Shown: positions 1 to 60,845 of the stretch, one piece after another | How the letters are laid out: every line of letters starts with the position of its first letter | Position numbering within the stretch: the first letter of the stretch is position 1 | Assembly: GCA_040753875.1 (NCBI GenBank) | Contig: JBFMDV010000031.1 | Location: 1-60,845, forward strand | Length of the DNA: 60,845 nt | Origin: Candidatus Zixiibacteriota bacterium | GTDB lineage: Bacteria > Zixibacteria > MSB-5A5 > GN15 > FEB-12 | Direction of reading: 5' to 3' | Translations under genes and position numbers: made by a program | Notes under the pieces: generated by a model | The model's input: the letters and a program-made list of their open reading frames with translations, nothing else | Told to the model about the DNA's origin: nothing | Database searches by the model: none

Positions 1-1
1 C

Positions 2-127
2 AAAGTCATAGAGCAATACGTGGAAAACCATAACCAAAACCCACGCGTTTTCGTATGGACGGCGCCAGTAGAGCGCATCATGGCGAAAATTGCCAAAAGT
101 AAAGAAGCGTTAGACGCAGGACACTAG
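2..127 (+). mobile_element. C-terminal end of an IS630-like transposase (cut by window edge)
   Basis: The frame starting at base 2 is open to a TAG at 125-127 and encodes 41 residues, including NPRVFVWTAPVERIMAKIAK. The pattern NPxxFVWT plus a basic amphipathic helix and a stop is the usual C-terminus of IS630/Tc1-mariner DDE transposases. The catalytic part lies outside the window. The next gene is out of phase with this one and begins within about 25 bases of the stop, so the right end of the element should lie around 125-145. I could not identify a terminal inverted repeat because the other end is missing. The family call rests on a short tail and is moderate. Confidence 0.6.
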
Positions 128-150
128 TTGATCCATCCAGCAGACATTCC

Positions 151-2268
151 TTGGGCGAGTACTATACACCCGATTGGATTGCGGACTTGGCATTAGAGGC
201 GATAGAATACAAGGGTGGGAGTATTCTCGATCCAGCCTGTGGCTCCGGGACATTTCTTATGGCAGCGATTCGATTTCTGCGAAGTAAAGGGCTTCGCGGG
301 TCCAGGCTGGCCACGCAGGTTTTGGACTCGGTTCTGGGAATCGATGTACACCCTCTGGCCGTTATGATGACCAAGGCAAATATTGCTTTGGCTTTGGCGG
401 GGGAAATCAAAGGCCTTGAGAGAGAGGTATATCTTCCCGTATATATGGCAGACACTCTTTTGGTTTCAGAGGATCCACAAAAGCGAGCCGTCGGAATTTC
501 CGTTTCAGAAGCAGAGAGCTTTCACATTCCTCTGGAGACAATGTCTCGTACCGGTAATCTCGACAGGCTGATAGACAAATTGGCGCTTGTAGCCGAGCGC
601 TCAGCTCATAGCGAAGAAGCGATGCGGAGTGGCTGGAAAGGCTTCGAGCGTAGCGCGCTGAAAGGATGTTCTGATCACGAAGTGTTCCTATGGAGACAGA
701 ATTTCAAGCTCTACGCCAAGCTGCTTAAGCAAAAACGGGACACTATCTGGACATTTGTGCTCAAGAACGCATACCGACCGGCGTATATTCGTAAGCGCAA
801 GGTCGATTACGTTGTAGGTAATCCACCCTGGCTTTCATATAGGTATGTTAAGGATACTAACTACAGGCGAGTGATAAAAGACTTAACCTTTACTCTAGGC
901 CTTCTCGATCGAGCGAGCGTGAAGCTTCTCACGCAAATGGACACAAGCACGCTCTTCTTCGCATACAGCGAACTCAATTTTCTCAAGCCCGGAGGGGTCA
1001 TAGCGTTCGTTCTCCCCAAGACTACTATATTGCCGGCGAAACAACATCTCAAGTTCCAGATGCGCGGCATGTCGGAGGTACACGACTTCTCGGATGTCAC
1101 GCCTCTCTTCAATGTCCGGTCTGTCCTGATTATTCGAGAGGGACTGGAGAGCAAAACAAAAGGAATTCCCGTTGTGCGCTATTCGGGACAACTGCCGACC
1201 AAGAACATGCCTCTGGCTTCAGCAAGAGCGTCCCTGACTGCAGCGAAGGCAACATTGGCGTTCTCCACAAACGACGTCCGACCCTCACCATATTACAGCC
1301 GGTTTCTGCAGGGCGCTACGATCGTACCTCGATGTTTGTGGTTCGTCCAACCGGACAAAGAGGCTGCTCAACACAAGGAGATACCGTTTCTTGAGACCAG
1401 CGATGAGGCATTCGAAGAGGCAAAGGATCAATGGCGAAAGCGAATCGAGGGTAGGGTTGAGAAAAGATTCCTTTTCGAGACTGTTCTCGCCAAGGGACTA
1501 CTCCCCTTCGCACTAGTGAGGAGAGAAATGGTCTTCCTCCCAATCGTCAAGGCAAAGCGGTCATTCTCCTTGGCGGATTCAACGGCCCTCGCAGAACGTG
1601 GCTTTCAACATGCAGCGGACTGGATGAGCAAGACTGAAAAACTCTGGGAAGAGGGCAGACAATCTGATGACCGGTCATTGCTCGATTGGCTTAATTACAA
1701 CCAAAAGCTGGCCAATCAAGACATCGACGCACCGCTTGTGGTCTTGTATAATACCTCGGGTACGAACCTCACAGCTGCACTACATGATAGTGCTACAACA
1801 AAGGGTAAGCTATCAGTGTCTCCCAGCTTTGTCGCTGACGCTAAGACGTATTACTACTACCCAAAGGGGATAGATGAGGCGGACTATCTTTGTGCTGTGC
1901 TCAATTCCGACGTCGTGAACGGTATGATCAAAGAATACCAGCCGCAAGGTCTCTACGGGGAACGTGACATTCATCGCAGACCATTTGAGGTCTGTGCCAT
2001 TCCAGAGTATGATTCAAAGGACAAGGTCCATCTGCATCTTGTAGAACTCGGTAAGAAATGTCGTGAGGACATTGTTCCATTCGTTCCCAACCTAAGCGGG
2101 AGGCTTGGACAGGTTAGGCTTGATGTGCGGAAGATTCTCAAGTCTGATATTTCCAGGATAAACAAGCTTGTCAGAAAGTTGCTCTCAGCCGCCGGTCAGA
2201 AAGTGACGGATGACTTTATCGGGGCAGGATCTGTGAAAAATGGCGAGCTTTTCGGAAAAGGCGAATGA
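151..2268 (+). pseudogene. N6-adenine DNA methyltransferase of type IIG/Eco57I style, N-terminus missing
   Basis: Predicted SAM-dependent N6-adenine methylase of a restriction-modification or BREX-like system. With TTG 151 as residue 1, GEYYTP is at 2-7, the SAM-binding motif DPACGSGTF at 27-35, an acidic GIDVHP strand after it, and the catalytic NPPW at 224-227. In large methylases of this class GEYYTP normally follows a helical N-terminal region of some hundreds of residues. Here the matching frame (..RHSLGEYYTP) is open only back to base 103 and then meets stops at 100 and 31, directly beside the transposase tail. No ATG or ribosome site precedes it. I infer that an IS630-type insertion or rearrangement removed the start. 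The remaining C-terminal part (target recognition region to residue 705) is uninterrupted, so the break may be recent. No nuclease motif or partner gene is seen. Confidence 0.7.
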
Positions 2269-2365
2269 CCAACCTTTTCAATGTATCGCCTGATTTTCTC
2301 TGGTCCCGAGAATTCCAGTCGTGCCGTCAGGCGTCCCCACCTTACGGTTTTCACGAACAAGACGG

Positions 2366-2389
2366 GTGCCGGGCGACAACGCCCGACAC
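2366..2389. repeat. Intergenic hairpin, GTGYCGGGCG type
   Basis: GTGCCGGGCG pairs with CGCCCGACAC across a 4-base loop (10 pairs, one mismatch). It lies between the methylase and the end of the peroxiredoxin gene. The hairpin at 15043-15066 (GTGTCGGG...CCCGACAC) is clearly related, so this is a dispersed element; it could also serve as the peroxiredoxin terminator, although no T-run follows. Confidence 0.6.
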
Positions 2390-2414
2390 CACAGTAAGTA
2401 CGCACCCTTGACCG

Positions 2415-3011
2415 TTAAGGCTTCCAGACGTCCGCCACTTTGCCCACGAGACCCGGGCCCGGTTTGAGCGTCTCCTTGCCATGCTGCCAACCGGCCGGGC
2501 AAACTTCGTTGCCGCCGGTCTCACGCACTTTCTGGAATCCGCGAATCTGACGAACCATCTCAGGGATATTGCGCCCTACAGGAGGCGTGAGTATCTCCGC
2601 GGCCTGGATGACACCATCCGGATCGATGATAAACCTCCCGCGGATATCCACATTGGACTCATCATCATACACACCATACAGCTTGCCGATATTGCCGCCG
2701 GTGTCGGAAAGCATCGGATACGGCACGCCATTGGGGATGAGCTTGAGCAGTTCGTGTTCTTCCCAGCTCTTGTGAACGTAAACCGAATCCACCGAGCAGA
2801 CCATGATGCGGACATCGAGGTCGGTCAAATGTTTGTGCTGAGCGGCGACCGCCGCTAATTCGGTGGGTCAGACGAACGTGAAGTCACCCGGGTAGAAAAT
2901 CAGCAAAACCCAGTGACCGAGATGGTCGGACAGCTTGGTGGTTCCGAACAGTCCTTTCTGATAAAACGGCGCGCTGAACTCCGGCGCCCGTTTGCCGACT
3001 TGTACAGCCAT
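2415..3011 (-). CDS. Selenocysteine-containing 2-Cys peroxiredoxin (AhpC/Prx1 type, in-frame TGA = Sec48)
   Basis: Thiol/selenol peroxidase reducing hydrogen peroxide and organic hydroperoxides in the cytoplasm. ATG at 3011 has a strong AGGAGG 5 bases upstream. The frame runs 198 residues with one internal TGA at 2868-2870 (codon 48), exactly where the Prx1/AhpC active site FTFVCPTE has its peroxidatic cysteine: the sequence reads FYPGDFTFV-U-PTEL. The resolving cysteine is present in VCPAGW (Cys171), and VCSVDSVYVHKSW matches the family. Total length is normal. Right after the TGA is a perfect hairpin with a GGTC loop (2841-2856), placed like the E. coli fdhF SECIS. The alternative is a sequencing error or dead gene, but a stop at just this codon plus a SECIS is hard to get by chance. 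The Sec machinery is not in this window. Confidence 0.9.
2841..2856 (-). promoter_or_regulatory. Bacterial SECIS element of the selenoperoxiredoxin
   Basis: On the minus strand AGCGGC-GGTC-GCCGCT forms a perfect stem with a GGTC apical loop. The first loop G is nucleotide 18 after the UGA. Established features of SelB-binding bacterial SECIS are a small apical loop starting with G, about 16-37 nt after UGA; E. coli fdhF uses a GGUCU loop at about the same distance. The hairpin sits within coding sequence (codons for LAAVAA). Confidence 0.85.
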
Positions 3012-3157
3012 TACTTCCTCCTGCCATGTTTTTTCTTCAAATGAACCAGTTCATCGATAATGCGCGGAGTCCCGAAATGCAAGTCCCGGACATCTGGTTC
3101 TCCGCCGCCACGATGCTGACAACAAGAGCTCGGGTGCGAGAGTTCCCTGACCGCCTA

Positions 3158-5230
3158 TCAACGCGGTGTGGAATCAGGGCCACCAAATGCCGGCAGCCAT
3201 TCTCTCAGGCCAGGGTGCTTCGCGACCTGTACTCGAACCTCGGCGCTGTCCAGACCCTTCTCGACTGCCCGACGATAGTTTAGTGCTGCAGGCGAGTATT
3301 CACCACGCGCGGCTTGAATATCCGCAAGTTCCTTGAACATCACGCCGGTGGCGTCGTTTTTGCCGGTCGCCGAGCGAAGGTACCGCTCGTAGTCGGCGGC
3401 ATCTCCCTCTTCACGGCAGATATTTGCAAGGAAGTAGTACGGTTTGGACATTTCGGGGTTGAAGGCGATAGCCGCCTCGCAGTGGCGTTTCCCTTCCTCT
3501 TTGTGTCCGGACCACCAGAGTGCGTACCCAAGCGCCGTGTTGACATTGGGATTGCGCGGCGCCAGACCGTAAGCGGTCTCAAGTACGGTAATTGCACTAT
3601 CATACTGCCCCAGCCGGTTCAGCATCTGACCGAGATATACATATGAGGGCGCAAAGTACGGATTCAGATCGATAGCGGCACGATACCCTTGCACGGCCTC
3701 GGCGTTCCTTCCCTGATGTCCCAGGGCATCGGCCTGCTCCAGCGCGGCCTGCTCGGGATAGCTGTTCCAAAGTTGGAAAATCTCGTCCGCGGTGTGTGGA
3801 TCGTTGTGCTCAAGGTAGTAATTGCGGAGTGTGAGCAGCACGTTTTTGTTTTTGATCGGATCAAGGGCAGCGTATGCCCGGATCTGTTTGAGTCCCTCCG
3901 ATGGCAATGCTTGTGTGGCGACCCGCGGACCAAGTGACAACAGGCCGAGTGTCACGACCAAAATCATAGTCGGTACGGTGTGCGGAGAACGAGTGCGGCT
4001 GTCGTTGAGCCAGTAGAAACCGGCAACTACAAGGGGGATACCAGCGAAGGAAAACAGGTCCCAATCGCGGGGCATACCGAGTTTTGGGTCAATGACAAAC
4101 GATGCCACTCCCGCGCATATAAGTAAGATCGTCAGAAAGCGATACTCGCGGTGTGCGAATAGACGCCCGGCTGATGTTGCCGACAGCGCCGCCAGGATGA
4201 CCGCAACTCCCGGCAGATGTGTAAGTATCAGATTCAGCCAATCCACCAGATGCGCCCATGAGAACAGCGTGTACCCCTCGACAGTGAACCGATGAGCCAC
4301 TGGGGACACGAATGCCAGACGAAAAAAGAAATCGGTCGCAAGGAAATACGCGATCAAGCCCACAACCGGAGCAACGGCCAGTGACCCATACAGGACTTTC
4401 TTCGACCTGCTCAGTGCGCGGATCCGATTCCCAAGCTGCGTGCCGCTTAACAGAGCGTAAAGTACTGCTGGTACCAGGATAACTGTCAGGATATGCAGAA
4501 ACAATCCGAACGCCAGCATCGGTATGAGCCAATAGCGATTCATCCTAATGTGCAGTGCCAAGAGTCCGCCCAGAACGAGCGCCCCCGCAGCGACACTAAA
4601 CAGCGAATAATGTTCGACATAGCCGAAGTACAGAAGCATGAACCCGCCTGTGGCAACTCCTGCGAGAAATAGGAGGCGGCTGCGGTTATTATCGAACAAG
4701 GACCAGGCACCGACCGCGATCACTAACAGGAACAGGACCCCAGCGGCTATCGAGATTATCTGATACGCCACAAGCGCCCGCTCGGGAGCCGTGCCGGTGA
4801 GAGCTGAAAAAAGCAGACTGTGAGCCAGCGTCTCGCCGATTTCGCGGTACATGATGTCCGGGTTGGGTGATACCAGTGTGATCAACTCAAGATAACCGTC
4901 TCCAAGGAAATGAGTCTGCGTGCGAAACAGATAAAAGAGGATCCCCGCGCAGGCGATTGCGAACGATGCGGGAATGATGTAATGCTTGAGAGAGTGAGCT
5001 ACACCAGAGCGAACGGCGTTGTCGCGCGCGAGCCAGTTCCCCCATCTCCATACGGCTGCGCCTACTGCAAACCCGACTACAAGGAGACCGATCCGCAATG
5101 TCAGGGGAAACCAGGCCCAGATATTCAACCCCCAGGCACGACTCTCCGGGAAGAACGAGGCTGTGAAGAATCCCAACACGGTAAGCGAATACGCCATAAG
5201 CACTCGTGCGGGGATCGGCGAGCGCGACAT
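3158..5230 (-). CDS. Polytopic membrane protein with C-terminal TPR repeats (paralogue of 22668-24755)
   Basis: Integral inner-membrane protein of 690 residues. About the first 450 residues form a series of hydrophobic segments. The rest is soluble with tetratricopeptide repeats, for example NPYFAPSYVYLGQMLNRLGQ and NPNVNTALGYALWWSGHKEE. Distinct motifs are THFLGDGYLELITL (an acidic loop as in GT-C glycosyltransferases), FGYVEHYS and KLGMPRDWDLFSFAGIP; all recur in the paralogue at 22668-24755 as THFLGDGYTLISL, FGYVENYA and KLGMARDWDLFSYAGIP. It starts 3 bases after the stop of the upstream GT-C-like gene, so both are probably one transcript with lpxH. A role in envelope glycan or lipid assembly is inferred from context only. 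Confidence 0.75.
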   Translation of the reverse strand: MSRSPIPARVLMAYSLTVLGFFTASFFPESRAWGLNIWAWFPLTLRIGLLVVGFAVGAAVWRWGNWLARDNAVRSGVAHSLKHYIIPASFAIACAGILFYLFRTQTHFLGDGYLELITLVSPNPDIMYREIGETLAHSLLFSALTGTAPERALVAYQIISIAAGVLFLLVIAVGAWSLFDNNRSRLLFLAGVATGGFMLLYFGYVEHYSLFSVAAGALVLGGLLALHIRMNRYWLIPMLAFGLFLHILTVILVPAVLYALLSGTQLGNRIRALSRSKKVLYGSLAVAPVVGLIAYFLATDFFFRLAFVSPVAHRFTVEGYTLFSWAHLVDWLNLILTHLPGVAVILAALSATSAGRLFAHREYRFLTILLICAGVASFVIDPKLGMPRDWDLFSFAGIPLVVAGFYWLNDSRTRSPHTVPTMILVVTLGLLSLGPRVATQALPSEGLKQIRAYAALDPIKNKNVLLTLRNYYLEHNDPHTADEIFQLWNSYPEQAALEQADALGHQGRNAEAVQGYRAAIDLNPYFAPSYVYLGQMLNRLGQYDSAITVLETAYGLAPRNPNVNTALGYALWWSGHKEEGKRHCEAAIAFNPEMSKPYYFLANICREEGDAADYERYLRSATGKNDATGVMFKELADIQAARGEYSPAALNYRRAVEKGLDSAEVRVQVAKHPGLREWLPAFGGPDSTPR

Positions 5231-5233
5231 CGT

Positions 5234-6946
5234 TCAACCTCCAAGACGCGTGATGAACGGTCGCTGACGAGCCGGATCGTCGTTGTGGTCGAAGTAATAC
5301 TGCCGGAAGAACTGATACGATGGGGCAAGAGCATCGTTGGGAATCGATGGCATTCGCGCTATGTAACCGTCGAGAAAAGCCGGAAAGTCGACGAACGCGA
5401 TCTCCGGGAACTGTTTGAGATGGTCCATCAACGCGCGATTGTAGACAATTATGTGCGATTCAAAATCGCCGAACCGAATCGCCCGAAGACTGTCGGTAGG
5501 TGTGTTCATGGGGACCTTCCCCCGAAACACGAAGTTGACTCCCCGATGGACGAGATACTCCCAGGGCGCCTGCTTTTCATGACCTGGTCGGCCGCGATTG
5601 AAAATGGGCATGTGGGCAATAAACGTGTCCGTGAGTCCGGCGTTGCTCTCGATGGCCATTGATGGTTCGGCGTAGTAGACATAGACAGCGAACATGCCAT
5701 AGAATGCCACCCGCGTGTCGGTCCCCTTGAAATACTCCCGCATCCTGGTCCCGACTTCTTCTGCGTGTTCAACCCATGAGCGTGGATAATAGTCCGGTTC
5801 GTACGCAACATAGTCGATTTTGCGTGTCTCAGTGTATGGGTCCCAGCGAAACAGCACTCCGGCCAGGACCACGAGCGACACAGGCACATAAGCCCACGTT
5901 CTGACCAGAAAGAGCCGCATCGTCGCTTCCAGAAACAGGAACAAGATCGGTGTGACTGGGATGAAAAACCGCGCGAACATGAAATCACCGCCGGAACGGA
6001 CGACGTACGCCGTATAAGGAACTGCGAACAGAATCCCGAGCGCCAAAGCGCGATACACCGGTGCGTTCGAACGCAGTGAAACCAGCGCTCGGAAACGGAA
6101 CAGAATAACCGCGAGGGCAGCAGGCCCCAGAAGCATCAAGCTATAGTAGGCCTTGAAATAGAGCTTGAGATAGGCTATTCCCTGGCTGTAATACGGCAGA
6201 TTGGCCGACTTAGCGTAATATGTGTTCGGGAACGGGAAGCCGTAATACAGGTATCGTGCTACCCAGTACGGCAGGTACATTATGACCAGCGGCACGAGAT
6301 ACAAGAATACGTAACGGCGTTCCATTCGACCGAGGAGCAGGAGGTACGGTATCCCCATCGCATAGAACAGCATGGCATCAGGGCGTGACAGCGCGGCCAG
6401 TATGAGCACGATTCCCGCCCATAGATACGATCGCGGGCTACGGGCGAGTACAAGCAACGCGTACCCGAGCGTGACAAGCATAGCCGTCCAGGATGTCTCA
6501 AGGCCGCTGGTGGCGAAAACGTGGTAATCGTGCTGCACCAGGACACACATTGCCGCCAGCGGGAAGAATATCGTTCCTTTCGGTTCGGCTCGGTTGAACA
6601 AGCGCCACGACAGATAGCCCAGGATGCCAACCGTGGCGAAATACGAAGCCGCTCCAAGGACCATTGACACCGGCTCGGGCCTGAGTTCCAGAAGCATAAA
6701 AAAGGAAATAATAATCGTCCAAAGGAAATTGGTGTACCCTTCCACCCGTTCACCAACGTTGTACACCAAGCCGTGGCCATTTACAAGGTTCTGCGCATAG
6801 CGAAACGAAATGAAGGCATCATCGCACAGCCACCAATGATGCCAGACCTGATACGCGCCGTAAATAAGCGTGCCGATCGATAATGCCCAGAGGGCGTATG
6901 GGACAAGGGATGTTGCGCGGGTACCGGCAGAGAGACGGTCGATCAC
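5234..6946 (-). CDS. GT-C-like membrane glycosyltransferase family protein (DDAFISFRYA type)
   Basis: Predicted multi-spanning inner-membrane protein of 570 residues with the first-loop motif DDAFISFRYAQNLVNGHGL followed by NVGERVEGYTNFLW. The acidic pair in the first extracytoplasmic loop is the hallmark of GT-C enzymes using polyprenyl-phosphate sugars. Many relatives are only annotated as hypothetical. An ATG at 6982 is possible, but the GTG at 6946 has GGAG 8 bases upstream and overlaps the lpxH stop as GTGA, so translational coupling makes GTG the better start. A relative with the same motif lies at 24797-26716. Substrate unknown. Confidence 0.75.
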   Translation of the reverse strand: MIDRLSAGTRATSLVPYALWALSIGTLIYGAYQVWHHWWLCDDAFISFRYAQNLVNGHGLVYNVGERVEGYTNFLWTIIISFFMLLELRPEPVSMVLGAASYFATVGILGYLSWRLFNRAEPKGTIFFPLAAMCVLVQHDYHVFATSGLETSWTAMLVTLGYALLVLARSPRSYLWAGIVLILAALSRPDAMLFYAMGIPYLLLLGRMERRYVFLYLVPLVIMYLPYWVARYLYYGFPFPNTYYAKSANLPYYSQGIAYLKLYFKAYYSLMLLGPAALAVILFRFRALVSLRSNAPVYRALALGILFAVPYTAYVVRSGGDFMFARFFIPVTPILFLFLEATMRLFLVRTWAYVPVSLVVLAGVLFRWDPYTETRKIDYVAYEPDYYPRSWVEHAEEVGTRMREYFKGTDTRVAFYGMFAVYVYYAEPSMAIESNAGLTDTFIAHMPIFNRGRPGHEKQAPWEYLVHRGVNFVFRGKVPMNTPTDSLRAIRFGDFESHIIVYNRALMDHLKQFPEIAFVDFPAFLDGYIARMPSIPNDALAPSYQFFRQYYFDHNDDPARQRPFITRLGG

Positions 6947-7662
6947 GCCAGATTCTCCAGCGAAAGTGTCCCATGATCGCATTTCAAATAGCTGAAATGA
7001 GTGATGAAATCGCCGGTGTTGATATACACGCCGGGCTCGTATGGCCGGTAGATCGGAATGTGCAAATGCCCGATCACCACTACGTCGAACCCATTCTCAA
7101 GCTGGTCGCGGGCGTATGATTCGTAATCCTTGGCAAACTGGTGGTCCCGTTGTGAGGTGTAGTCACGCGAAGACCCGGAGACCCATTTGGCCAACGGGAA
7201 GGCCCAATCAGGGGGGAGTTTGCGATAGAGCCAGATATTAAGCGGATTGCGGAGAATCTTCTTCAAAAACCGGTAGCCGCCGTCGGCCGGCGCGAGTCCA
7301 TCGCCATGCAGTAGCAGCCATTTCCGCCCGTCATATTCCAACTGCAGCCGGTCCTGGTGGACGGCGATCCCCATGTGTTTCTCGAAGAAATCATCCATCC
7401 AGAAATCGTGGTTGCCGCTGACATAATCGATCCGCACGCCGCGATTGAGCAGTTCCGTGAGCATGAACAACACCTCATGGTGCGCCTTGGGGATGACGTG
7501 CTTGTACTCAAACCAGAAATCGAACAGGTCGCCGAGAATAATCAGCCGTTCGCCATCCTGTTTGATAAGTCTGACCAGGGCCTTGATCTTGTCGATTTTC
7601 CTGGCCTCGTCCTGCGGCGTGCCGCAGCCGAGGTGAGCATCAGAGAACACATAGAGGGCCAT
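6943..7662 (-). CDS. lpxH: UDP-2,3-diacylglucosamine hydrolase
   Basis: Peripheral membrane metallophosphoesterase of lipid A synthesis, converting UDP-2,3-diacylglucosamine to lipid X plus UMP. All calcineurin-type metal motifs are visible: SDAHLG near the N-terminus, GDLFDFW, GNHDFW, LLHGDGL and GHLHIP; 239 residues is typical. The gene shows that the organism makes lipid A or a relative. It is first in a tight minus-strand group with the GT-C-like and TPR membrane proteins. TATATT lies 7 bases before the ATG with no ribosome site, so the mRNA may be leaderless. LpxH and the LpxG/LpxI functions are not always separable by sequence, but the motif order fits LpxH. Confidence 0.85.
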   Translation of the reverse strand: MALYVFSDAHLGCGTPQDEARKIDKIKALVRLIKQDGERLIILGDLFDFWFEYKHVIPKAHHEVLFMLTELLNRGVRIDYVSGNHDFWMDDFFEKHMGIAVHQDRLQLEYDGRKWLLLHGDGLAPADGGYRFLKKILRNPLNIWLYRKLPPDWAFPLAKWVSGSSRDYTSQRDHQFAKDYESYARDQLENGFDVVVIGHLHIPIYRPYEPGVYINTGDFITHFSYLKCDHGTLSLENLA

Positions 7663-8082
7663 GGGGGGGAATATAGCGGATGAGGGGCAGCGAATGGAAC
7701 GGCAAAATCAGGTGTAATTGCTGGCGATCAGCCGTGGGCCTGAGGCAGGTAGGCTACCCACTGTTGTACACTCTTTTGTTTTCCCTTGCGGTGTAGCCCA
7801 GACAACGTCTGGGTCCCCAGTTACTCCGTTTTCCCTCTCGTCCAATTTCCGCAGTCACGAAACGGAAAACGATGTTCGGAGACTCAGCGAAATTGACGGT
7901 TGCCCTGTGGAGAGAACTGCGGACCCACCTGAAGCAGGTGGGCTACACCACTTCGCCCACCGCAAGCGGTGGGGTACCCCGCCCCTTGGGGCGGGTCAGT
8001 ATCCTGGAGGAACTCGGTTGCGTCGTGGTGAGCGTAGTCGAACCACGCACCAAGTCCCGGTTGCAAACGCGAGCCTTGTTCC
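7663..8082. repeat. Non-coding 420-bp gap with a cluster of perfect hairpins
   Basis: No convincing gene. The gap holds at least four short palindromes: CCCAGAC-AAC-GTCTGGG (7797-7813), CCCACCTG-AAG-CAGGTGGG (7924-7942), CCCACCGC-AA-GCGGTGGG (7956-7973) and CCCGCCCC-TT-GGGGCGGG (7978-7995). The last three are nearly contiguous. Two carry a GTGTAGCCC/GGGCTACAC flank that recurs at 28995-29003. Open frames here are hairpin-derived and were rejected. Confidence 0.7.
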
Positions 8083-10323
8083 CTACCCCACCCGCTCCAT
8101 TATCCGCGGCAGTGCCGTGTAGAATGTCTCATCGAGCCGAGACAGCGGCAAGTCGATGAGCTTATTGATCATCAGCCCGTCACCGACTACGACCCCGATC
8201 CGAGCGACCGGAATCTGCTTCGAATCAAACCAATCCTGCAACCAGCCGGCGTCATTTGGTGAGCAACTGACAATGACGCGTGATTGGCTTTCCGCGAACA
8301 GCAGGCAGTCCGGGCGAATACTGTCGTTGGGAGTGATTCGCGCGCCGAGCTGATTCTCCCGGTTGGTAATGCAGGACTCCGCCACCGCTATCGCCAGGCC
8401 ACCATCGCTGACATCATGAGCCGACTTGATACGGCCGGACCATATGGCCTCGAGCAGTGCAGCCTGGAGCTTTTTCTCGAACTGCAGATCAAGCTGTGGC
8501 ACCGGACCACGAGTTTGGCCGTGGATGACATGCAGGTATTCTGAGCCACCCAGCTCCTCAGTATTCCTGCCGAGCAGGAAAACGACATCCCCCTCATCCT
8601 TGAACCACTGCGTAGTGATGTGGTCGGTGCATTCGATCAGCCCGACCATGCCGATAGTCGGTGTCGGGAACACGGCGCGGTCAGGGTCTTCGTTATAAAA
8701 CGATACGTTACCGCCGGTCACAGGCGTGTCAAGCACACGGCACGCTTCGCCCATGCCGGCTACCGCTTCAGCGAAACAATAGTAGACTTCCGGCTTATAC
8801 GGGTTGCCAAAATTGAGACAGTTGGTGACCGCCAGCGGCTTGCCGCCGGAGCAGACGATATTCCGGGCAGCCTCGGCGACCGCGCTCATGGCGCCGAGCC
8901 GAGGATTCAGGTAGCAATACCGCCCGTTACAGTCTGTTGCCATCGCCAGCGCCTTGTTCGTTTTGCGAATGCGGAGCACCGCTGCATCGGAACCTGGCCC
9001 GACCGCCGTATTCGTGCGGACCATCGAATCGTACTGCTCAAACACCCAGCCCTTGTGACAGAGGTTCGGCGAGCCAAGAAGGGTCAGCAATGTTTCGTTC
9101 CAATTTCGATTTGTCGGCAGGCTCTTGATGTCCAGACTGTTCAGTTTGTCCATATAGGCGGGGCGTTTCTGTTCGCGATGATACACCGGCGCGTCGCCGC
9201 CGAGCACGAGGGAATTCGACGGTATCAGTGAGACCACCTGACCGTTCAGTTTCACCGCCATCATACCGTCATTGGTCACGCTACCGACAATAGTTGAGTC
9301 CAGCCCCCATTTGTCGAACACGGCTTTCACCTGTGCCTCGCATCCCTTCTTCACGCAAACCAGCATCCGCTCCTGCGACTCGGACAAGAGTATCTCATAC
9401 GGTGTCATGCCGGTTTCACGCACTTGGACTTTGTCGATATCGATTTCGATCCCGGCTTTTCCACGTGCGGACATCTCCGATGACGAACAGGTTAGCCCGG
9501 CTGCCCCCATATCCTGGATTCCGACGATCAAGTCCTCATCGATGATCTCAAGCGTGGCTTCAAGAAGCAGCTTTTCGGTAAACGGGTCACCGATCTGGAC
9601 CGAAGGGCGTTTCTCCTGTGACTTGTCGCTGATTTCCTCAGAGGCAAATGTTGCTCCGTGGATGCCGTCCCGTCCAGTCTTGGAGCCTACCATCATGATT
9701 GGGTTTCCCACACCGGCAGCTTTGGCGAACGCCAGTCGATTCGATTTTACCAATCCAACCGCCATCGCGTTGACCAGCGGATTGCCGGTGTACGATTCAT
9801 CGAAATAAACCTCGCCGGCGACAGTTGGTACACCAAACGAATTACCGTAGTCGCCGATCCCGCGCACCACGCCATCCACCAGATACCGCACGCGCGGGTT
9901 ATCAGGGGGACCGAACCGCAGTGAGTTGAGTGCCGCTATCGGGCGAGCTCCCATAGTGAAAATGTCGCGCAGTATCCCTCCAACACCGGTGGCCGCTCCT
10001 TGATAAGGCTCGATCGCCGATGGATGATTGTGCGATTCGATTTTGAAAACCACCGCCAGACCATCGCCGATATCCACTGCCCCGGCGTTCTCTTCGCCGG
10101 CTTTGGCGAGAAGATTGGCCCCTTCGCGCGGAAGAGTCTTCAGGAGCGCGATTGAGTTCTTGTAGGAGCAATGCTCCGACCACATGACACTGAACACACC
10201 AAGCTCGGTGTAGTTGGGTTCGCGGCCGAGAATCTTCTTAATTCGTTCGTATTCCTCGGGCGTAATCCCGTGATCGGCGACCATTTTTGGGGTGACGGCG
10301 GGTTGTTTCAAATCTGGTGACAT
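8083..10323 (-). CDS. purL: Phosphoribosylformylglycinamidine synthase, PurL subunit
   Basis: ATP-dependent FGAM synthase catalytic subunit, step four of purine synthesis in the cytoplasm. The 746 residues match the small PurL type, which works with separate PurS and PurQ (neither is in the window). Seen motifs include [12 protein letters not shown] near the N-terminus, the substrate loop [23 protein letters not shown] as separate family blocks, and the repeated AIRS/PurM-like half with [15 protein letters not shown] and GGNVSFYNE. Its ATG is preceded by a promoter-like TTGACC-N16-TATATT at 10352-10381, divergent from tilS. Confidence 0.95.
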
Positions 10324-10351
10324 AATATGACTCTGCTCCGTAATTGAGCGG

Positions 10352-10381
10352 CCAATATAACGGTTAGGTCAGGCTGGTCAA
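10352..10381 (-). promoter_or_regulatory. Putative purL promoter
   Basis: Minus strand TTGACC, 16-base spacer, TATATTGG, ending 28 bases before the purL ATG. It fits the -35/-10 pattern repeated elsewhere in the window (TTGnCn-N16-18-TAnnTT). Confidence 0.5.
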
Positions 10382-10420
10382 GCTGCGAATGGCGACAGCC
10401 TGTCGATCTGCCGATTGCCG

Positions 10421-10449
10421 TTCACAACCAGAGGGTAAATGCGTATCTT
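10421..10449 (+). promoter_or_regulatory. Putative tilS promoter
   Basis: TTCACA, 17-base spacer, TATCTT. The expected transcription start, about 7 bases past the -10, coincides with the GTG at 10456, which suggests a leaderless message. Confidence 0.4.
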
Positions 10450-10455
10450 CCCGAC

Positions 10456-11859
10456 GTGGATATGTTATCGAAAGTTAATGACGCAGTCGTCGAGAGGAAA
10501 CTGATAGCACCCGGTGACTCTGTCCTTGTCGCTCTTTCCGGCGGACCGGATTCAGTGGCGCTGTTGCATGTGCTGTCCCGTCTGCAACCAAAAATGAAGC
10601 TCCAATTGCACGCGGTCTATATCAACCACCAGATTCGAAAGAGAGCAGCCCGCCACGAAGAGCAATTCTGTCAAACGCTGTGCGATCGACTCAAAGTGCC
10701 GCTCACGATCATCCGCGAAGATATTCCTGCACGTGCCCATAGAGAGAAGAAGGGACTCGAAGAGACCGCACGGGATTTCCGCTACGCCACTTTCAAGCGA
10801 CTCGCTGATGAGCTTGCTTGCACCAAAGTGGCGCTGGGGCACCATCTTGACGATCGCGTGGAGACGATTCTCCTTCGTGTGCTGAGAGGAACCGGCAGAA
10901 CGGGCCTGCTCGGTGTGCCAATTAAACGAGGGATTTACATTAGACCATTGTTCGATGTAACCAAGGTCGAGATCCTGGCGTATTTGAAGAGACATCGTCT
11001 CGATTATTGTACCGACCGCTCGAATGAGACATCTGAGTTCAGCCGCAATTTCGTTCGCAATCGGCTGCTGCCGATGCTTCGCAAGCGCCTCAATCCAGCC
11101 GTCGACCGGGCGCTCGTGAATCTCTCTGAGACGTTGGATGAAGAGGAGTCGTTTCTTCAGTCGATTACCGAGCGGGCGTTCAAAGAGACGGTATCCGCGA
11201 CACCCGGTGGGAAATTAGCGCTTGATTTATCCATACTGGGCGGTTATCCATTATGGCTTCGGCGACGGCTGTTAAGGCGTTGTGTGCAAACTCTTTCCGC
11301 CGACAGGCAGTCCCCGGACCGGATCGTGATCGACCGGCTGGAGAAGCTTTCCCGGAGTGAAAAAGCCAAGTTGGCTTTGCCCGGGAGGCTGGAGGCTGCG
11401 GCGGATGGCGGCAAGCTGTTGGTGTACAAGAGGATAAAGGTATCCTTCCAACTCCCCTTGCCGATTGGCGGTCGGTGCATAGTGCCACCACTCCACTTGC
11501 GGATAGGCGCAAGAGTGCGAAGGAAGCCGTCAGCGGTGCCTCGCCAGCGAGGTGCGAGAGCGGTGGTTATCGACGCTTTGGCAGTGAAACCGCCTCTGGT
11601 GGTCCGCGCAGTTAAACCAGGCGACAGGTTCAGCCCGCTGGGACTGGCAGGCAGCAAAAAAGTAGGGGATTATCTGACAGACCGGAAAGTCCCGACCGTG
11701 CTAAGGGACGAAATTCCGGTCGTGTGTGATACTGATGGGATCATCTGGCTGGTCGGGTACGAGATCGCCGACTGCGTCAAGGTGACGGATTCAACTGAGA
11801 AGGTGCTGAAACTTGAAAGCGTCCGTATCAAAACCGGCCCCACCGATGAAGCCGATTGA
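10456..11859 (+). CDS. tilS: tRNA(Ile)-lysidine synthetase
   Basis: Attaches lysine to the wobble cytidine of tRNA-Ile(CAU) so that it reads AUA. The ATP-pyrophosphatase P-loop SGGPDS is at residues 28-33 and LGHHLDDRVETILLR follows in the N-terminal domain. The C-terminal TilS domain ends with GDRFSPLGLAGSKKVGDYL and a final VGYEIAD segment. 467 residues is the long, complete form. GTG 10456 was kept as start because it meets the predicted transcription start; ATG 10462 is also possible. The 3' end overlaps the probable hpt start by 11 bases, as in the common bacterial tilS-hpt-ftsH order. Confidence 0.93.
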   Translation: MDMLSKVNDAVVERKLIAPGDSVLVALSGGPDSVALLHVLSRLQPKMKLQLHAVYINHQIRKRAARHEEQFCQTLCDRLKVPLTIIREDIPARAHREKKGLEETARDFRYATFKRLADELACTKVALGHHLDDRVETILLRVLRGTGRTGLLGVPIKRGIYIRPLFDVTKVEILAYLKRHRLDYCTDRSNETSEFSRNFVRNRLLPMLRKRLNPAVDRALVNLSETLDEEESFLQSITERAFKETVSATPGGKLALDLSILGGYPLWLRRRLLRRCVQTLSADRQSPDRIVIDRLEKLSRSEKAKLALPGRLEAAADGGKLLVYKRIKVSFQLPLPIGGRCIVPPLHLRIGARVRRKPSAVPRQRGARAVVIDALAVKPPLVVRAVKPGDRFSPLGLAGSKKVGDYLTDRKVPTVLRDEIPVVCDTDGIIWLVGYEIADCVKVTDSTEKVLKLESVRIKTGPTDEAD

Positions 11860-12367
11860 GTTGCTGCTTCCACAGGACCAGATCAATCGCCGTGTTCGTG
11901 AACTGGCGCGCCAGATCACCCAGGATTATGCCGGTGAAACACCGGTGCTGGTGGGGGTTCTGAAAGGGTGTATCATCTTCATTTCCGACCTCATGCGGCA
12001 TGTCAAACTGCCGATCGAACTGGAGTTCGCGGCGCCGACCTCGTACAAGAAGGCGGTCAAGACCGAGGATGATATTTCATTCATGGGAGGATTCTCGGTC
12101 AATATGAAAGGGCGACACGTATTGATAGTCGAGGGGGTGGTGGATTCCGGCAAGACGGTCAACCTGCTGGCCTCCAAGATTCAGCGACTGGAACCGGCTT
12201 CTGTCGAGGTTGTTACATTGTTGGACAAGCCCGGAAGTCACCGCACGAAGGTGCATTTGAAGTATATCGGCTTTTCGGTAGGCAACGAGTTTGTGATTGG
12301 GTTTGGCCTGGATAATACGCAGAAGTACCGCAACCTTCCCTTCATCGGGCGGCTGCTGGACACCTGA
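11849..12367 (+). CDS. hpt: Hypoxanthine phosphoribosyltransferase
   Basis: Purine salvage enzyme making IMP/GMP from hypoxanthine/guanine and PRPP. The ATG at 11849 gives 172 residues beginning MKPIELLLPQDQINRRVREL, which matches family N-termini; an upstream TTG at 11813 would add 12 unlikely residues inside tilS. GVLKGCIIFISDL and the C-terminal KYRNLPFIG fit the family. The PRPP loop reads VLIVEGVVDSGKT where VLIVEDIIDTG is usual: the second acidic residue of the pair is Gly, while the general-base Asp remains. The gene sits between tilS and ftsH. Confidence 0.9.
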   Translation, partial: KPIELLLPQDQINRRVRELARQITQDYAGETPVLVGVLKGCIIFISDLMRHVKLPIELEFAAPTSYKKAVKTEDDISFMGGFSVNMKGRHVLIVEGVVDSGKTVNLLASKIQRLEPASVEVVTLLDKPGSHRTKVHLKYIGFSVGNEFVIGFGLDNTQKYRNLPFIGRLLDT

Positions 12368-12456
12368 GCCGCCGAGGATTCTGCCGATACTGATAGAGAA
12401 TACCGGGTGATGTCCGGGTATAACCGTTAAGAGCAGCATTTTGATGCGGAGCATGT

Positions 12457-14409
12457 GTGAGCGAATATAGCAATAGACCGGGGCGTTCCGGTCAATCGGG
12501 TCGTCCTCGCCCCGAACCCCCTCGCGATGGCATGAGTTGGCGCGGGACCGGCCGGACCATGATGTTCTGGCTGGGACTGTTCCTGCTGGTATTCATCCTG
12601 TATTCATTCGTCAAGAGTTTCGACCAGGATATAGCTGAGATCACCTACACGGAATTTGTCGGTGAGATAGACAGCAGCAATGTCGCCGAAGTCACATTCA
12701 CGGACCGGGAACTCGAAGGAAAACTCAAACAGCCGAAACTGTTTGCGTCGACCAAGAGCCCCAAGACATTCGGGCGATTCAAATCCAGAATTCCCTTTGC
12801 GGATAACAGCTACGAGCTGGTAAACCGTCTTGAAAAAAGCGGTGCGAAGATTGTTGCGAAAGGGGACAGCCAGCTAATCCAGATTCTAATCGCGATCGGC
12901 CCCTGGCTGCTGCTTGGATTCGTGTGGCTGTTTTTCATCCGTCAGATGCAGGGTGCCTCCGGACCGAAAGGGCTGTTTTCATTCGGCAAGAGCAAGGCCA
13001 AGCTGATGACCGACGAGCGTCCGAAAGTTACATTCAACGATGTCGCCGGCGCTGATGAAGCCAAGGAAGAGCTGAAAGAGATCATCGAATTTCTCCGCGA
13101 ACCGGCCAAGTTTCAGAAACTGGGTGGCAAAATCCCCAAGGGAGCACTGCTTCTGGGTCCTCCCGGAACGGGCAAAACGCTTCTGGCCCGTGCGGTTGCC
13201 GGCGAGGCGGGTGTGCCGTTTTTCTCGATGTCCGGTTCCGACTTCGTGGAGATGTTCGTGGGTGTTGGCGCCAGCCGCGTGCGTGATCTGTTCGAGCAGG
13301 GCAAAAAGAACGCACCGTGCATTATCTTCATCGACGAGATCGATGCCGTCGGCCGCCATCGTGGCGCCGGTTTAGGTGGTGGTCACGACGAACGCGAGCA
13401 GACCTTGAACCAGTTGCTCGTTGAAATGGATGGATTCGAATCCAACGAAGGTGTCATCCTGATCGCCGCTACCAACCGTCCCGACGTACTCGACCCGGCG
13501 CTCCTGCGCCCCGGACGATTCGACCGCCAGATCGTTGTCGCAACACCTGATGTAAAAGGGCGTGAGGGCATCCTCAAGGTCCATATCCGTAAGATCAAGA
13601 CCGCGCCCGATGTCGACTTGACCATCCTCGCGCGTGGTACGCCAGGAATGTCCGGTGCGGACCTCGCTAACATGGTCAACGAGGCGGCACTTTTGGCCTC
13701 TCGCAGGAACCGCGAGGCGGTGACGATGGTGGACTTTGAAGAGGCCAAGGACAAGGTAATGATGGGCACCGAACGTCGATCGTTGGTGATCACCGAGGAA
13801 GAGAAGAAAATCATTGCCTATCATGAAGGCGGGCATGCCCTGGTTTCCAAGTTTCTCCCCAAAGCGGACCCGATCCATAAGGTCACGATCATCCCACGCG
13901 GCCTGGCTCTCGGTGTTACGCAGTCCCTGCCGGTGGACGAACGGCATACCTACGCCAAGGACTATCTTGAGACCATGCTGGCGGTGTTCATGGGCGGAAG
14001 AGTGGCGGAACTGTTGGTGTTCGGTCAGCTCGACACCGGTGCCGGCAACGATCTGGAGCGAGCCACCAAACTCGCGCGTAAGATGGTCTGCAATTGGGGT
14101 ATGTCGGAGAAGCTCGGTCCGGTGACATTCGGCAAAACTGAAGAGCATATATTCCTTGGCCGCGAGATCGCGCAGCATTCGGACTATTCTGAGGCAACCG
14201 CTCTTGTCATCGACCAGGAGATCCGCTCCTTCGTCGACAGCGCCGAGTCAACGGCCCGTCGTATCCTGACCGAACATCTCGACAAGCTGCACAATCTTGC
14301 CAAGGCGCTGCTGGAACGGGAGATTATCGATGGCCGCGAAGTGGACGAGATAATCGGACGACCGTCGGGCGATGTCGAACCGGTGCCGTCACAGGTCCCG
14401 GCGCCGTAG
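12457..14409 (+). CDS. ftsH: ATP-dependent zinc metalloprotease FtsH
   Basis: Membrane-anchored AAA protease that degrades unassembled membrane proteins and short-lived regulators. Order of parts: basic tail, TM helix at about 34-51, periplasmic domain, second TM at about 144-161, AAA domain with Walker A GPPGTGKT at 234-241, IIFIDEID and RPGRFDRQ, then the zinc protease HEGGH at 456-460. 650 residues is standard. The GTG at 12457 was chosen because it gives the usual short cytoplasmic N-terminus. An extra Gly/Pro/Arg-rich stretch (residues 7-23) precedes TM1. Confidence 0.96.
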
Positions 14410-14418
14410 AGCGCGATT

Positions 14419-14985
14419 GTGGCAATAGACCACTCAAAGATCAAAAAGGGGATGAAGCTGATCCTGGAAGGGATCGGCGAGAATCCACGCCGCGAGGGAC
14501 TCCGCCGGACTCCGGAACGGACCGCCGAATTCTACCAGGAAGTTCTGTCCGGTATGGGGGAAGACCCCTCGCTGGAACTCCGCCACTACACTGCGAAGAA
14601 CAAAGACGAGATGATCATCCTGCGGGACATTTCGTTCTTTTCACTCTGCGAACACCATCTGCTGCCGTTTTTTGGCAATGTTCATATCGCCTACATCCCG
14701 CAAAAGGACAAGATGGTCGGCTTCTCCAGCATGATGCGGGTGATCGATATCCTCTCCAAGCGTCTTCAGGTGCAGGAGCGGATGACCTCGGAGATCGCCG
14801 ACTCGATTGTGGATGCCCTTAACGCCAAGGGGGTACTCGTCGTTGTGGAAGCGGAACATCTCTGTCTCACCATGCGGGGGATCAAGAAGCCGGGGAGTAA
14901 GATTATCACGTCGGCGATTCGCGGCATGATGCGCCGCAACGCCACTCGCTCCGAGGCCCTGGCGCTGATCGAGGGGACGAAGTAG
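14419..14985 (+). CDS. folE: GTP cyclohydrolase I
   Basis: First step of tetrahydrofolate synthesis: GTP to 7,8-dihydroneopterin triphosphate. Zinc ligands correspond to Cys77 and His80 (SLCEHHLLPF) and Cys149 (CLTMRG), with the same spacing as in E. coli FolE. The family block REGLRRTPER is at 25-34. The start is GTG, 9 bases after the ftsH stop, so it is probably cotranscribed. 188 residues is the normal type IA length. folP follows after a hairpin-rich gap. Confidence 0.95.
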   Translation: MAIDHSKIKKGMKLILEGIGENPRREGLRRTPERTAEFYQEVLSGMGEDPSLELRHYTAKNKDEMIILRDISFFSLCEHHLLPFFGNVHIAYIPQKDKMVGFSSMMRVIDILSKRLQVQERMTSEIADSIVDALNAKGVLVVVEAEHLCLTMRGIKKPGSKIITSAIRGMMRRNATRSEALALIEGTK

Positions 14986-15528
14986 GGCTTAGGTGCAGCA
15001 CAGTTTGCTGTGCGATCCTCTCATTTGAAAGACGACGGAGTGGTGTCGGGAGTCCTCGCCCGACACGGTATTGCCCCAGTGAACCGTCAGGCAGGGACGC
15101 CTGACGGCACCTAAATCCCTCAGCAGCCGCTATTGTTGTTTGTCATTCCGGCCGTCAAGAGCGGTACGTCGGGTTCCGAAGTGAGCTCAGGTGGTTTGAG
15201 CGCAGGGTGAACGCAGAAAACCGACACAGAGGCTTTCAACCTGTAAACGGCATACCTCCTGGTCTGCCGTCAGGCGGCACACGAGGACGTGTGCCATCCA
15301 CAGTTTAGTGTTCTGTACCAACGGCAGCCAAAGTAAGAGGCCCCTCACCTGTCACTTCGGGACATCCTCTCCCAGAGGGAGAGGAATTTGTTCGAGAGTG
15401 AGGTGCCCCACCCGCTTGCGGGTGGGTACTGTACACGGCGTAAACGCCGAGCAGATCCCCTTTTCCCTTGCCCAGCCAGCCGTCATTTGCCTACCTTTCA
15501 TTGCTCAGTTGAAACAGAAAGCAATCCT
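14986..15528. repeat. Non-coding 540-bp gap with many different hairpins
   Basis: Between folE and folP. Perfect or near-perfect palindromes: 15043-15066 (GTGTCGGG/CCCGACAC), 15084-15107 (CCGTCAGGC/GCCTGACGG), 15276-15295 (GGCACACG/CGTGTGCC), 15366-15384 (CCTCTCCC/GGGAGAGG), 15407-15426 (CCCACCCGC/GCGGGTGGG) and 15437-15448 (GGCG/CGCC). A half-copy of the TCGGGTT element (see 56187) lies near 15168. The stems differ in sequence but share the short-loop design. The last part contains the folP promoter. Confidence 0.7.
15468..15499 (+). promoter_or_regulatory. Putative folP promoter
   Basis: TTGCCC, 18-base spacer, TACCTTTC, 29 bases before the folP GTG. The -10 is the same TACCTT as at lepA and at the second TPR gene. 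Confidence 0.45.
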
Positions 15529-16386
15529 GTGACCACCCTATCGATTCGTTGCGAGATCAAGACCGCCACCGGCAAAATGCTGTCGTTTGCGCGCCCGCTG
15601 GTCATGGGAATACTCAATGTTACGCCGGATTCGTTCTCTGATGGCGGGCGATTCCTGGTAACCGAAAGAGCTGTGGCGCACGCACTGAAAATGGCAGCCG
15701 AGGGCGCAGATATAATCGATATCGGCGGCGAGTCGAGCCGCCCGGGCGCGGACCCGGTCAGCGCCGAGGAAGAAATCGAGCGGGTGCTGCCGGTGATTGA
15801 GCGATTGAGAAGAGAGTCACAAGTCCCCATCTCAATCGATACGTACAAGGCAGCCACCGCCGAGGCGGCGTTGAAAGCCGGGGTCGATATAGTCAACGAT
15901 ATTTCGGCCCTTCGAATTGACTCGGCTATGCTCGCGCTATTGGCACGCTCGAAGGCGCCGGTGGCGCTGATGCACATGAAGGGCACACCCCGTGACATGC
16001 AGAAGAAACCGGAGTATGATGATTGCATCCAAGAGATAGCGGATTTTTTTGACGAACGGATTCAGTTCTGCACAACCGGCGGCATAGAGGGATCGCAGAT
16101 AATTCTGGACCCTGGAATCGGATTCGGCAAGCGGCTGGAAGATAATCTCCGGATTCTCAGGGAACTGCGATCTTTCACCAGATTCGGGCTGCCCCTGCTT
16201 GTGGGGGCCTCAAGAAAGTCGTTTATTGGGATGGTCACCGGCGACACCGGCCCTGCAGAAAGCCGGCTTGGCGGGTCGATAGCCGCGGCGGTGACGGCGG
16301 TGCTGAATGGCGCCACTATTGTGCGCGTACATGATGTCAAAGAAACGGTCGAGGCATTGAGGATAGTTCAGGCGACACGGCAATGA
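15529..16386 (+). CDS. folP: Dihydropteroate synthase
   Basis: Condenses hydroxymethyl-dihydropterin pyrophosphate with p-aminobenzoate (folate pathway, sulfonamide target). The TIM-barrel motifs are intact: GILNVTPDSFSDGG, DIGGESSRPGA, VPISIDTYKA, MHMKGTPRDMQ, DPGIGFGKRLEDN and the C-terminal RVHDVKETVEAL. GTG 15529 was chosen: it lies just after the promoter-like TACCTTTC and gives 285 residues, a normal length. An upstream in-frame ATG would add residues encoded by hairpin DNA. The stop overlaps the cdaA start as ATGA. Confidence 0.93.
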   Translation: MTTLSIRCEIKTATGKMLSFARPLVMGILNVTPDSFSDGGRFLVTERAVAHALKMAAEGADIIDIGGESSRPGADPVSAEEEIERVLPVIERLRRESQVPISIDTYKAATAEAALKAGVDIVNDISALRIDSAMLALLARSKAPVALMHMKGTPRDMQKKPEYDDCIQEIADFFDERIQFCTTGGIEGSQIILDPGIGFGKRLEDNLRILRELRSFTRFGLPLLVGASRKSFIGMVTGDTGPAESRLGGSIAAAVTAVLNGATIVRVHDVKETVEALRIVQATRQ

Positions 16387-17150
16387 GTATGGCGCTGTTT
16401 GAGTGGGATTTTCTCCGGTTCGGTTTCAAGGATGCGGTCGATGTCCTGGTCGTGTCGTTTATCATCTATCAGGCGCTTCGACTGACCAAAGGGACAAGAT
16501 CAGCGCAGATCATAGTTGGACTGTCGCTACTGGGGGGCATAGCGTTCGTCGCGTACTGGTTCCAGCTTGAGGGACTCACCTGGCTCTTTTCCAGTCTCGC
16601 GACTGTAGGCTTTATTGTTCTGGTCATTGTATTCCAGCCGGAGTTACGGGGTGCGCTTGCCCATATCGGCCAAAATCCGCTCTTTCGACGGTTCGTGCAG
16701 CTCGAACAGAAGAAGACTCTCGAAGAGGTCTCTCGCGCCGCGCTCCGCCTGGCCGAATTGCGCTACGGCGGTTTGATCGTCTGCGAGCGCCGAACCGGCC
16801 TCCGCAATTTCGCCGAGTCCGGCAAGGAAATGAACGCCGAACTATCCTCCGAGCTTCTTGTCACGCTCTTTACGCCCTATACGCCGCTGCACGACGGCGC
16901 AGTGATCATCTCCGGCAACTACATCGTGGCGGCGGCATCATCGTTGCCCTTGACCAACAACCCGCGCTACCACAAGCTGTTCGGGATGCGTCACAAGGCC
17001 GCGATTGGTGTGTCTGAGGTTTCCGATTCGGTGGTGGTGGTGGTTTCCGAGGAAACCAGTGCCATTTCAATCGCCCACAACGGCGTTCTGGAATCCGACA
17101 TTCGCAAGTCCGAACTCCGCGACCGGCTGGCGGAATACCTGAAGAAGTGA
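16383..17150 (+). CDS. cdaA: Diadenylate cyclase (c-di-AMP synthase), CdaA type
   Basis: Makes cyclic di-AMP from two ATP at the inner membrane. Three hydrophobic segments occupy about residues 20-85, followed by the DAC domain with HDGAVIISG (DGA at 171-173) and GMRHKAAIG. The second motif is normally RHR, so Arg to Lys at 205 is a small deviation. 255 residues is normal. It overlaps folP by 4 bases (ATGA), so the two are translationally coupled; folP next to a cdaA gene is seen in other bacteria. No c-di-AMP phosphodiesterase or regulator gene is nearby. Confidence 0.92.
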   Translation: MSMALFEWDFLRFGFKDAVDVLVVSFIIYQALRLTKGTRSAQIIVGLSLLGGIAFVAYWFQLEGLTWLFSSLATVGFIVLVIVFQPELRGALAHIGQNPLFRRFVQLEQKKTLEEVSRAALRLAELRYGGLIVCERRTGLRNFAESGKEMNAELSSELLVTLFTPYTPLHDGAVIISGNYIVAAASSLPLTNNPRYHKLFGMRHKAAIGVSEVSDSVVVVVSEETSAISIAHNGVLESDIRKSELRDRLAEYLKK

Positions 17151-17285
17151 TTAGAAGAGGTTCAAGACAGGGCAATAGACCTGACAAGCGGTATGTTCAA
17201 CTGTGAGCATTGCCGCTGATACCGCTTCCAACGCCGCTGATGTATAGTCCAAAGGACCAACTGCGATTGATTGAGGAGTAAATAT

Positions 17286-18395
17286 ATGCGGCAAAGATTG
17301 CAAAGAATTACACTGCGCGGCTTCAAGAGTATTCGTGATCTAACAGATTTTGATCCGGGTTCACTTACAGTCCTAATTGGACCAAATGGCGCCGGCAAAT
17401 CAAATTTCATTTCTTTCTTTCGACTCCTCTCTTGGTCGTTAGCGTCACCTGGTAACCTCCAAGTGCACGTCGGCCAACTGGGGGGAGCCGGTGCACTGCT
17501 TCACGATGGGCCTGATCGTACACGAGAAATCGAGTCCGAAATCTCACTTGTGACCGAGGCCGGTAGGAATGATTACGCCTTCAGACTCGTTTTTGCAGCA
17601 GGAGACACACTGATATATGCGGACGAGAAGTACAGATTTTCTAAGCCCGAGTTCACTTCGCCGGCTCGCTGGAAAGGACTGGGAGCAGGTCATCGCGAAG
17701 CCATGCTTATTGCAAAGGCCGATGACGATGACAAGACGGCCAAAACGATCTTAGCACTATTACGGAGGATCATCCTATATCAGTTTCACAATACATCGAC
17801 AACTGCTCGGATAAGAGGGAAGTGGGATAAAGACGACGGTAGGTGGCTGAAAGAAGACGGCGGCAATCTGGCACCGTTCCTGTACAGGCTGAAGATGCTG
17901 GAACCGCTTTCATACCAGCGAATAGTTGACAACGTTCGGCTGATCTTACCGTTCTTCGCGGATTTCGAGCTGGAACCCGAGTACAATTCGATTCTACTCC
18001 AATGGAAAGAACAAAACAGCGATAGGATCTTCGGCGCGCACCAAGCCGCGGACGGGATGTTGAGGGTCATGGCGCTAGTCACGCTACTGCTTCAACCGGA
18101 GCGTGATCTGCCGGATGTACTCATTCTTGATGAGCCAGAATTGGGACTGCACCCCTATGCAGTTGGTGTAGTCGGGGGCCTAATCCGGAGTGTTGCCACG
18201 CAGGTACAGGTGATCGTCGCAACGCAATCGGTTCCTTTAATCGACTGCTTCCAACCCGATGACATCGTCGTGGTAGATCGAGTAGGGCGTGAGTCGAAGT
18301 TCAATCGCCTGACACTAAACCGATTGACTGAGTGGTTAGAGGACTATTCGCTGTCGGAACTATGGGAGAAGAATGTAATAGGGGGACGACCCTAA
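17286..18395 (+). CDS. AAA-family (OLD/SMC-like) ATPase of a two-gene module
   Basis: Predicted cytoplasmic ABC-type AAA ATPase of 369 residues. Walker A GPNGAGKS is at 32-39 after RGFKSIRDL, a typical RecF/OLD/AAA_15 opening. Walker B ILDEPELGLHP is near 280, followed by VATQS and a conserved tail. The start is ATG 17286 with GAGGAG 8 bases upstream; an earlier TTG lacks support. The next gene overlaps by one base (TAATG). Such ATPases paired with a small effector gene recur in anti-phage systems (OLD/Gabija, PARIS). The pair sits between housekeeping genes and looks acquired. Function not proven. Confidence 0.8.
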   Translation: MRQRLQRITLRGFKSIRDLTDFDPGSLTVLIGPNGAGKSNFISFFRLLSWSLASPGNLQVHVGQLGGAGALLHDGPDRTREIESEISLVTEAGRNDYAFRLVFAAGDTLIYADEKYRFSKPEFTSPARWKGLGAGHREAMLIAKADDDDKTAKTILALLRRIILYQFHNTSTTARIRGKWDKDDGRWLKEDGGNLAPFLYRLKMLEPLSYQRIVDNVRLILPFFADFELEPEYNSILLQWKEQNSDRIFGAHQAADGMLRVMALVTLLLQPERDLPDVLILDEPELGLHPYAVGVVGGLIRSVATQVQVIVATQSVPLIDCFQPDDIVVVDRVGRESKFNRLTLNRLTEWLEDYSLSELWEKNVIGGRP

Positions 18396-19111
18396 TGAGC
18401 ATTAGACTTCACCTCGTTGTAGAGGGTCAAACGGAAGAGACATTCGTAAATCAGTTACTCAAGCCGCATCTTGCCAATTTTTCTGTGTGGGCTGACGTAC
18501 GCTCGGTCGAGACAAGTCGACGAAAGACGAGAGTGTATCGTGGCGGTGTTACAAGCTACAAGAGGTTGCGTGGGGACCTGAAGCGGTGGATGAGGGAAGA
18601 TCAGCGGTCTGATGTCTGGTTCAGTACAATGATCGATCTTTATGGACTATCCGTTTTACAAGATTCATTTCCAGGCTATGAACAATCAAAGGGTGAAAGC
18701 GACGCGTACAAAAGAGTTGAATATCTGGAACGTCAATGGGACGCAGACATGGCAGAGCGCCATTTCATTCCGTATTTGCAGCTACATGAATTTGAGGCGT
18801 TGGTTCTTGTTGACCCAGCTCAGCTTTTACGTGAGTTCAACGGGATCGAGAAACAGACCGATCGCTTGGTGAAGATGGTTGGTGCATTTGATTCTCCAGA
18901 GCTCATCAATGATGGTGCCAATACCTCACCATCTAAACGTATAATCGCTGAGATCCCGGCATATGAAGGTCGGAAGAGGTCGCTAGGGCCAATTATTACG
19001 AGCAGAGTTGGCCTAACAAAGCTGCGCAGTCACTGCCCGCATTTCAAAGTTTGGCTTGAGCGTCTCGAAAATCTTCCAAACGAAAACAGAAATACAAACT
19101 TTCGAAAATGA
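18395..19111 (+). CDS. DUF4276-like protein, partner of the AAA ATPase
   Basis: 238 residues starting at ATG 18395, which shares a base with the ATPase stop. Recognisable DUF4276 signatures are LHLVVEGQTEETFVNQLLKP at the N-terminus, MIDLYGL in the middle and YLQLHEFEALVLVDP. The VEGQTE glutamate followed by an acidic DLY strand resembles a TOPRIM arrangement, so a nuclease role like that of the PARIS or OLD effector is plausible but inferred. No other domain was seen. Co-expression with the ATPase is nearly certain from the overlap. Confidence 0.75.
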   Translation: MSIRLHLVVEGQTEETFVNQLLKPHLANFSVWADVRSVETSRRKTRVYRGGVTSYKRLRGDLKRWMREDQRSDVWFSTMIDLYGLSVLQDSFPGYEQSKGESDAYKRVEYLERQWDADMAERHFIPYLQLHEFEALVLVDPAQLLREFNGIEKQTDRLVKMVGAFDSPELINDGANTSPSKRIIAEIPAYEGRKRSLGPIITSRVGLTKLRSHCPHFKVWLERLENLPNENRNTNFRK

Positions 19112-19198
19112 GACGCTTCAAGATTATCGCAGATATCGGCCACTGGAAATCGACTCTCTCGGGCTCCCTGCAAATGATAACCGGTTGATAGTTCGGGT

Positions 19199-20455
19199 AT
19201 GATATCTCTCAGGAACAACGCCTCGCGCATCAGACTGGTGCTGATGGCGCTGCTGCTCACATATCTGATCGGCAATATCTCCCGGCACTCCGGCTGGTAC
19301 CACTGGGATTTCTCCACGTATTACCATGCCGCCAACGTCTGGGCTGCAGGCGGAGACCCGTACGATTCGGAAGCTATTAAGAAGGATGGCGGGTCCGCCA
19401 ATTTCCCCTTTCTGTATCCGCCGGTAGTTCTCCTCTTTTTCTGGCCCTTCACAATCTTCTCGCTTAACGTAGCGCTTCAAGTTTGGCTGTTCCTAAGAGT
19501 GCTGCTGCTGATTCCGCTCATACTCCTCTGGTGGCGGTGGTTTGTGCCAACAGGACGTGATTGGCTGTTTGGGCTCTTTCTCATCATCGCTTTCTGGGGG
19601 CCGATATATCTGGACCTCCGCGCCGGCAACGTCACCATTGTCGAACAACTCCTTCTCTGGATCGGTCTGGCACTATTCCTGAAGAAGCGATGGCTCTGGT
19701 TCTGTGTCTGTGTAGTGACGGCGGCAATCTTCAAAGGGACACCTCTCTTATTCTTGGGGTTGCTGGCTCTGCCCGGTGTCCAACATAGGATCAAACTGAT
19801 GCTGGGATCGATCGGCCTGTTTGGATTCCTCCACGGCGTCGGCTATATGATGAATCCTGCTCAGTTTGCCAAGTACGCCAAGGCGGCGCTCACCTGGGAT
19901 GAGCGCGGCAAGGACTTCAATCCGTCGACACTGGCGGCACTGAAAGATGTTTGGGACCCATTACGCGCCAGGGGAGTTCCGCCGATCATTGTCGATGCTC
20001 TCACGTTTGCTGCCTATGCGGCAGCAGTTGCGGTGGTGCTGTGGTTCTCATGGAAAGCATATCGCAGGCTGGTGGCTTTGCGAACCGATGAGGCGACGAG
20101 CGAAACGGACCGACTCGCCGTTCTCATTATGCTGGCCACGCTTGTATGCGCCCTGGTTGTCCCGCGCCTGAAGGTGTATACGCTGATGATGATACTCCCG
20201 GTAACATATTATGTTATCCGGACCGAGGCATCACGCGGTGCGCTGTTGCTTTGGATGATCCTTTTGTCCATGTCCAATCACACTTTCCTGCCGATCGATG
20301 CCGGATTCATCAGCAGCGCCGGACTGTATTATCCGCTGCTGATGCTGTATCTGGTTTGGGGGGTCTGGACATATCGTATCATCCGGAGTCCAGCTTCTAC
20401 AGTGACCACGCTGGAACCGGCCGAGGCGTCCCCGGCGGACTCGGCACCGATTTGA
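19199..20455 (+). CDS. GT87-like (DUF2029) polyprenyl-phosphate glycosyltransferase
   Basis: Polytopic membrane protein of 418 residues with the GT87 opening WDFSTYYHAANVWAAGGDPY followed by FPFLYPPVVLLFFWPF. The early Asp in the first extracytoplasmic loop is the putative catalytic residue in this GT-C family, which includes mannosyl- and arabinosyltransferases using lipid-linked donors. About ten hydrophobic segments follow, then a short soluble tail rich in Ala, Thr and Pro. It stands alone ahead of lepA. Acceptor unknown. Confidence 0.75.
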   Translation: MISLRNNASRIRLVLMALLLTYLIGNISRHSGWYHWDFSTYYHAANVWAAGGDPYDSEAIKKDGGSANFPFLYPPVVLLFFWPFTIFSLNVALQVWLFLRVLLLIPLILLWWRWFVPTGRDWLFGLFLIIAFWGPIYLDLRAGNVTIVEQLLLWIGLALFLKKRWLWFCVCVVTAAIFKGTPLLFLGLLALPGVQHRIKLMLGSIGLFGFLHGVGYMMNPAQFAKYAKAALTWDERGKDFNPSTLAALKDVWDPLRARGVPPIIVDALTFAAYAAAVAVVLWFSWKAYRRLVALRTDEATSETDRLAVLIMLATLVCALVVPRLKVYTLMMILPVTYYVIRTEASRGALLLWMILLSMSNHTFLPIDAGFISSAGLYYPLLMLYLVWGVWTYRIIRSPASTVTTLEPAEASPADSAPI

Positions 20456-20482
20456 CGCGCCGTCGAAATTTACCTACCTTTG
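20452..20482 (+). promoter_or_regulatory. Putative lepA promoter
   Basis: TTGACG, 17-base spacer, TACCTTTG. The -10 matches the TAnnTTTG element described in Bacteroidetes. It begins at the stop codon of the GT87 gene and lies 73 bases before the lepA ATG. Confidence 0.55.
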
Positions 20483-20554
20483 GCGGCCAATTACGAAGAC
20501 GGACATCGGAACACTCGGTTGGACCGTTGTGGCGGCGTACAAAAGATGGATTGA

Positions 20555-22363
20555 ATGCCAATGCATGACCTCTCGAAAATCAGGAATTTTTCGATAATCG
20601 CCCATATCGATCATGGGAAATCGACCCTGGCGGACAGGCTGCTGGAGAAGACCAAAACGCTCTCCGACCGGCAGATGCATGCCCAGGTGCTCGACTCCAT
20701 GGATCTGGAGCAGGAACGCGGCATCACGATCAAGGCGCATGCGATCCGCCTGGACTATAAGGCACGAAGCGGAGATTGGTACCGCTACAATCTGATCGAT
20801 ACGCCGGGGCATGTGGATTTCACGTACGAAGTCAGCCGCTCGTTGGCGGCGTGTGAGGGGGCGATACTGGTGGTCGATGCCTCGCAGGGGATCGAGGCGC
20901 AGACACTCTCCAATCTGTATCTGGCGATGGACAACAATCTGGAAATCCTCCCTGTTATCAACAAGATCGATCTGCCCGCTGCGAATCCGAAAAAGGTAAG
21001 CGACGAGTTGGTGGACCTGCTCGGCTGCAAACCGAATGACATCATCCATTGCTCCGCAAAGCAGGGGATCGGCATTGCTGAATTGCTCGAGCAAATTATC
21101 ACCGTCATTCCGCCGCCATCTGGTAATCCGGATGCGCCACTTCAGGCGATGGTGTTCGATTCCACCTTCGATACATACCGCGGCGCACAGCCTTTTGTGA
21201 AGATTGTCAACGGCACACTTCGCAAAGGGGACCGGGTGCGGTTTTTCTCCAATAATCGCGTGCATGAAGTCGAAGAGGTCGGGTTCATGCGCCTCAAGCC
21301 GTTCCCGCAGGAGTTTCTGGCAGCCGGCGACGTAGGGTACCTGTTTGCTTCGATCAAAGAAGTTGCAGATACACGGATCGGCGACACGATCACCACGATT
21401 GTCAATCCGGCCAAAGAACCGCTCAAGGGATTCGTTAACATCAAGCCGATGGTGTTCTCCGGGCTGTATCCGGCCGTGGCGGAGGATTTCACCGTTCTGC
21501 GCGAGTCGCTTGAGAAGCTGAAACTCAACGATTCTTCGCTTTCGTTTACGCCGGAATCTTCGACTGCGCTCGGGTTTGGGTTCCGTGTCGGGTTTCTGGG
21601 GCTGTTGCATATGGAGATTATCACCGAGCGGCTCTCGCGAGAGTACGGGCAGACGATCATCAACACGGTGCCCAACGTCGAATATATCGTATACAAGACC
21701 GACGGAACACAGGTCGTAGTCGATAATCCGGCCGAGATGCCGAGCGCGGGTGAGATCGAGCATGTCGAAGAGCCGTTTGTCGATGCGCAGGTGATTACGC
21801 CGGCTGAGTATATCGGGGCGATTATGAAACTGGCAACCGAACGGCGCGGCGAATACAAGACGACCGAATATCTGTCCACAACCCGTGTCAACCTTCATTA
21901 TGCGTTTCCGCTTTCCGAGATCATTTTCGATTTCTACGACAAGCTTAAGTCCTATACGCGCGGCTACGCCTCGTTTGACTACGGCATCCCGTACTACAAG
22001 CGATCCAACCTGGTGAAGCTCGACATTCTCGTAAACAGTGACCCCGTGGATGCACTATCCTCGATCATCCACCGCGAGAAGGCGTACCACTGGGGACTCC
22101 AGCTCTGCGAGAAACTTCAGAAGCTGATACCCCGACAGATGTTCGAGGTGGTGATCCAGGCGGCGATAGGGAGCAGGATCATCAGTCGCGCGACCGTGCG
22201 GCCACTTCGCAAGAACGTGACCGCGAAGTGTTATGGCGGTGATATCACACGTAAGCGGAAGCTTCTGGAGCGCCAGAAGGAGGGGAAGAAGCGGATGAAG
22301 CAGATCGGGAGCGTGGAGATTCCGCAAGAGGCGTTCCTGGCAGCGCTCAAGATCGAGCGGTAG
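20555..22363 (+). CDS. lepA: Elongation factor 4 (back-translocating GTPase LepA)
   Basis: Ribosome-binding GTPase of translation. G1 [10 protein letters not shown]2/G3 around RGITI and DTPGHVDF, G4 NKIDLP and G5 CSAKQG are in order, followed by EF-G-like domains and the LepA-specific C-terminal domain ending [22 protein letters not shown]. 602 residues is typical. ATG 20555 or ATG 20561 could start; relatives fit either. The last 12 coding bases and the stop are duplicated about 200 bases downstream (22547). Confidence 0.96.
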
Positions 22364-22410
22364 TACTCCTTTGAGGATTGCTTCGTCGCATCGTTCCTCG
22401 CAATGAACCT
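22349..22410 (+). repeat. Direct repeat, copy 1: lepA 3' end plus CATTGCGAG-type palindrome
   Basis: Bases 22349-22375 (including the lepA stop) are identical to 22547-22573. In both copies a REP-like sequence follows, reading on the other strand as TCATTGCGAG...GAAGCAAT. A related form is at 56258-56301. Confidence 0.8.
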
Positions 22411-22425
22411 CTAACAGCGGTTACA

Positions 22426-22539
22426 TGTAGGTCAAGACCCCACCGAGGGTCCAGCCGTGGGTAGGGGTCTTGACATCGGGACCAACGAATCGTCAAAACC
22501 CCTGCCGACGAGTTTGCATCGTTGGGGTTTTGACCTACA
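22426..22539. repeat. 114-bp element with terminal inverted repeats and two covarying hairpins
   Basis: The ends are TGTAGGTCAAGACCCC and its near-perfect complement (15 of 16 match). Inside, GTCAAGACCCC (22431-22441) pairs exactly with GGGGTCTTGAC (22464-22474), and GTCAAAACCCC (22492-22502) pairs exactly with GGGGTTTTGAC (22524-22534). The two hairpins differ by one base pair changed on both sides. No coding capacity; MITE or REP-type element. Confidence 0.75.
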
Positions 22540-22546
22540 AGAACTT

Positions 22547-22604
22547 AAGATCGAGCGGTAGTACTCCTTTGAGAATGCTTCGTCGCTTCGCTCGCAATGA
22601 CCTG
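22547..22604 (+). repeat. Direct repeat, copy 2 of the lepA 3' end
   Basis: 27 identical bases (22547-22573) followed by a diverged copy of the CATTGCGAG palindrome (22574-22600). Together with copy 1 it brackets the 114-bp element. Confidence 0.8.
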
Positions 22605-22631
22605 GCGGGGGAGCCCTGACAGGCATCAGGC

Positions 22632-22663
22632 TTGACGCACCCTCACGAATGCGCGTACCTTCA
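22632..22663 (+). promoter_or_regulatory. Putative promoter of the second TPR gene
   Basis: TTGACG, 18-base spacer, TACCTTCA. The expected start of transcription (7 bases past TACCTT) is base 22668, the A of the ATG, which suggests a leaderless mRNA. Confidence 0.5.
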
Positions 22664-22667
22664 ATTG

Positions 22668-24755
22668 ATGGCGAAGAAGCCCAGACACCAAAACGAAGCC
22701 ACACAAGACGATGGCAGAACCAGAAGCGGTTCTGCCCTACGGCGAGAGACCGACAGTCCTGATCGTTTGTTGTGGGTCTACATGGCCTACTATGTCACGC
22801 TGGCGGCGTTTTTTGCGGCGTCGTTCTTTCCCGAAGGGCGGGTGTGGGGGATTAACTGGTGGGCGTATCATCCGCTCTGGCTGCGGCTGGCGCTACTCGC
22901 GGTAGGTGGGATCGTTCCAATTATACTGCACCTGTGGCTGAGGAATAAGGCCGACGCCGATCTGGAGATATCGTCTCGCACCTACTGGCTCGTCACGATC
23001 ACAGTCTCGGTTATGCTGGTGGCATTGTTTTGGATCCTTCGGTCGCGGACGCATTTTCTGGGGGATGGGTACACGCTAATCAGTCTGATGGCATCGGAGC
23101 AGCCACTTGTGAAGATGAGGAACCTCGGAGGGACAATCCTGCCTCTCTTGGTGACAAATCTGCTCGGCGGCAAGACAGAGGCAAATGTTGAGTTGGCGTA
23201 CCAACTGGTCTCGGTCGGTAGCGGTGTGCTGTTTCTCGTCTTGGCGATCTGGAGCGCGCGAAAGCTGTTTGACAACAGAACGACACAGCTGCTTTGGACC
23301 GGTCTGTTGATTACCGGAGGATACACGCTGCAGTTTTTCGGTTACGTGGAAAACTACGCGGTGTTTCTTGTGGGCGTCGCGCTGTTCTGCATTGTTGGAA
23401 TGCTCGCAGCACAAGACCGGCTCAATCGATGGTGGATCGTGCCGGCAAGCGCTCTTGCGGTGTTTCTCCACATATTTGGAGCAGTTTTCTTACCGGCAGC
23501 AGCATATATATTGGTGCGGGAGACTAACATAAGCGGACGATTTCATCGAATGAGCACCGCCTCGAAATGGCTGTTGGTGTTTGTCGGAGCGCTGATTGCG
23601 GCCATCGTGTTCATGGTGGAGTATCGCAGCTCAGTGTATTTCCAGACGGCTCTGATGCCTCCAATAACAAACGTGTTCACGTTTGATGGATACACGCTCC
23701 TTTCGCGGCGGCATATCCTGGACTACTCCAATCTGCTTCTGCTACTATGCCCAGGCTTACTTGTACTGGCGGTGTGCCTGCCGTGGGGCTCCTGGAGAAA
23801 GACTCTCAAATCACCCGTAATCGTATTCCTGATTCTGGGGTCAGTAGGTGGGTTGACTGCGGATTTCATATTCGAACCCAAGCTGGGTATGGCACGCGAT
23901 TGGGATTTGTTTTCGTACGCCGGGATTCCCGTTGTCATGTTGCTTACATCTTTCGCTCTCAAACTCGGACTTAGGCGTCCCCTGCCGATGATCCTTGGAC
24001 TCCCCCTGCTCGCCTTCTCCACTGTAGCAACACGCGCTTGGGTGATAACTGAGCCTGATCTGGGAGTTTCACAGTTCAAGACCTATTTCGCCCTCGATCC
24101 GATCAAGACCAGACCTGGCTTATTTGCACTACGACAGTATTACTGGAATATCGGGGACTCGACCTTAGCGTACGCCACGGACTCACTGAGGGCGAGACTC
24201 TTTCCGGAAGAAAATATGGCCAAGCTTGGGCAGCAATTGTTCAACCGAGGCATGCTTGCCCAGGGCAAGCAGGTTCTGGACCGAGCTATGCAGACCAATC
24301 CGACCTATCCGGACACCTGGCTCGGATACGCCCTATACTACATCTACGTCCGGCAATTCGACAGTGCGAAGTATTACCTGCACGTAGCCGATGGTTTGAA
24401 CCCTTACAGCCCATCGGTCGCCGCTGAATATGGTCGTCTCTATTATTTCCAGGGGGACTGGAAGAAGGCCGAAGAGTACTGGCTCCTGGCAACCGATTTG
24501 AATGCCGACTTCGACATTGGTCTGTACAATTTGGCGCAACTCTACCTTGGACGCGGTGACACGACTAAGTACGAGAGTTTCCTGACTCAGTCGACCGAGC
24601 GCAAGTGGGCCACGTGGGAGACAGCCAAAGAACTGGCGGACTTCCTCGCAGCCAAAGGCAGTATCGAGAAAGCCCGCCAATACTACGCTCTAGCCCTGAG
24701 CAAGGGGATGGACTCGAGTAAATTCGAGATGCCTGTTTCATCCCATCGTCGATGA
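22668..24755 (+). CDS. Polytopic membrane protein with C-terminal TPR repeats (paralogue of 3158-5230)
   Basis: 695-residue inner-membrane protein with many hydrophobic segments over residues 40-470 and a TPR tail (NPTYPDTWLGYALYYIYVRQ, NPYSPSVAAEYGRLYYFQGD). Shared blocks with the other copy: AASFFPEGRVWG, THFLGDGYTLISL, FGYVENYA, KLGMARDWDLFSYAGIP. ATG 22668 was chosen because a promoter-like TACCTTCA lies immediately before it; a TTG at 22632 would fall inside that promoter. Residues around RTRSGSALR come from an in-frame copy of a dispersed hairpin (22713-22743) also found at 60714-60744. It converges on a GT-C-like gene. Role unknown, probably envelope glycan related. Confidence 0.75.
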   Translation: MAKKPRHQNEATQDDGRTRSGSALRRETDSPDRLLWVYMAYYVTLAAFFAASFFPEGRVWGINWWAYHPLWLRLALLAVGGIVPIILHLWLRNKADADLEISSRTYWLVTITVSVMLVALFWILRSRTHFLGDGYTLISLMASEQPLVKMRNLGGTILPLLVTNLLGGKTEANVELAYQLVSVGSGVLFLVLAIWSARKLFDNRTTQLLWTGLLITGGYTLQFFGYVENYAVFLVGVALFCIVGMLAAQDRLNRWWIVPASALAVFLHIFGAVFLPAAAYILVRETNISGRFHRMSTASKWLLVFVGALIAAIVFMVEYRSSVYFQTALMPPITNVFTFDGYTLLSRRHILDYSNLLLLLCPGLLVLAVCLPWGSWRKTLKSPVIVFLILGSVGGLTADFIFEPKLGMARDWDLFSYAGIPVVMLLTSFALKLGLRRPLPMILGLPLLAFSTVATRAWVITEPDLGVSQFKTYFALDPIKTRPGLFALRQYYWNIGDSTLAYATDSLRARLFPEENMAKLGQQLFNRGMLAQGKQVLDRAMQTNPTYPDTWLGYALYYIYVRQFDSAKYYLHVADGLNPYSPSVAAEYGRLYYFQGDWKKAEEYWLLATDLNADFDIGLYNLAQLYLGRGDTTKYESFLTQSTERKWATWETAKELADFLAAKGSIEKARQYYALALSKGMDSSKFEMPVSSHRR
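22713..22743 (+). repeat. Dispersed hairpin inside a coding sequence
   Basis: GGCAGAACC-AGAAGC-GGTTCTGCC plus CTACGGC. All 31 bases match the reverse complement of 60714-60744 exactly. In the TPR gene it is read in frame. Confidence 0.85.
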
Positions 24756-24796
24756 ACATGTAGTGGGTAGTGAGACAGTTACGGCCAAACCAATTG

Positions 24797-26716
24797 TCAT
24801 TGTACGGGGTCGCCTGTAAGCTTCAACATCCCGAGGCGCGACCACGCGTTCTTGTACAGGGGACGGATAAAAAGCTGATCAAACCCTTGTTCACGGATAT
24901 TTTGAGGTACTTGAAAGCCTGTTTCAAATAATGCGTCGTATGTCGAGAAAGGGCTCTGATCGACCGTATCTCGAAATATCTCATGTCCATCGGCCGATAA
25001 TGTGACCAGATACGCATGAGCCGCTTCAGTCAGGAAGGAGATCGCATTGGCGTAGCAAATAGTGTCCAGATCGACTGTAATTCCGAATGAGCCGAATGGG
25101 ACGAGGAAAGAATCAGCCGCCTCCACTCGAAATTCGTCCCGCCATGCGACGTCGTGCAAACCGACCCTGACAGCTGGTGCTGCCAGAAACGTTTCTTTAA
25201 GGTCGTCGTATGTATCAAGATTGAAACGGATAATCTCCAGCCATCTTGAAAGGGACCACACGGCTCCTTTGGTGAGTATGCAGAGTTTGTCATAATAGTG
25301 AGCAAGTGCGCTGTCGGCCAGGACATTTGCTCCCGTCCTTATAGTTGCCGCATATCCGTTCGGCAGATCTCGTTGAAGATGCCCAATTCGCCACTGTGGT
25401 GACATTTCGCGGGGCAGTCTAGATAGAAGTGGGTCACCGAGTGCATTGTAGTCTATGAGGTGTGTATAGGGTCCCTGGAAGAAGCCTAGTTGACCGACCG
25501 CACCTTCCTGCACCACAGACAACCTAGTGGCATGCTGGACCTGAACGGCCTTTGGAATAGCCAAAGGTTTTGTATCTGAGCATCCCCCTAGGGCACCTGG
25601 CCGAAAGTAGAAAGCACGTTCGTCGACAACTCCTCGCTGCGACTTCATCTGTGCGGCACCGTTGAATCCAAGCGTGTACCTACAGCCCGCGTAAATTGGG
25701 CACTGAGGATTGGGTAGTCCAACAGCCAGTATCAATCCGAATGCAGTCCCTACGGCTATCCCTCTCCTGAGAAAGTTGCTACATGCAACTATACAAAGTG
25801 CCAAGAACAAGGGAAGAGAGAGGAATCTGCCAATCATGAAATCACCACCGACGCGCATCACATAGAGCAAATAGATGAAAACACCTGCGGCCAGCGCGAT
25901 CAGCTTTGTGTTCCTCGAAACAAGCGGGGCGATCAGGCCGCCCAACAGTGCAATACCCGTCACCGGGTCTTTGATCACACTCAATCCGATGTAATATGCC
26001 CCTTGGTTCAGGAGATCCACCGAGGCTACTCCCCCCCCCAGCTTGGCATATGCCGTGTTTGGAAAGGGGAAGCCGTAATAGACCAGCGAAAACAAGAACC
26101 AAAGGAGCAAAGGAGTGAAGCCGAGCACTACTTGAGCGGCCGTTCGAATCGATCGATGCTGCCACCATAAGAACCCTAAGGCCGGGAGGAGCAACAGGAG
26201 GTAGTCGAAGCGGGTCAGGGTGGCCAGAGCCGCAAAGAGCGATAGGAGAAAGGGGCTCGTGCGCTCCGGGCTTTTTTTTATGAAGACGAGAACAAACAGT
26301 GCGACGAGAACGTACCCGAGAGGATTTTCCAGTCCTGAAGTGCAATAGTCGGTAAATGCTTTCGACATCACAAGAGTCAGGGTTATAACTAGCCCAGCCC
26401 ACCGGTCGCGCGATACCTGGAAGACCAAGAGATATACAGCCACGCCGCTAAGCAACATGGAGAAGAAAATGACCGAGTAGAAATACTCACCGGTTGCGGC
26501 GATCAGAGGAATTAACAGCAGCGCCCAAAGTGGGTGAGTGAATGTTTGTACCCGCTCAGCAATATTCCACGTTAACCCGAGTCCGTTCAGACAGTTGTCA
26601 ACCGACCTGAAAGTTATGAACGCATCATCGGACACCCAGGCGGTTCGAGATATAACGACCACGAGCAGAAATAATGCCAGGATGAGAAGAGCAGTGGAGA
26701 CTAACGGTTTTACCAT
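24797..26716 (-). CDS. GT-C-like membrane protein (SDDAFITFR type)
   Basis: 639-residue polytopic protein with an N-terminal TM helix, the loop motif SDDAFITFRSVDNCLNGLGL and NIAERVQTFTHPLW, the same scaffold as the 5234-6946 protein. About ten TM segments span to residue 330, followed by a larger extracytoplasmic C-terminal domain. The motif YYGFPFPNTAYAKLG is nearly identical in the other copy (YYGFPFPNTYYAKSA), supporting paralogy. It is convergent with the second TPR gene (42-base gap), whereas the first pair is codirectional. Probable lipid-linked sugar transferase; substrate unknown. Confidence 0.72.
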   Translation of the reverse strand: MVKPLVSTALLILALFLLVVVISRTAWVSDDAFITFRSVDNCLNGLGLTWNIAERVQTFTHPLWALLLIPLIAATGEYFYSVIFFSMLLSGVAVYLLVFQVSRDRWAGLVITLTLVMSKAFTDYCTSGLENPLGYVLVALFVLVFIKKSPERTSPFLLSLFAALATLTRFDYLLLLLPALGFLWWQHRSIRTAAQVVLGFTPLLLWFLFSLVYYGFPFPNTAYAKLGGGVASVDLLNQGAYYIGLSVIKDPVTGIALLGGLIAPLVSRNTKLIALAAGVFIYLLYVMRVGGDFMIGRFLSLPLFLALCIVACSNFLRRGIAVGTAFGLILAVGLPNPQCPIYAGCRYTLGFNGAAQMKSQRGVVDERAFYFRPGALGGCSDTKPLAIPKAVQVQHATRLSVVQEGAVGQLGFFQGPYTHLIDYNALGDPLLSRLPREMSPQWRIGHLQRDLPNGYAATIRTGANVLADSALAHYYDKLCILTKGAVWSLSRWLEIIRFNLDTYDDLKETFLAAPAVRVGLHDVAWRDEFRVEAADSFLVPFGSFGITVDLDTICYANAISFLTEAAHAYLVTLSADGHEIFRDTVDQSPFSTYDALFETGFQVPQNIREQGFDQLFIRPLYKNAWSRLGMLKLTGDPVQ

Positions 26717-26834
26717 TGGCTGTTGCGCTCAGTTAGTGCGTGGGGGATTCTGCAACCCACTGGCCACGCAAGAAAATAGGTAATCGCAGTCCACATGTCA
26801 ACGGTACCACAACGCGTTCTCTTTGATTGGCAAG

Positions 26835-26856
26835 GGGAGGCCAGGGCTGGCCTCCC
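26835..26856 (-). terminator. Hairpin after the FG-GAP/dockerin gene
   Basis: GGGAGGCCAG-GG-CTGGCCTCCC, ten perfect pairs, 51 bases past the stop of the minus-strand dockerin gene. Only a short CTT follows, so it may be a dispersed hairpin rather than a strong terminator. Confidence 0.45.
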
Positions 26857-26907
26857 ACAGCTTATTGTAGTCACACGAAGGTTGTCTCTACGAGGACACT
26901 GTGTCTG

Positions 26908-28491
26908 TCAATTGCTTGCCGAACACGTGGATGGCGGCTGGCCGTTGTTGAAGAGGTAATCGGCCAGATAGGTATAGTCAGCGATGTCCACCGTTCCGGA
27001 ATCATCAATGTCTGCTTGTTCCTCGCAGCACAGAGTTCCGCCGTAGAAGAGGTAATCGCCGAGAGCCTGAAGGTCCGAAATATCGCAGGTACCTTGAGGG
27101 TCGCAGTCGACGTTCCCTCGTCTTCCAACGCAGCAGTCACTCACGTAGATATCAATCCGCCCCCCGTGAGTAACGATCTCATCGTCATGGTGTGAGCCCA
27201 CCAGAATATCGTCGTCACCATCGTTATTAATGTCGTTGACAAATGCGGCCCAAAGACCCCAATTTTGATGGGGGCCGCTTGGCAACACTCTGGGGCTTCC
27301 ATAGATCCGCAAAAGTTCCAATCCCGTTAAGCCCGAAAAGACGTAAACGGTTCCGGTATCTGTAATTACGTCGCTTCTATGCGAGTCACCTACAACAAGT
27401 AGATCTGGAGTACCATCGCCGTCGAAATCCCCGCCGCCAGCAACTGAAGACCCCCAAAAGTCCATTCGATCTACGTAATCAGGCGGGTAGGTTGCGGGCT
27501 CCTTACCTTCATGTGCCACTAGCAAAGTCGTCGGCGATGCGCCGGAGAAAGCATACGCTTTACCGCGTCCCATGCCCAAGGGAGATTCGGGCTCATACGT
27601 AACCGCTCCTACCAAGATATCGGGGACTCCGTCAGCGTTGAGATCGCCCGCGGACGCGACCGACCATCCGAAATAATCGGCAGCCGTTTCGCCGGTAATC
27701 TTAGTAATCAATTGTCCGTCATCTCGATAGAGCCAAACCCTGCCTATCTGATCATTTACCGAGTCAGGTGGGTATCGATAATCAGTAACTGCATAATCGG
27801 TACGCCCGTTTGCCGTAATGTCGCCGAGATCAGCAACTGCCCATCCATAGGCACCGTATCCGTCAGGCTCTGTGTGTATTCGATCTGCGCCTTGACTGGT
27901 AAGTAGCAATTGCCCGTTTAGGTTTCTGCCAACAAACACGTATGCCGTTAAGACATTGGTAATTAACAACTCGCGCCTTCCGTCCCCATTCATATCACCT
28001 GTTATAGCAGTCGCCTGGCCAAATAGGTTAGAGCCCGAAATAATTACATCGGCGGATGCGGCCTGCACTGTCTCAGGAGAGGACGCTGGCGTTCTGCCTC
28101 GGAATAGATAGGCTCTCCCTTGAGAGGAATTGTACATTGGGCTGCCAACTAACACGTCAGAGATGCCGTCACCATCAAAATCGCCAGCTCCAATAGACTT
28201 CCCAAAAGCATCACCACTATTCTCGCCGACGTACAAGAAGAGTAACTGAAATGGAGAGTGGCCAGAAAATGCGTAGACGTGCCCTCGATCACTGTCGAAA
28301 CCCGGTGCTGAAGCTACGAAGTCATTGATAGAGTCGCCGTTGATGTCGCCGCACCCGAGAACGCGCCACCCAAGTTCTTCATAGAATGAAGATCCTGAGT
28401 ACGACCAGGTAGGCATCTGCGCGCCGTTGACATTGGTCGCTGCAAGCATGAATCCTGCCGACAGAAGCGACCGCCACAGTTTCTTTCCCAT
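26908..28491 (-). CDS. Secreted FG-GAP (integrin-like beta-propeller) protein with dockerin-like tail
   Basis: 527 residues with a signal peptide (KKLWRSLLSAGFMLAATNVNGA) and a perfect AAGGAGG ribosome site. The body is a run of FG-GAP/Ca-binding repeats of the type GDFDGDGISDVLVGSP, GDMNGDGRRELLI, GDLNADGVPDILVG and GDFDGDGTPDLLV, which should fold as a seven-bladed propeller. The C-terminus carries two EF-hand-like dockerin repeats (CDPQGTCDISDLQALGDYLF and DIDDSGTVDIADYTYLADYL) separated by a CC pair. Related tails end the protein at 56449-60486. No cohesin is seen, so these tails may be surface-attachment or maturation signals. Exported or cell-surface location is inferred. Confidence 0.85.
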   Translation of the reverse strand: MGKKLWRSLLSAGFMLAATNVNGAQMPTWSYSGSSFYEELGWRVLGCGDINGDSINDFVASAPGFDSDRGHVYAFSGHSPFQLLFLYVGENSGDAFGKSIGAGDFDGDGISDVLVGSPMYNSSQGRAYLFRGRTPASSPETVQAASADVIISGSNLFGQATAITGDMNGDGRRELLITNVLTAYVFVGRNLNGQLLLTSQGADRIHTEPDGYGAYGWAVADLGDITANGRTDYAVTDYRYPPDSVNDQIGRVWLYRDDGQLITKITGETAADYFGWSVASAGDLNADGVPDILVGAVTYEPESPLGMGRGKAYAFSGASPTTLLVAHEGKEPATYPPDYVDRMDFWGSSVAGGGDFDGDGTPDLLVVGDSHRSDVITDTGTVYVFSGLTGLELLRIYGSPRVLPSGPHQNWGLWAAFVNDINNDGDDDILVGSHHDDEIVTHGGRIDIYVSDCCVGRRGNVDCDPQGTCDISDLQALGDYLFYGGTLCCEEQADIDDSGTVDIADYTYLADYLFNNGQPPSTCSASN

Positions 28492-29611
28492 GAAGTACCT
28501 CCTTGAGATTGATGTGAGTTGACGTGAACCGCCCGGGCCTATGCATGTCCGTATGCTCGAACTCTGGGAAGCTGGTCATGTGCGATTGGATTGCACTTCT
28601 TGGCAATTGTTGCTATTCGCCCTCCTGAACTTGCGGGAGTTCCTACAGCATTCTACGTTGACTGCTGAATTTGTATTTGGGAAAATCAGTGTTGCAGGAA
28701 TCGTCGCACCATGCCTGGAGCAAAGCCTGCCTCACCCAGGGTGCTAATTTCGGTAACACACCTACTCAGGTGCATATACCTGCGAAATCGAGACAACACG
28801 CTTGCATGAAAGCAAATACAACGATGAGTACAATTGCGATCACACCGTTGCACTCCCACAATTCTTTCCCACGTAGTGAGTTGCAGGGAAAAAGTGCGCA
28901 TTGCAACTATATAAAAATGACAAAACGAACCCAATTCGCCAATTGCGATGCAAACAGTCATGGATTCATATGCACGGAAACGAACCCAATCAGGTGTAGC
29001 CCGCCTGCTTCAGGTGGGTTCCCAGTTCTTATTGCCGTGAATCCGACAATGGCCGTGCACCTGCGAGCGCTGCTTCCCTCCTCGTTACTTCAGCGAACGA
29101 TTGTGACGGGAAACGGAGTAGCAGGAAACCGAGCCGTCGGCTGGGATACACCTTGGCTGTGGTGCGATACCCATCCGCACTGTGTCACCCCCGCGAAAGC
29201 GGGGGTCCAGTCCCGAGCCGTCGCAGGATTGTCACGTCGTCCGCTCGGGGCCGACTCCCCACAATGACACCTCGCGGAATTCCAGCTTTCGCCAGTATGA
29301 CATCCTGAAGCAGTTCCGATCACTCCTCCGCCGAGCCGCGAGGGCGCTTCGGCGGGCGAAGGCGGTCGGTGTCCTGCAGCGCCTTCCGTGGCTGGCCCGC
29401 CATTCAGGTGGGACGTGGGACCTGTTCGCGGCGGTCCATCAAGCCCACCATAGATGGTGGGGCACCAACGCCCAACGGGAGTGCATCCTACTCGCCTAAA
29501 ATGGCGTGGCGTCCTGCTTCCCCTAGCCCCCTCTTCCGTATATATTTCGCTCAAACCGTGCCCACAGGGGCTAAAGGCCCTGTGGGGAGAAACCGATAAC
29601 TTATAACACGT
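28492..29611. other. 1.1-kb intergenic region with hairpins and a gene fragment
   Basis: No intact gene is supported. It contains hairpins at 29000-29018 (CCCGCCTG/CAGGTGGG with GTGTAGCC flank, inverse of 7924), 29187-29204 (CCCCCGC-GAAA-GCGGGGG), 29444-29461 (CCCACCAT-AG-ATGGTGGG) and 29561-29586 (CCCACAGGG/CCCTGTGGG, just upstream of lepB), and the remnant at 29320-29388. Bases 28600-28980 are A/T-richer and show nothing clear. Confidence 0.6.
29320..29388 (-). pseudogene. 3' remnant of an Arc-like gene (relative of 55982-56164)
   Basis: On the minus strand the last 69 bases of an Arc-like gene are recognisable: RKALQDTDRLRPPKRPRGSA, then EE and a TGA, compared with RKALQDADRLRPPKRPRCSA, EE, stop in the intact gene at 55982-56164. 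About nine bases in ten match, with mostly third-position differences. Upstream of the RKALQ block similarity ends abruptly, so the N-terminal two thirds are gone. Confidence 0.7.
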
Positions 29612-30343
29612 ATGGATCAGGACTTCCTCATCAAGGAGCATACCCAGCTCGAGAGCCAGAAAGAGGCGCGCAAGTTCCTCAATCGTCGCGAGCGGAAACC
29701 CCTTTGGCGCGAGTATCTCGAAACAGCTGTGGTCGCGGTGGTCGCCGCCGTGCTGCTGCGGATATTCGTGATCTCGGCGTACAAAGTGAACTCCGGCTCG
29801 ATGGCGGACACGCTTCTGGAAGGGGATTATATCTTCGTCAATAAACTGGCCTACACCTATGGCGGTAAGTTCCCGCAGACCGGCGACATCATCGTCTTCA
29901 AGTACCCCAATAATCCGGACAAGGATTATATCAAACGGGTGGTCGCGCTTCCGGGACAGACTGTCCAGGTGGCGGATAAGATTGTGTATGTCGACGGCCA
30001 GGTGGCGGCGATGCCCGAAGGGGTCAAGCATGTTGACAAGAAGATCATCCCCGGCGATCTGTCGTTCCGCGATAATTTCGGCCCTTACAAGGTGCCGCCG
30101 GGCGAGTATTTCGTGCTCGGGGACAATCGCGACGACAGCCGCGACAGCCGGTTCTGGGGGACTGTGCCGCTCGGCAATATCCTCGGCAAGGCGGTGGCTG
30201 TGTATTACTCTTGGGAGCCTGAGAAGGATACCCCCGGCTGGGGGTTCCCGTACGTCATCGATATCGTCCAGTGGACCGGCTACGGGCTCGTCAATTTCCC
30301 GTCGCAGACCCGCTGGGACCGTATCGGCACGATGATCCCATAA
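29612..30343 (+). CDS. lepB: Signal peptidase I
   Basis: Inner-membrane serine protease removing signal peptides of exported proteins. After a basic tail and one TM helix (about 38-56), the nucleophile is in NSGSM (Ser63) and the general-base Lys in YIKRVVALPG (Lys108). The family box GDNRDDSRDSRFWG and a C-terminal domain follow. 243 residues with one TM is the common Gram-negative length outside the enterics. The stop abuts the ATG of hemW with no gap, so both are one unit. Confidence 0.95.
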   Translation: MDQDFLIKEHTQLESQKEARKFLNRRERKPLWREYLETAVVAVVAAVLLRIFVISAYKVNSGSMADTLLEGDYIFVNKLAYTYGGKFPQTGDIIVFKYPNNPDKDYIKRVVALPGQTVQVADKIVYVDGQVAAMPEGVKHVDKKIIPGDLSFRDNFGPYKVPPGEYFVLGDNRDDSRDSRFWGTVPLGNILGKAVAVYYSWEPEKDTPGWGFPYVIDIVQWTGYGLVNFPSQTRWDRIGTMIP

Positions 30344-31483
30344 ATGCCGTTCGGCCTCTACGTTCATTTCCCCTTCTGCCGCAACAAGTGCTCGTATTGC
30401 GACTTCTACAAAGAGCTGTACGATGTTGACCTGGAGACGAAGTTCTTCAAGGCGCTGATGATCGAGACCGAACTGGCGGCCGAAGCGCACGGCTCGACCG
30501 ATCGAGAGATATCAACGATCTTCATCGGCGGCGGGACGCCATCGCTGGTGAATCTGGGCAAGTTCGAAGAGTGGCTGGGTCTTATCAGGCGATTGTTCAT
30601 AATGCCGCAAGGGATCGAGTTCTCGGTCGAGAACAATCCCGATTCCATCAATGTGGAGAATCTGAAGGCGTTCAAAGAGCTCGGGGTGAACCGTCCGACC
30701 TACGGGATTCAGTCGTTCAACCCGAAGTTATTGAAGCTGCTCAATCGCAAGCATAATCCGGAGCATAGCCAAAAGGCTGTGTACCTGACCAATGCGCTTG
30801 GGTATACGAATTTCGGCGTCGACATGATATTCGGATTGCCGAGGCAGACGACGCGGATGTTGTCGGCCGATTTAGATCAAATCATCGATCTGGAGCCGCC
30901 ACATATTTCGTTTTACCAGTTGACTGTAGAGACTGGGACGACACTGGCGGAAAGAGTGAAGGCTGGTTCACTCGTCATGCCGTCGCAGGAAGTGACGATG
31001 TCGCTGTATCGCGGCGGGTGTGAGCGGATGGCGGAGGCGGGGTACCATAGGTATGAAGTTTCGTCTTTCGCAAAACCGGGATTCGAATGCAAACACAATC
31101 TGGGATACTGGGTGGGGGATGACTATCTGGGGCTGGGGCCATCGGCGCACAGTTTCATGAATGGGGAGCGGTTCGCTAACGTGCCGAGCGTGACGAAGTA
31201 TATTGGGTCTTTGTTGAAACGGGAGCGGCCGGTGATTCGCGATGAGTCGGGCGAAGAAGAGCGGATGGAGGAGGCGATCATGTTGGGGCTTCGCATGTCG
31301 CGCGGGATCGACCGGCACCAGTTTGCGCTTCGATTCGGTCAGCCGATAGAGGATCGGTTGGATTTGAAACAGTATGAATTGTTTATCAATTCCGGGCATC
31401 TCATAACAGAGGGAGAGACACTACGACTCTCTGATGAGGGGATTCTGTTGGCTGATGAGATCACGCGGCGATTGACAAAATAG
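30344..31483 (+). CDS. hemW: Radical SAM HemW (heme chaperone, coproporphyrinogen oxidase-like)
   Basis: 379-residue radical SAM protein beginning MPFGLYVHFPFCRNKCSYCD; Cys12, Cys16 and Cys19 ligate the [4Fe-4S] cluster. The pattern CxxxCxxC followed directly by D/F, without the extra cysteine of true HemN, plus the short length and HemW C-terminal region (EEAIMLGLRMSRGID), indicate HemW rather than oxygen-independent coproporphyrinogen oxidase. ATG follows the lepB stop immediately. The 15 bases around its stop are repeated at 31584. Confidence 0.88.
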   Translation: MPFGLYVHFPFCRNKCSYCDFYKELYDVDLETKFFKALMIETELAAEAHGSTDREISTIFIGGGTPSLVNLGKFEEWLGLIRRLFIMPQGIEFSVENNPDSINVENLKAFKELGVNRPTYGIQSFNPKLLKLLNRKHNPEHSQKAVYLTNALGYTNFGVDMIFGLPRQTTRMLSADLDQIIDLEPPHISFYQLTVETGTTLAERVKAGSLVMPSQEVTMSLYRGGCERMAEAGYHRYEVSSFAKPGFECKHNLGYWVGDDYLGLGPSAHSFMNGERFANVPSVTKYIGSLLKRERPVIRDESGEEERMEEAIMLGLRMSRGIDRHQFALRFGQPIEDRLDLKQYELFINSGHLITEGETLRLSDEGILLADEITRRLTK

Positions 31484-31598
31484 AAGGGCAGACATTGCGA
31501 GGTTGTTCCAAAAATCGTGAAATCAGTTGCGTCAGTTCCTGCGACCCCGATGCATTCGGGGTTGTGTGAACTGACGTAACCTCAATAGAAGGGCAGAC
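31479..31598. repeat. Palindromic insertion flanked by 15-bp direct repeats
   Basis: AATAGAAGGGCAGAC occurs at 31479-31493 (over the hemW stop) and 31584-31598. Between them, 31526-31538 pairs with 31568-31580 over 13 positions (one G-T), and the inner CCCCGA/TCGGGG (31545-31550 / 31556-31561) forms a second stem. GAGGTT/AACCTC lies further out. No coding capacity. Confidence 0.7.
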
Positions 31599-31615
31599 GG
31601 TTTCGCCTGCCCTTC
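31588..31615. terminator. Bidirectional terminator-like hairpin between hemW and the cysteine-rich gene
   Basis: GAAGGGCAG...CTGCCCTTC, nine perfect pairs, followed by ATTACTT. It lies 21 bases past the end of the convergent small gene and after hemW, and can serve both. Confidence 0.6.
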
Positions 31616-31635
31616 ATTACTTGCGCACCCGAGAG

Positions 31636-31830
31636 CTACCGGATGCAGTCCCCTTTGGGGTCGATGTTGCACCCCTCAACACCGTCGATAATGCAGCAGC
31701 GGTACAACAAGCCATTCACGCACTTGTAGTAGCATTTCGGCGGTTTCGCCTGGGTGGACGAGACCATCGCGCCGAGTACGAACGACACGACAAACAGCGC
31801 CACCAGGATCAGAGCGACAGACTTGCGCAT
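31636..31830 (-). CDS. Small secreted six-cysteine peptide precursor
   Basis: 64-residue product with a clear signal peptide (residues 1-28, MRKSVALILVALFVVSFV...STQA) and a mature part of about 36 residues holding six cysteines (33, 37, 45, 46, 54, 62), which suggests three disulfides formed in the periplasm or outside. The ribosome site AAGGAGGTG is ideal, and a terminator-like hairpin follows the stop, so the gene is very likely real although tiny. No family recognised; bacteriocin-like, adhesive or metal-binding roles are all possible. It stands alone, convergent to hemW. Confidence 0.72.
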   Translation of the reverse strand: MRKSVALILVALFVVSFVLGAMVSSTQAKPPKCYYKCVNGLLYRCCIIDGVEGCNIDPKGDCIR

Positions 31831-31959
31831 AGGTCACCTCCTTCAGCAATAAGAAGGCCGGCTGTCATCACGGTGTCAAGCCATTTGCAGGCGAAAAATA
31901 CGCCGGGACCACGTTTACTCACTTGACAAACAACTCAGCGGCGCAACCCCACAAACCGG

Positions 31960-31990
31960 TTGCCGGAAAGCTAATTTCACGGTATTTTTG
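31960..31990 (+). promoter_or_regulatory. Putative gatED promoter
   Basis: TTGCCG, 17-base spacer, TATTTTTG (a TAnnTTTG element). The implied leader is about 64 bases and contains the hairpin at 32018-32040. Confidence 0.5.
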
Positions 31991-32017
31991 CCCCCGATAT
32001 GAATAAGCTGCAACGAC

Positions 32018-32040
32018 AACGGAAGCGTCCGTCTTCCGTT
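32018..32040 (+). promoter_or_regulatory. Leader hairpin upstream of gatE
   Basis: AACGGAAG-CGTCCGT-CTTCCGTT, eight perfect pairs, ending 18 bases before the gatE ATG. No Shine-Dalgarno sequence lies between hairpin and start, so it could influence initiation. Confidence 0.45.
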
Positions 32041-32058
32041 CTTCCATAATGACTTCCC

Positions 32059-34041
32059 ATGAAACAACTATTCGATCCGCTTACTAATTACGAAGAGACC
32101 AGAAAACTGGTCGGTTATGTCGACCGCAATGAAGCCACGCCCGAAACGTATTCGGCGATCGGCTTTAAGTGCGGGCTGGAAATTCACCAGCAACTGAAAA
32201 CGAAAAAGAAACTGTTCTGTCACTGTCCGGCCGGGCTGTATCAGAAGAACGGCGAGTTCGATGCCGAAGTGATTCGCCATATGCGCCCCACGCTGTCCGA
32301 GCTGGGGGAGTACGACGGCACCGCGCTGATGGAGTTCAAGACGCGTAAGACGGTCATCTACCGAATCAAAGATGAGACCGCCTGCACGTACGATATCGAC
32401 GACACGCCGCCGTTCGCGCTCAATCGCGAGGCGCTGGGGATAGCGATCGAGATCGCGCTCTTGCTCAAGATGAACATCGTGGGTGAGCTGCATATCACGC
32501 GGAAACAGTATCTTGATGGTTCCATTCCGACCGGCTTTCAGCGGACCGGAATCGTGGCGATCGAGGGATCGATTCCGCTGAAGAACAAGACCGTTCGAAT
32601 CATACAGTTGTCCATCGAAGAGGATGCGTGTCGCGAGGTTTCAGATGTCGGGCATCTTCGCGTGTATACCACCGACCGTCTCGGGATGCCTTTGATCGAA
32701 TCGGTGACCTATCCCGATATGTTGACGCCCGACGAAGCGGGGGAGGCGGCGCACTATCTCCGTTTTGTTGCGCGAAGTTCAGAGAAAGTACGGACCGGGA
32801 TTGGGGCGGCGCGTGAGGATGTGAATGTCAGTGTCACCGGCGGCACTCGGGTGGAGATTAAAGGCGTGTCGCATATCCGGTGGATTCCGCGGCTCGTACA
32901 TACGGAGGCATTCCGTCAGTGGGCGCTGTTGAAGATTCGGGATGAACTAAAAAAACGAGTAGTCGATCCAAAGCTATGGAAGATTTCGCACAAGGAGATC
33001 GACCTGGACATGGTGCCGGCGGATCACCCGATTTTCCGTCGCGCGAAGCGACTGCGCTTGAAATTGGTGGCGGTGAACCTTCCTCAGTTCCATGGCCTGC
33101 TCTCCCATTTTACGCAGCCGGGACAGAGTTTTGCCGACGAACTGGTGGGACGGCTCAAGGTGATTGCCTGTATCGAGAAACCGAACATGGTGCACTCGGA
33201 AGAATTGACCCCAACACTGTTTGCCTCCCAGTGGGACGACGTGCGGTCGACGCTTGGCGCCGGAGAGAACGATGCCCAGATAATCATCATCGGTCCGGCC
33301 GATGATATGGCCACCGCGCTGGATGTTGTGCAAGAGCGATGCCAGCTTGCCATGCAGGGTGTTCCGAACGAAACCCGCAAAGGACTCGTTGACGGCACGA
33401 ATATTTTCGAGAGAGTGCTGCCGGGACCTGACCGGATGTATCCCGACACCGATTCGGCGCCAATCGCCATCGAAGAATCTCTAATCGAAGAGCGCCGCAG
33501 GAATTTGCCGATCGACGTGACCGACCGGTTCAAACAACTCCGCGACTGGCGGGTGCCGGTGGATACGTATCAGTACCTGTTCAAACGGAATCTGGTGGGG
33601 TTGGTCGAACGGATCGTCAGAGATTTCGACCAGGACCCAATTTTCGTGAGCTCTGTTCTCGGACATACGCTTAAACATGTCGAGGGGAAGCACCAACTTC
33701 AGGCGGATTTCAGCTACGACCTGGTGTACGACCTGTTCAAATTCGGCAAACGGCGCAAGCTGTTCGATGAAATCCTCAAGCTGATGGTACCGGTGGTGTA
33801 CCAGCACCCGAAGATGGACTTCGAGTCGATTCTTCTCACACTCGACTACCATCCCTTTACGGCCGAGCAGATTCAAAGTTCGATTCCAACGCTCGTGCGG
33901 AAGTTTGGCGAGATAAAGAACTCCCCCGATCCGGAAGCGGGAGTTCGCTGGGTCATGGGGCATCTTCGCAAACGGGCCATTGGTAATATGTGCCTCCAAG
34001 AGCTCCACGCAGTGGTGGTGAAGGAGCTGAATCATGGCTGA
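32059..34041 (+). CDS. gatE: Glu-tRNA(Gln) amidotransferase subunit E (archaeal type)
   Basis: Kinase/transamidase subunit that converts Glu-tRNA(Gln) to Gln-tRNA(Gln) with ammonia from GatD. The GatB/E cradle is clear: KCGLEIHQQLKTKKKLFCHC, DIDDTPPFALN, RKQYLDGSIPTGFQRT, IEEDACREV and REDVNVSVTGGTRVEIKGV. An AspRS-like GAD insert (about residues 300-440) distinguishes GatE from GatB; PGPDRMYPDTDS and a YqeY-like tail follow. 660 residues is a full GatE. It overlaps gatD by 8 bases. The pair is considered an archaeal signature, so its presence among bacterial genes is notable; transfer is inferred. Confidence 0.93.
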   Translation: MKQLFDPLTNYEETRKLVGYVDRNEATPETYSAIGFKCGLEIHQQLKTKKKLFCHCPAGLYQKNGEFDAEVIRHMRPTLSELGEYDGTALMEFKTRKTVIYRIKDETACTYDIDDTPPFALNREALGIAIEIALLLKMNIVGELHITRKQYLDGSIPTGFQRTGIVAIEGSIPLKNKTVRIIQLSIEEDACREVSDVGHLRVYTTDRLGMPLIESVTYPDMLTPDEAGEAAHYLRFVARSSEKVRTGIGAAREDVNVSVTGGTRVEIKGVSHIRWIPRLVHTEAFRQWALLKIRDELKKRVVDPKLWKISHKEIDLDMVPADHPIFRRAKRLRLKLVAVNLPQFHGLLSHFTQPGQSFADELVGRLKVIACIEKPNMVHSEELTPTLFASQWDDVRSTLGAGENDAQIIIIGPADDMATALDVVQERCQLAMQGVPNETRKGLVDGTNIFERVLPGPDRMYPDTDSAPIAIEESLIEERRRNLPIDVTDRFKQLRDWRVPVDTYQYLFKRNLVGLVERIVRDFDQDPIFVSSVLGHTLKHVEGKHQLQADFSYDLVYDLFKFGKRRKLFDEILKLMVPVVYQHPKMDFESILLTLDYHPFTAEQIQSSIPTLVRKFGEIKNSPDPEAGVRWVMGHLRKRAIGNMCLQELHAVVVKELNHG

Positions 34042-35416
34042 TATACTCAAAGGGTACAAGGGGCGGGCACTCGACGTGCTCAATTCGTTTAAGGCGCGGG
34101 TCTGGGCCGAAATGCAGGTGACCACCACGCGCGGCGATTTCAAAGGAATCCTCCTACCGCGCTCTGAGAACGATGATGACCGCCACGTGGTGCTGAAGAT
34201 TGCATCAGGATATAACGTGGGGATCGAGGTCTCGACAATCCTCGAAATGAAAGAGGTCGGGTACCGCGAGGCTCACTACAAGATACCGGAGAAGGAATTC
34301 CCGATTTCCAAAGGGAAGCCGAATGTCAAGTTGCTCGGGACCGGCGGCACGATTGCCTCACGGTTGGATTATCGCACTGGAGCAGTGATACCGGCATTTT
34401 CGCCCGGTGAATTGTATGGCGCAGTACCTGAGCTTGCGGATATCTGCAATCTGAGCACTGAGAAGTTGTTCGCCGTGTTCAGCGAGAACATGGGGCCGGA
34501 GCAGTACAAAAAACTGGCGATCGCAATTGGCGAGGAAATTCGCAAGGGGATCGATGGGATTGTGATCGGTCACGGTACCGACACCATGCACCACACTGCA
34601 TCCGCGCTGGCGTTTATGGTACAGAATCCACCGGTGCCGGTGGTGATGGTGGGGTCGCAGCGGTCATCGGACCGGCCATCATCGGATGCCGCGCTGAATC
34701 TCATGCACGCCACCAAGACGGCTGCGGAGTCTGACATCGCCGAAGTCATGGTCTGTATGTTCGGCCCGACCTCGGATGAGTATGGACTGCTTCACGAGGG
34801 GACGCGGGTTCGCAAGATGCATTCTTCCTATCGCTCGACCTTCCGCACAATCGGCGACATTCCACTTGCGATGGTGGACCGGCAGAAAATCACGCCGCTC
34901 AAGCAGAGTTACAATCGTCGGCGACGGGACCGCAATGTGACAATTGCGCCGTATTTCGAGGAAAAGGTCGCGATTGTCTATTACTACCCCAATATGCAGC
35001 CGGACATTATCGATGCGCTGGTGGACAACGGCTACAAAGGGATTGTGATCGCCGGAACCGGCCTGGGACATGTGAACAAGCCACTCTATCCGGCGCTGAA
35101 GCGGGCCGCTGACAAAGGGGTGGCGATGTTCATGACGGTGCAGACGCTATGGGGATATGTGCACATGTTCGTGTACGACACGGGACGCGACTTGATGGCG
35201 CTGGGAATCGTGCCGACCGAGAACATGCTCCCGGAGGTTGCGTATATCAAGCTTGGCTGGGTGATGGGACAGACGACTGATCTGGCGAAAGTGAAAGAGT
35301 TGATGCTGACGCCGATCGCCGATGAGATCACCGAGCGGGAGCCATACAACGGGTACTTAGTGTTTCAGGGAGGCGTGCCGGAGGTGGAGGAGTTTTTGAG
35401 AAAGATACATAAGTGA
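34034..35416 (+). CDS. gatD: Glu-tRNA(Gln) amidotransferase subunit D (asparaginase-like)
   Basis: Glutaminase/asparaginase-type subunit that feeds ammonia to GatE. An N-terminal beta-barrel domain (residues 1-80) precedes the L-asparaginase I-like domain, the layout that separates GatD from ordinary asparaginases. Catalytic motifs: GTGGTIAS at 102-109 (nucleophile Thr106), HGTDT at 180-184 and ATKTA with Lys228. 460 residues is normal. Its start lies within the end of gatE, ensuring equal synthesis. No gatA, gatB or gatC gene is in the window; a tRNA-Glu lies at 54526. Confidence 0.93.
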   Translation: MADILKGYKGRALDVLNSFKARVWAEMQVTTTRGDFKGILLPRSENDDDRHVVLKIASGYNVGIEVSTILEMKEVGYREAHYKIPEKEFPISKGKPNVKLLGTGGTIASRLDYRTGAVIPAFSPGELYGAVPELADICNLSTEKLFAVFSENMGPEQYKKLAIAIGEEIRKGIDGIVIGHGTDTMHHTASALAFMVQNPPVPVVMVGSQRSSDRPSSDAALNLMHATKTAAESDIAEVMVCMFGPTSDEYGLLHEGTRVRKMHSSYRSTFRTIGDIPLAMVDRQKITPLKQSYNRRRRDRNVTIAPYFEEKVAIVYYYPNMQPDIIDALVDNGYKGIVIAGTGLGHVNKPLYPALKRAADKGVAMFMTVQTLWGYVHMFVYDTGRDLMALGIVPTENMLPEVAYIKLGWVMGQTTDLAKVKELMLTPIADEITEREPYNGYLVFQGGVPEVEEFLRKIHK

Positions 35417-35604
35417 TGTAGAGTGTGTCAGCCGACTCGCAGGGACACCCTCAGCACTGCGAAGTCAGACGTGCCTTCTCGACAGTTCTGGGATCAAAGT
35501 GTGCAGGGCAGAGACGCACGGTACTGCAATATAGCGGCGTGCGCGCTTTTTCAATCTTTCCGGATAGTCTCCGAGGGGATGGCCTCCTCTGCTTCGCTGA
35601 TTGC

Positions 35605-36669
35605 CTACAGCCAGTTCTTTCGACGAAACCAGGCCAGCATGCCGATGCCGATCCCGAACATCAGAAACATGATAAGTGGATAACCGAAGCGCCAGTGCAG
35701 TTCCGGCATGAAGTCGAAGTTCATGCCGTAGATGCCGGCAATAAAGGTGAGAGGGATGAAGATCGTGGCAATGATGGTCAATACTTTCATAACAGAATTC
35801 AGGCGGTTGCTGACGCTGGAAAGATAGATATCCAGCATGCCGGATAACATGTCGCGGAAGGTCTCAATCGTATCCATTACCTGAATGACGTGGTCGTGAA
35901 CATCACGCAAATAGAGCTCGGTCGCTCGAGTAAAGAGCGGGGATTCGCCCCGCTGGAGATTGCTGATCACATCGCGGAGTGGCCAAACCGCCTTCCGCAG
36001 AAACAGCATTTCGCCCTTCAAGCGATTGATGGTGCTCAGCGCGGCCGGTGTCGGATCCGCCACTACTTTCTCCTGAAGCGTCTCAAAGTGTTCGCCGAGT
36101 TTTTCCAGGACGACGAAGTAATTATCAACGATCGTGTCCATCAACGCGTACGCCAGATAGTCCGGCCCTGCTTTGCGGAGTTTCTCCTTGCCGGCTCTCA
36201 GTCTCTCGCGGATTGGATTGAAGCAGTCGCCGCTCGTCTCCTGAAACGACAGAAGGTAGTTCCTTCCTACCAGAATACTTACTTCGTCATGCTCGATCAC
36301 GTTCTTCGATGCCGACATCTCCAACATGATGAGGGTAATGAATAGATAGTCGCCGAAATCCTCGACCTTCGGCCGCTGACCGGTAGTGACAATATCCTCA
36401 AGCACCAGTGGGTGGAATCCGAAATGGGAGCCAATTTTCTCGATCAGAGATAGATCGTGGATGCCGTCGATATTGATCCAGGTAACGCCGGGTGTGTCGC
36501 GATATGGGAAAACATCCTCGATGCGCGAGACCTGCTTTTCTTCAAAATGCCTCTCACTGTAATCGATAACGGATATCGTAATTGGCCCGGTACGGCGCGA
36601 CTCGCCGGCCACCAAACTCCCGGGGGAGAGGCCGACTTTCCGTGAAACTCTTTTCGCGTAGCGCAGCAT
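35605..36669 (-). CDS. corA: CorA-family magnesium/cobalt transporter
   Basis: Pentameric Mg2+ channel of the inner membrane. The signature IYGMNFDFMPELHW (GMN motif) sits between the two C-terminal TM helices, and the protein ends in a basic RRKNWL tail. The long acidic/helical cytoplasmic part (about 290 residues) includes VTWINIDGIHDLSLIEKIG and VEDFGDYLFI. 354 residues resembles the Thermotoga CorA type. The start overlaps the stop of the upstream mscS-like gene by one base (TAATG), so both are cotranscribed. Confidence 0.92.
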   Translation of the reverse strand: MLRYAKRVSRKVGLSPGSLVAGESRRTGPITISVIDYSERHFEEKQVSRIEDVFPYRDTPGVTWINIDGIHDLSLIEKIGSHFGFHPLVLEDIVTTGQRPKVEDFGDYLFITLIMLEMSASKNVIEHDEVSILVGRNYLLSFQETSGDCFNPIRERLRAGKEKLRKAGPDYLAYALMDTIVDNYFVVLEKLGEHFETLQEKVVADPTPAALSTINRLKGEMLFLRKAVWPLRDVISNLQRGESPLFTRATELYLRDVHDHVIQVMDTIETFRDMLSGMLDIYLSSVSNRLNSVMKVLTIIATIFIPLTFIAGIYGMNFDFMPELHWRFGYPLIMFLMFGIGIGMLAWFRRKNWL

Positions 36670-37811
36670 TACTTCGTATCGCTCTCATCCGGCTGATCGG
36701 TTTTCATATAGACCACACGTGTTGGATACGGGAATACAATCCCCTCCTGTTGGTACCGGGCGTGCAGCCGCTTGACAAATTCATGCTTTATCAGGTACTG
36801 CGCCACGTACTCCTGAGCTCGCAGGATCACGCTGAAACCCACGCCGGAATCCCCGAACGAATTAAAGCGAATAAACGGCTCAAAAGTCGGTACGGCGCCG
36901 GGGACCTCTCGCATGACGCTTTTAGCCACCTCGACTGTCACATGCTCCACCTTTGCAAGATCGCTGTCATAGGTGACCGACACGGGTACCACGACTGCCA
37001 TTTCCTTGTCGGGCTGGAAATAACTGGTGACAACCGCGGTGGACAGTTTGGAATTTGGCAGAATGACCATATTGTTGGACAGCGTGCGGATAGTGGTGTT
37101 GCGCCAGCCGATATCCACAACGGTACCTTCCTGGCCGGTGTCGAGTCCCACGAAATCGCCGGGGCGGATCTTCTTTGAGGCCAGCAAATGCACACCGGCA
37201 AACAGATTGGACAGGGTGTCCTGCAGGGCCAGCGCCACTGCCAGACCACCAACGCCGAGAGCGGTTAGGAGTGGCGTAATGGAAATACCAAGCGACTGCA
37301 GGATTATCAGAATGCCGATCAGGAATACGCTCAGCTTGGTGAGATTGGACAGAATCGATGCCGAGGGAAGGGCGCCATCCTCCCGGATGGTAGACAGATT
37401 CACGAATCCGATAGCGATTCGGGACGCCACAAGGGTGCCGGAGAGGATCACCAGCACCATGAGCACCTTGTGAATCAGCAACAGGACCGAGGCAGTAACC
37501 GGCAGCGAATAGCTGGCGAAAAAGGCACCGGCCAGCACAAACCAGAGTGTGGTGACCCCTTTCAGGCCGGAGATGATGATCTCATCTCCCTTCCAGGTTG
37601 TCCGTTCGGCGATCTTACGGAGATGGTGGAGGATGATCCGTTCGAAGATCATGCCCAGCAGGAGAGCGCCTCCGATCATCACCACCGGTACGACCCAATC
37701 GAACACGACCTTTTCGGATTCTGCTGCCAGATTGCTGCCCACGAATTCTCCTGTTGTTCGACGATCAACGAGTCCGAACGAAAATCTGCCGGTCGCCCCG
37801 ATGATGGTCAA
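36669..37811 (-). CDS. Small-conductance mechanosensitive channel (MscS family)
   Basis: 380-residue inner-membrane channel protecting against osmotic downshock. About four hydrophobic N-terminal segments precede the pore helix and beta domain: LLTALGVGGLAVALALQDTL, then NLFAGVHLLASKKIRPGDFV, GTVVDIGWRNTTIRTLSNN and VILPNSKL, all MscS hallmarks. The C-terminus ends EGIVFPYPTRVVYMKTD. It is followed by corA with a one-base overlap, making a small ion/osmotic unit. The exact start among several N-terminal options is uncertain. Confidence 0.88.
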   Translation of the reverse strand: MTIIGATGRFSFGLVDRRTTGEFVGSNLAAESEKVVFDWVVPVVMIGGALLLGMIFERIILHHLRKIAERTTWKGDEIIISGLKGVTTLWFVLAGAFFASYSLPVTASVLLLIHKVLMVLVILSGTLVASRIAIGFVNLSTIREDGALPSASILSNLTKLSVFLIGILIILQSLGISITPLLTALGVGGLAVALALQDTLSNLFAGVHLLASKKIRPGDFVGLDTGQEGTVVDIGWRNTTIRTLSNNMVILPNSKLSTAVVTSYFQPDKEMAVVVPVSVTYDSDLAKVEHVTVEVAKSVMREVPGAVPTFEPFIRFNSFGDSGVGFSVILRAQEYVAQYLIKHEFVKRLHARYQQEGIVFPYPTRVVYMKTDQPDESDTK

Positions 37812-37864
37812 GGTTTAACCGTCGGTCGGGCGCACTCCTCCATCCGCAGCATCAGGTCGGGCAG

Positions 37865-39670
37865 TTACCCCGCCACCTGCTCCTCGAGCTGATACCGGCG
37901 ATAGATCTTGTAATACAAACCCTCTTTCGCCAGCAATTCGAAATGGCGGCCGGTCTCAACCACGCGCCCGTCTTCAAGGACGTAGATTCTGTCGACACGT
38001 TGCAGCGTGTCCGGTCGGTGCGTGATCAGTATCGCCGTCATGCCGGGCATCACCTCATGCAGGCGCTCCCAGAGCGCCGCCTCGGTGCGTGAGTCGAGCG
38101 CCGAGGTGCAGTCATCCAGGATCAGAATCTTCGGCTTCCCCACCAGCGCTCGCGCCAGGGCCAGCCGTTGTTTCTGACCGCCGGAGATAGCCATCCCGCG
38201 CGTACCGATCATGGTGTCCAGCCCTTTGGGGAACCCGGCCACCTCGTCTTTCAACTGCGAAACATCCAACGCCCACTCCAACACGGCCTCCGATATTTCC
38301 TCACGCCCGAACAGAACGTTGTTGCGCACCGTGTCGGTAAACAGGATCGGCTCTTGCGGCACATACCCGATGTAGCTTCGAAGGTCCTCAAGCGAGAGCT
38401 GCTTCAGCGGTCGGCCGTCGAGGATTAGCTGACCACCGACCGGATCGACCAGGCGCGGGATCATATTCACCAACCAGCTCTTGCCGACGCCGACCCGGCC
38501 CACGACGGCCACAGTCGAACCGGGCGCGATTTCGAGTGTGACGCGATCGATAATGTTCCGCGAAACGCCTTCAAACGTGAAAGTAACATCCCGAAACGCC
38601 AGACCACCGGAGATCGGTTGTGCCTGCGCGGGGGTCGGCGAATCAGCCACCATGGGTTTGACGTTTTCCAGCTCTACCAGGCGATCGATGGAGACGCCCG
38701 ACTGGAGTGATTTCACCAGAAACTGACCGATATCGAACATCGGGAAAAACAGGAATATGACGTAGTACACGAACGCAAACAACTCACCCTGAGTCAGCTC
38801 CGCGCGCATGACCGCTGCGCCGCCGGCGAGCAGCACGATGATCACGCCGAATTGCCAGATATAGCCATAGAGCGAATCTACGATTGTGCCGGCTTTGATC
38901 GCTGCGATCTCGGCATCCCGCCGTTTTTGCAGGGCCGCGTCAAACTTCCCGCGCTGCGCCTTCTCCTGGACGTACGCTTTGACCACGCGCACCCCGGAGT
39001 AGCAGGATTCGATCACGCCACTGAAGCTCGAGATGCTGGTCTGCAGGTGGTCATACCGTTTATCCAGCAGGGACGAGCTCTTGAAAAACACGAAGATCAG
39101 AAGCGGCATCGGACCCGCCGTCAGGAGCGTCAGCCACGGATTCATACTCAGCATCATGATGATCGTAAACGTCACCATCATGAGCGCCTCGTAGAAGCGG
39201 AATATGCCCGAACATGCAAACCACGAGAGCTTCCCCTCGATATCATCGGTGAGCCGTGTCACCAGATCTCCGGCCCGGAACTTGTTGAAGAAGTCCGGCC
39301 CTTTATCGGTGATGCGGTCGAAAGCGTCCTGTCGGAACGCCCAATCCAGGCGACGATTCATCCAGGCGCGATGCCCCTGCACGAACGCATACAGGGCGAA
39401 TGCCACCAGCCCAAGGACGATATAGCTCAGCGGCAAGGCGATGTCCGATGACAGTCCCAGGCGTTGACCGGTGGCGAGGATCCACGCGCCAACGGCGGTG
39501 TCTGGCGTCCGGCCTGTTTCGACATAGTCGATCGAATACTGCATGAGCCGCGGACTGTACGTCTGGAACATCGCCTGTACCGGCGTCAGAATGATCAGCA
39601 CTGCCAGCACCCATGGGAAATGCCGGTAATATCTCCAGAACCACTTAATCTTTTCTATCTTCTTACGCAT
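37865..39670 (-). CDS. ABC exporter half, degenerate-site subunit of a heterodimer
   Basis: 601 residues: six TM helices fused to an ATPase domain (ABC-B, MsbA/LmrCD type). Walker A is GRVGVGKSW, the signature ISGGQ is intact, and Walker B reads LILDD: the catalytic Glu is replaced by Asp520. The upstream partner has the opposite lesion (signature FSRGE). ATG 39670 with GGAG 9 bases upstream was preferred; ATG 39685 adds five residues. It overlaps the partner by 8 bases. Substrate (drug, lipid or peptide) unknown. Confidence 0.88.
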   Translation of the reverse strand: MRKKIEKIKWFWRYYRHFPWVLAVLIILTPVQAMFQTYSPRLMQYSIDYVETGRTPDTAVGAWILATGQRLGLSSDIALPLSYIVLGLVAFALYAFVQGHRAWMNRRLDWAFRQDAFDRITDKGPDFFNKFRAGDLVTRLTDDIEGKLSWFACSGIFRFYEALMMVTFTIIMMLSMNPWLTLLTAGPMPLLIFVFFKSSSLLDKRYDHLQTSISSFSGVIESCYSGVRVVKAYVQEKAQRGKFDAALQKRRDAEIAAIKAGTIVDSLYGYIWQFGVIIVLLAGGAAVMRAELTQGELFAFVYYVIFLFFPMFDIGQFLVKSLQSGVSIDRLVELENVKPMVADSPTPAQAQPISGGLAFRDVTFTFEGVSRNIIDRVTLEIAPGSTVAVVGRVGVGKSWLVNMIPRLVDPVGGQLILDGRPLKQLSLEDLRSYIGYVPQEPILFTDTVRNNVLFGREEISEAVLEWALDVSQLKDEVAGFPKGLDTMIGTRGMAISGGQKQRLALARALVGKPKILILDDCTSALDSRTEAALWERLHEVMPGMTAILITHRPDTLQRVDRIYVLEDGRVVETGRHFELLAKEGLYYKIYRRYQLEEQVAG

Positions 39671-41471
39671 TGGTCGCGACTCCATTCCTCGACTTGAATT
39701 GCAGGTGGAACAGTTTCGAGTAGTAGCCGTCCTGCAGTATCAGTTCCGTATGCGTCCCGCGCTCGACAATCTCGCCCCGACGGATAACCAGGATCTGGCC
39801 AACATCGAGAATGGTCGACACCCGGTGTGCGATGATCAGCGAGGTCCGCTGGGCCATGAGGACCTTGAGCGATGCCTGAATAGTCCGCTCGGTTTCGGGG
39901 TCCACCGAACTGGTGGCCTCGTCAAGGATCAACACGTCAGGGTTCACCACCAGCGCCCGCGCAAACGAGAGCAGTTGGCGTTCGCCCCGGCTGAAATTGG
40001 CCCCTTTCTCCGACACCACGGTCCGGTAGTTGTTCGGCAGGCGGTCGATGAAGGCGTGTGCGTCCACTGCTCGTGCGGCGGTGGCGATCTGCTCGTCCTG
40101 AATCCCAGCCGTCTCAAGCGAGATGTTGGACCGCACGTCTCCCGGGAACAGATGGATGTCCTGCAGTACCAGCGCGAACCGCCGGCGCAGCTCTTCCTGC
40201 GATATCTCGCGGATGTCGGTCCCATCAACTGTGATCCGGCCCCTCTGCGGGTCGTAAAACCGAAGGAGCAGGTTGATGACAGTTGATTTCCCGCCGCCGG
40301 TCACGCCGGCTAAAGCGACCCGCTTTCCCACCGGTATCTCGAAATTGATATCTCGAAGTGTCCAGTTGTCGTCATCGGTGTACGAAAACCATACGTTCTC
40401 GAATTGGATCCCCTGTTGCAGTTTCGGCCAGGCAACGGGATGCACAGGCTCCAGCAGTTTGGGCTTCGTCGAAAGCAGCGCATACATCCGCTTGACCCCG
40501 GCAATAGCTTTCTGCACACTGGACAACTGCTCTGAGACCCGGTAGAGCGGCTCGAACGAACGCCAGATGAGGATGATGAACATGCTCATCGTGCCTACCG
40601 TTATGGCGCCGGTACGGGTCCACGGAATGCCTACCAGCAACACCAATCCGGTCATGAGGTACTGCAGGAAGTTGATGGTGTTGAAGAACGCCACCACGCT
40701 CAACTCGGCGTAGGCATCGTTGCGGAATTTCTGTTTGCTGACGTCGTACAGCCGTTTGCGCGCGTACTGACCGCGGTGGAATATCTGCACGATCGCCATC
40801 CCCTGGATGAACTCGGTCAGCGTCCCTACCACTTCCGCCATCTTCTTGCGTACCTCAAGGAATCGGGGTGTGGTCTTGCGTTCGAACAGGATGATCATTC
40901 CGATCACCAGGGGCATCATCCCGACGAGCAGGAGCGCCAACCGCCAACTGGTGGCGAACATCAGGGAGAAGGTGCCGATCACCAGCAGCACGTCCCCCAT
41001 AAGCGCGACCGCAGTCATCGTGAACAGCGTACGCAGCGCTTCAGTGTCCGACTCAACCCGCGCCATCAATCGCCCGACCGGGTGGCGGTCGAAAAACGAC
41101 ACATCGAGTGAGAGAATATGGTCAAACAATAGTGTTTTCAGTTTGACCATGACCGACTGGCCGATGATCTCCAGACGTACCCTCTGCAGATAATTCAAGA
41201 ACAGCGCCGTCCCCTGGAGGAGTCCGATCAAAATAGTAGTGATGATCAGGCCGCGAAAATCTCTGGCCGCCAGGTTGACATCGAACGCGCGTTTCAACAG
41301 TACCGGCCAGAACAACGACAGAACTGTTGCGCCAACCAGGAGTGCAAAACAAACCAACAAGCTGCGCCAGTGCTGCTTGACCAGCGGCAGCAAATATCGC
41401 AAGGCTTTCCCGGAACCAACGTTCTGTTCCTCCGGGCTCAGCTTCTCATCTTCGTACAATTCAGTAGTCAT
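39663..41471 (-). CDS. ABC exporter half, consensus-ATPase subunit of a heterodimer
   Basis: 602-residue ABC-B exporter half with six TM helices (about 35-315) and an ATPase domain: Walker A GVTGGGKST at 389-397, signature FSRGE at 493-497 (normally LSGGQ), Walker B VLILDE with Glu518, and H-loop IIAHR. Combined with the downstream subunit this makes one complete ATP site and one degenerate site, as in TM287/288 or BmrCD. First gene of the operon; a strong terminator-like hairpin sits in its leader (41527-41563). Confidence 0.88.
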   Translation of the reverse strand: MTTELYEDEKLSPEEQNVGSGKALRYLLPLVKQHWRSLLVCFALLVGATVLSLFWPVLLKRAFDVNLAARDFRGLIITTILIGLLQGTALFLNYLQRVRLEIIGQSVMVKLKTLLFDHILSLDVSFFDRHPVGRLMARVESDTEALRTLFTMTAVALMGDVLLVIGTFSLMFATSWRLALLLVGMMPLVIGMIILFERKTTPRFLEVRKKMAEVVGTLTEFIQGMAIVQIFHRGQYARKRLYDVSKQKFRNDAYAELSVVAFFNTINFLQYLMTGLVLLVGIPWTRTGAITVGTMSMFIILIWRSFEPLYRVSEQLSSVQKAIAGVKRMYALLSTKPKLLEPVHPVAWPKLQQGIQFENVWFSYTDDDNWTLRDINFEIPVGKRVALAGVTGGGKSTVINLLLRFYDPQRGRITVDGTDIREISQEELRRRFALVLQDIHLFPGDVRSNISLETAGIQDEQIATAARAVDAHAFIDRLPNNYRTVVSEKGANFSRGERQLLSFARALVVNPDVLILDEATSSVDPETERTIQASLKVLMAQRTSLIIAHRVSTILDVGQILVIRRGEIVERGTHTELILQDGYYSKLFHLQFKSRNGVATNA

Positions 41472-41838
41472 TTCTTCAGTACCTTGACAATCTCAGTGAC
41501 TTGGTGGTTCAAATCCAAGCGGATGCAAAAAAAAACCGCCGGACCATCTTGGGGTGCGGCGGTCGCATCGTAACTTGTTGAAACGTCAAGTCTTATCCGT
41601 AGCTGTACCGCCGCGAAGCGCCCCCGTCAGGGCATTTACTGGTGAGGTGAATGTTCTGCTCATTGGTCCCGGTACTTCGTGTTCGGTTGACGGTTTATTC
41701 AGCGATACAAATTGTTGTCGTTATTTGTTGCCTAACATACGACGGCTGCGTATACGTTGTCAAAGGAAAAATCTGGCATTCGATCACATTCTTTGCAGGA
41801 TGGTCCAACAAGCAGACGTGTGAGGAGGAGGATTTGTC
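41472..41838. other. 367-bp gap between the divergent ABC operon and receiver gene
   Basis: No gene seen. It holds the terminator-like hairpin at 41527-41563 and, nearer the ABC start, a weak CTTGG/CCAAG hairpin (41500-41519). The other half leads into the receiver gene, whose ribosome site is GAGGAGGAGG. Confidence 0.6.
41527..41563 (-). terminator. Strong intrinsic terminator in the ABC operon leader
   Basis: On the minus strand ACCGCCG...CGGCGGT (seven pairs, plus an inner CC/GG) is followed by nine T residues. It lies 56 bases upstream of the first ABC gene and no minus-strand gene precedes it, so it either ends a small RNA or works as a leader attenuator. Confidence 0.65.
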
Positions 41839-42216
41839 ATGACAGTTTTGGTTATTGATGACGAGGATGTCATCCGCATGCTGGCCGAACGAATTCTGAG
41901 CAAGGCGGGTCATACTGTCCTGGCCGCAAGATCGGGTCCGGATGGGATTGCCATCTTTCGTGAGAAGAGCGCTCAGATCGGAGCCGTGCTGCTTGATGCC
42001 AGCATGCCCGGCTTGACGGGTGCTGAGACACTCCGCCGCCTTCGCGAGATCAATCCTGGCTTGCCTTGTATTTTTTCAAGCGGATCGGTCAACGCTGAGA
42101 CCGAGTTGACCGGCGAGCTTCGGACGACAACATGGTTTCTTCAGAAGCCGTACCAGGCCCAGAAGCTCTCGTCCATGATAGATCAGATCGCCGCCTGGAG
42201 CACGCCGGCGACTTGA
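41839..42216 (+). CDS. Stand-alone response-regulator receiver domain
   Basis: 125-residue CheY-like protein with no output domain. Acidic pocket Asp7-Asp8, phosphoacceptor Asp53 (AVLLDASMPG), a Ser80/Ser81 switch and Lys103 (FLQKPY) are all present, so it should be phosphorylated normally. The start has an excellent GAGGAGGAGG site. No histidine kinase is adjacent. It precedes the substrate-binding/TolC fusion by 92 bases and may share its transcript; the partner kinase must be elsewhere. Confidence 0.88.
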   Translation: MTVLVIDDEDVIRMLAERILSKAGHTVLAARSGPDGIAIFREKSAQIGAVLLDASMPGLTGAETLRRLREINPGLPCIFSSGSVNAETELTGELRTTTWFLQKPYQAQKLSSMIDQIAAWSTPAT

Positions 42217-42308
42217 GATTGGCCCTCACCTCATCGATACTGACGGCCAAATGACGCTTGCCGAGCGTGGCGTGGAGAAGTACTTTGTCCCCTTGGTATA
42301 AGCGTCTT

Positions 42309-44678
42309 ATGAAAATGTTTCTTTGGGGTCGGCTTGCGGCCATAATTGTTGCAGTACTCGGCCTGTCGGTTACCGATGTCACACCGGCAGCAGCGCTCCC
42401 CAAAAAACAGTTCCATATCGGCTATCTCGAGGCCGGAGATTACATCGGCCACAACCAGTTCCGAACCATATTTCGCGACGAACTCGACAAATTGACCCCC
42501 CAAGGCTGGGAACTTGTTTTTGAGCCCACCGGGTTTCGTTCTGCCGGATGGGACAGGGAGTCCTGCATCACGATGGCCAGGGAACTTGCCGCGCAGTCGA
42601 ATCTGGATATCATCATCACCGTCGGCCCATGGGGGGTTCGTGATCTTCTCGCGGCCGGTTGCAAAACTCCGATCTTGGCGGCCTGTCAGCTTGACCCTTC
42701 TGCCGATTCACTGCTTGATATGGCCGGACGACCGGTCGCCCGAAACCTCACAGTCACCACAGTGCCGAATCGACTCGCAGATGATCTGCAAACTATGAAA
42801 CGTCTGTTCGGCGTGAAAAAGCTCGGCGTACTGTATTTCCAAGGCGCGAGCGATGGCAAGCGGTTCCTCGACACTCTGACCACCCTGGCCGCGCACGAGG
42901 GAATCGATATACACTCAGCCACAGGGTTCAATAATTTCGGGACCTTTGCCTATTTCAAGGCCTATGCCGCCTTGACAGACAAAATCGATGCTCTGTATGT
43001 CGGCCCGTTCTGGGGGCTTGAAGGGAGTTCGGCTCATGAGTTCACATCGGTCGTCGCTCGCAACCGCGTGCCGTTGTTCTGTGGTTGGGAATCGTACCCT
43101 GTTGGTCGCGGCGCATGTGCGTCATCGGCCGACATTACACCCCTCGCCGAAGCTCGCTTTCAGGCCGGCAAGACGATCAAGATTCTTCAGGGGAGTACGC
43201 CGGCTGACCTTCCGGTCGAACTGCCTGCCGCTCACCAACTGACGATCAATCGAAGCACGGCAGCGCTCTGCAATGTGAAACTGGCTGATCTATTGGCCGC
43301 CGAAGCCAATATAATTGAGCCGTCGGCCGACGCCTCTGTCCCCAGCTACACGCTCAACGAGGCGATCGCTCGTGCGCTCGAGCAGAACCCGGGATATCTG
43401 GCCAGGCATGATGCGCTTGCTGCCGCAACGACAGCGGCCAGCCGGGCTATGTCTGCGTATCTTCCCCACCTCTCGGTTTCGGCCGGCGCGACCCATGTCG
43501 ATGACAACACGGTATCCAATGAGCAAGGAAGAGTGCAGTCAGACCAGTACCGCGTGGCGTTTTCGCTCGAACAGACCTTGTTTTCACTGCCGGCCATCAG
43601 AGAGATTCAACTGGCTTCCCGAAGCAAGGACAGTCTCACCGCCGATTTCGCCCGGTCACGGCTGGAGTTTATCCGTGCCGTTACCATCGCCTATCTGAAT
43701 TATGCCCGGGCTGAAGAACTCCTGACCATCCGAAAGACGCAACGTGCTGCCATCGATCGAAATCTACAACTGGCGCGTGCACGCGCTGCACTTGGCGAGG
43801 AGACCGAGTCGGATGTCATGCGCTGGCAGACCGAACGCCTCCGCACGACGGCCTCCATTTTGGAGGCACAGGCGAATCTGTCGGCCGCTCGGGTACTACT
43901 CAATGTGTTTTTCAATCAGAGTGGCGAGCAGTTGTTTGCTCTGGCAGTGGATCCGTTCATGGCCGATCGTTTCCTGGCTGACTACGACTCGATAACCGCT
44001 TACCTCGACAACGATGCGTCATACGCCAAGACCGAGAAATGGCTGGTGGCCGAAGCGATCCGGACCAATCCGTCTGCTCGGCTCGAAGATATCCAACTCG
44101 CTTCGCGTCGACTCGATCTTTCCCTCACCCGTTCGCGCTGGCTGCCGACATTCGGGCTTGGAGCAACGCTGGCGCTGGCGGATTCGATGGCCGACCAGGC
44201 TCCGATCTTCACGGAAAAGAGGCCAACACTGCAACTCTCGGCCCGACTGAACTGGAACCTGCTCGATGGGTTCGACCGCTTTAAGGCGGCGAAACAGGGC
44301 ACATCCCTGTATAGCCGCCAGGAATACCTCCGCGACAATCAGCGGCTCGAATTGATGGGGACCGTTCAGGTGCTGCTGGCCCGACTCCGCTCGCAGTTGC
44401 AAGTTGCACACTTGCAGGACCGGGCGGCCCGTATGGCCGACGCCGACCTGGATTCCTTGGTGAATCAGTACGATTCCGGGCATGCGTCGTTTGCCGATGC
44501 CGACCGGCAGACTACCGTGGATGCCGAATCACACGTCGATGCCATTCTGGCGCGCTTCGAACTGCAAGCAACGGCTGCAAAGCTCCTCTCCGAACTGGGC
44601 TGGGAGCTTGATGACCATCTCCCATCGCCCATTGCGCAATTGTCGCTCCGGTTGTCGCAGCAGTTTGGCCAACCGTGA
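42309..44678 (+). CDS. Fusion of an ABC-type substrate-binding domain and a TolC-like outer-membrane channel
   Basis: 789 residues from ATG 42309, which begins a signal peptide (MKMFLWGRLAAIIVAVLGL); an upstream TTG would bury it. Residues about 30-325 resemble the periplasmic-binding fold of ABC_sub_bind/TrpX-like proteins (HIGYLEAGDYIGHNQFRTIF, VGPWGVRDLLAAG, LGVLYFQGASDGKRF, LYVGPFWGLEG). From about 355 to the end are two TolC/OEP-like repeats: YTLNEAIARALEQNPGYLA, long helices, and a second repeat with NPSARLEDIQLASRRLDLSL. TolC proteins are normally single-domain, so a ligand-binding module on the export duct is unusual. No inner-membrane pump or adaptor is adjacent. Confidence 0.8.
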   Translation: MKMFLWGRLAAIIVAVLGLSVTDVTPAAALPKKQFHIGYLEAGDYIGHNQFRTIFRDELDKLTPQGWELVFEPTGFRSAGWDRESCITMARELAAQSNLDIIITVGPWGVRDLLAAGCKTPILAACQLDPSADSLLDMAGRPVARNLTVTTVPNRLADDLQTMKRLFGVKKLGVLYFQGASDGKRFLDTLTTLAAHEGIDIHSATGFNNFGTFAYFKAYAALTDKIDALYVGPFWGLEGSSAHEFTSVVARNRVPLFCGWESYPVGRGACASSADITPLAEARFQAGKTIKILQGSTPADLPVELPAAHQLTINRSTAALCNVKLADLLAAEANIIEPSADASVPSYTLNEAIARALEQNPGYLARHDALAAATTAASRAMSAYLPHLSVSAGATHVDDNTVSNEQGRVQSDQYRVAFSLEQTLFSLPAIREIQLASRSKDSLTADFARSRLEFIRAVTIAYLNYARAEELLTIRKTQRAAIDRNLQLARARAALGEETESDVMRWQTERLRTTASILEAQANLSAARVLLNVFFNQSGEQLFALAVDPFMADRFLADYDSITAYLDNDASYAKTEKWLVAEAIRTNPSARLEDIQLASRRLDLSLTRSRWLPTFGLGATLALADSMADQAPIFTEKRPTLQLSARLNWNLLDGFDRFKAAKQGTSLYSRQEYLRDNQRLELMGTVQVLLARLRSQLQVAHLQDRAARMADADLDSLVNQYDSGHASFADADRQTTVDAESHVDAILARFELQATAAKLLSELGWELDDHLPSPIAQLSLRLSQQFGQP

Positions 44679-44739
44679 GTCGGTATTTCGACGATGGGCG
44701 TAGCCCTTTGATCCATGAATAAGCGAACTGAATCACACC

Positions 44740-45840
44740 ATGTTACACATGCTGGACCTTGACACTCCCTGTCTTCTTATCGACCGCGTCATTATGGAAG
44801 CCAATCTGGCGCGGATGCAGGCTACGGCGGATTCACATCACGTACGACTGCGACCTCACATCAAGACTCACAAAAGCCCCCGGCTGGCTCACCAGCAGTT
44901 GCAGATCGGCGCAGTCGGGATAGCGGTCGCCAAGCTGGCCGAGGCAGAATTGATGGCCGCTCACGGCCTCAACGATATTCAGATCGCGAATCAAGTGGTC
45001 GGCAGGGAGAAGATCGAGCGGTTGGCCCGGCTTGCCACATCGGCGCATGTTACGTGTGCGGTGGACTCAATCGAGAATGTCGTGGAATTGTCAGCGATAT
45101 TCGCGGCGCATCAGAAGATATTGGACCTTCTCATTGAAATCGACACTGGTCTTCACCGCTGCGGATTGAGCGAGCCGAATGAGGTCATAGCACTGGCGTC
45201 GCATATCCGTTCACTCCCGGGCCTGCGGTTGCTCGGCGCCATGACTCATGCCGGGCACGCCTATGCCGCCGGCAGCCCTGCGGAGCTTCGACAAATCGGG
45301 ACGGCTGAGGGACAGACAATGGTACAAATGGCTGAGAAATTATGCCAGGCGGGTTTCCCGATCGAAGTGGTGAGTGTTGGTTCAACCCCTACCGCCCCGT
45401 ACGCATGCGCTATGACCGGGGTTACGGAACTGAGAGTTGGCAACTACATTTTCAACGATATGATTCAGGTGGCGCTCGGATCGGCAACAGTGGATTCCTG
45501 CGCCCTCACTCTGCTGGCGACGGTCATCAGTCGGCCGGCTGCCGACCGCGTGGTTATCGATGCCGGAAGCAAAGCACTCACTGCCGATGCCGGAGCCCAT
45601 GGTAAACGGCTCGTACAGGGGTTTGGCAACCTGCTTGGCAAGCGGGCAATACTCGAGCGACTATCGGAAGAACACGGCATTATTTCCGGGGACGCGAAGC
45701 AGTTCACGTTGGGGGAGAAAGTCCGCATCATTCCCAACCACGCCTGTGCCGTCGTGAACATGTTCGACCGGGCTTATCTCGTTGAACAGGCCCACGTGGT
45801 TGAGGAGATTCCGATCCTTGCGCGTGGCGCCATGACCTAA
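44740..45840 (+). CDS. D-threonine aldolase / D-serine dehydratase-like PLP enzyme
   Basis: 366-residue fold-type III PLP enzyme (alanine racemase-like barrel plus beta domain). LDTPCLLIDRVIMEANLARM begins the family, and RPHIKTHKSP contains the PLP-binding lysine (Lys42). IEIDTGLHRCGL, VGSTPTAPY and the C-terminal metal-site region IPNHACAVVNMFD match D-threonine aldolase relatives, which cleave D-threonine to glycine and acetaldehyde or act on related D-hydroxy amino acids. Substrate not certain. It follows the TolC fusion by 61 bases and converges on the phosphatidyltransferase gene. Confidence 0.82.
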   Translation: MLHMLDLDTPCLLIDRVIMEANLARMQATADSHHVRLRPHIKTHKSPRLAHQQLQIGAVGIAVAKLAEAELMAAHGLNDIQIANQVVGREKIERLARLATSAHVTCAVDSIENVVELSAIFAAHQKILDLLIEIDTGLHRCGLSEPNEVIALASHIRSLPGLRLLGAMTHAGHAYAAGSPAELRQIGTAEGQTMVQMAEKLCQAGFPIEVVSVGSTPTAPYACAMTGVTELRVGNYIFNDMIQVALGSATVDSCALTLLATVISRPAADRVVIDAGSKALTADAGAHGKRLVQGFGNLLGKRAILERLSEEHGIISGDAKQFTLGEKVRIIPNHACAVVNMFDRAYLVEQAHVVEEIPILARGAMT

Positions 45841-45854
45841 GATTGCCGCGCCGA

Positions 45855-46517
45855 TCAACGGATCACATCCAGATAGTATTTGATCGCGCAGACCACCAGA
45901 ATTGCCACTGTCAGTCCCACCCGCAGTCTGCCGTAGAGAGGCGGTTCGCTATGTGGCGGTTCCGACAGTCCGCGATACATTCGCACCAATCGCCGCCCGT
46001 ACACAACTGCCACCGCTATGATCAACCCGACCACGAGCCACGTGAAGAGCGTGACGCCAAAGTCGAACCTGATGGTGTAGAAGCCGATCAACAACAGGAT
46101 ATAGAAGAAGGCGTACTTGCCGGTCGCTGTGGAAGGGAAGGCGGTGAGCCGTGCCGGTGCGATCAGCGCCGCCACCAGGATCAAGAGATCCCTACCGACA
46201 ATGACCACCGCCAGCCAGATGGGTAGGTCGCGATACAGTACCAGAAATACAACCATGACAGCGGCGAAGAGCTTGTCAGCCACCGGGTCGAGTATCAAAC
46301 CCAGTGCGCTGGTTTGATTGAGCCTACGTGCGAGATACCCGTCCAGCCCGTCGGTCAACCCAGCCACCAGCATGACAACCACTGCCATGATGGTCGCACG
46401 CGTTCCGTCCTGGGCAAGATAGAACCCGACCACCGGGGTCAACGCCACCCGAAACAGACTGAGCAGGTTCGGGAGCAGCAATAGATCGCGGATCTGAACG
46501 GCCTCACCGAATCTCAT
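45855..46517 (-). CDS. CDP-alcohol phosphatidyltransferase (PgsA-like)
   Basis: 220-residue membrane enzyme joining CDP-diacylglycerol to an alcohol. The motif D-x2-DG-x2-AR-x8-G-x3-D-x3-D is complete: Asp56, Asp59, Gly60, Ala63, Arg64, Gly73, Asp77, Asp81 (TDGLDGYLARRLNQTSALGL). The N-terminal LLLLPNLLSLFRVALTP is typical of phosphatidylglycerophosphate synthase, but cardiolipin or inositol-type members cannot be excluded. Five to six TM helices. It converges on the D-threonine-aldolase-like gene. Confidence 0.85.
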   Translation of the reverse strand: MRFGEAVQIRDLLLLPNLLSLFRVALTPVVGFYLAQDGTRATIMAVVVMLVAGLTDGLDGYLARRLNQTSALGLILDPVADKLFAAVMVVFLVLYRDLPIWLAVVIVGRDLLILVAALIAPARLTAFPSTATGKYAFFYILLLIGFYTIRFDFGVTLFTWLVVGLIIAVAVVYGRRLVRMYRGLSEPPHSEPPLYGRLRVGLTVAILVVCAIKYYLDVIR

Positions 46518-47144
46518 AGGCCTTTGCCTCGCATATAACCGAAATGTACGACCGCTGGCCGATCAACCGCAACGTTGAGAAACGGCCGTCCGTAAGTTCT
46601 TCAGTTTGCCGATAGGGAACCTCTTCTATGCGACGCACGTCGTAGTGGAGCCGGATGCGGGGTGCAAATGTACGATTATCCGGCTCAACTCGCAGCCACA
46701 TCTGCCGACATAATACGTACAGTATAGTAGCGAATTGGGTGCGGCCGTATGCTCCCTGGGGAGGCCCTCACCATCGCCCCGCTACCATCACTGCTCTTCG
46801 AAGCAGGCTGTATGAGCTGAATGCTATGGATAGCGTTTGCCAGATTTCCAACCGTGTCGTCGGTGCATCCGACCTTATGCTGCATCTTCAGCCAGGTCGA
46901 CCACCGGCGGACTATCTCCGGCCCCCAGAATCGGGGCAACTCATTGCCGGGAAAGAGGTTTTTTTGTTGACACCACAGGCCCATTTGCGCCTGTTTGCGT
47001 GCGGTGAACTGCACCAGGTGCGGTTTCACATGGATGTAAAAGGAAAGGGTAACCAGGAGGTGACCGCATGACCCACGCTCTGTCAGACTGTCTGACGAGA
47101 TCTGTCAAATCCTAACGCTAACAGATAGATAGAGGAAGAGGAGT
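46518..47144. other. 627-bp gap, no supported large gene
   Basis: Open frames of 65, 114 and 138 codons overlap one another on both strands and lack family matches or ribosome sites. TTGACA at 46967 could be the -35 of the TonB operon but its -10 is weak. A 15-codon frame with a good ribosome site is listed separately. Confidence 0.5.
47068..47115 (+). CDS. Possible 15-residue leader peptide before the TonB operon
   Basis: MTHALSDCLTRSVKS, preceded by AGGAGGTGACCGC (ideal ribosome site) and ending 29 bases before the receptor ATG. Bases 47082-47096 form GTCAGA-CTG-TCTGAC within it. The good site and position suggest a leader peptide, but the length allows chance. Confidence 0.3.
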   Translation: MTHALSDCLTRSVKS

Positions 47145-50033
47145 ATGAAATTACTTCGCATCATTCTCGCCTTGTCTGTCGCCTGTGTCCTGCCCGGACT
47201 CGTCTTAGGGGCGACAGTAGGCAAGATCACTGGTGTTGTGACCGACGCCCAGACCAAGGAACCGTTGGTCGGCGTGTCGGTGCAAGTCGTCGGTACGAAC
47301 ATGGGGGCAGTGTCTGACGCCGAAGGCGGCTACACGATACTCAACGTACCGGTCGGCACATATACGCTCAAAATGTCCCTGGTAGGATATGCGGAAGTGC
47401 AGATATCCAACGTGGAAGTCTCCGCCGATCTGGCCTCCTACCAGAACCAGGAGCTCAGTTCGCGCGTCACGGATATCGGCAAGACGATCCAGGTGACCGC
47501 CGAACGCCCCCTGGTGGTGAAGGACAAGACCACGACCATAAACATCGTCAAGCGCGACGAGTTGCTGGCCATGCCGGTCCGTGGATTCGAACAGGTTGTC
47601 GGGATCCAAAACAGTGTTGTACGGATCAAGTCCAACCTTGACGTGCGCCAGCGCGGTCAGCGCGAGTCCGTTGGAGGCGTCGGTCAGGAACTGAACCTGC
47701 GCGGCGGCCGCCCATCCGAAGTGGCGTACTACGTGGACGGATTCTCACAGCAGGACCCGCTGTCAGGTATTTCCACCTCCAACATCAGCAATAACGCCAT
47801 CAAAGAGGTGTCGGTAACCGCAGGCGCCTTCTCGGCCGAGTATGGCTACGTGGCGTCGGGTATTGTCAATGTGGTGACCAATTCCGGCACGGAGAAGTAC
47901 AAAGGCAACGCGGAGATCGTGACCGATAACATGTGGGGCAAAACACACAGTTACGACCAGAACTCCTACTCCGCTGATTTTGGCGGTCCCATACCGGGTA
48001 CCACGAAAGGCTTCTTCTTCTTTTCCGGTGAACGGCGCTGGCTGGGTGACCGCGAACCCTCCTCCATCACCAAAGATGTCATAGAGAATTACAGCTTGGC
48101 TTCCCGTTTTGGTGACAGCCCGCAGCGTCTGCCGAGCAACACGCTCGACGGCTGGTCGTATCAGGGAAAGCTCGATTACAATTTCAAACCTACCCTCAAA
48201 GCCGGGCTGAGCTTCAACGGCTCCCTGGACAAATGGCAGGAGTATCGTCATAGCCGGCTCTTCACGCCCGAGCACATGCCGCGGTACAAAGACAAGAACG
48301 TCGGTATCAACGCTAAAGTGACGCATACTCTCAATGCCAACACGTACTACAACCTGAGTGCATCGTACTACCTGACCGAACGGATTCGCGGAGATGGAGT
48401 TCTGTTTGACAACCTCGCCGCTTATAAACGGACAGGTGTCCTGGATAGAAGCTTCCCAAATCCGGAAGAAGATGAACAGAATCTGTTCTATGAGGACTCA
48501 GCTGCTATCAGAGCGAGTTTCTACGACAGTCGCATCCTGCCCGGTTCCCCGGAAGACACGATCGTAGGCTACCAGTCGGCTTACTGGGCGAATTTCCTGC
48601 ACAGGAAGTCATCCTATATCGGATTCAAGGGGGATCTTACCGACCGGGTCAGCGAGCATCACACTTTGAAGGCGGGGTTCGATTTCCAGCGCCACACATT
48701 GAGATATTTCGAGAATCTGGACGCCACTCTGGGGTACACGAAAAACCTGGTGAACCGGTATGGCTTTGACCAGAACGGCGAAGAATCCGACGCCGAAGGG
48801 TACGCCAATGACACCAAGCACCCGTACAACCTCGGCTTGTACACTGAAGATCGCTTCGAGTGGCAGAGTCTGGTGGTGAGCGCAGGTGTGCGGTTCGACT
48901 ACTTCGATTACAAGGCGCTGCGTATCAAGGACGTGCTGAATCCTTTGGATCCTGGTAACGTCACAGGTGTCGACACGCTTGACCCGGGCGACCTCGAGCC
49001 GAGCAAGAAATTCACCCGTGTGTCGCCGCGGTTGGGCGTGGCGTTTCCAGTGAGCGACGCGACGCAACTGCACATTAACTACGGCAAGTTCTATCAGCGT
49101 CCGGATCTGCTCAGACTGTATCTGGGCTACGACTTCTTTGAAGCACGCGTTTCGGCGGGTTCGTATTATCCATTCGCCAGTCCGAACCTGGCTCCGGAGA
49201 AGACGACGCAATACGAATTCGGCATCACGCATCAGCTCGGAGAGTTTACCGCTCTGGACGTCACGGCCTATTACAAAGATGTCAGCGACCTAACCCAGAT
49301 CTTCCATCAGTCGCCCTCATCACCGCGTGTCTACGATTTCTTTGCCAACACCGATTATGGAACGATCAAGGGGGTGGATTTCGAGTTCAGGATGCGCCGC
49401 ACGCGCAATATCACCTTGAACCTGAAATACACGCTGGGCTATTCTACCGGCACCGGCTCGTATGCACAGAGCCAGTACATCGTTGCCTGGCAGAACCCGC
49501 AGTTCCCGCCCAAGACAACGGCCCCGCTCGACTATGACCAGCGTCATTCGATTATCGGCGTATTCGACATTCGGTCGCACAAAGGTGAGGGACCAAGACT
49601 CGGTAATACCTTCATCCTTGAGAACACCGGTCTGGATATACTGGTGCGAGCGGCCAGCGGGACGCCATACACGCCGATCAAGGTCGACAACGCCATTACG
49701 TTGGCGGCGTTCACTCCGCAGCCGATCGGCTCGATCAACTCGGCCCGGTTGCCGTGGACGTTCCGGATCGACCTCAAACTGGAACGAGTGATCTCCGTCC
49801 GCGGCTACTCGTTGACACCCTACCTCCAGGTGCTCAACCTGCTGGATAGAGACAACGTATATGGTGTGTACGAAACCACCGGCAAGCCCAACGAGACCGG
49901 TTGGCTGGGTACGGCTGAGGGGACGACCTTTGTCCAGAATAACGGTGACTATGAATACAGATTGAAGCAGGACAACCCCAGCAACTATGGGATTCCGCGG
50001 ATGATCCTGGTCGGTCTCAGGGCGTCCTTCTAA
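47145..50033 (+). CDS. TonB-dependent receptor with N-terminal carboxypeptidase-regulatory-like domain
   Basis: 962-residue outer-membrane receptor. Signal peptide at 1-22; CarboxypepD_reg-like beta-sandwich at about 25-105 (GKITGVVTDAQTKEPLVGVS); plug with NLRGGRPSEVAYYVDGFSQQ and VTAGAFSAEYGYVASGIVNV; then a long barrel to the C-terminal Phe (LVGLRASF). This SusC-like layout is common in the FCB group. No SusD-like lipoprotein follows; instead a large secreted protein and a PorV-like protein do, with 13- and 16-base gaps. GAGGAAGAGGAG precedes the ATG. Ligand unknown. Confidence 0.9.
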   Translation: MKLLRIILALSVACVLPGLVLGATVGKITGVVTDAQTKEPLVGVSVQVVGTNMGAVSDAEGGYTILNVPVGTYTLKMSLVGYAEVQISNVEVSADLASYQNQELSSRVTDIGKTIQVTAERPLVVKDKTTTINIVKRDELLAMPVRGFEQVVGIQNSVVRIKSNLDVRQRGQRESVGGVGQELNLRGGRPSEVAYYVDGFSQQDPLSGISTSNISNNAIKEVSVTAGAFSAEYGYVASGIVNVVTNSGTEKYKGNAEIVTDNMWGKTHSYDQNSYSADFGGPIPGTTKGFFFFSGERRWLGDREPSSITKDVIENYSLASRFGDSPQRLPSNTLDGWSYQGKLDYNFKPTLKAGLSFNGSLDKWQEYRHSRLFTPEHMPRYKDKNVGINAKVTHTLNANTYYNLSASYYLTERIRGDGVLFDNLAAYKRTGVLDRSFPNPEEDEQNLFYEDSAAIRASFYDSRILPGSPEDTIVGYQSAYWANFLHRKSSYIGFKGDLTDRVSEHHTLKAGFDFQRHTLRYFENLDATLGYTKNLVNRYGFDQNGEESDAEGYANDTKHPYNLGLYTEDRFEWQSLVVSAGVRFDYFDYKALRIKDVLNPLDPGNVTGVDTLDPGDLEPSKKFTRVSPRLGVAFPVSDATQLHINYGKFYQRPDLLRLYLGYDFFEARVSAGSYYPFASPNLAPEKTTQYEFGITHQLGEFTALDVTAYYKDVSDLTQIFHQSPSSPRVYDFFANTDYGTIKGVDFEFRMRRTRNITLNLKYTLGYSTGTGSYAQSQYIVAWQNPQFPPKTTAPLDYDQRHSIIGVFDIRSHKGEGPRLGNTFILENTGLDILVRAASGTPYTPIKVDNAITLAAFTPQPIGSINSARLPWTFRIDLKLERVISVRGYSLTPYLQVLNLLDRDNVYGVYETTGKPNETGWLGTAEGTTFVQNNGDYEYRLKQDNPSNYGIPRMILVGLRASF

Positions 50034-50046
50034 GGAACGAGGTGAA

Positions 50047-53000
50047 ATGAACATGAAAGTAAAACTTCTTGCGATATCGTTGATTCTCCTGATGGCACTT
50101 TCGGTGCTGGCGGCGCCGCCGGTGTCAAGGAATTCGACGAAAGGTACCCCGCCTGCGGTCAAGTCGATCGACAACGAACCGTACATCGATGCCAACAACA
50201 TCCTGATGTTCGTGACCAACACCGGTTCGTTTGGGCGTGACCTCGCCGGCGTGTTTGGGTACGACTATGGGACGTTTTTCCCATACAACGGCGTCCAGTA
50301 CATTCTGGACGGCTCACAGGTAAGGTCGCCGCTGTATGCCTCCGGGCTCTGGGTCGGCGGTCGTGACTCCGCTTCCGGCGAGACTCGCGTGAAAGTGGCG
50401 GAGTACAACTCCGAATATCGGCAAGGCCCGTACCGGCAGACGGTCGATGATAGTATTAATTACTATCCGGACGCACCGGAGTTTAAGGTCTATAAGATCT
50501 ATAGCGATTCGCTGGCGTCGAATCCCAACGCCGACTATAACAACTGGGAAATAGTGGCTAGACAGGGCGCGCCGTTTCAGGTTGTCGGTAACGACTCAGT
50601 GCCGGTCCTCATTGGTGACCAGATGTGCTGGGCTGTCTACAACGACGCCGACACAGCTAACAAAAACGATGCCGGCAGCACCAACTCATTAGGCCTGGAG
50701 ATCCGTCAGACTACTTTTGCGTTTCGCCGCGAGGGTCCGTTGAATAACATCGTTTTCGTGAAGTTCCAGGTGTTCAACAAAGGTCGGCGGACCATTCAGG
50801 ACTGCTACTTCTCCCTCTGGGCCGATCCCGATCTCGGCGGATCGAGTGATGACCTTGTCGGTTGCGACACTACGTTAAGCGTCGGCTTCACATATAACGC
50901 CAACAACGCCGACAACCAGTACGGTTCTCGCCCCCCCTGTACTGCCTACGACTTCCTCCAAGGACCACTATACTATACAGGTGATCCGAACGATGTAGGC
51001 AAAGCATGGGGAACAACCTGGCCCGGATACCAGAATCTGGGGATGGTGTCGTTTAACAAGTACATAAACGGGACTGACCCGGTAAACTTCGTCGAGACGT
51101 ACAATTACATGCAGGGGTTGAATGCCGATGGCACGCCGCTGGCGAACGGCACGAAGTACAACTTCCCAGGCGACCCAGTCACGGGAACAGGCGATCTGGA
51201 TTTCGATCCGGCTGACCGCCGCATGATGCAGTCGACAGGACCAATCACGTTTCGCCCCGGTGACAGTACCGAAATCCTCGCCGCTATCATCATCGGCCAG
51301 GGTGGTGACCGCAAGTCGTCCATTTCCGTGGCGAAGTTCTTCGACGTGACGGCTCAATCGGCCTACGACCTGGACTTCGATATCCCAAAGGCCCCGGTGG
51401 CACCCAGAGTGACCATCAAGAACCTCGATGGCACCGTTTCACTTCGATGGACTGATACGTCCGAAGTTGACCCCGGTGACTATCCGTTCCAAGGATACAC
51501 GGTTTACCAGGGCGAATCGCCGGCTGGACCATGGACGCAGATTGGCAACTTTGACCTGGTGGACGGCGAGTCCAATATTCTTGACAATGTTCTCGACCCT
51601 AACACCGGAATTCTTGAATTTCGGGCCGTGAAAGTCGCGACTGATAACGGCATCCAACGCTATTTTGGTGCTCAGGAGGACTACATCAACGGCGGTGAGC
51701 TGTTGAACACTACGCAATACTTCTACAAAGTGGAGGCATATTCGTACAATCCTGCGGAGTCACCGAAGACTCTCACGTCTGCGACGATTCTGACTGCGAT
51801 TCCACAGCCGCCGATCGCTGAAGTTGATTACAGGACCGAATATGGACAGACTCTGGCCGTCATCCATGCGACCGGGCCATCAGATGGTATCATCAGTCCC
51901 ATTGTGATCGATCCATCGATACTGACCGGCAATGACTACCAAGTCTCATTTGGGACTTATCCCGAGACGACCGCTACCTACACACCATTTGCGGTTGACA
52001 CTATCGAGTTCTTTTACACATTCGTTACGACTCCCAACATCTGTTTCATCACCTACGATTTCGACACCATCTACTGTGTAGACACTACTCTGGACTCCGT
52101 GTACGCTGACACGATTCTTGAGAGCTATGACACTGCAATTGTCGATATCTCATACTGGCGGTTGCGCAACACGACGACCGGTCAATTGATTCTCGACCGC
52201 CAGCTAAATCAGACAGGTGACGAGGACTACAGCATATTCGATGGCATGATCGTCAAGGTGTCGGGCCCAGAACCGGGACTTAAGCCCGGTTTCGCGGGAG
52301 ATGCGAATCAAGGCTGGAGCATCCCGAGCGGTACCAGGCGATTCACCTGGGCCGGTGGTGCCGACGGGCTCCACTTTGAAGCGTTCCAGGGCTCCATCGG
52401 TTGGGCGAGTCCCAACACCGTGTTTGGCGGAGGCGACCCTGCGGTTCCGGCGCCGTTCATCAAGAACGTCGTGCTGAGACTTGCGACCACTGACGCCTCT
52501 GGCGTATTCGACCCTAATGACCCCAATGTCTCGTATGCGTATCGATATGGCCGAGGCTTTGCGGGTCCGCCGGCCAGACCGGAGTTCGCCCCGTACATCG
52601 TGAATGCGGCCGGCGGCTACTCATACCAGGACTTCACCAAGAGCATTCCGCTCTCGGCCTGGGATGTAGAAGCCAACCCGCCGCGTCGACTGGCATTGGG
52701 ATACCTGGAAAACAACGTTTCCGGTGGCAGTGTGGACGGCAAATACTGGCCTCCTTTCTACGCGGCGGCTGACAATGTATCTGGCGATGGGCCGCGAGAG
52801 TGGCTGTTCATTTTCAATACGGACTACAGCGAGACACCTGACCCTGCGAACCAGGTGGAGGCCATAAATAATCCGCTGCCCATCATGTACTTCTCGACAT
52901 GGGCAAGGCGGGCTGAAGTGGGCTGGGCGACCGGTGACGAGTTTGCGCTGTACGCCAATCATGTCAACAGTCCGCTGGACACTTTCAACTTCACGGCACT

Positions 53001-53349
53001 GGCGCCCGTGACCCAGTCAGGCGAGGACCGCCTTGCCAAGATCAACACCGTACCGAACCCGTTCTATTTGTTCGGGCCGTATGATCCAGCGGTCACCAAC
53101 CGTCAGATCAAGTTCCAGCATCTGCCGGACCTCTGCACAATCTATATCTACACACTGGCCGGCGACCTGGTGCGCACCATACAGAAGACCGATGCCACTA
53201 CGTCCATCGAGTCGTGGGATGTCCTGACCGAAAACGGTCTGCCGGTGGCCTCGGGCATCTACATCTACGTTGTGGATGCACCGGGCATGGGTCAGAAGAT
53301 TGGCAAGATGGCCGTGTTCACTGAAGCCGAAGTAATTCAGAAATACTAA
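50047..53349 (+). CDS. Large secreted protein with fibronectin-like part and sorting-type C-terminal domain
   Basis: 1100 residues with signal peptide (VKLLAISLILLMALSVLAA). The N-terminal 440 residues are of unknown fold. An Fn3-like module follows (VTIKNLDGTVSLRWTDTSE ... YTVYQGESPAGPWTQIG). The final 90 residues read NTVPNPFYLFGPYD, LPDLCTIYIYTLAGDLVRTI and WDVLTENGLPVASGIYIYVV, the FlgD/type IX-like sorting or anchoring domain of FCB and Zixibacteria surface proteins. Its position between a TonB receptor and a PorV-like gene suggests the three form one surface system. Confidence 0.82.
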   Translation: MNMKVKLLAISLILLMALSVLAAPPVSRNSTKGTPPAVKSIDNEPYIDANNILMFVTNTGSFGRDLAGVFGYDYGTFFPYNGVQYILDGSQVRSPLYASGLWVGGRDSASGETRVKVAEYNSEYRQGPYRQTVDDSINYYPDAPEFKVYKIYSDSLASNPNADYNNWEIVARQGAPFQVVGNDSVPVLIGDQMCWAVYNDADTANKNDAGSTNSLGLEIRQTTFAFRREGPLNNIVFVKFQVFNKGRRTIQDCYFSLWADPDLGGSSDDLVGCDTTLSVGFTYNANNADNQYGSRPPCTAYDFLQGPLYYTGDPNDVGKAWGTTWPGYQNLGMVSFNKYINGTDPVNFVETYNYMQGLNADGTPLANGTKYNFPGDPVTGTGDLDFDPADRRMMQSTGPITFRPGDSTEILAAIIIGQGGDRKSSISVAKFFDVTAQSAYDLDFDIPKAPVAPRVTIKNLDGTVSLRWTDTSEVDPGDYPFQGYTVYQGESPAGPWTQIGNFDLVDGESNILDNVLDPNTGILEFRAVKVATDNGIQRYFGAQEDYINGGELLNTTQYFYKVEAYSYNPAESPKTLTSATILTAIPQPPIAEVDYRTEYGQTLAVIHATGPSDGIISPIVIDPSILTGNDYQVSFGTYPETTATYTPFAVDTIEFFYTFVTTPNICFITYDFDTIYCVDTTLDSVYADTILESYDTAIVDISYWRLRNTTTGQLILDRQLNQTGDEDYSIFDGMIVKVSGPEPGLKPGFAGDANQGWSIPSGTRRFTWAGGADGLHFEAFQGSIGWASPNTVFGGGDPAVPAPFIKNVVLRLATTDASGVFDPNDPNVSYAYRYGRGFAGPPARPEFAPYIVNAAGGYSYQDFTKSIPLSAWDVEANPPRRLALGYLENNVSGGSVDGKYWPPFYAAADNVSGDGPREWLFIFNTDYSETPDPANQVEAINNPLPIMYFSTWARRAEVGWATGDEFALYANHVNSPLDTFNFTALAPVTQSGEDRLAKINTVPNPFYLFGPYDPAVTNRQIKFQHLPDLCTIYIYTLAGDLVRTIQKTDATTSIESWDVLTENGLPVASGIYIYVVDAPGMGQKIGKMAVFTEAEVIQKY

Positions 53350-53365
53350 GGCAAGGAAGGATAAC

Positions 53366-54361
53366 GTGATGAAACACAGATTAGTCATAGTAGCGCTGAT
53401 TCTCCTTGTGCTCTGCTTGCCTTCAGTGTACGCGGGGAACTCAAAGAGAATCGGCACTGCCGGTGCGCAGGAGCTGCTCATACCGATCGGCTCACGCGGC
53501 ACGGCGATGGGCGGCACCACGGTTGCCGATGCCTCCGGCGTGGAAGCCATGTACTGGAATCCCGCCGGGTTGGCGTCCCTCGAAGGGACGGAAGCGATGT
53601 TCAGCCACCAGCCGTATATTGCTGACATCGATATCAACTTCGGCGGTGTCGCGACTAATATAGAATCGTTCGGTGCGATCGGCCTTGGCGCCAAGGTGGT
53701 CTCGATCGGCGACATGGAAGAAACCACCCAGCAATTCCCCGACGGAACCGGCCGAGTGTTCAATCCGACCCTGACAGTGCTGGGTTTGACCTACGCACGT
53801 CAGCTAACCGCCAACGTCTCATTCGGCGCCACCGGGATGCTCATCAATGAGACCATCTTCGAGGCGACTTCGAATGCCACGGCTTTCGATGTGGGATTCA
53901 TTTACGATCCGCGCTGGAGAGGCGTGAAGATGGGGATAGCCGTCAAGAACTACGGCCCGCAGGCCAAGTTCTCCGGCAAGGGGTTTGAACGGTTTCTGAC
54001 CGATCAACGCCCCACTTCACCGAACGCGGCGTCGTATGACCTGCCCAGTTCGATCAACATTGGAATTTCCTACAATGCGTTCAACCAGGGTATGAACTCG
54101 GTGACGCTCGCGGGAAATTTCCGCTCGAACAACTTCCAGGAAGACATGTGGCAGGGGGGCGCTGAGTACGCCTACAACCAGCGCTATTTCCTCAGAGCCG
54201 GCTACAACTACTCCAAGCAGGACCAGTACCTCTATGGAGCTTCGGTTGGAGCCGGATTGTCGTACCCGATCGGCAGCACCAAGCTGACATTCGAGTATGC
54301 CTGGACTCAGACCGAGACCTTCGATGACAACCAGTACTTCACCTTGCGGGCCAACTTCTGA
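53366..54361 (+). CDS. PorV/PorQ-like outer-membrane barrel protein
   Basis: 331 residues with signal peptide and the family opening AGAQELLIPIGSRGTAMGGT followed by ASGVEAMYWNPAGLA, typical of PorV/PorQ (UPF0164, FadL-like) proteins. It ends in an aromatic TLRANF as barrels do. PorV carries type IX substrates to the surface attachment complex in Bacteroidetes; here it follows a protein with a sorting-like C-terminus, 16 bases away. Third and last gene of the operon, closed by the terminator at 54391-54425. Confidence 0.85.
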   Translation: MMKHRLVIVALILLVLCLPSVYAGNSKRIGTAGAQELLIPIGSRGTAMGGTTVADASGVEAMYWNPAGLASLEGTEAMFSHQPYIADIDINFGGVATNIESFGAIGLGAKVVSIGDMEETTQQFPDGTGRVFNPTLTVLGLTYARQLTANVSFGATGMLINETIFEATSNATAFDVGFIYDPRWRGVKMGIAVKNYGPQAKFSGKGFERFLTDQRPTSPNAASYDLPSSINIGISYNAFNQGMNSVTLAGNFRSNNFQEDMWQGGAEYAYNQRYFLRAGYNYSKQDQYLYGASVGAGLSYPIGSTKLTFEYAWTQTETFDDNQYFTLRANF

Positions 54362-54390
54362 TTCTGGCTCTTAATTAGTTTGGTCAACAG

Positions 54391-54425
54391 ATCGGGCGTC
54401 CATTCGGGCGCCCGATTTCGTTTCT
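54391..54425 (+). terminator. Intrinsic terminator of the TonB/PorV operon
   Basis: ATCGGGCG...CGCCCGAT, eight perfect pairs, then TTCGTTTCTG, 29 bases after the PorV-like stop. Confidence 0.8.
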
Positions 54426-54486
54426 GTCACTTCGTAAAACGTTCGTTCGATTCAACGCGCCATGTATTGCGAATCATCAAAATATA

Positions 54487-54519
54487 AACGTCGGCAGCCA
54501 GGGAATAACTGCCGACGTT
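54487..54519 (-). terminator. Terminator of tRNA-Glu
   Basis: AACGTCGGCAG...CTGCCGACGTT, eleven perfect pairs, seven bases past the tRNA 3' end; the minus strand then reads TATATTTTG. Confidence 0.8.
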
Positions 54520-54525
54520 GAATTT

Positions 54526-54598
54526 TAGCGGTACGGGGAGTCGAACCCCGGTTTGATGGCTGAGAACCACCTGTCCTAAACCACTAGACGATACCGCC
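54526..54598 (-). tRNA. tRNA-Glu (anticodon CUC)
   Basis: 73-base cloverleaf. The acceptor stem GGCGGTA pairs with TACCGCT (first pair G-U). The anticodon stem GGTGG/CCATC closes the loop TTCTCAG, giving anticodon CTC. The T-arm is CGGGG-TTCGACT-CCCCG, with discriminator A. CCA is not encoded. A terminator follows at 54487-54519. Confidence 0.92.
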
Positions 54599-54935
54599 AA
54601 TTCGTGCGCAATGCTAAAAAAGCAACACGCGGGATAATAGACTTCAACAAATACTCTGTCAAGAAATGTAACCACGTTGCGCCACAACACGTTACGGCGC
54701 TCGACTCCGTTAATATCATGGCCTGAAACAGCTTACTGCAACTCACTTTTCATCAGTATTTTTCAAGAATTTTCAGGTCACTTTTACACAGGCCACAAAC
54801 GCCACTCTGCCACAATGGCAGGTACCATGACGCACCGATTGTGGCTCTGACCAAGTTTGTCCACATTCATACCCAAGCCCCCTTTGAACGGCAATAGGTT
54901 CGAATCAGACAATGCAGGTCAGCTTGGCCCAAGCC

Positions 54936-55036
54936 GGCGCAGAATCTCGCCTCCGAACTGCGCCTCCACCGGCTGTGCCTCGCCTCAATGAACCGGTTGA
55001 GAATATCTGCCCCGCATAAGATCGCCGTTTTTTTTT
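54936..55036 (+). ncRNA. Candidate structured RNA ending in T9
   Basis: GGCGCAG (54936-54942) pairs exactly with CTGCGCC (54958-54964). CTCAA/TTGAG forms a second loop near 54984-55001. An outer CGGCG (54935) can close with CGCCG (55023) right before TTTTTTTTT (55028-55036). It does not match SRP, 6S, tmRNA or RNase P cores. Speculative. Confidence 0.25.
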
Positions 55037-55057
55037 CTATCCCGTCCTCTAAATCTC

Positions 55058-55087
55058 TTGACATCAACAGCCGATATGATATCTTGG
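55058..55087 (+). promoter_or_regulatory. Promoter of the SPFH gene pair
   Basis: TTGACA (55058-55063), 16-base spacer, TATCTTGG (55080-55087). The -10 is the same type as at tilS and lies within the inverted repeat at 55075-55097. Confidence 0.6.
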
Positions 55088-55097
55088 TGATATCATA
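55075..55097. promoter_or_regulatory. Operator-like perfect inverted repeat over the -10
   Basis: TATGATATC, five bases, GATATCATA: nine perfect pairs around a centre overlapping the -10 box. Typical repressor geometry; the Arc-like protein two genes downstream is a candidate binder. Confidence 0.6.
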
Positions 55098-55117
55098 ACG
55101 ATAGCTAAGGAGGTTAT

Positions 55118-55978
55118 GTGATTAAAGAACGCGAACGTCAGGTTGTTTCCGGCTGGGGCCCACTCATCCTGGCAATCCTGATTCTGTTTCTCGCCGTGTT
55201 CAACATTGTCACGGCGGAGTCGGACCTGAACAAGATCTTCGGTGTCGTGGTCATCTTTCTCACTGCGTTTTGTCTCGCCGGTCTGTTCATGGTGAACCCG
55301 AACCAGGGGCAGGTGATGCAGTTGTTCGGTAAATATGTCGGGACAGCCAAACAGGAAGGACTGCGCTGGGCCAACCCGCTTTATGCGAAGAAGAAAATCT
55401 CGCTGCGGGTGCGGAATTTCGAAACGAACCGCCTGAAAGTGAACGATATCAACGGCAGCCCGATCGAGATCGCCGCCATTGTCGTCTGGAAGGTGATTGA
55501 CACGGCCATGGCCAGTTTCCAGGTGGACAACTACGAGAATTTCGTCAAGATTCAAAGTGAAGCGGCCGTGCGAAATCTGGCCACACAGCACCCGTACGAC
55601 ACGAACAAAGAGCATGAAGTCTCGCTGCGCGGGCACACCGCCACTATATCCGACCAACTGAAAGCGGAGATTCATGACCGCCTGGCCGAAGCTGGAGTGC
55701 AGGTGATCGAAGCGCGCATCAGCCATCTGGCGTACGCTCCGGAGATCGCCGAAGTTATGCTTCGCCGCCAACAGGCAGGTGCAGTCGTTGCGGCCCGGCA
55801 GCTCATTGTCGAGGGTGCGGTTGGCATGGTGGAGATGGCGCTCGAGCAGTTGTCGCAGAAACATATCATCGTGCTCGATGAAGAGCGGAAGGCGGCGATG
55901 GTGTCCAATCTGCTGGTTGTGCTGTGCGGCGAGAGCGCCACGCAGCCGGTCATCAACACCGGAACGCTGTACCAATAA
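55118..55978 (+). CDS. SPFH/band 7 (stomatin-prohibitin-flotillin) membrane protein
   Basis: 286 residues. Two N-terminal hydrophobic segments (about 8-30 and 38-58) are followed by the band-7 domain: NPNQGQVMQLFGKYVGTAKQ, LRVRNFETNRLKVNDINGSP, EIAAIVVWKVIDTAMASFQV, then the helical HDRLAEAGVQVIEARISHLA and a coiled stretch. Such proteins form membrane microdomain scaffolds. GTG 55118 is used because the ATG three bases earlier runs into a stop; AGGAGG lies 5 bases upstream. Followed 3 bases later by the Arc-like gene, a pairing seen in many genomes. Confidence 0.9.
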   Translation: MIKERERQVVSGWGPLILAILILFLAVFNIVTAESDLNKIFGVVVIFLTAFCLAGLFMVNPNQGQVMQLFGKYVGTAKQEGLRWANPLYAKKKISLRVRNFETNRLKVNDINGSPIEIAAIVVWKVIDTAMASFQVDNYENFVKIQSEAAVRNLATQHPYDTNKEHEVSLRGHTATISDQLKAEIHDRLAEAGVQVIEARISHLAYAPEIAEVMLRRQQAGAVVAARQLIVEGAVGMVEMALEQLSQKHIIVLDEERKAAMVSNLLVVLCGESATQPVINTGTLYQ

Positions 55979-55981
55979 GCC

Positions 55982-56164
55982 GTGGCGGAACGGAAGCCAT
56001 TTCTTGTCAGGATCGACCAGGAGACGCTGCACTTGTTGCAGCGTTGGGCCGATGATGAATTCCGCAGCTTGAACGGACAGATCGAGTTCCTGCTGCGGAA
56101 GGCGTTACAGGATGCCGACCGCCTTCGCCCGCCGAAACGCCCGCGCTGCTCGGCGGAGGAGTGA
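55982..56164 (+). CDS. Small Arc/ribbon-helix-helix-like protein
   Basis: 60 residues from GTG: PFLVRIDQETLHLLQRWADD, then EFRSLNGQIEFLLRKALQDA and a basic Pro-rich tail. A beta strand plus two helices with the Arc-like NGQIE...LL pattern suggests a ribbon-helix-helix DNA-binding protein. It begins 3 bases after the SPFH stop. The promoter of the pair has an inverted repeat over its -10, so autoregulation is plausible. A decayed copy of its 3' third lies at 29320-29388. Confidence 0.8.
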   Translation: MAERKPFLVRIDQETLHLLQRWADDEFRSLNGQIEFLLRKALQDADRLRPPKRPRCSAEE

Positions 56165-56186
56165 GTGGATTGTCCCGGCGTCGTAG

Positions 56187-56223
56187 GTCGGGTTCCGAGA
56201 TCGCTTCGATCGAGAAACCCGAC
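56187..56223. repeat. Nested hairpin, TCGGGTT family, after the Arc-like gene
   Basis: GTCGGGTT pairs with AACCCGAC; inside, GATCG-CTT-CGATC forms a second stem. It begins 22 bases after a stop codon. Same design as 60501-60537, with a different inner stem. A CATTGCGAG-type palindrome follows at 56258-56301. Confidence 0.75.
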
Positions 56224-56359
56224 ATCCCACTGCGTGCTGGCCTCAGCAGCCGTCATTGCGAGGAGGACCCGCCATCGGCGGACCGGACGAAGCAATCTCC
56301 CCCATCGTTTGTGCCGCACCTAACAGGTGCGATCTTTGTCCGACAAGGACAAATTACCA

Positions 56360-56389
56360 TTGACACCCGTCGAGTCGGTTGTATATTAT
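56360..56389 (+). promoter_or_regulatory. Putative promoter of the beta-helix gene
   Basis: TTGACA, 18-base spacer, TATTAT (or 16 bases to TATATT), about 60 bases before the ATG. Confidence 0.5.
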
Positions 56390-56448
56390 GCCAAAGGACG
56401 GAAACCTATCGTCGTTAGGTAAATCATAGTTCAACTCCGGGGGGTTTC

Positions 56449-59400
56449 ATGAAGCTTGTTATAGCGTTTCTGTTGGCGATGGCGCTGATGTCGGTGTCAT
56501 TTGGTGCGACTATCCACGTCCCCGCCGACCAGCCCACGATTCAGGCGGGGATTAACGTGGCTGTGGATGGAGATACGGTGCTGGTGGCGGACGGACACTA
56601 CTATGAGTTACTCCGCATCGAGGACAAGAACATTTGCCTTGCGAGCCAGATGATCGTCGATCAGGACACCAGTCACATCGCTGCGACAATCATTGATGGG
56701 GATACTGCTGTCGTCGGTGTATCTGACTCGAATAGTGTGATCCGGTGTTATTCGGGCATGACATTATTTGGGCTGACGGTCACAGGAGGACTCGGCACAA
56801 GCAATTCTATCCGTTATGGTGGGGGAATATGGGCGATGAGTATGTCGCTCCTCATAAAGCACTGCAGATTGTTTGGAAATCACGCCGATGTCGGCAGCGC
56901 AGCCTACTTCGCTCAGGCACATGGTACGTTCGACCACTGCAACATTTCAGGAAATGCAGGCATGGGCACAGGCATAAGAAGAAGCGCGGTATATGCAGGG
57001 TTTGGAGGCGCCAGTCTTGACAGTTGTCAGATTCTCGACAATGGCGGCGATGGAGTCGGGGGAGTGGAGGCGGATTTCACTTTCGACAATGTCCGTATCG
57101 AAGGAAACGCGGGATACGGTGTTTACATCAACGGAGGCCATCTCTGGCATATGTGGGACTGCGTGATCAGTAATAACGGTGGCGGTCTTCATTGGGCTGG
57201 AACCGGGGGCGGCAAAGTCAGGAGGACTCCCGATGTTCTTAAGGATGCAGTTGAAGTAATTGTGAATTCTGTGATTACAAACAATGGAGGACGAGGCATT
57301 TACTTCGGGGACATGGCCGGTGGGTCAGTACGCTCATCTATCGTTTCTGGGAACGGAGAGGGAGGAATTGTAGTCCATCCCGATGGCGCCGCCCTGTTGT
57401 TTGATTGTATACTTGTCAATAATTCGGCCCAATATGGTGGGGCTGTCCATCTGGGTGGCGATGAATGGAGCGGATACTTTGAAGCCGATCGTTGTCTCTT
57501 TGACAATAACTCCGCCCAATATGGCGGGGCAATTGCGTGGTCAGGTAATGGCCATCTCGTGCTTCGAAGCTGCACCTTCATCCACAATGACGCGTTAGGT
57601 GGCTCGGTCCTGTACCGAAAAGGAGTTGCTCCAACCGAGTGGACAAGGCAGCAATTCCAGCGCTGCATTATTGCACAGAATCAGACAAGCCCTCCGTTCG
57701 ATTGCGGGTTTTATGGCGACAGCGGAGTTGTAATTTCCTGCACTGATATTTTTGGGAATCCTGCAGGCAATTGGGTGGATTGTATTGCTGACCAGGCCGA
57801 ACTAAACGGGAATTTCTCTGCTGATCCTCAGTTTTGCGAAGCGGCTGCCGGCAATTTTGGCATTCGCTCGACTTCTCCCTGTGCTCCGGCAAACAACACC
57901 TGCAGTACCTTGATCGGGGCAGCGCCAGTCCTCTGCGAGCCGGGGATCATACATGCGCCCGAGCGATTTCCGACGATTCAAGCCGCCATCGACGCTGCTT
58001 ATGATGGCGATACGGTCCTTGTCGCCGATGGCGTCTATTACGAGCGCATCAGCTTCAAAGGCAAGAAAATCGTGGTGGCCAGCAACCTTATCATGGATGG
58101 CGACACAAATCATATTGCGAATACGATCATCGATGCAGATACAACTGTGCTTGGAGCGAGCGATACGGGGAGTGTGGTGCGGTTCGTGAACGGCGAAGAT
58201 ACAAACGCCGTCTTGTACGGACTCACCGTAAGAAACGGCGTGGGAGGCGGTATCTTAGCCAGCTCAGGTGTTCGGATAGCTCGTTGTATCATTAACTCGA
58301 ACAGCGGTGGAGGCGTACGTGTAACTGGCGGCAGTTATGTCAGTCGCGTCCATTTGGATTCGTGTGCCATATCAAACAACATCGGTGGAGGGGTCAATGG
58401 GGGGTATCTTGAGGTGCGCGACTGCTCAATTACAGCGAATCAAGGCGGCGGGGTAAGCACATCAGTTCCCACCAGCGTCCATGGTTGTATTATCAGCAAT
58501 AATGTCGGAAGTGGGATTAGTCTTGCGTCTGATGAGTGTGTTATCAGCAATTGTCAGATTGAGAGGAACACGGGAGCCGGCATCTTCAGCTTTCATTACG
58601 GCTACGGCCAAAACGAGTTTAGCTCCTGCTTGATTAGGGAGAACGCGGAAGACGGAATCCACGGTGGGCCATCCTTCTATGTCCATGGCGGCAAGATCGA
58701 ATTCAATGGAGGATATGGTCTGTGGGTAGTTGGCGATGGGGCAGCCTTGATCGACTGTGATATCACCCACAACGGCGCTGGCGGCATCTTTGTGGGCGGT
58801 TTTCCAGGTATCGGTCTGTTAGTAGACGGCTGCAACATACTGTTCAATACTGGTGTGGACGGCGGAGGAGTGCACTTTGGCCTTCCATCGTCGCTCATGA
58901 TGCGCAATTCATTAGTGATGGGGAATACAGCAGTGAGGGGTGGAGCCGTCTGGGCAAATGGCATTGGTTTTACCGAGGTTGAGAACTGCGCTTTCATAGC
59001 CAATTCTGCGGACACTGGGTCGTTCGTTGCTGTTCAATATAGTTCTGGAGATACAGCTTCCTTTGATAGATGCGCCATCATAGGGAATCAGGGGGGCAGT
59101 ACCATACATGTTGGATCAGGATATGATACGGCACTGGCGTTTGGTTGCAGTGACATATATGGCAACGATGGCGGAGATTGGGTAGGCTTCATCGCTGAAC
59201 AGGCAAATCTGAACGGGAACTTTTCGGCCGACCCTCTCTTCTGTGACACTTCCTATACCAACCTTGCAGTACATTCGGCCTCTCCTTGTCTTCCGGCTAA
59301 CAACTCATGCAGTCAGCTTATTGGCGGGGTCACTCTCGGCACATGTCAGGGCCCACAGGTTCAGAGTGTGATAATTCCGCCCAATTCGCAGAATGTCGTG

Positions 59401-60486
59401 TCCGACACGCCCACCATTCATTGGGACTACTCGGATGACATGAACAGAACGCAATCACAGTTCGAAATTGCTGTTGGCTCAGATACGAACTGGACATATG
59501 CTGAGCTCTGGAACCCAGCCCCCTTTACGAGCTCGGACACGTTTGTGGTGTACAACGGTTCGCCACTTCTCGATGGCATGACCTATTATCTCCGTTTGCG
59601 GGTGTTTAATGGGGCTGTCTGGTCCCCTTGGTACAACTCCTCTTTCCGCATGAACTCCCTCCCCAGCGTGCCGGTTCAACAATCGCCAATCAATAATCAA
59701 GTCGCGGGTTCTTTGCCCACCTTGTGGGTGCTCAACAGCACCGATGCCGAGGGGGATGCGCTGACGTACGACTTCGCCGGGTTCCATGACACCGATTGTG
59801 TCAGCGGCGGGCCGCCAATCGAACTAAACAACGTGCCGAGCGGAATCGATTCAACCGGCGGCCAGATCACCACTCCGCTTGCCGAGAACTGCCGCTATTG
59901 GTGGCGCGTGCGGGCGTTCGATGGGTACGAGTATTCCGAGTGGTCGCCGTATGCCAACTTCTTTGTCGACGGCAATCCTGCGCCGCCGGGTGCGTTCACG
60001 CTGACCTCGCCGCCGGATACGAGCGGACTTCCGGTGTTCACCATGCTCCCCACCATGCTCTGGCAACCGTCGTACGACCCGGACCCGTTTGACACCGTGT
60101 GGTACAAGTTGGAGTTGTCGGACCGTCCCAATTTCTCGTTTGCGTATGTGCGGGATTCGATTCTGACCAACCAGTTTGCGTTGACCGATTCGCTCTACTT
60201 CGCCACGCATTACTACTGGAGAGTAACTGCGCGCGACAGGACCGGGCTGAGTGTGATGTCGCCAACCGCTGACTTCTGGACCTGGGCGCTGGGGGATATA
60301 GACCATTCGCATGCGTGCGATATCGGGGATTTGTCGCGGTTGGTGGACTTTCTGTTTTTCGTCGCGCCGATCAGCCCGCTGTTCGTGGCGGATGTCAACG
60401 GGAGTTGTGCGGTTGATATTTCGGACCTGTCGTACTTGATAGATTATTTGTTCTTCAACGGCCCCGCTCCGAGGGTGGGGTGCTGA
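56449..60486 (+). CDS. Giant secreted right-handed beta-helix protein with dockerin-like tail
   Basis: 1345 residues with signal peptide (KLVIAFLLAMALMSVSFGA). Two tandem parallel beta-helix units follow, at about 20-495 and 500-970. Each opens alike (IHVPADQPTIQAGINVAVDG and IIHAPERFPTIQAAIDAAYD), continues with GDTVLVADG.YYE and ends with NGNFSADP.FC, so they arose by duplication. Many short repeats of the form C.I..N.GGG mark the coils. Residues about 975-1260 contain Fn3-like modules. The last 65 residues are a dockerin-like pair (CDIGDLSRLVDFLF, VDISDLSYLIDYLF). Surface polysaccharide binding or cleavage is possible; no catalytic triad is evident. Confidence 0.85.
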   Translation: MKLVIAFLLAMALMSVSFGATIHVPADQPTIQAGINVAVDGDTVLVADGHYYELLRIEDKNICLASQMIVDQDTSHIAATIIDGDTAVVGVSDSNSVIRCYSGMTLFGLTVTGGLGTSNSIRYGGGIWAMSMSLLIKHCRLFGNHADVGSAAYFAQAHGTFDHCNISGNAGMGTGIRRSAVYAGFGGASLDSCQILDNGGDGVGGVEADFTFDNVRIEGNAGYGVYINGGHLWHMWDCVISNNGGGLHWAGTGGGKVRRTPDVLKDAVEVIVNSVITNNGGRGIYFGDMAGGSVRSSIVSGNGEGGIVVHPDGAALLFDCILVNNSAQYGGAVHLGGDEWSGYFEADRCLFDNNSAQYGGAIAWSGNGHLVLRSCTFIHNDALGGSVLYRKGVAPTEWTRQQFQRCIIAQNQTSPPFDCGFYGDSGVVISCTDIFGNPAGNWVDCIADQAELNGNFSADPQFCEAAAGNFGIRSTSPCAPANNTCSTLIGAAPVLCEPGIIHAPERFPTIQAAIDAAYDGDTVLVADGVYYERISFKGKKIVVASNLIMDGDTNHIANTIIDADTTVLGASDTGSVVRFVNGEDTNAVLYGLTVRNGVGGGILASSGVRIARCIINSNSGGGVRVTGGSYVSRVHLDSCAISNNIGGGVNGGYLEVRDCSITANQGGGVSTSVPTSVHGCIISNNVGSGISLASDECVISNCQIERNTGAGIFSFHYGYGQNEFSSCLIRENAEDGIHGGPSFYVHGGKIEFNGGYGLWVVGDGAALIDCDITHNGAGGIFVGGFPGIGLLVDGCNILFNTGVDGGGVHFGLPSSLMMRNSLVMGNTAVRGGAVWANGIGFTEVENCAFIANSADTGSFVAVQYSSGDTASFDRCAIIGNQGGSTIHVGSGYDTALAFGCSDIYGNDGGDWVGFIAEQANLNGNFSADPLFCDTSYTNLAVHSASPCLPANNSCSQLIGGVTLGTCQGPQVQSVIIPPNSQNVVSDTPTIHWDYSDDMNRTQSQFEIAVGSDTNWTYAELWNPAPFTSSDTFVVYNGSPLLDGMTYYLRLRVFNGAVWSPWYNSSFRMNSLPSVPVQQSPINNQVAGSLPTLWVLNSTDAEGDALTYDFAGFHDTDCVSGGPPIELNNVPSGIDSTGGQITTPLAENCRYWWRVRAFDGYEYSEWSPYANFFVDGNPAPPGAFTLTSPPDTSGLPVFTMLPTMLWQPSYDPDPFDTVWYKLELSDRPNFSFAYVRDSILTNQFALTDSLYFATHYYWRVTARDRTGLSVMSPTADFWTWALGDIDHSHACDIGDLSRLVDFLFFVAPISPLFVADVNGSCAVDISDLSYLIDYLFFNGPAPRVGC

Positions 60487-60845
60487 GGAGAGCATCTGAT
60501 GTCGGGTTTCTCGCCCGAAGCGGGCTCGGAACCCGAACTACGGCCACTGCTCGGTCCTCGTCTTCGCTCGAACCGACGTCGGGATAGCCCCTTTGTTGTC
60601 GTCGCGTCGAGCGCAGACGGGACGCGGGCCTTCGGCCTACCGGTGTGCCGCCGGTTCTCGTCTTCGCTCGAACCGACGTCGGGATAGCCCCTTTGTTGTC
60701 GTCGCGTCGAGGAGCCGTAGGGCAGAACCGCTTCTGGTTCTGCCGATAGCGTCGTGGTGAGGTGATTCCACCGCAGGCGGAAGCGATGTGACAATCCTTT
60801 CCGTCGCGTCGAGCGCAGACGAGACGCGGGCTATCGGCTTACCGG
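60487..60845. repeat. Tandem and inverted repeats to the window end
   Basis: Non-coding. A nested hairpin TCGGGTT...AACCCGA with inner GCCCG-AAG-CGGGC lies at 60501-60537. Bases 60557-60611 recur identically at 60657-60711 (55 bases, period 100). The segment starting GTCGCGTCGAGCGCAGACG at 60601 recurs with changes from 60803 to the end. 60714-60744 is the hairpin also found inside the gene at 22713. Confidence 0.8.

Follow-up and report, generated by a model that had tools for sequence, protein, structure and literature searches.

A selenocysteine codon at the peroxidatic position

A minus-strand gene in the window (the whole 60,845-nucleotide stretch of DNA analysed, from a Candidatus Zixiibacteriota bacterium) encodes a peroxiredoxin (Prx) with an in-frame TGA at the codon of the catalytic cysteine. 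The locus raises the question of whether this TGA is read as selenocysteine (Sec) and, if so, what kind of enzyme results and how its catalytic cycle is completed. Our reading, to which we assign a probability of roughly 95%, is that the gene encodes PrxU, a Sec-containing 2-Cys-type peroxiredoxin: SelB-directed insertion of Sec48, reduction of peroxide, resolution by Cys171 and recycling by a thioredoxin-type reductant. The gene and the signals around it are as follows.

2415..3011 (-), prxU coding sequence, 198 aa with Sec48 (direct reading; NCBIfam NF040737 and Pfam AhpC-TSA matches)
2868..2870 (-), selenocysteine codon 48, TGA, at the peroxidatic position (direct reading; aligned TGA in 110 homologues)
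3017..3022 (-), Shine-Dalgarno sequence AGGAGG, 5 nt upstream of the ATG (duplex energy -10.3 kcal/mol)
2365..2390 (-), terminator-like hairpin of 11 pairs (9 G-C), 3' of prxU (consensus match only; tail partly T)

Direct reading gives an ATG-to-TAA frame of 198 codons (minus strand, 3011-2415), in which no in-frame stop precedes the terminal one except the TGA at 2868-2870. From end to end the frame aligns collinearly with the PrxU family, and FYPGDFTFV-U-PTEL is the peroxidatic motif of AhpC/Prx1 peroxiredoxins, with TFVU corresponding to the TxxU of the family. An earlier note on this DNA had described a full-length gene with a good ribosome site, in which TGA replaces the catalytic cysteine and which automatic annotation would truncate. 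Each of these points was borne out, the last by a mechanical ORF caller that restarts at TTG-62 and yields a 137-aa ORF (2415-2828).

The gene converges with that of an Eco57I-type N6 DNA methylase (151-2268, plus strand), and a gene for a membrane protein with TPR repeats (3158-5230, minus strand) lies 146 bp upstream on the same strand. No obvious redox partner is adjacent to prxU among the flanking genes of the window. A search for a sigma-70-like promoter of prxU found none; this consensus may not fit the promoter type of the host phylum.

SECIS hairpin and comparative evidence

2841..2856 (-), bacterial SECIS hairpin AGCGGC-GGUC-GCCGCU (bSECIS constraints; loop covariation)

The hairpin that the earlier note had pointed out, whose loop opens with a G 18 nt past the UGA, was located at 2856-2841. 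It starts after 11 nt downstream of the UGA and agrees with the bSECIS constraints, having a 6-bp stem, a 4-nt GGUC loop with G first and 17 nt between UGA and loop. Its minimum free energy is -10.5 kcal/mol, compared with a bSECIS energy limit of -7.5 kcal/mol (PMC13188914 Fig. 2). When the one sequence was folded, the 50-nt hairpin stretch alone was no more stable than its shuffles (z -0.48), and single-sequence folding was rejected as proof of a SECIS because the result is not significant. Among the 3309 codons of six neighbouring ORFs, only 24 (0.7%) are followed by a comparable hairpin (at least 6 bp and a GU-containing loop, at the UGA-loop distance seen here).

The evidence that is decisive beyond chance comes from comparison. 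In the first set of loci, 110 of 115 homologues (a few entries being one gene met in two collections) have TGA at the codon aligned to Sec48, by which a sequencing error at 2868-2870, named beforehand as a possible refutation, is excluded in practice. The genomes of the relatives are mostly metagenome assemblies, and the counts given here and below are of related sequences. Of the 101 different sequences downstream of the UGA, 51 have the tetraloop AGUU, 48 GGUC, one GGUA and one GGUU. The two varying bases, which form the N1-N2 pair in the bSECIS model (PMC13188914), are also third codon positions of Ala/Thr/Ser and Val; their joint switching therefore reflects selection on the RNA rather than on the protein. 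At least 10 switches between AGUU and GGUC are required on the protein tree. Stem pairs likewise vary with compensation, as at pair 15-24 (GC 74, AT 17, CG 4).

Selenocysteine machinery of the source genome

The source genome (3.29 Mb in 39 contigs, listed completeness 100) was searched for selA, selB, selC and selD, a check that had been proposed for this gene, and all four are present. The tRNA-Sec scores 64 bits, above the Rfam threshold, and has the anticodon TCA; the genes for SelA and SelB adjoin each other on the contig that also carries it. Two further in-frame TGAs stand at expected positions, one at the active site of SelD itself (CAGUASK) and the other in a formate dehydrogenase alpha homologue (QARIUHSS) that scores below the equivalog cut-off. 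On these sequence data, SelB-dependent Sec insertion in prxU is strongly supported.

Family membership

The window protein scores 323.9 bits against NCBIfam NF040737 (peroxi_PrxU; curated cut-off 270) and 169 bits against TIGR03137 (AhpC), far under the cut-off of 272. It also matches Pfam AhpC-TSA, and solved 2-Cys Prx structures are homologous to it (E 1e-41). With bacterial AhpC and typical 2-Cys Prx1 it shares the fold family, PxxxTxx(C/U) and the C-terminal EVCPAxW, although those enzymes have a peroxidatic Cys and no SECIS. An alignment with known PrxU proteins, suggested earlier as a check, gave 59% identity to the type member from Eubacterium (Peptoclostridium) acidaminophilum (NZ_CP007453.1 357087-357809), which belongs to the same NCBIfam family and has Sec at the peroxidatic position and a SECIS at equal distance, with an AGUU loop.

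The PrxU family has been known since 2001, when the E. acidaminophilum protein was reportedly described by Soehling et al. The window gene adds no new kind to this established selenoprotein. Sec-containing Prx is a standard entry of selenoprotein surveys (PMC1794560, PMC9312934, PMC13188914). Our search for literature on PrxU in Zixibacteria found none, and the sole match for Zixibacteria and selenocysteine concerns marine Deltaproteobacteria. The PrxU cut-off is exceeded in 52 of 132 genomes of the same phylum. The gene, which standard gene calling cuts short, offers a clean selenoprotein call that can be checked, from a phylum that has been little studied and in which PrxU is common.

Sec arises once in the protein tree, where the window protein belongs to a 15-gene Sec clade of its own family (SH-aLRT 99). 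Within the Sec clade as a whole its terminal branch is the longest (0.64 versus a median of 0.12), and for this reason some relaxation is possible. The observed basis of our reading is a UGA at the homologous catalytic codon, a SECIS with covariation, a complete Sec machinery and membership of the PrxU family.

Resolving cysteine

2898..2900 (-), Ile38 codon (Cys in 127 of 130 Sec-encoding relatives)
2499..2501 (-), Cys171 codon, canonical C-terminal resolving position (direct reading and alignment)

Cys171 of the window protein stands in NEVCPAGW, corresponding to the EVCPxxW of a resolving cysteine. In the alignment of PrxU homologues, this cysteine is present in 41 of 45 Cys forms but absent from 86 of 130 Sec forms. 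The intact Cys171 that the earlier note had cited as support is in place; as a typical trait it did not hold, since approximately two-thirds of Sec-PrxUs are without it. Cys38, ten residues before Sec, shows the opposite distribution (127 of 130 Sec forms versus 0 of 45 Cys forms). An N-terminal arm of about 36 residues, carrying a conserved GC-A/G-R/K-PTG motif, is a further feature of most Sec forms. This arm (NF040737 profile positions 2-34) is common but is not required by the curated cut-off, and so was not treated as defining. It is translated, because the codons for its conserved Gly, Cys, Pro, Thr and Gly differ mostly in the third base. In the enlarged set, Cys38 is found in all 134 arm-bearing Sec genes, and the Sec genes without Cys38 (the window gene, L197/L204 and the second copy in L240) are all arm-less. 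These patterns of arm, Cys38 and Cys171 are correlations within a set of related sequences and do not test function.

The NF040737 match begins at profile position 35 in the window protein. An extended arm for the window gene was considered and rejected, because the upstream frame is closed 13 codons before the ATG and contains no GCxRPTG motif upstream of 3011. About 15 other Sec-PrxUs likewise have no arm. The window copy is atypical in having no arm, Ile38 in place of Cys38 and a retained Cys171, whereas the type PrxU has the arm (GCARPK), Cys38 and Ala171. These atypical cysteines led to two family-wide patterns that are testable in the cultured type organism. The first is the loss of the classical resolving Cys, coupled to a Sec-specific Cys38 and a Cys-containing arm.

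A Cys-form PrxU-like protein (L069/L207, G132; JdFR-76, Deferribacteres by its record) is 63% identical to the window protein and resembles it in the C-terminus VGKVADVWKP, the absence of an arm, the presence of Cys171 and the lack of Cys38. It differs in that TGT encodes the Cys and the SECIS loop is missing (GGCCATTGCC), though its genome encodes SelA. Ile38, Cys171 and the shared C-terminal end prompted the idea of an independent Cys-to-Sec origin of the window copy. This idea was rejected, given the position of the copy within the Sec clade of its own family and the single change to Sec.

UGA might be read through and yet give a 1-Cys-type (1-Sec) enzyme, in which an external thiol resolves Sec48 and Cys171 is dispensable. 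Because two-thirds of Sec-PrxUs, including the type member, have Thr, Met, Ala or Val at this position, Cys171 cannot be indispensable to the family at large, in which resolution must often use something else; the arm Cys, Cys38 and an external thiol are the candidates. In the window copy, however, Cys171 persists within the usual E-V-C-P-A-x-W motif and the arm Cys and Cys38, the alternative resolving cysteines, are both gone; we consider a 1-Sec mechanism unlikely here. In the 2-Cys-type mechanism that we prefer, SelB would deliver Sec-tRNA-Sec at UGA48, guided by the downstream hairpin; Sec48 would reduce H2O2 or an organic peroxide and become a selenenic acid; Cys171, most likely that of the partner subunit, would attack this to form a selenenylsulfide; and a thioredoxin-type reductant would restore the enzyme. 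From the family we infer that this cell inserts Sec, that the protein acts as a peroxidase, and how Cys171 and the reductant take part.

Regulated competition at the UGA could instead give two products, a 47-residue peptide at low selenium and full-length PrxU with selenium. Such competition is, as established knowledge, a general property of UGA/Sec decoding; nothing specific to the window points to it, and the sequence offers no hint of a function for the 47-residue fragment, making this a very improbable account of the gene. Least credible of all is that a gene for a cysteine peroxiredoxin here carries a genuine stop or a sequencing error and is a pseudogene or misread, because the long branch and the loss of the relatives' arm, which would suit it, are set against the aligned TGA in 110 homologues, the covarying SECIS loop, the full Sec machinery and a collinear frame with no further in-frame stop.

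A second in-frame start in related genes

The second family-wide pattern is a conserved second start site. An in-frame start lies within six codons of the Prx core in the 106 arm-bearing genes, ATG in 104 and GTG in the other two, and is preceded in 99 (93%) by a Shine-Dalgarno match of -6 kcal/mol or lower. By the same criterion, such matches occur in 16% of the remaining linker windows of these genes and before 10% of internal Met codons. Sites of equal strength precede the arm starts (93%), where the best start within 16 codons was picked. In a later set from another phylum, the core site reached -8.7 kcal/mol or better in all 25 new arm-bearing genes. The type gene (L209 2887-3609) shows both ribosome sites, tatGGAGGtggctatATG and aaaAGGAGGagATGTCTATG.

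The mean energy at the core start is -10.3 kcal/mol, versus -5.9 kcal/mol after synonymous-codon shuffling. Gene by gene, the synonymous-codon test was weak (10 of 106 genes at 0.05), because AAGGAGGT is easily produced by the codons for Lys-Glu-Val. A stronger argument than this test is that the core ribosome site keeps a similar spacing although it falls in different reading frames and over differing amino acids (79, 15 and 1 genes).

The AGGAGG of the window gene corresponds to the internal site of its relatives, which lies inside the open frame before the second start. This suggests that arm-bearing PrxU genes may make two isoforms, of which the window gene would retain the short one only. 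Should ribosomes use the second start, the long and short versions of PrxU would be two isoforms, and what separates them would not be a matter of annotation. The published E. acidaminophilum PrxU, reportedly of 203 residues with Sec47, would be the short form. Our literature search, in papers available without subscription, a set to which Soehling 2001 does not belong, returned nothing relevant on an internal start or an N-terminal extension of PrxU.

A more general proposal can be put forward tentatively, with the balance slightly against it: PrxU may generally be two nested proteins per mRNA, a long form with the Cys-containing arm and an internally started core. In most members, the arm Cys and/or Cys38 would have taken over from Cys171 as the Sec partner. 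The window gene would then be derived, having lost the arm and Cys38, kept Cys171 and come to start only at the former internal site.

In the type prxU and about 130 related loci, arm-bearing genes have their conserved second start, with a strong Shine-Dalgarno sequence, in frame about 36 codons past the first. Several loci depart from this arrangement. Two Sec-PrxU genes, in L052 (G119) and L240 (G164), have a hydrophobic, signal-peptide-like N-terminus in place of the arm; L052 keeps the internal ribosome site and could yield exported and cytosolic forms, and L240 contains two tandem Sec-PrxU genes. In L194 (G086), a GCARPT arm is fused straight to the Prx core, and the usual linker and internal start are missing. 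As to genomic context (L209 and L210), the type prxU sits on the 809-kb replicon EAL2_808p beside an Mrp/NBP35 ATPase gene, and a Chloroflexota plasmid copy also lies near NifB/NifX-type, ATP-binding and DUF59 genes.
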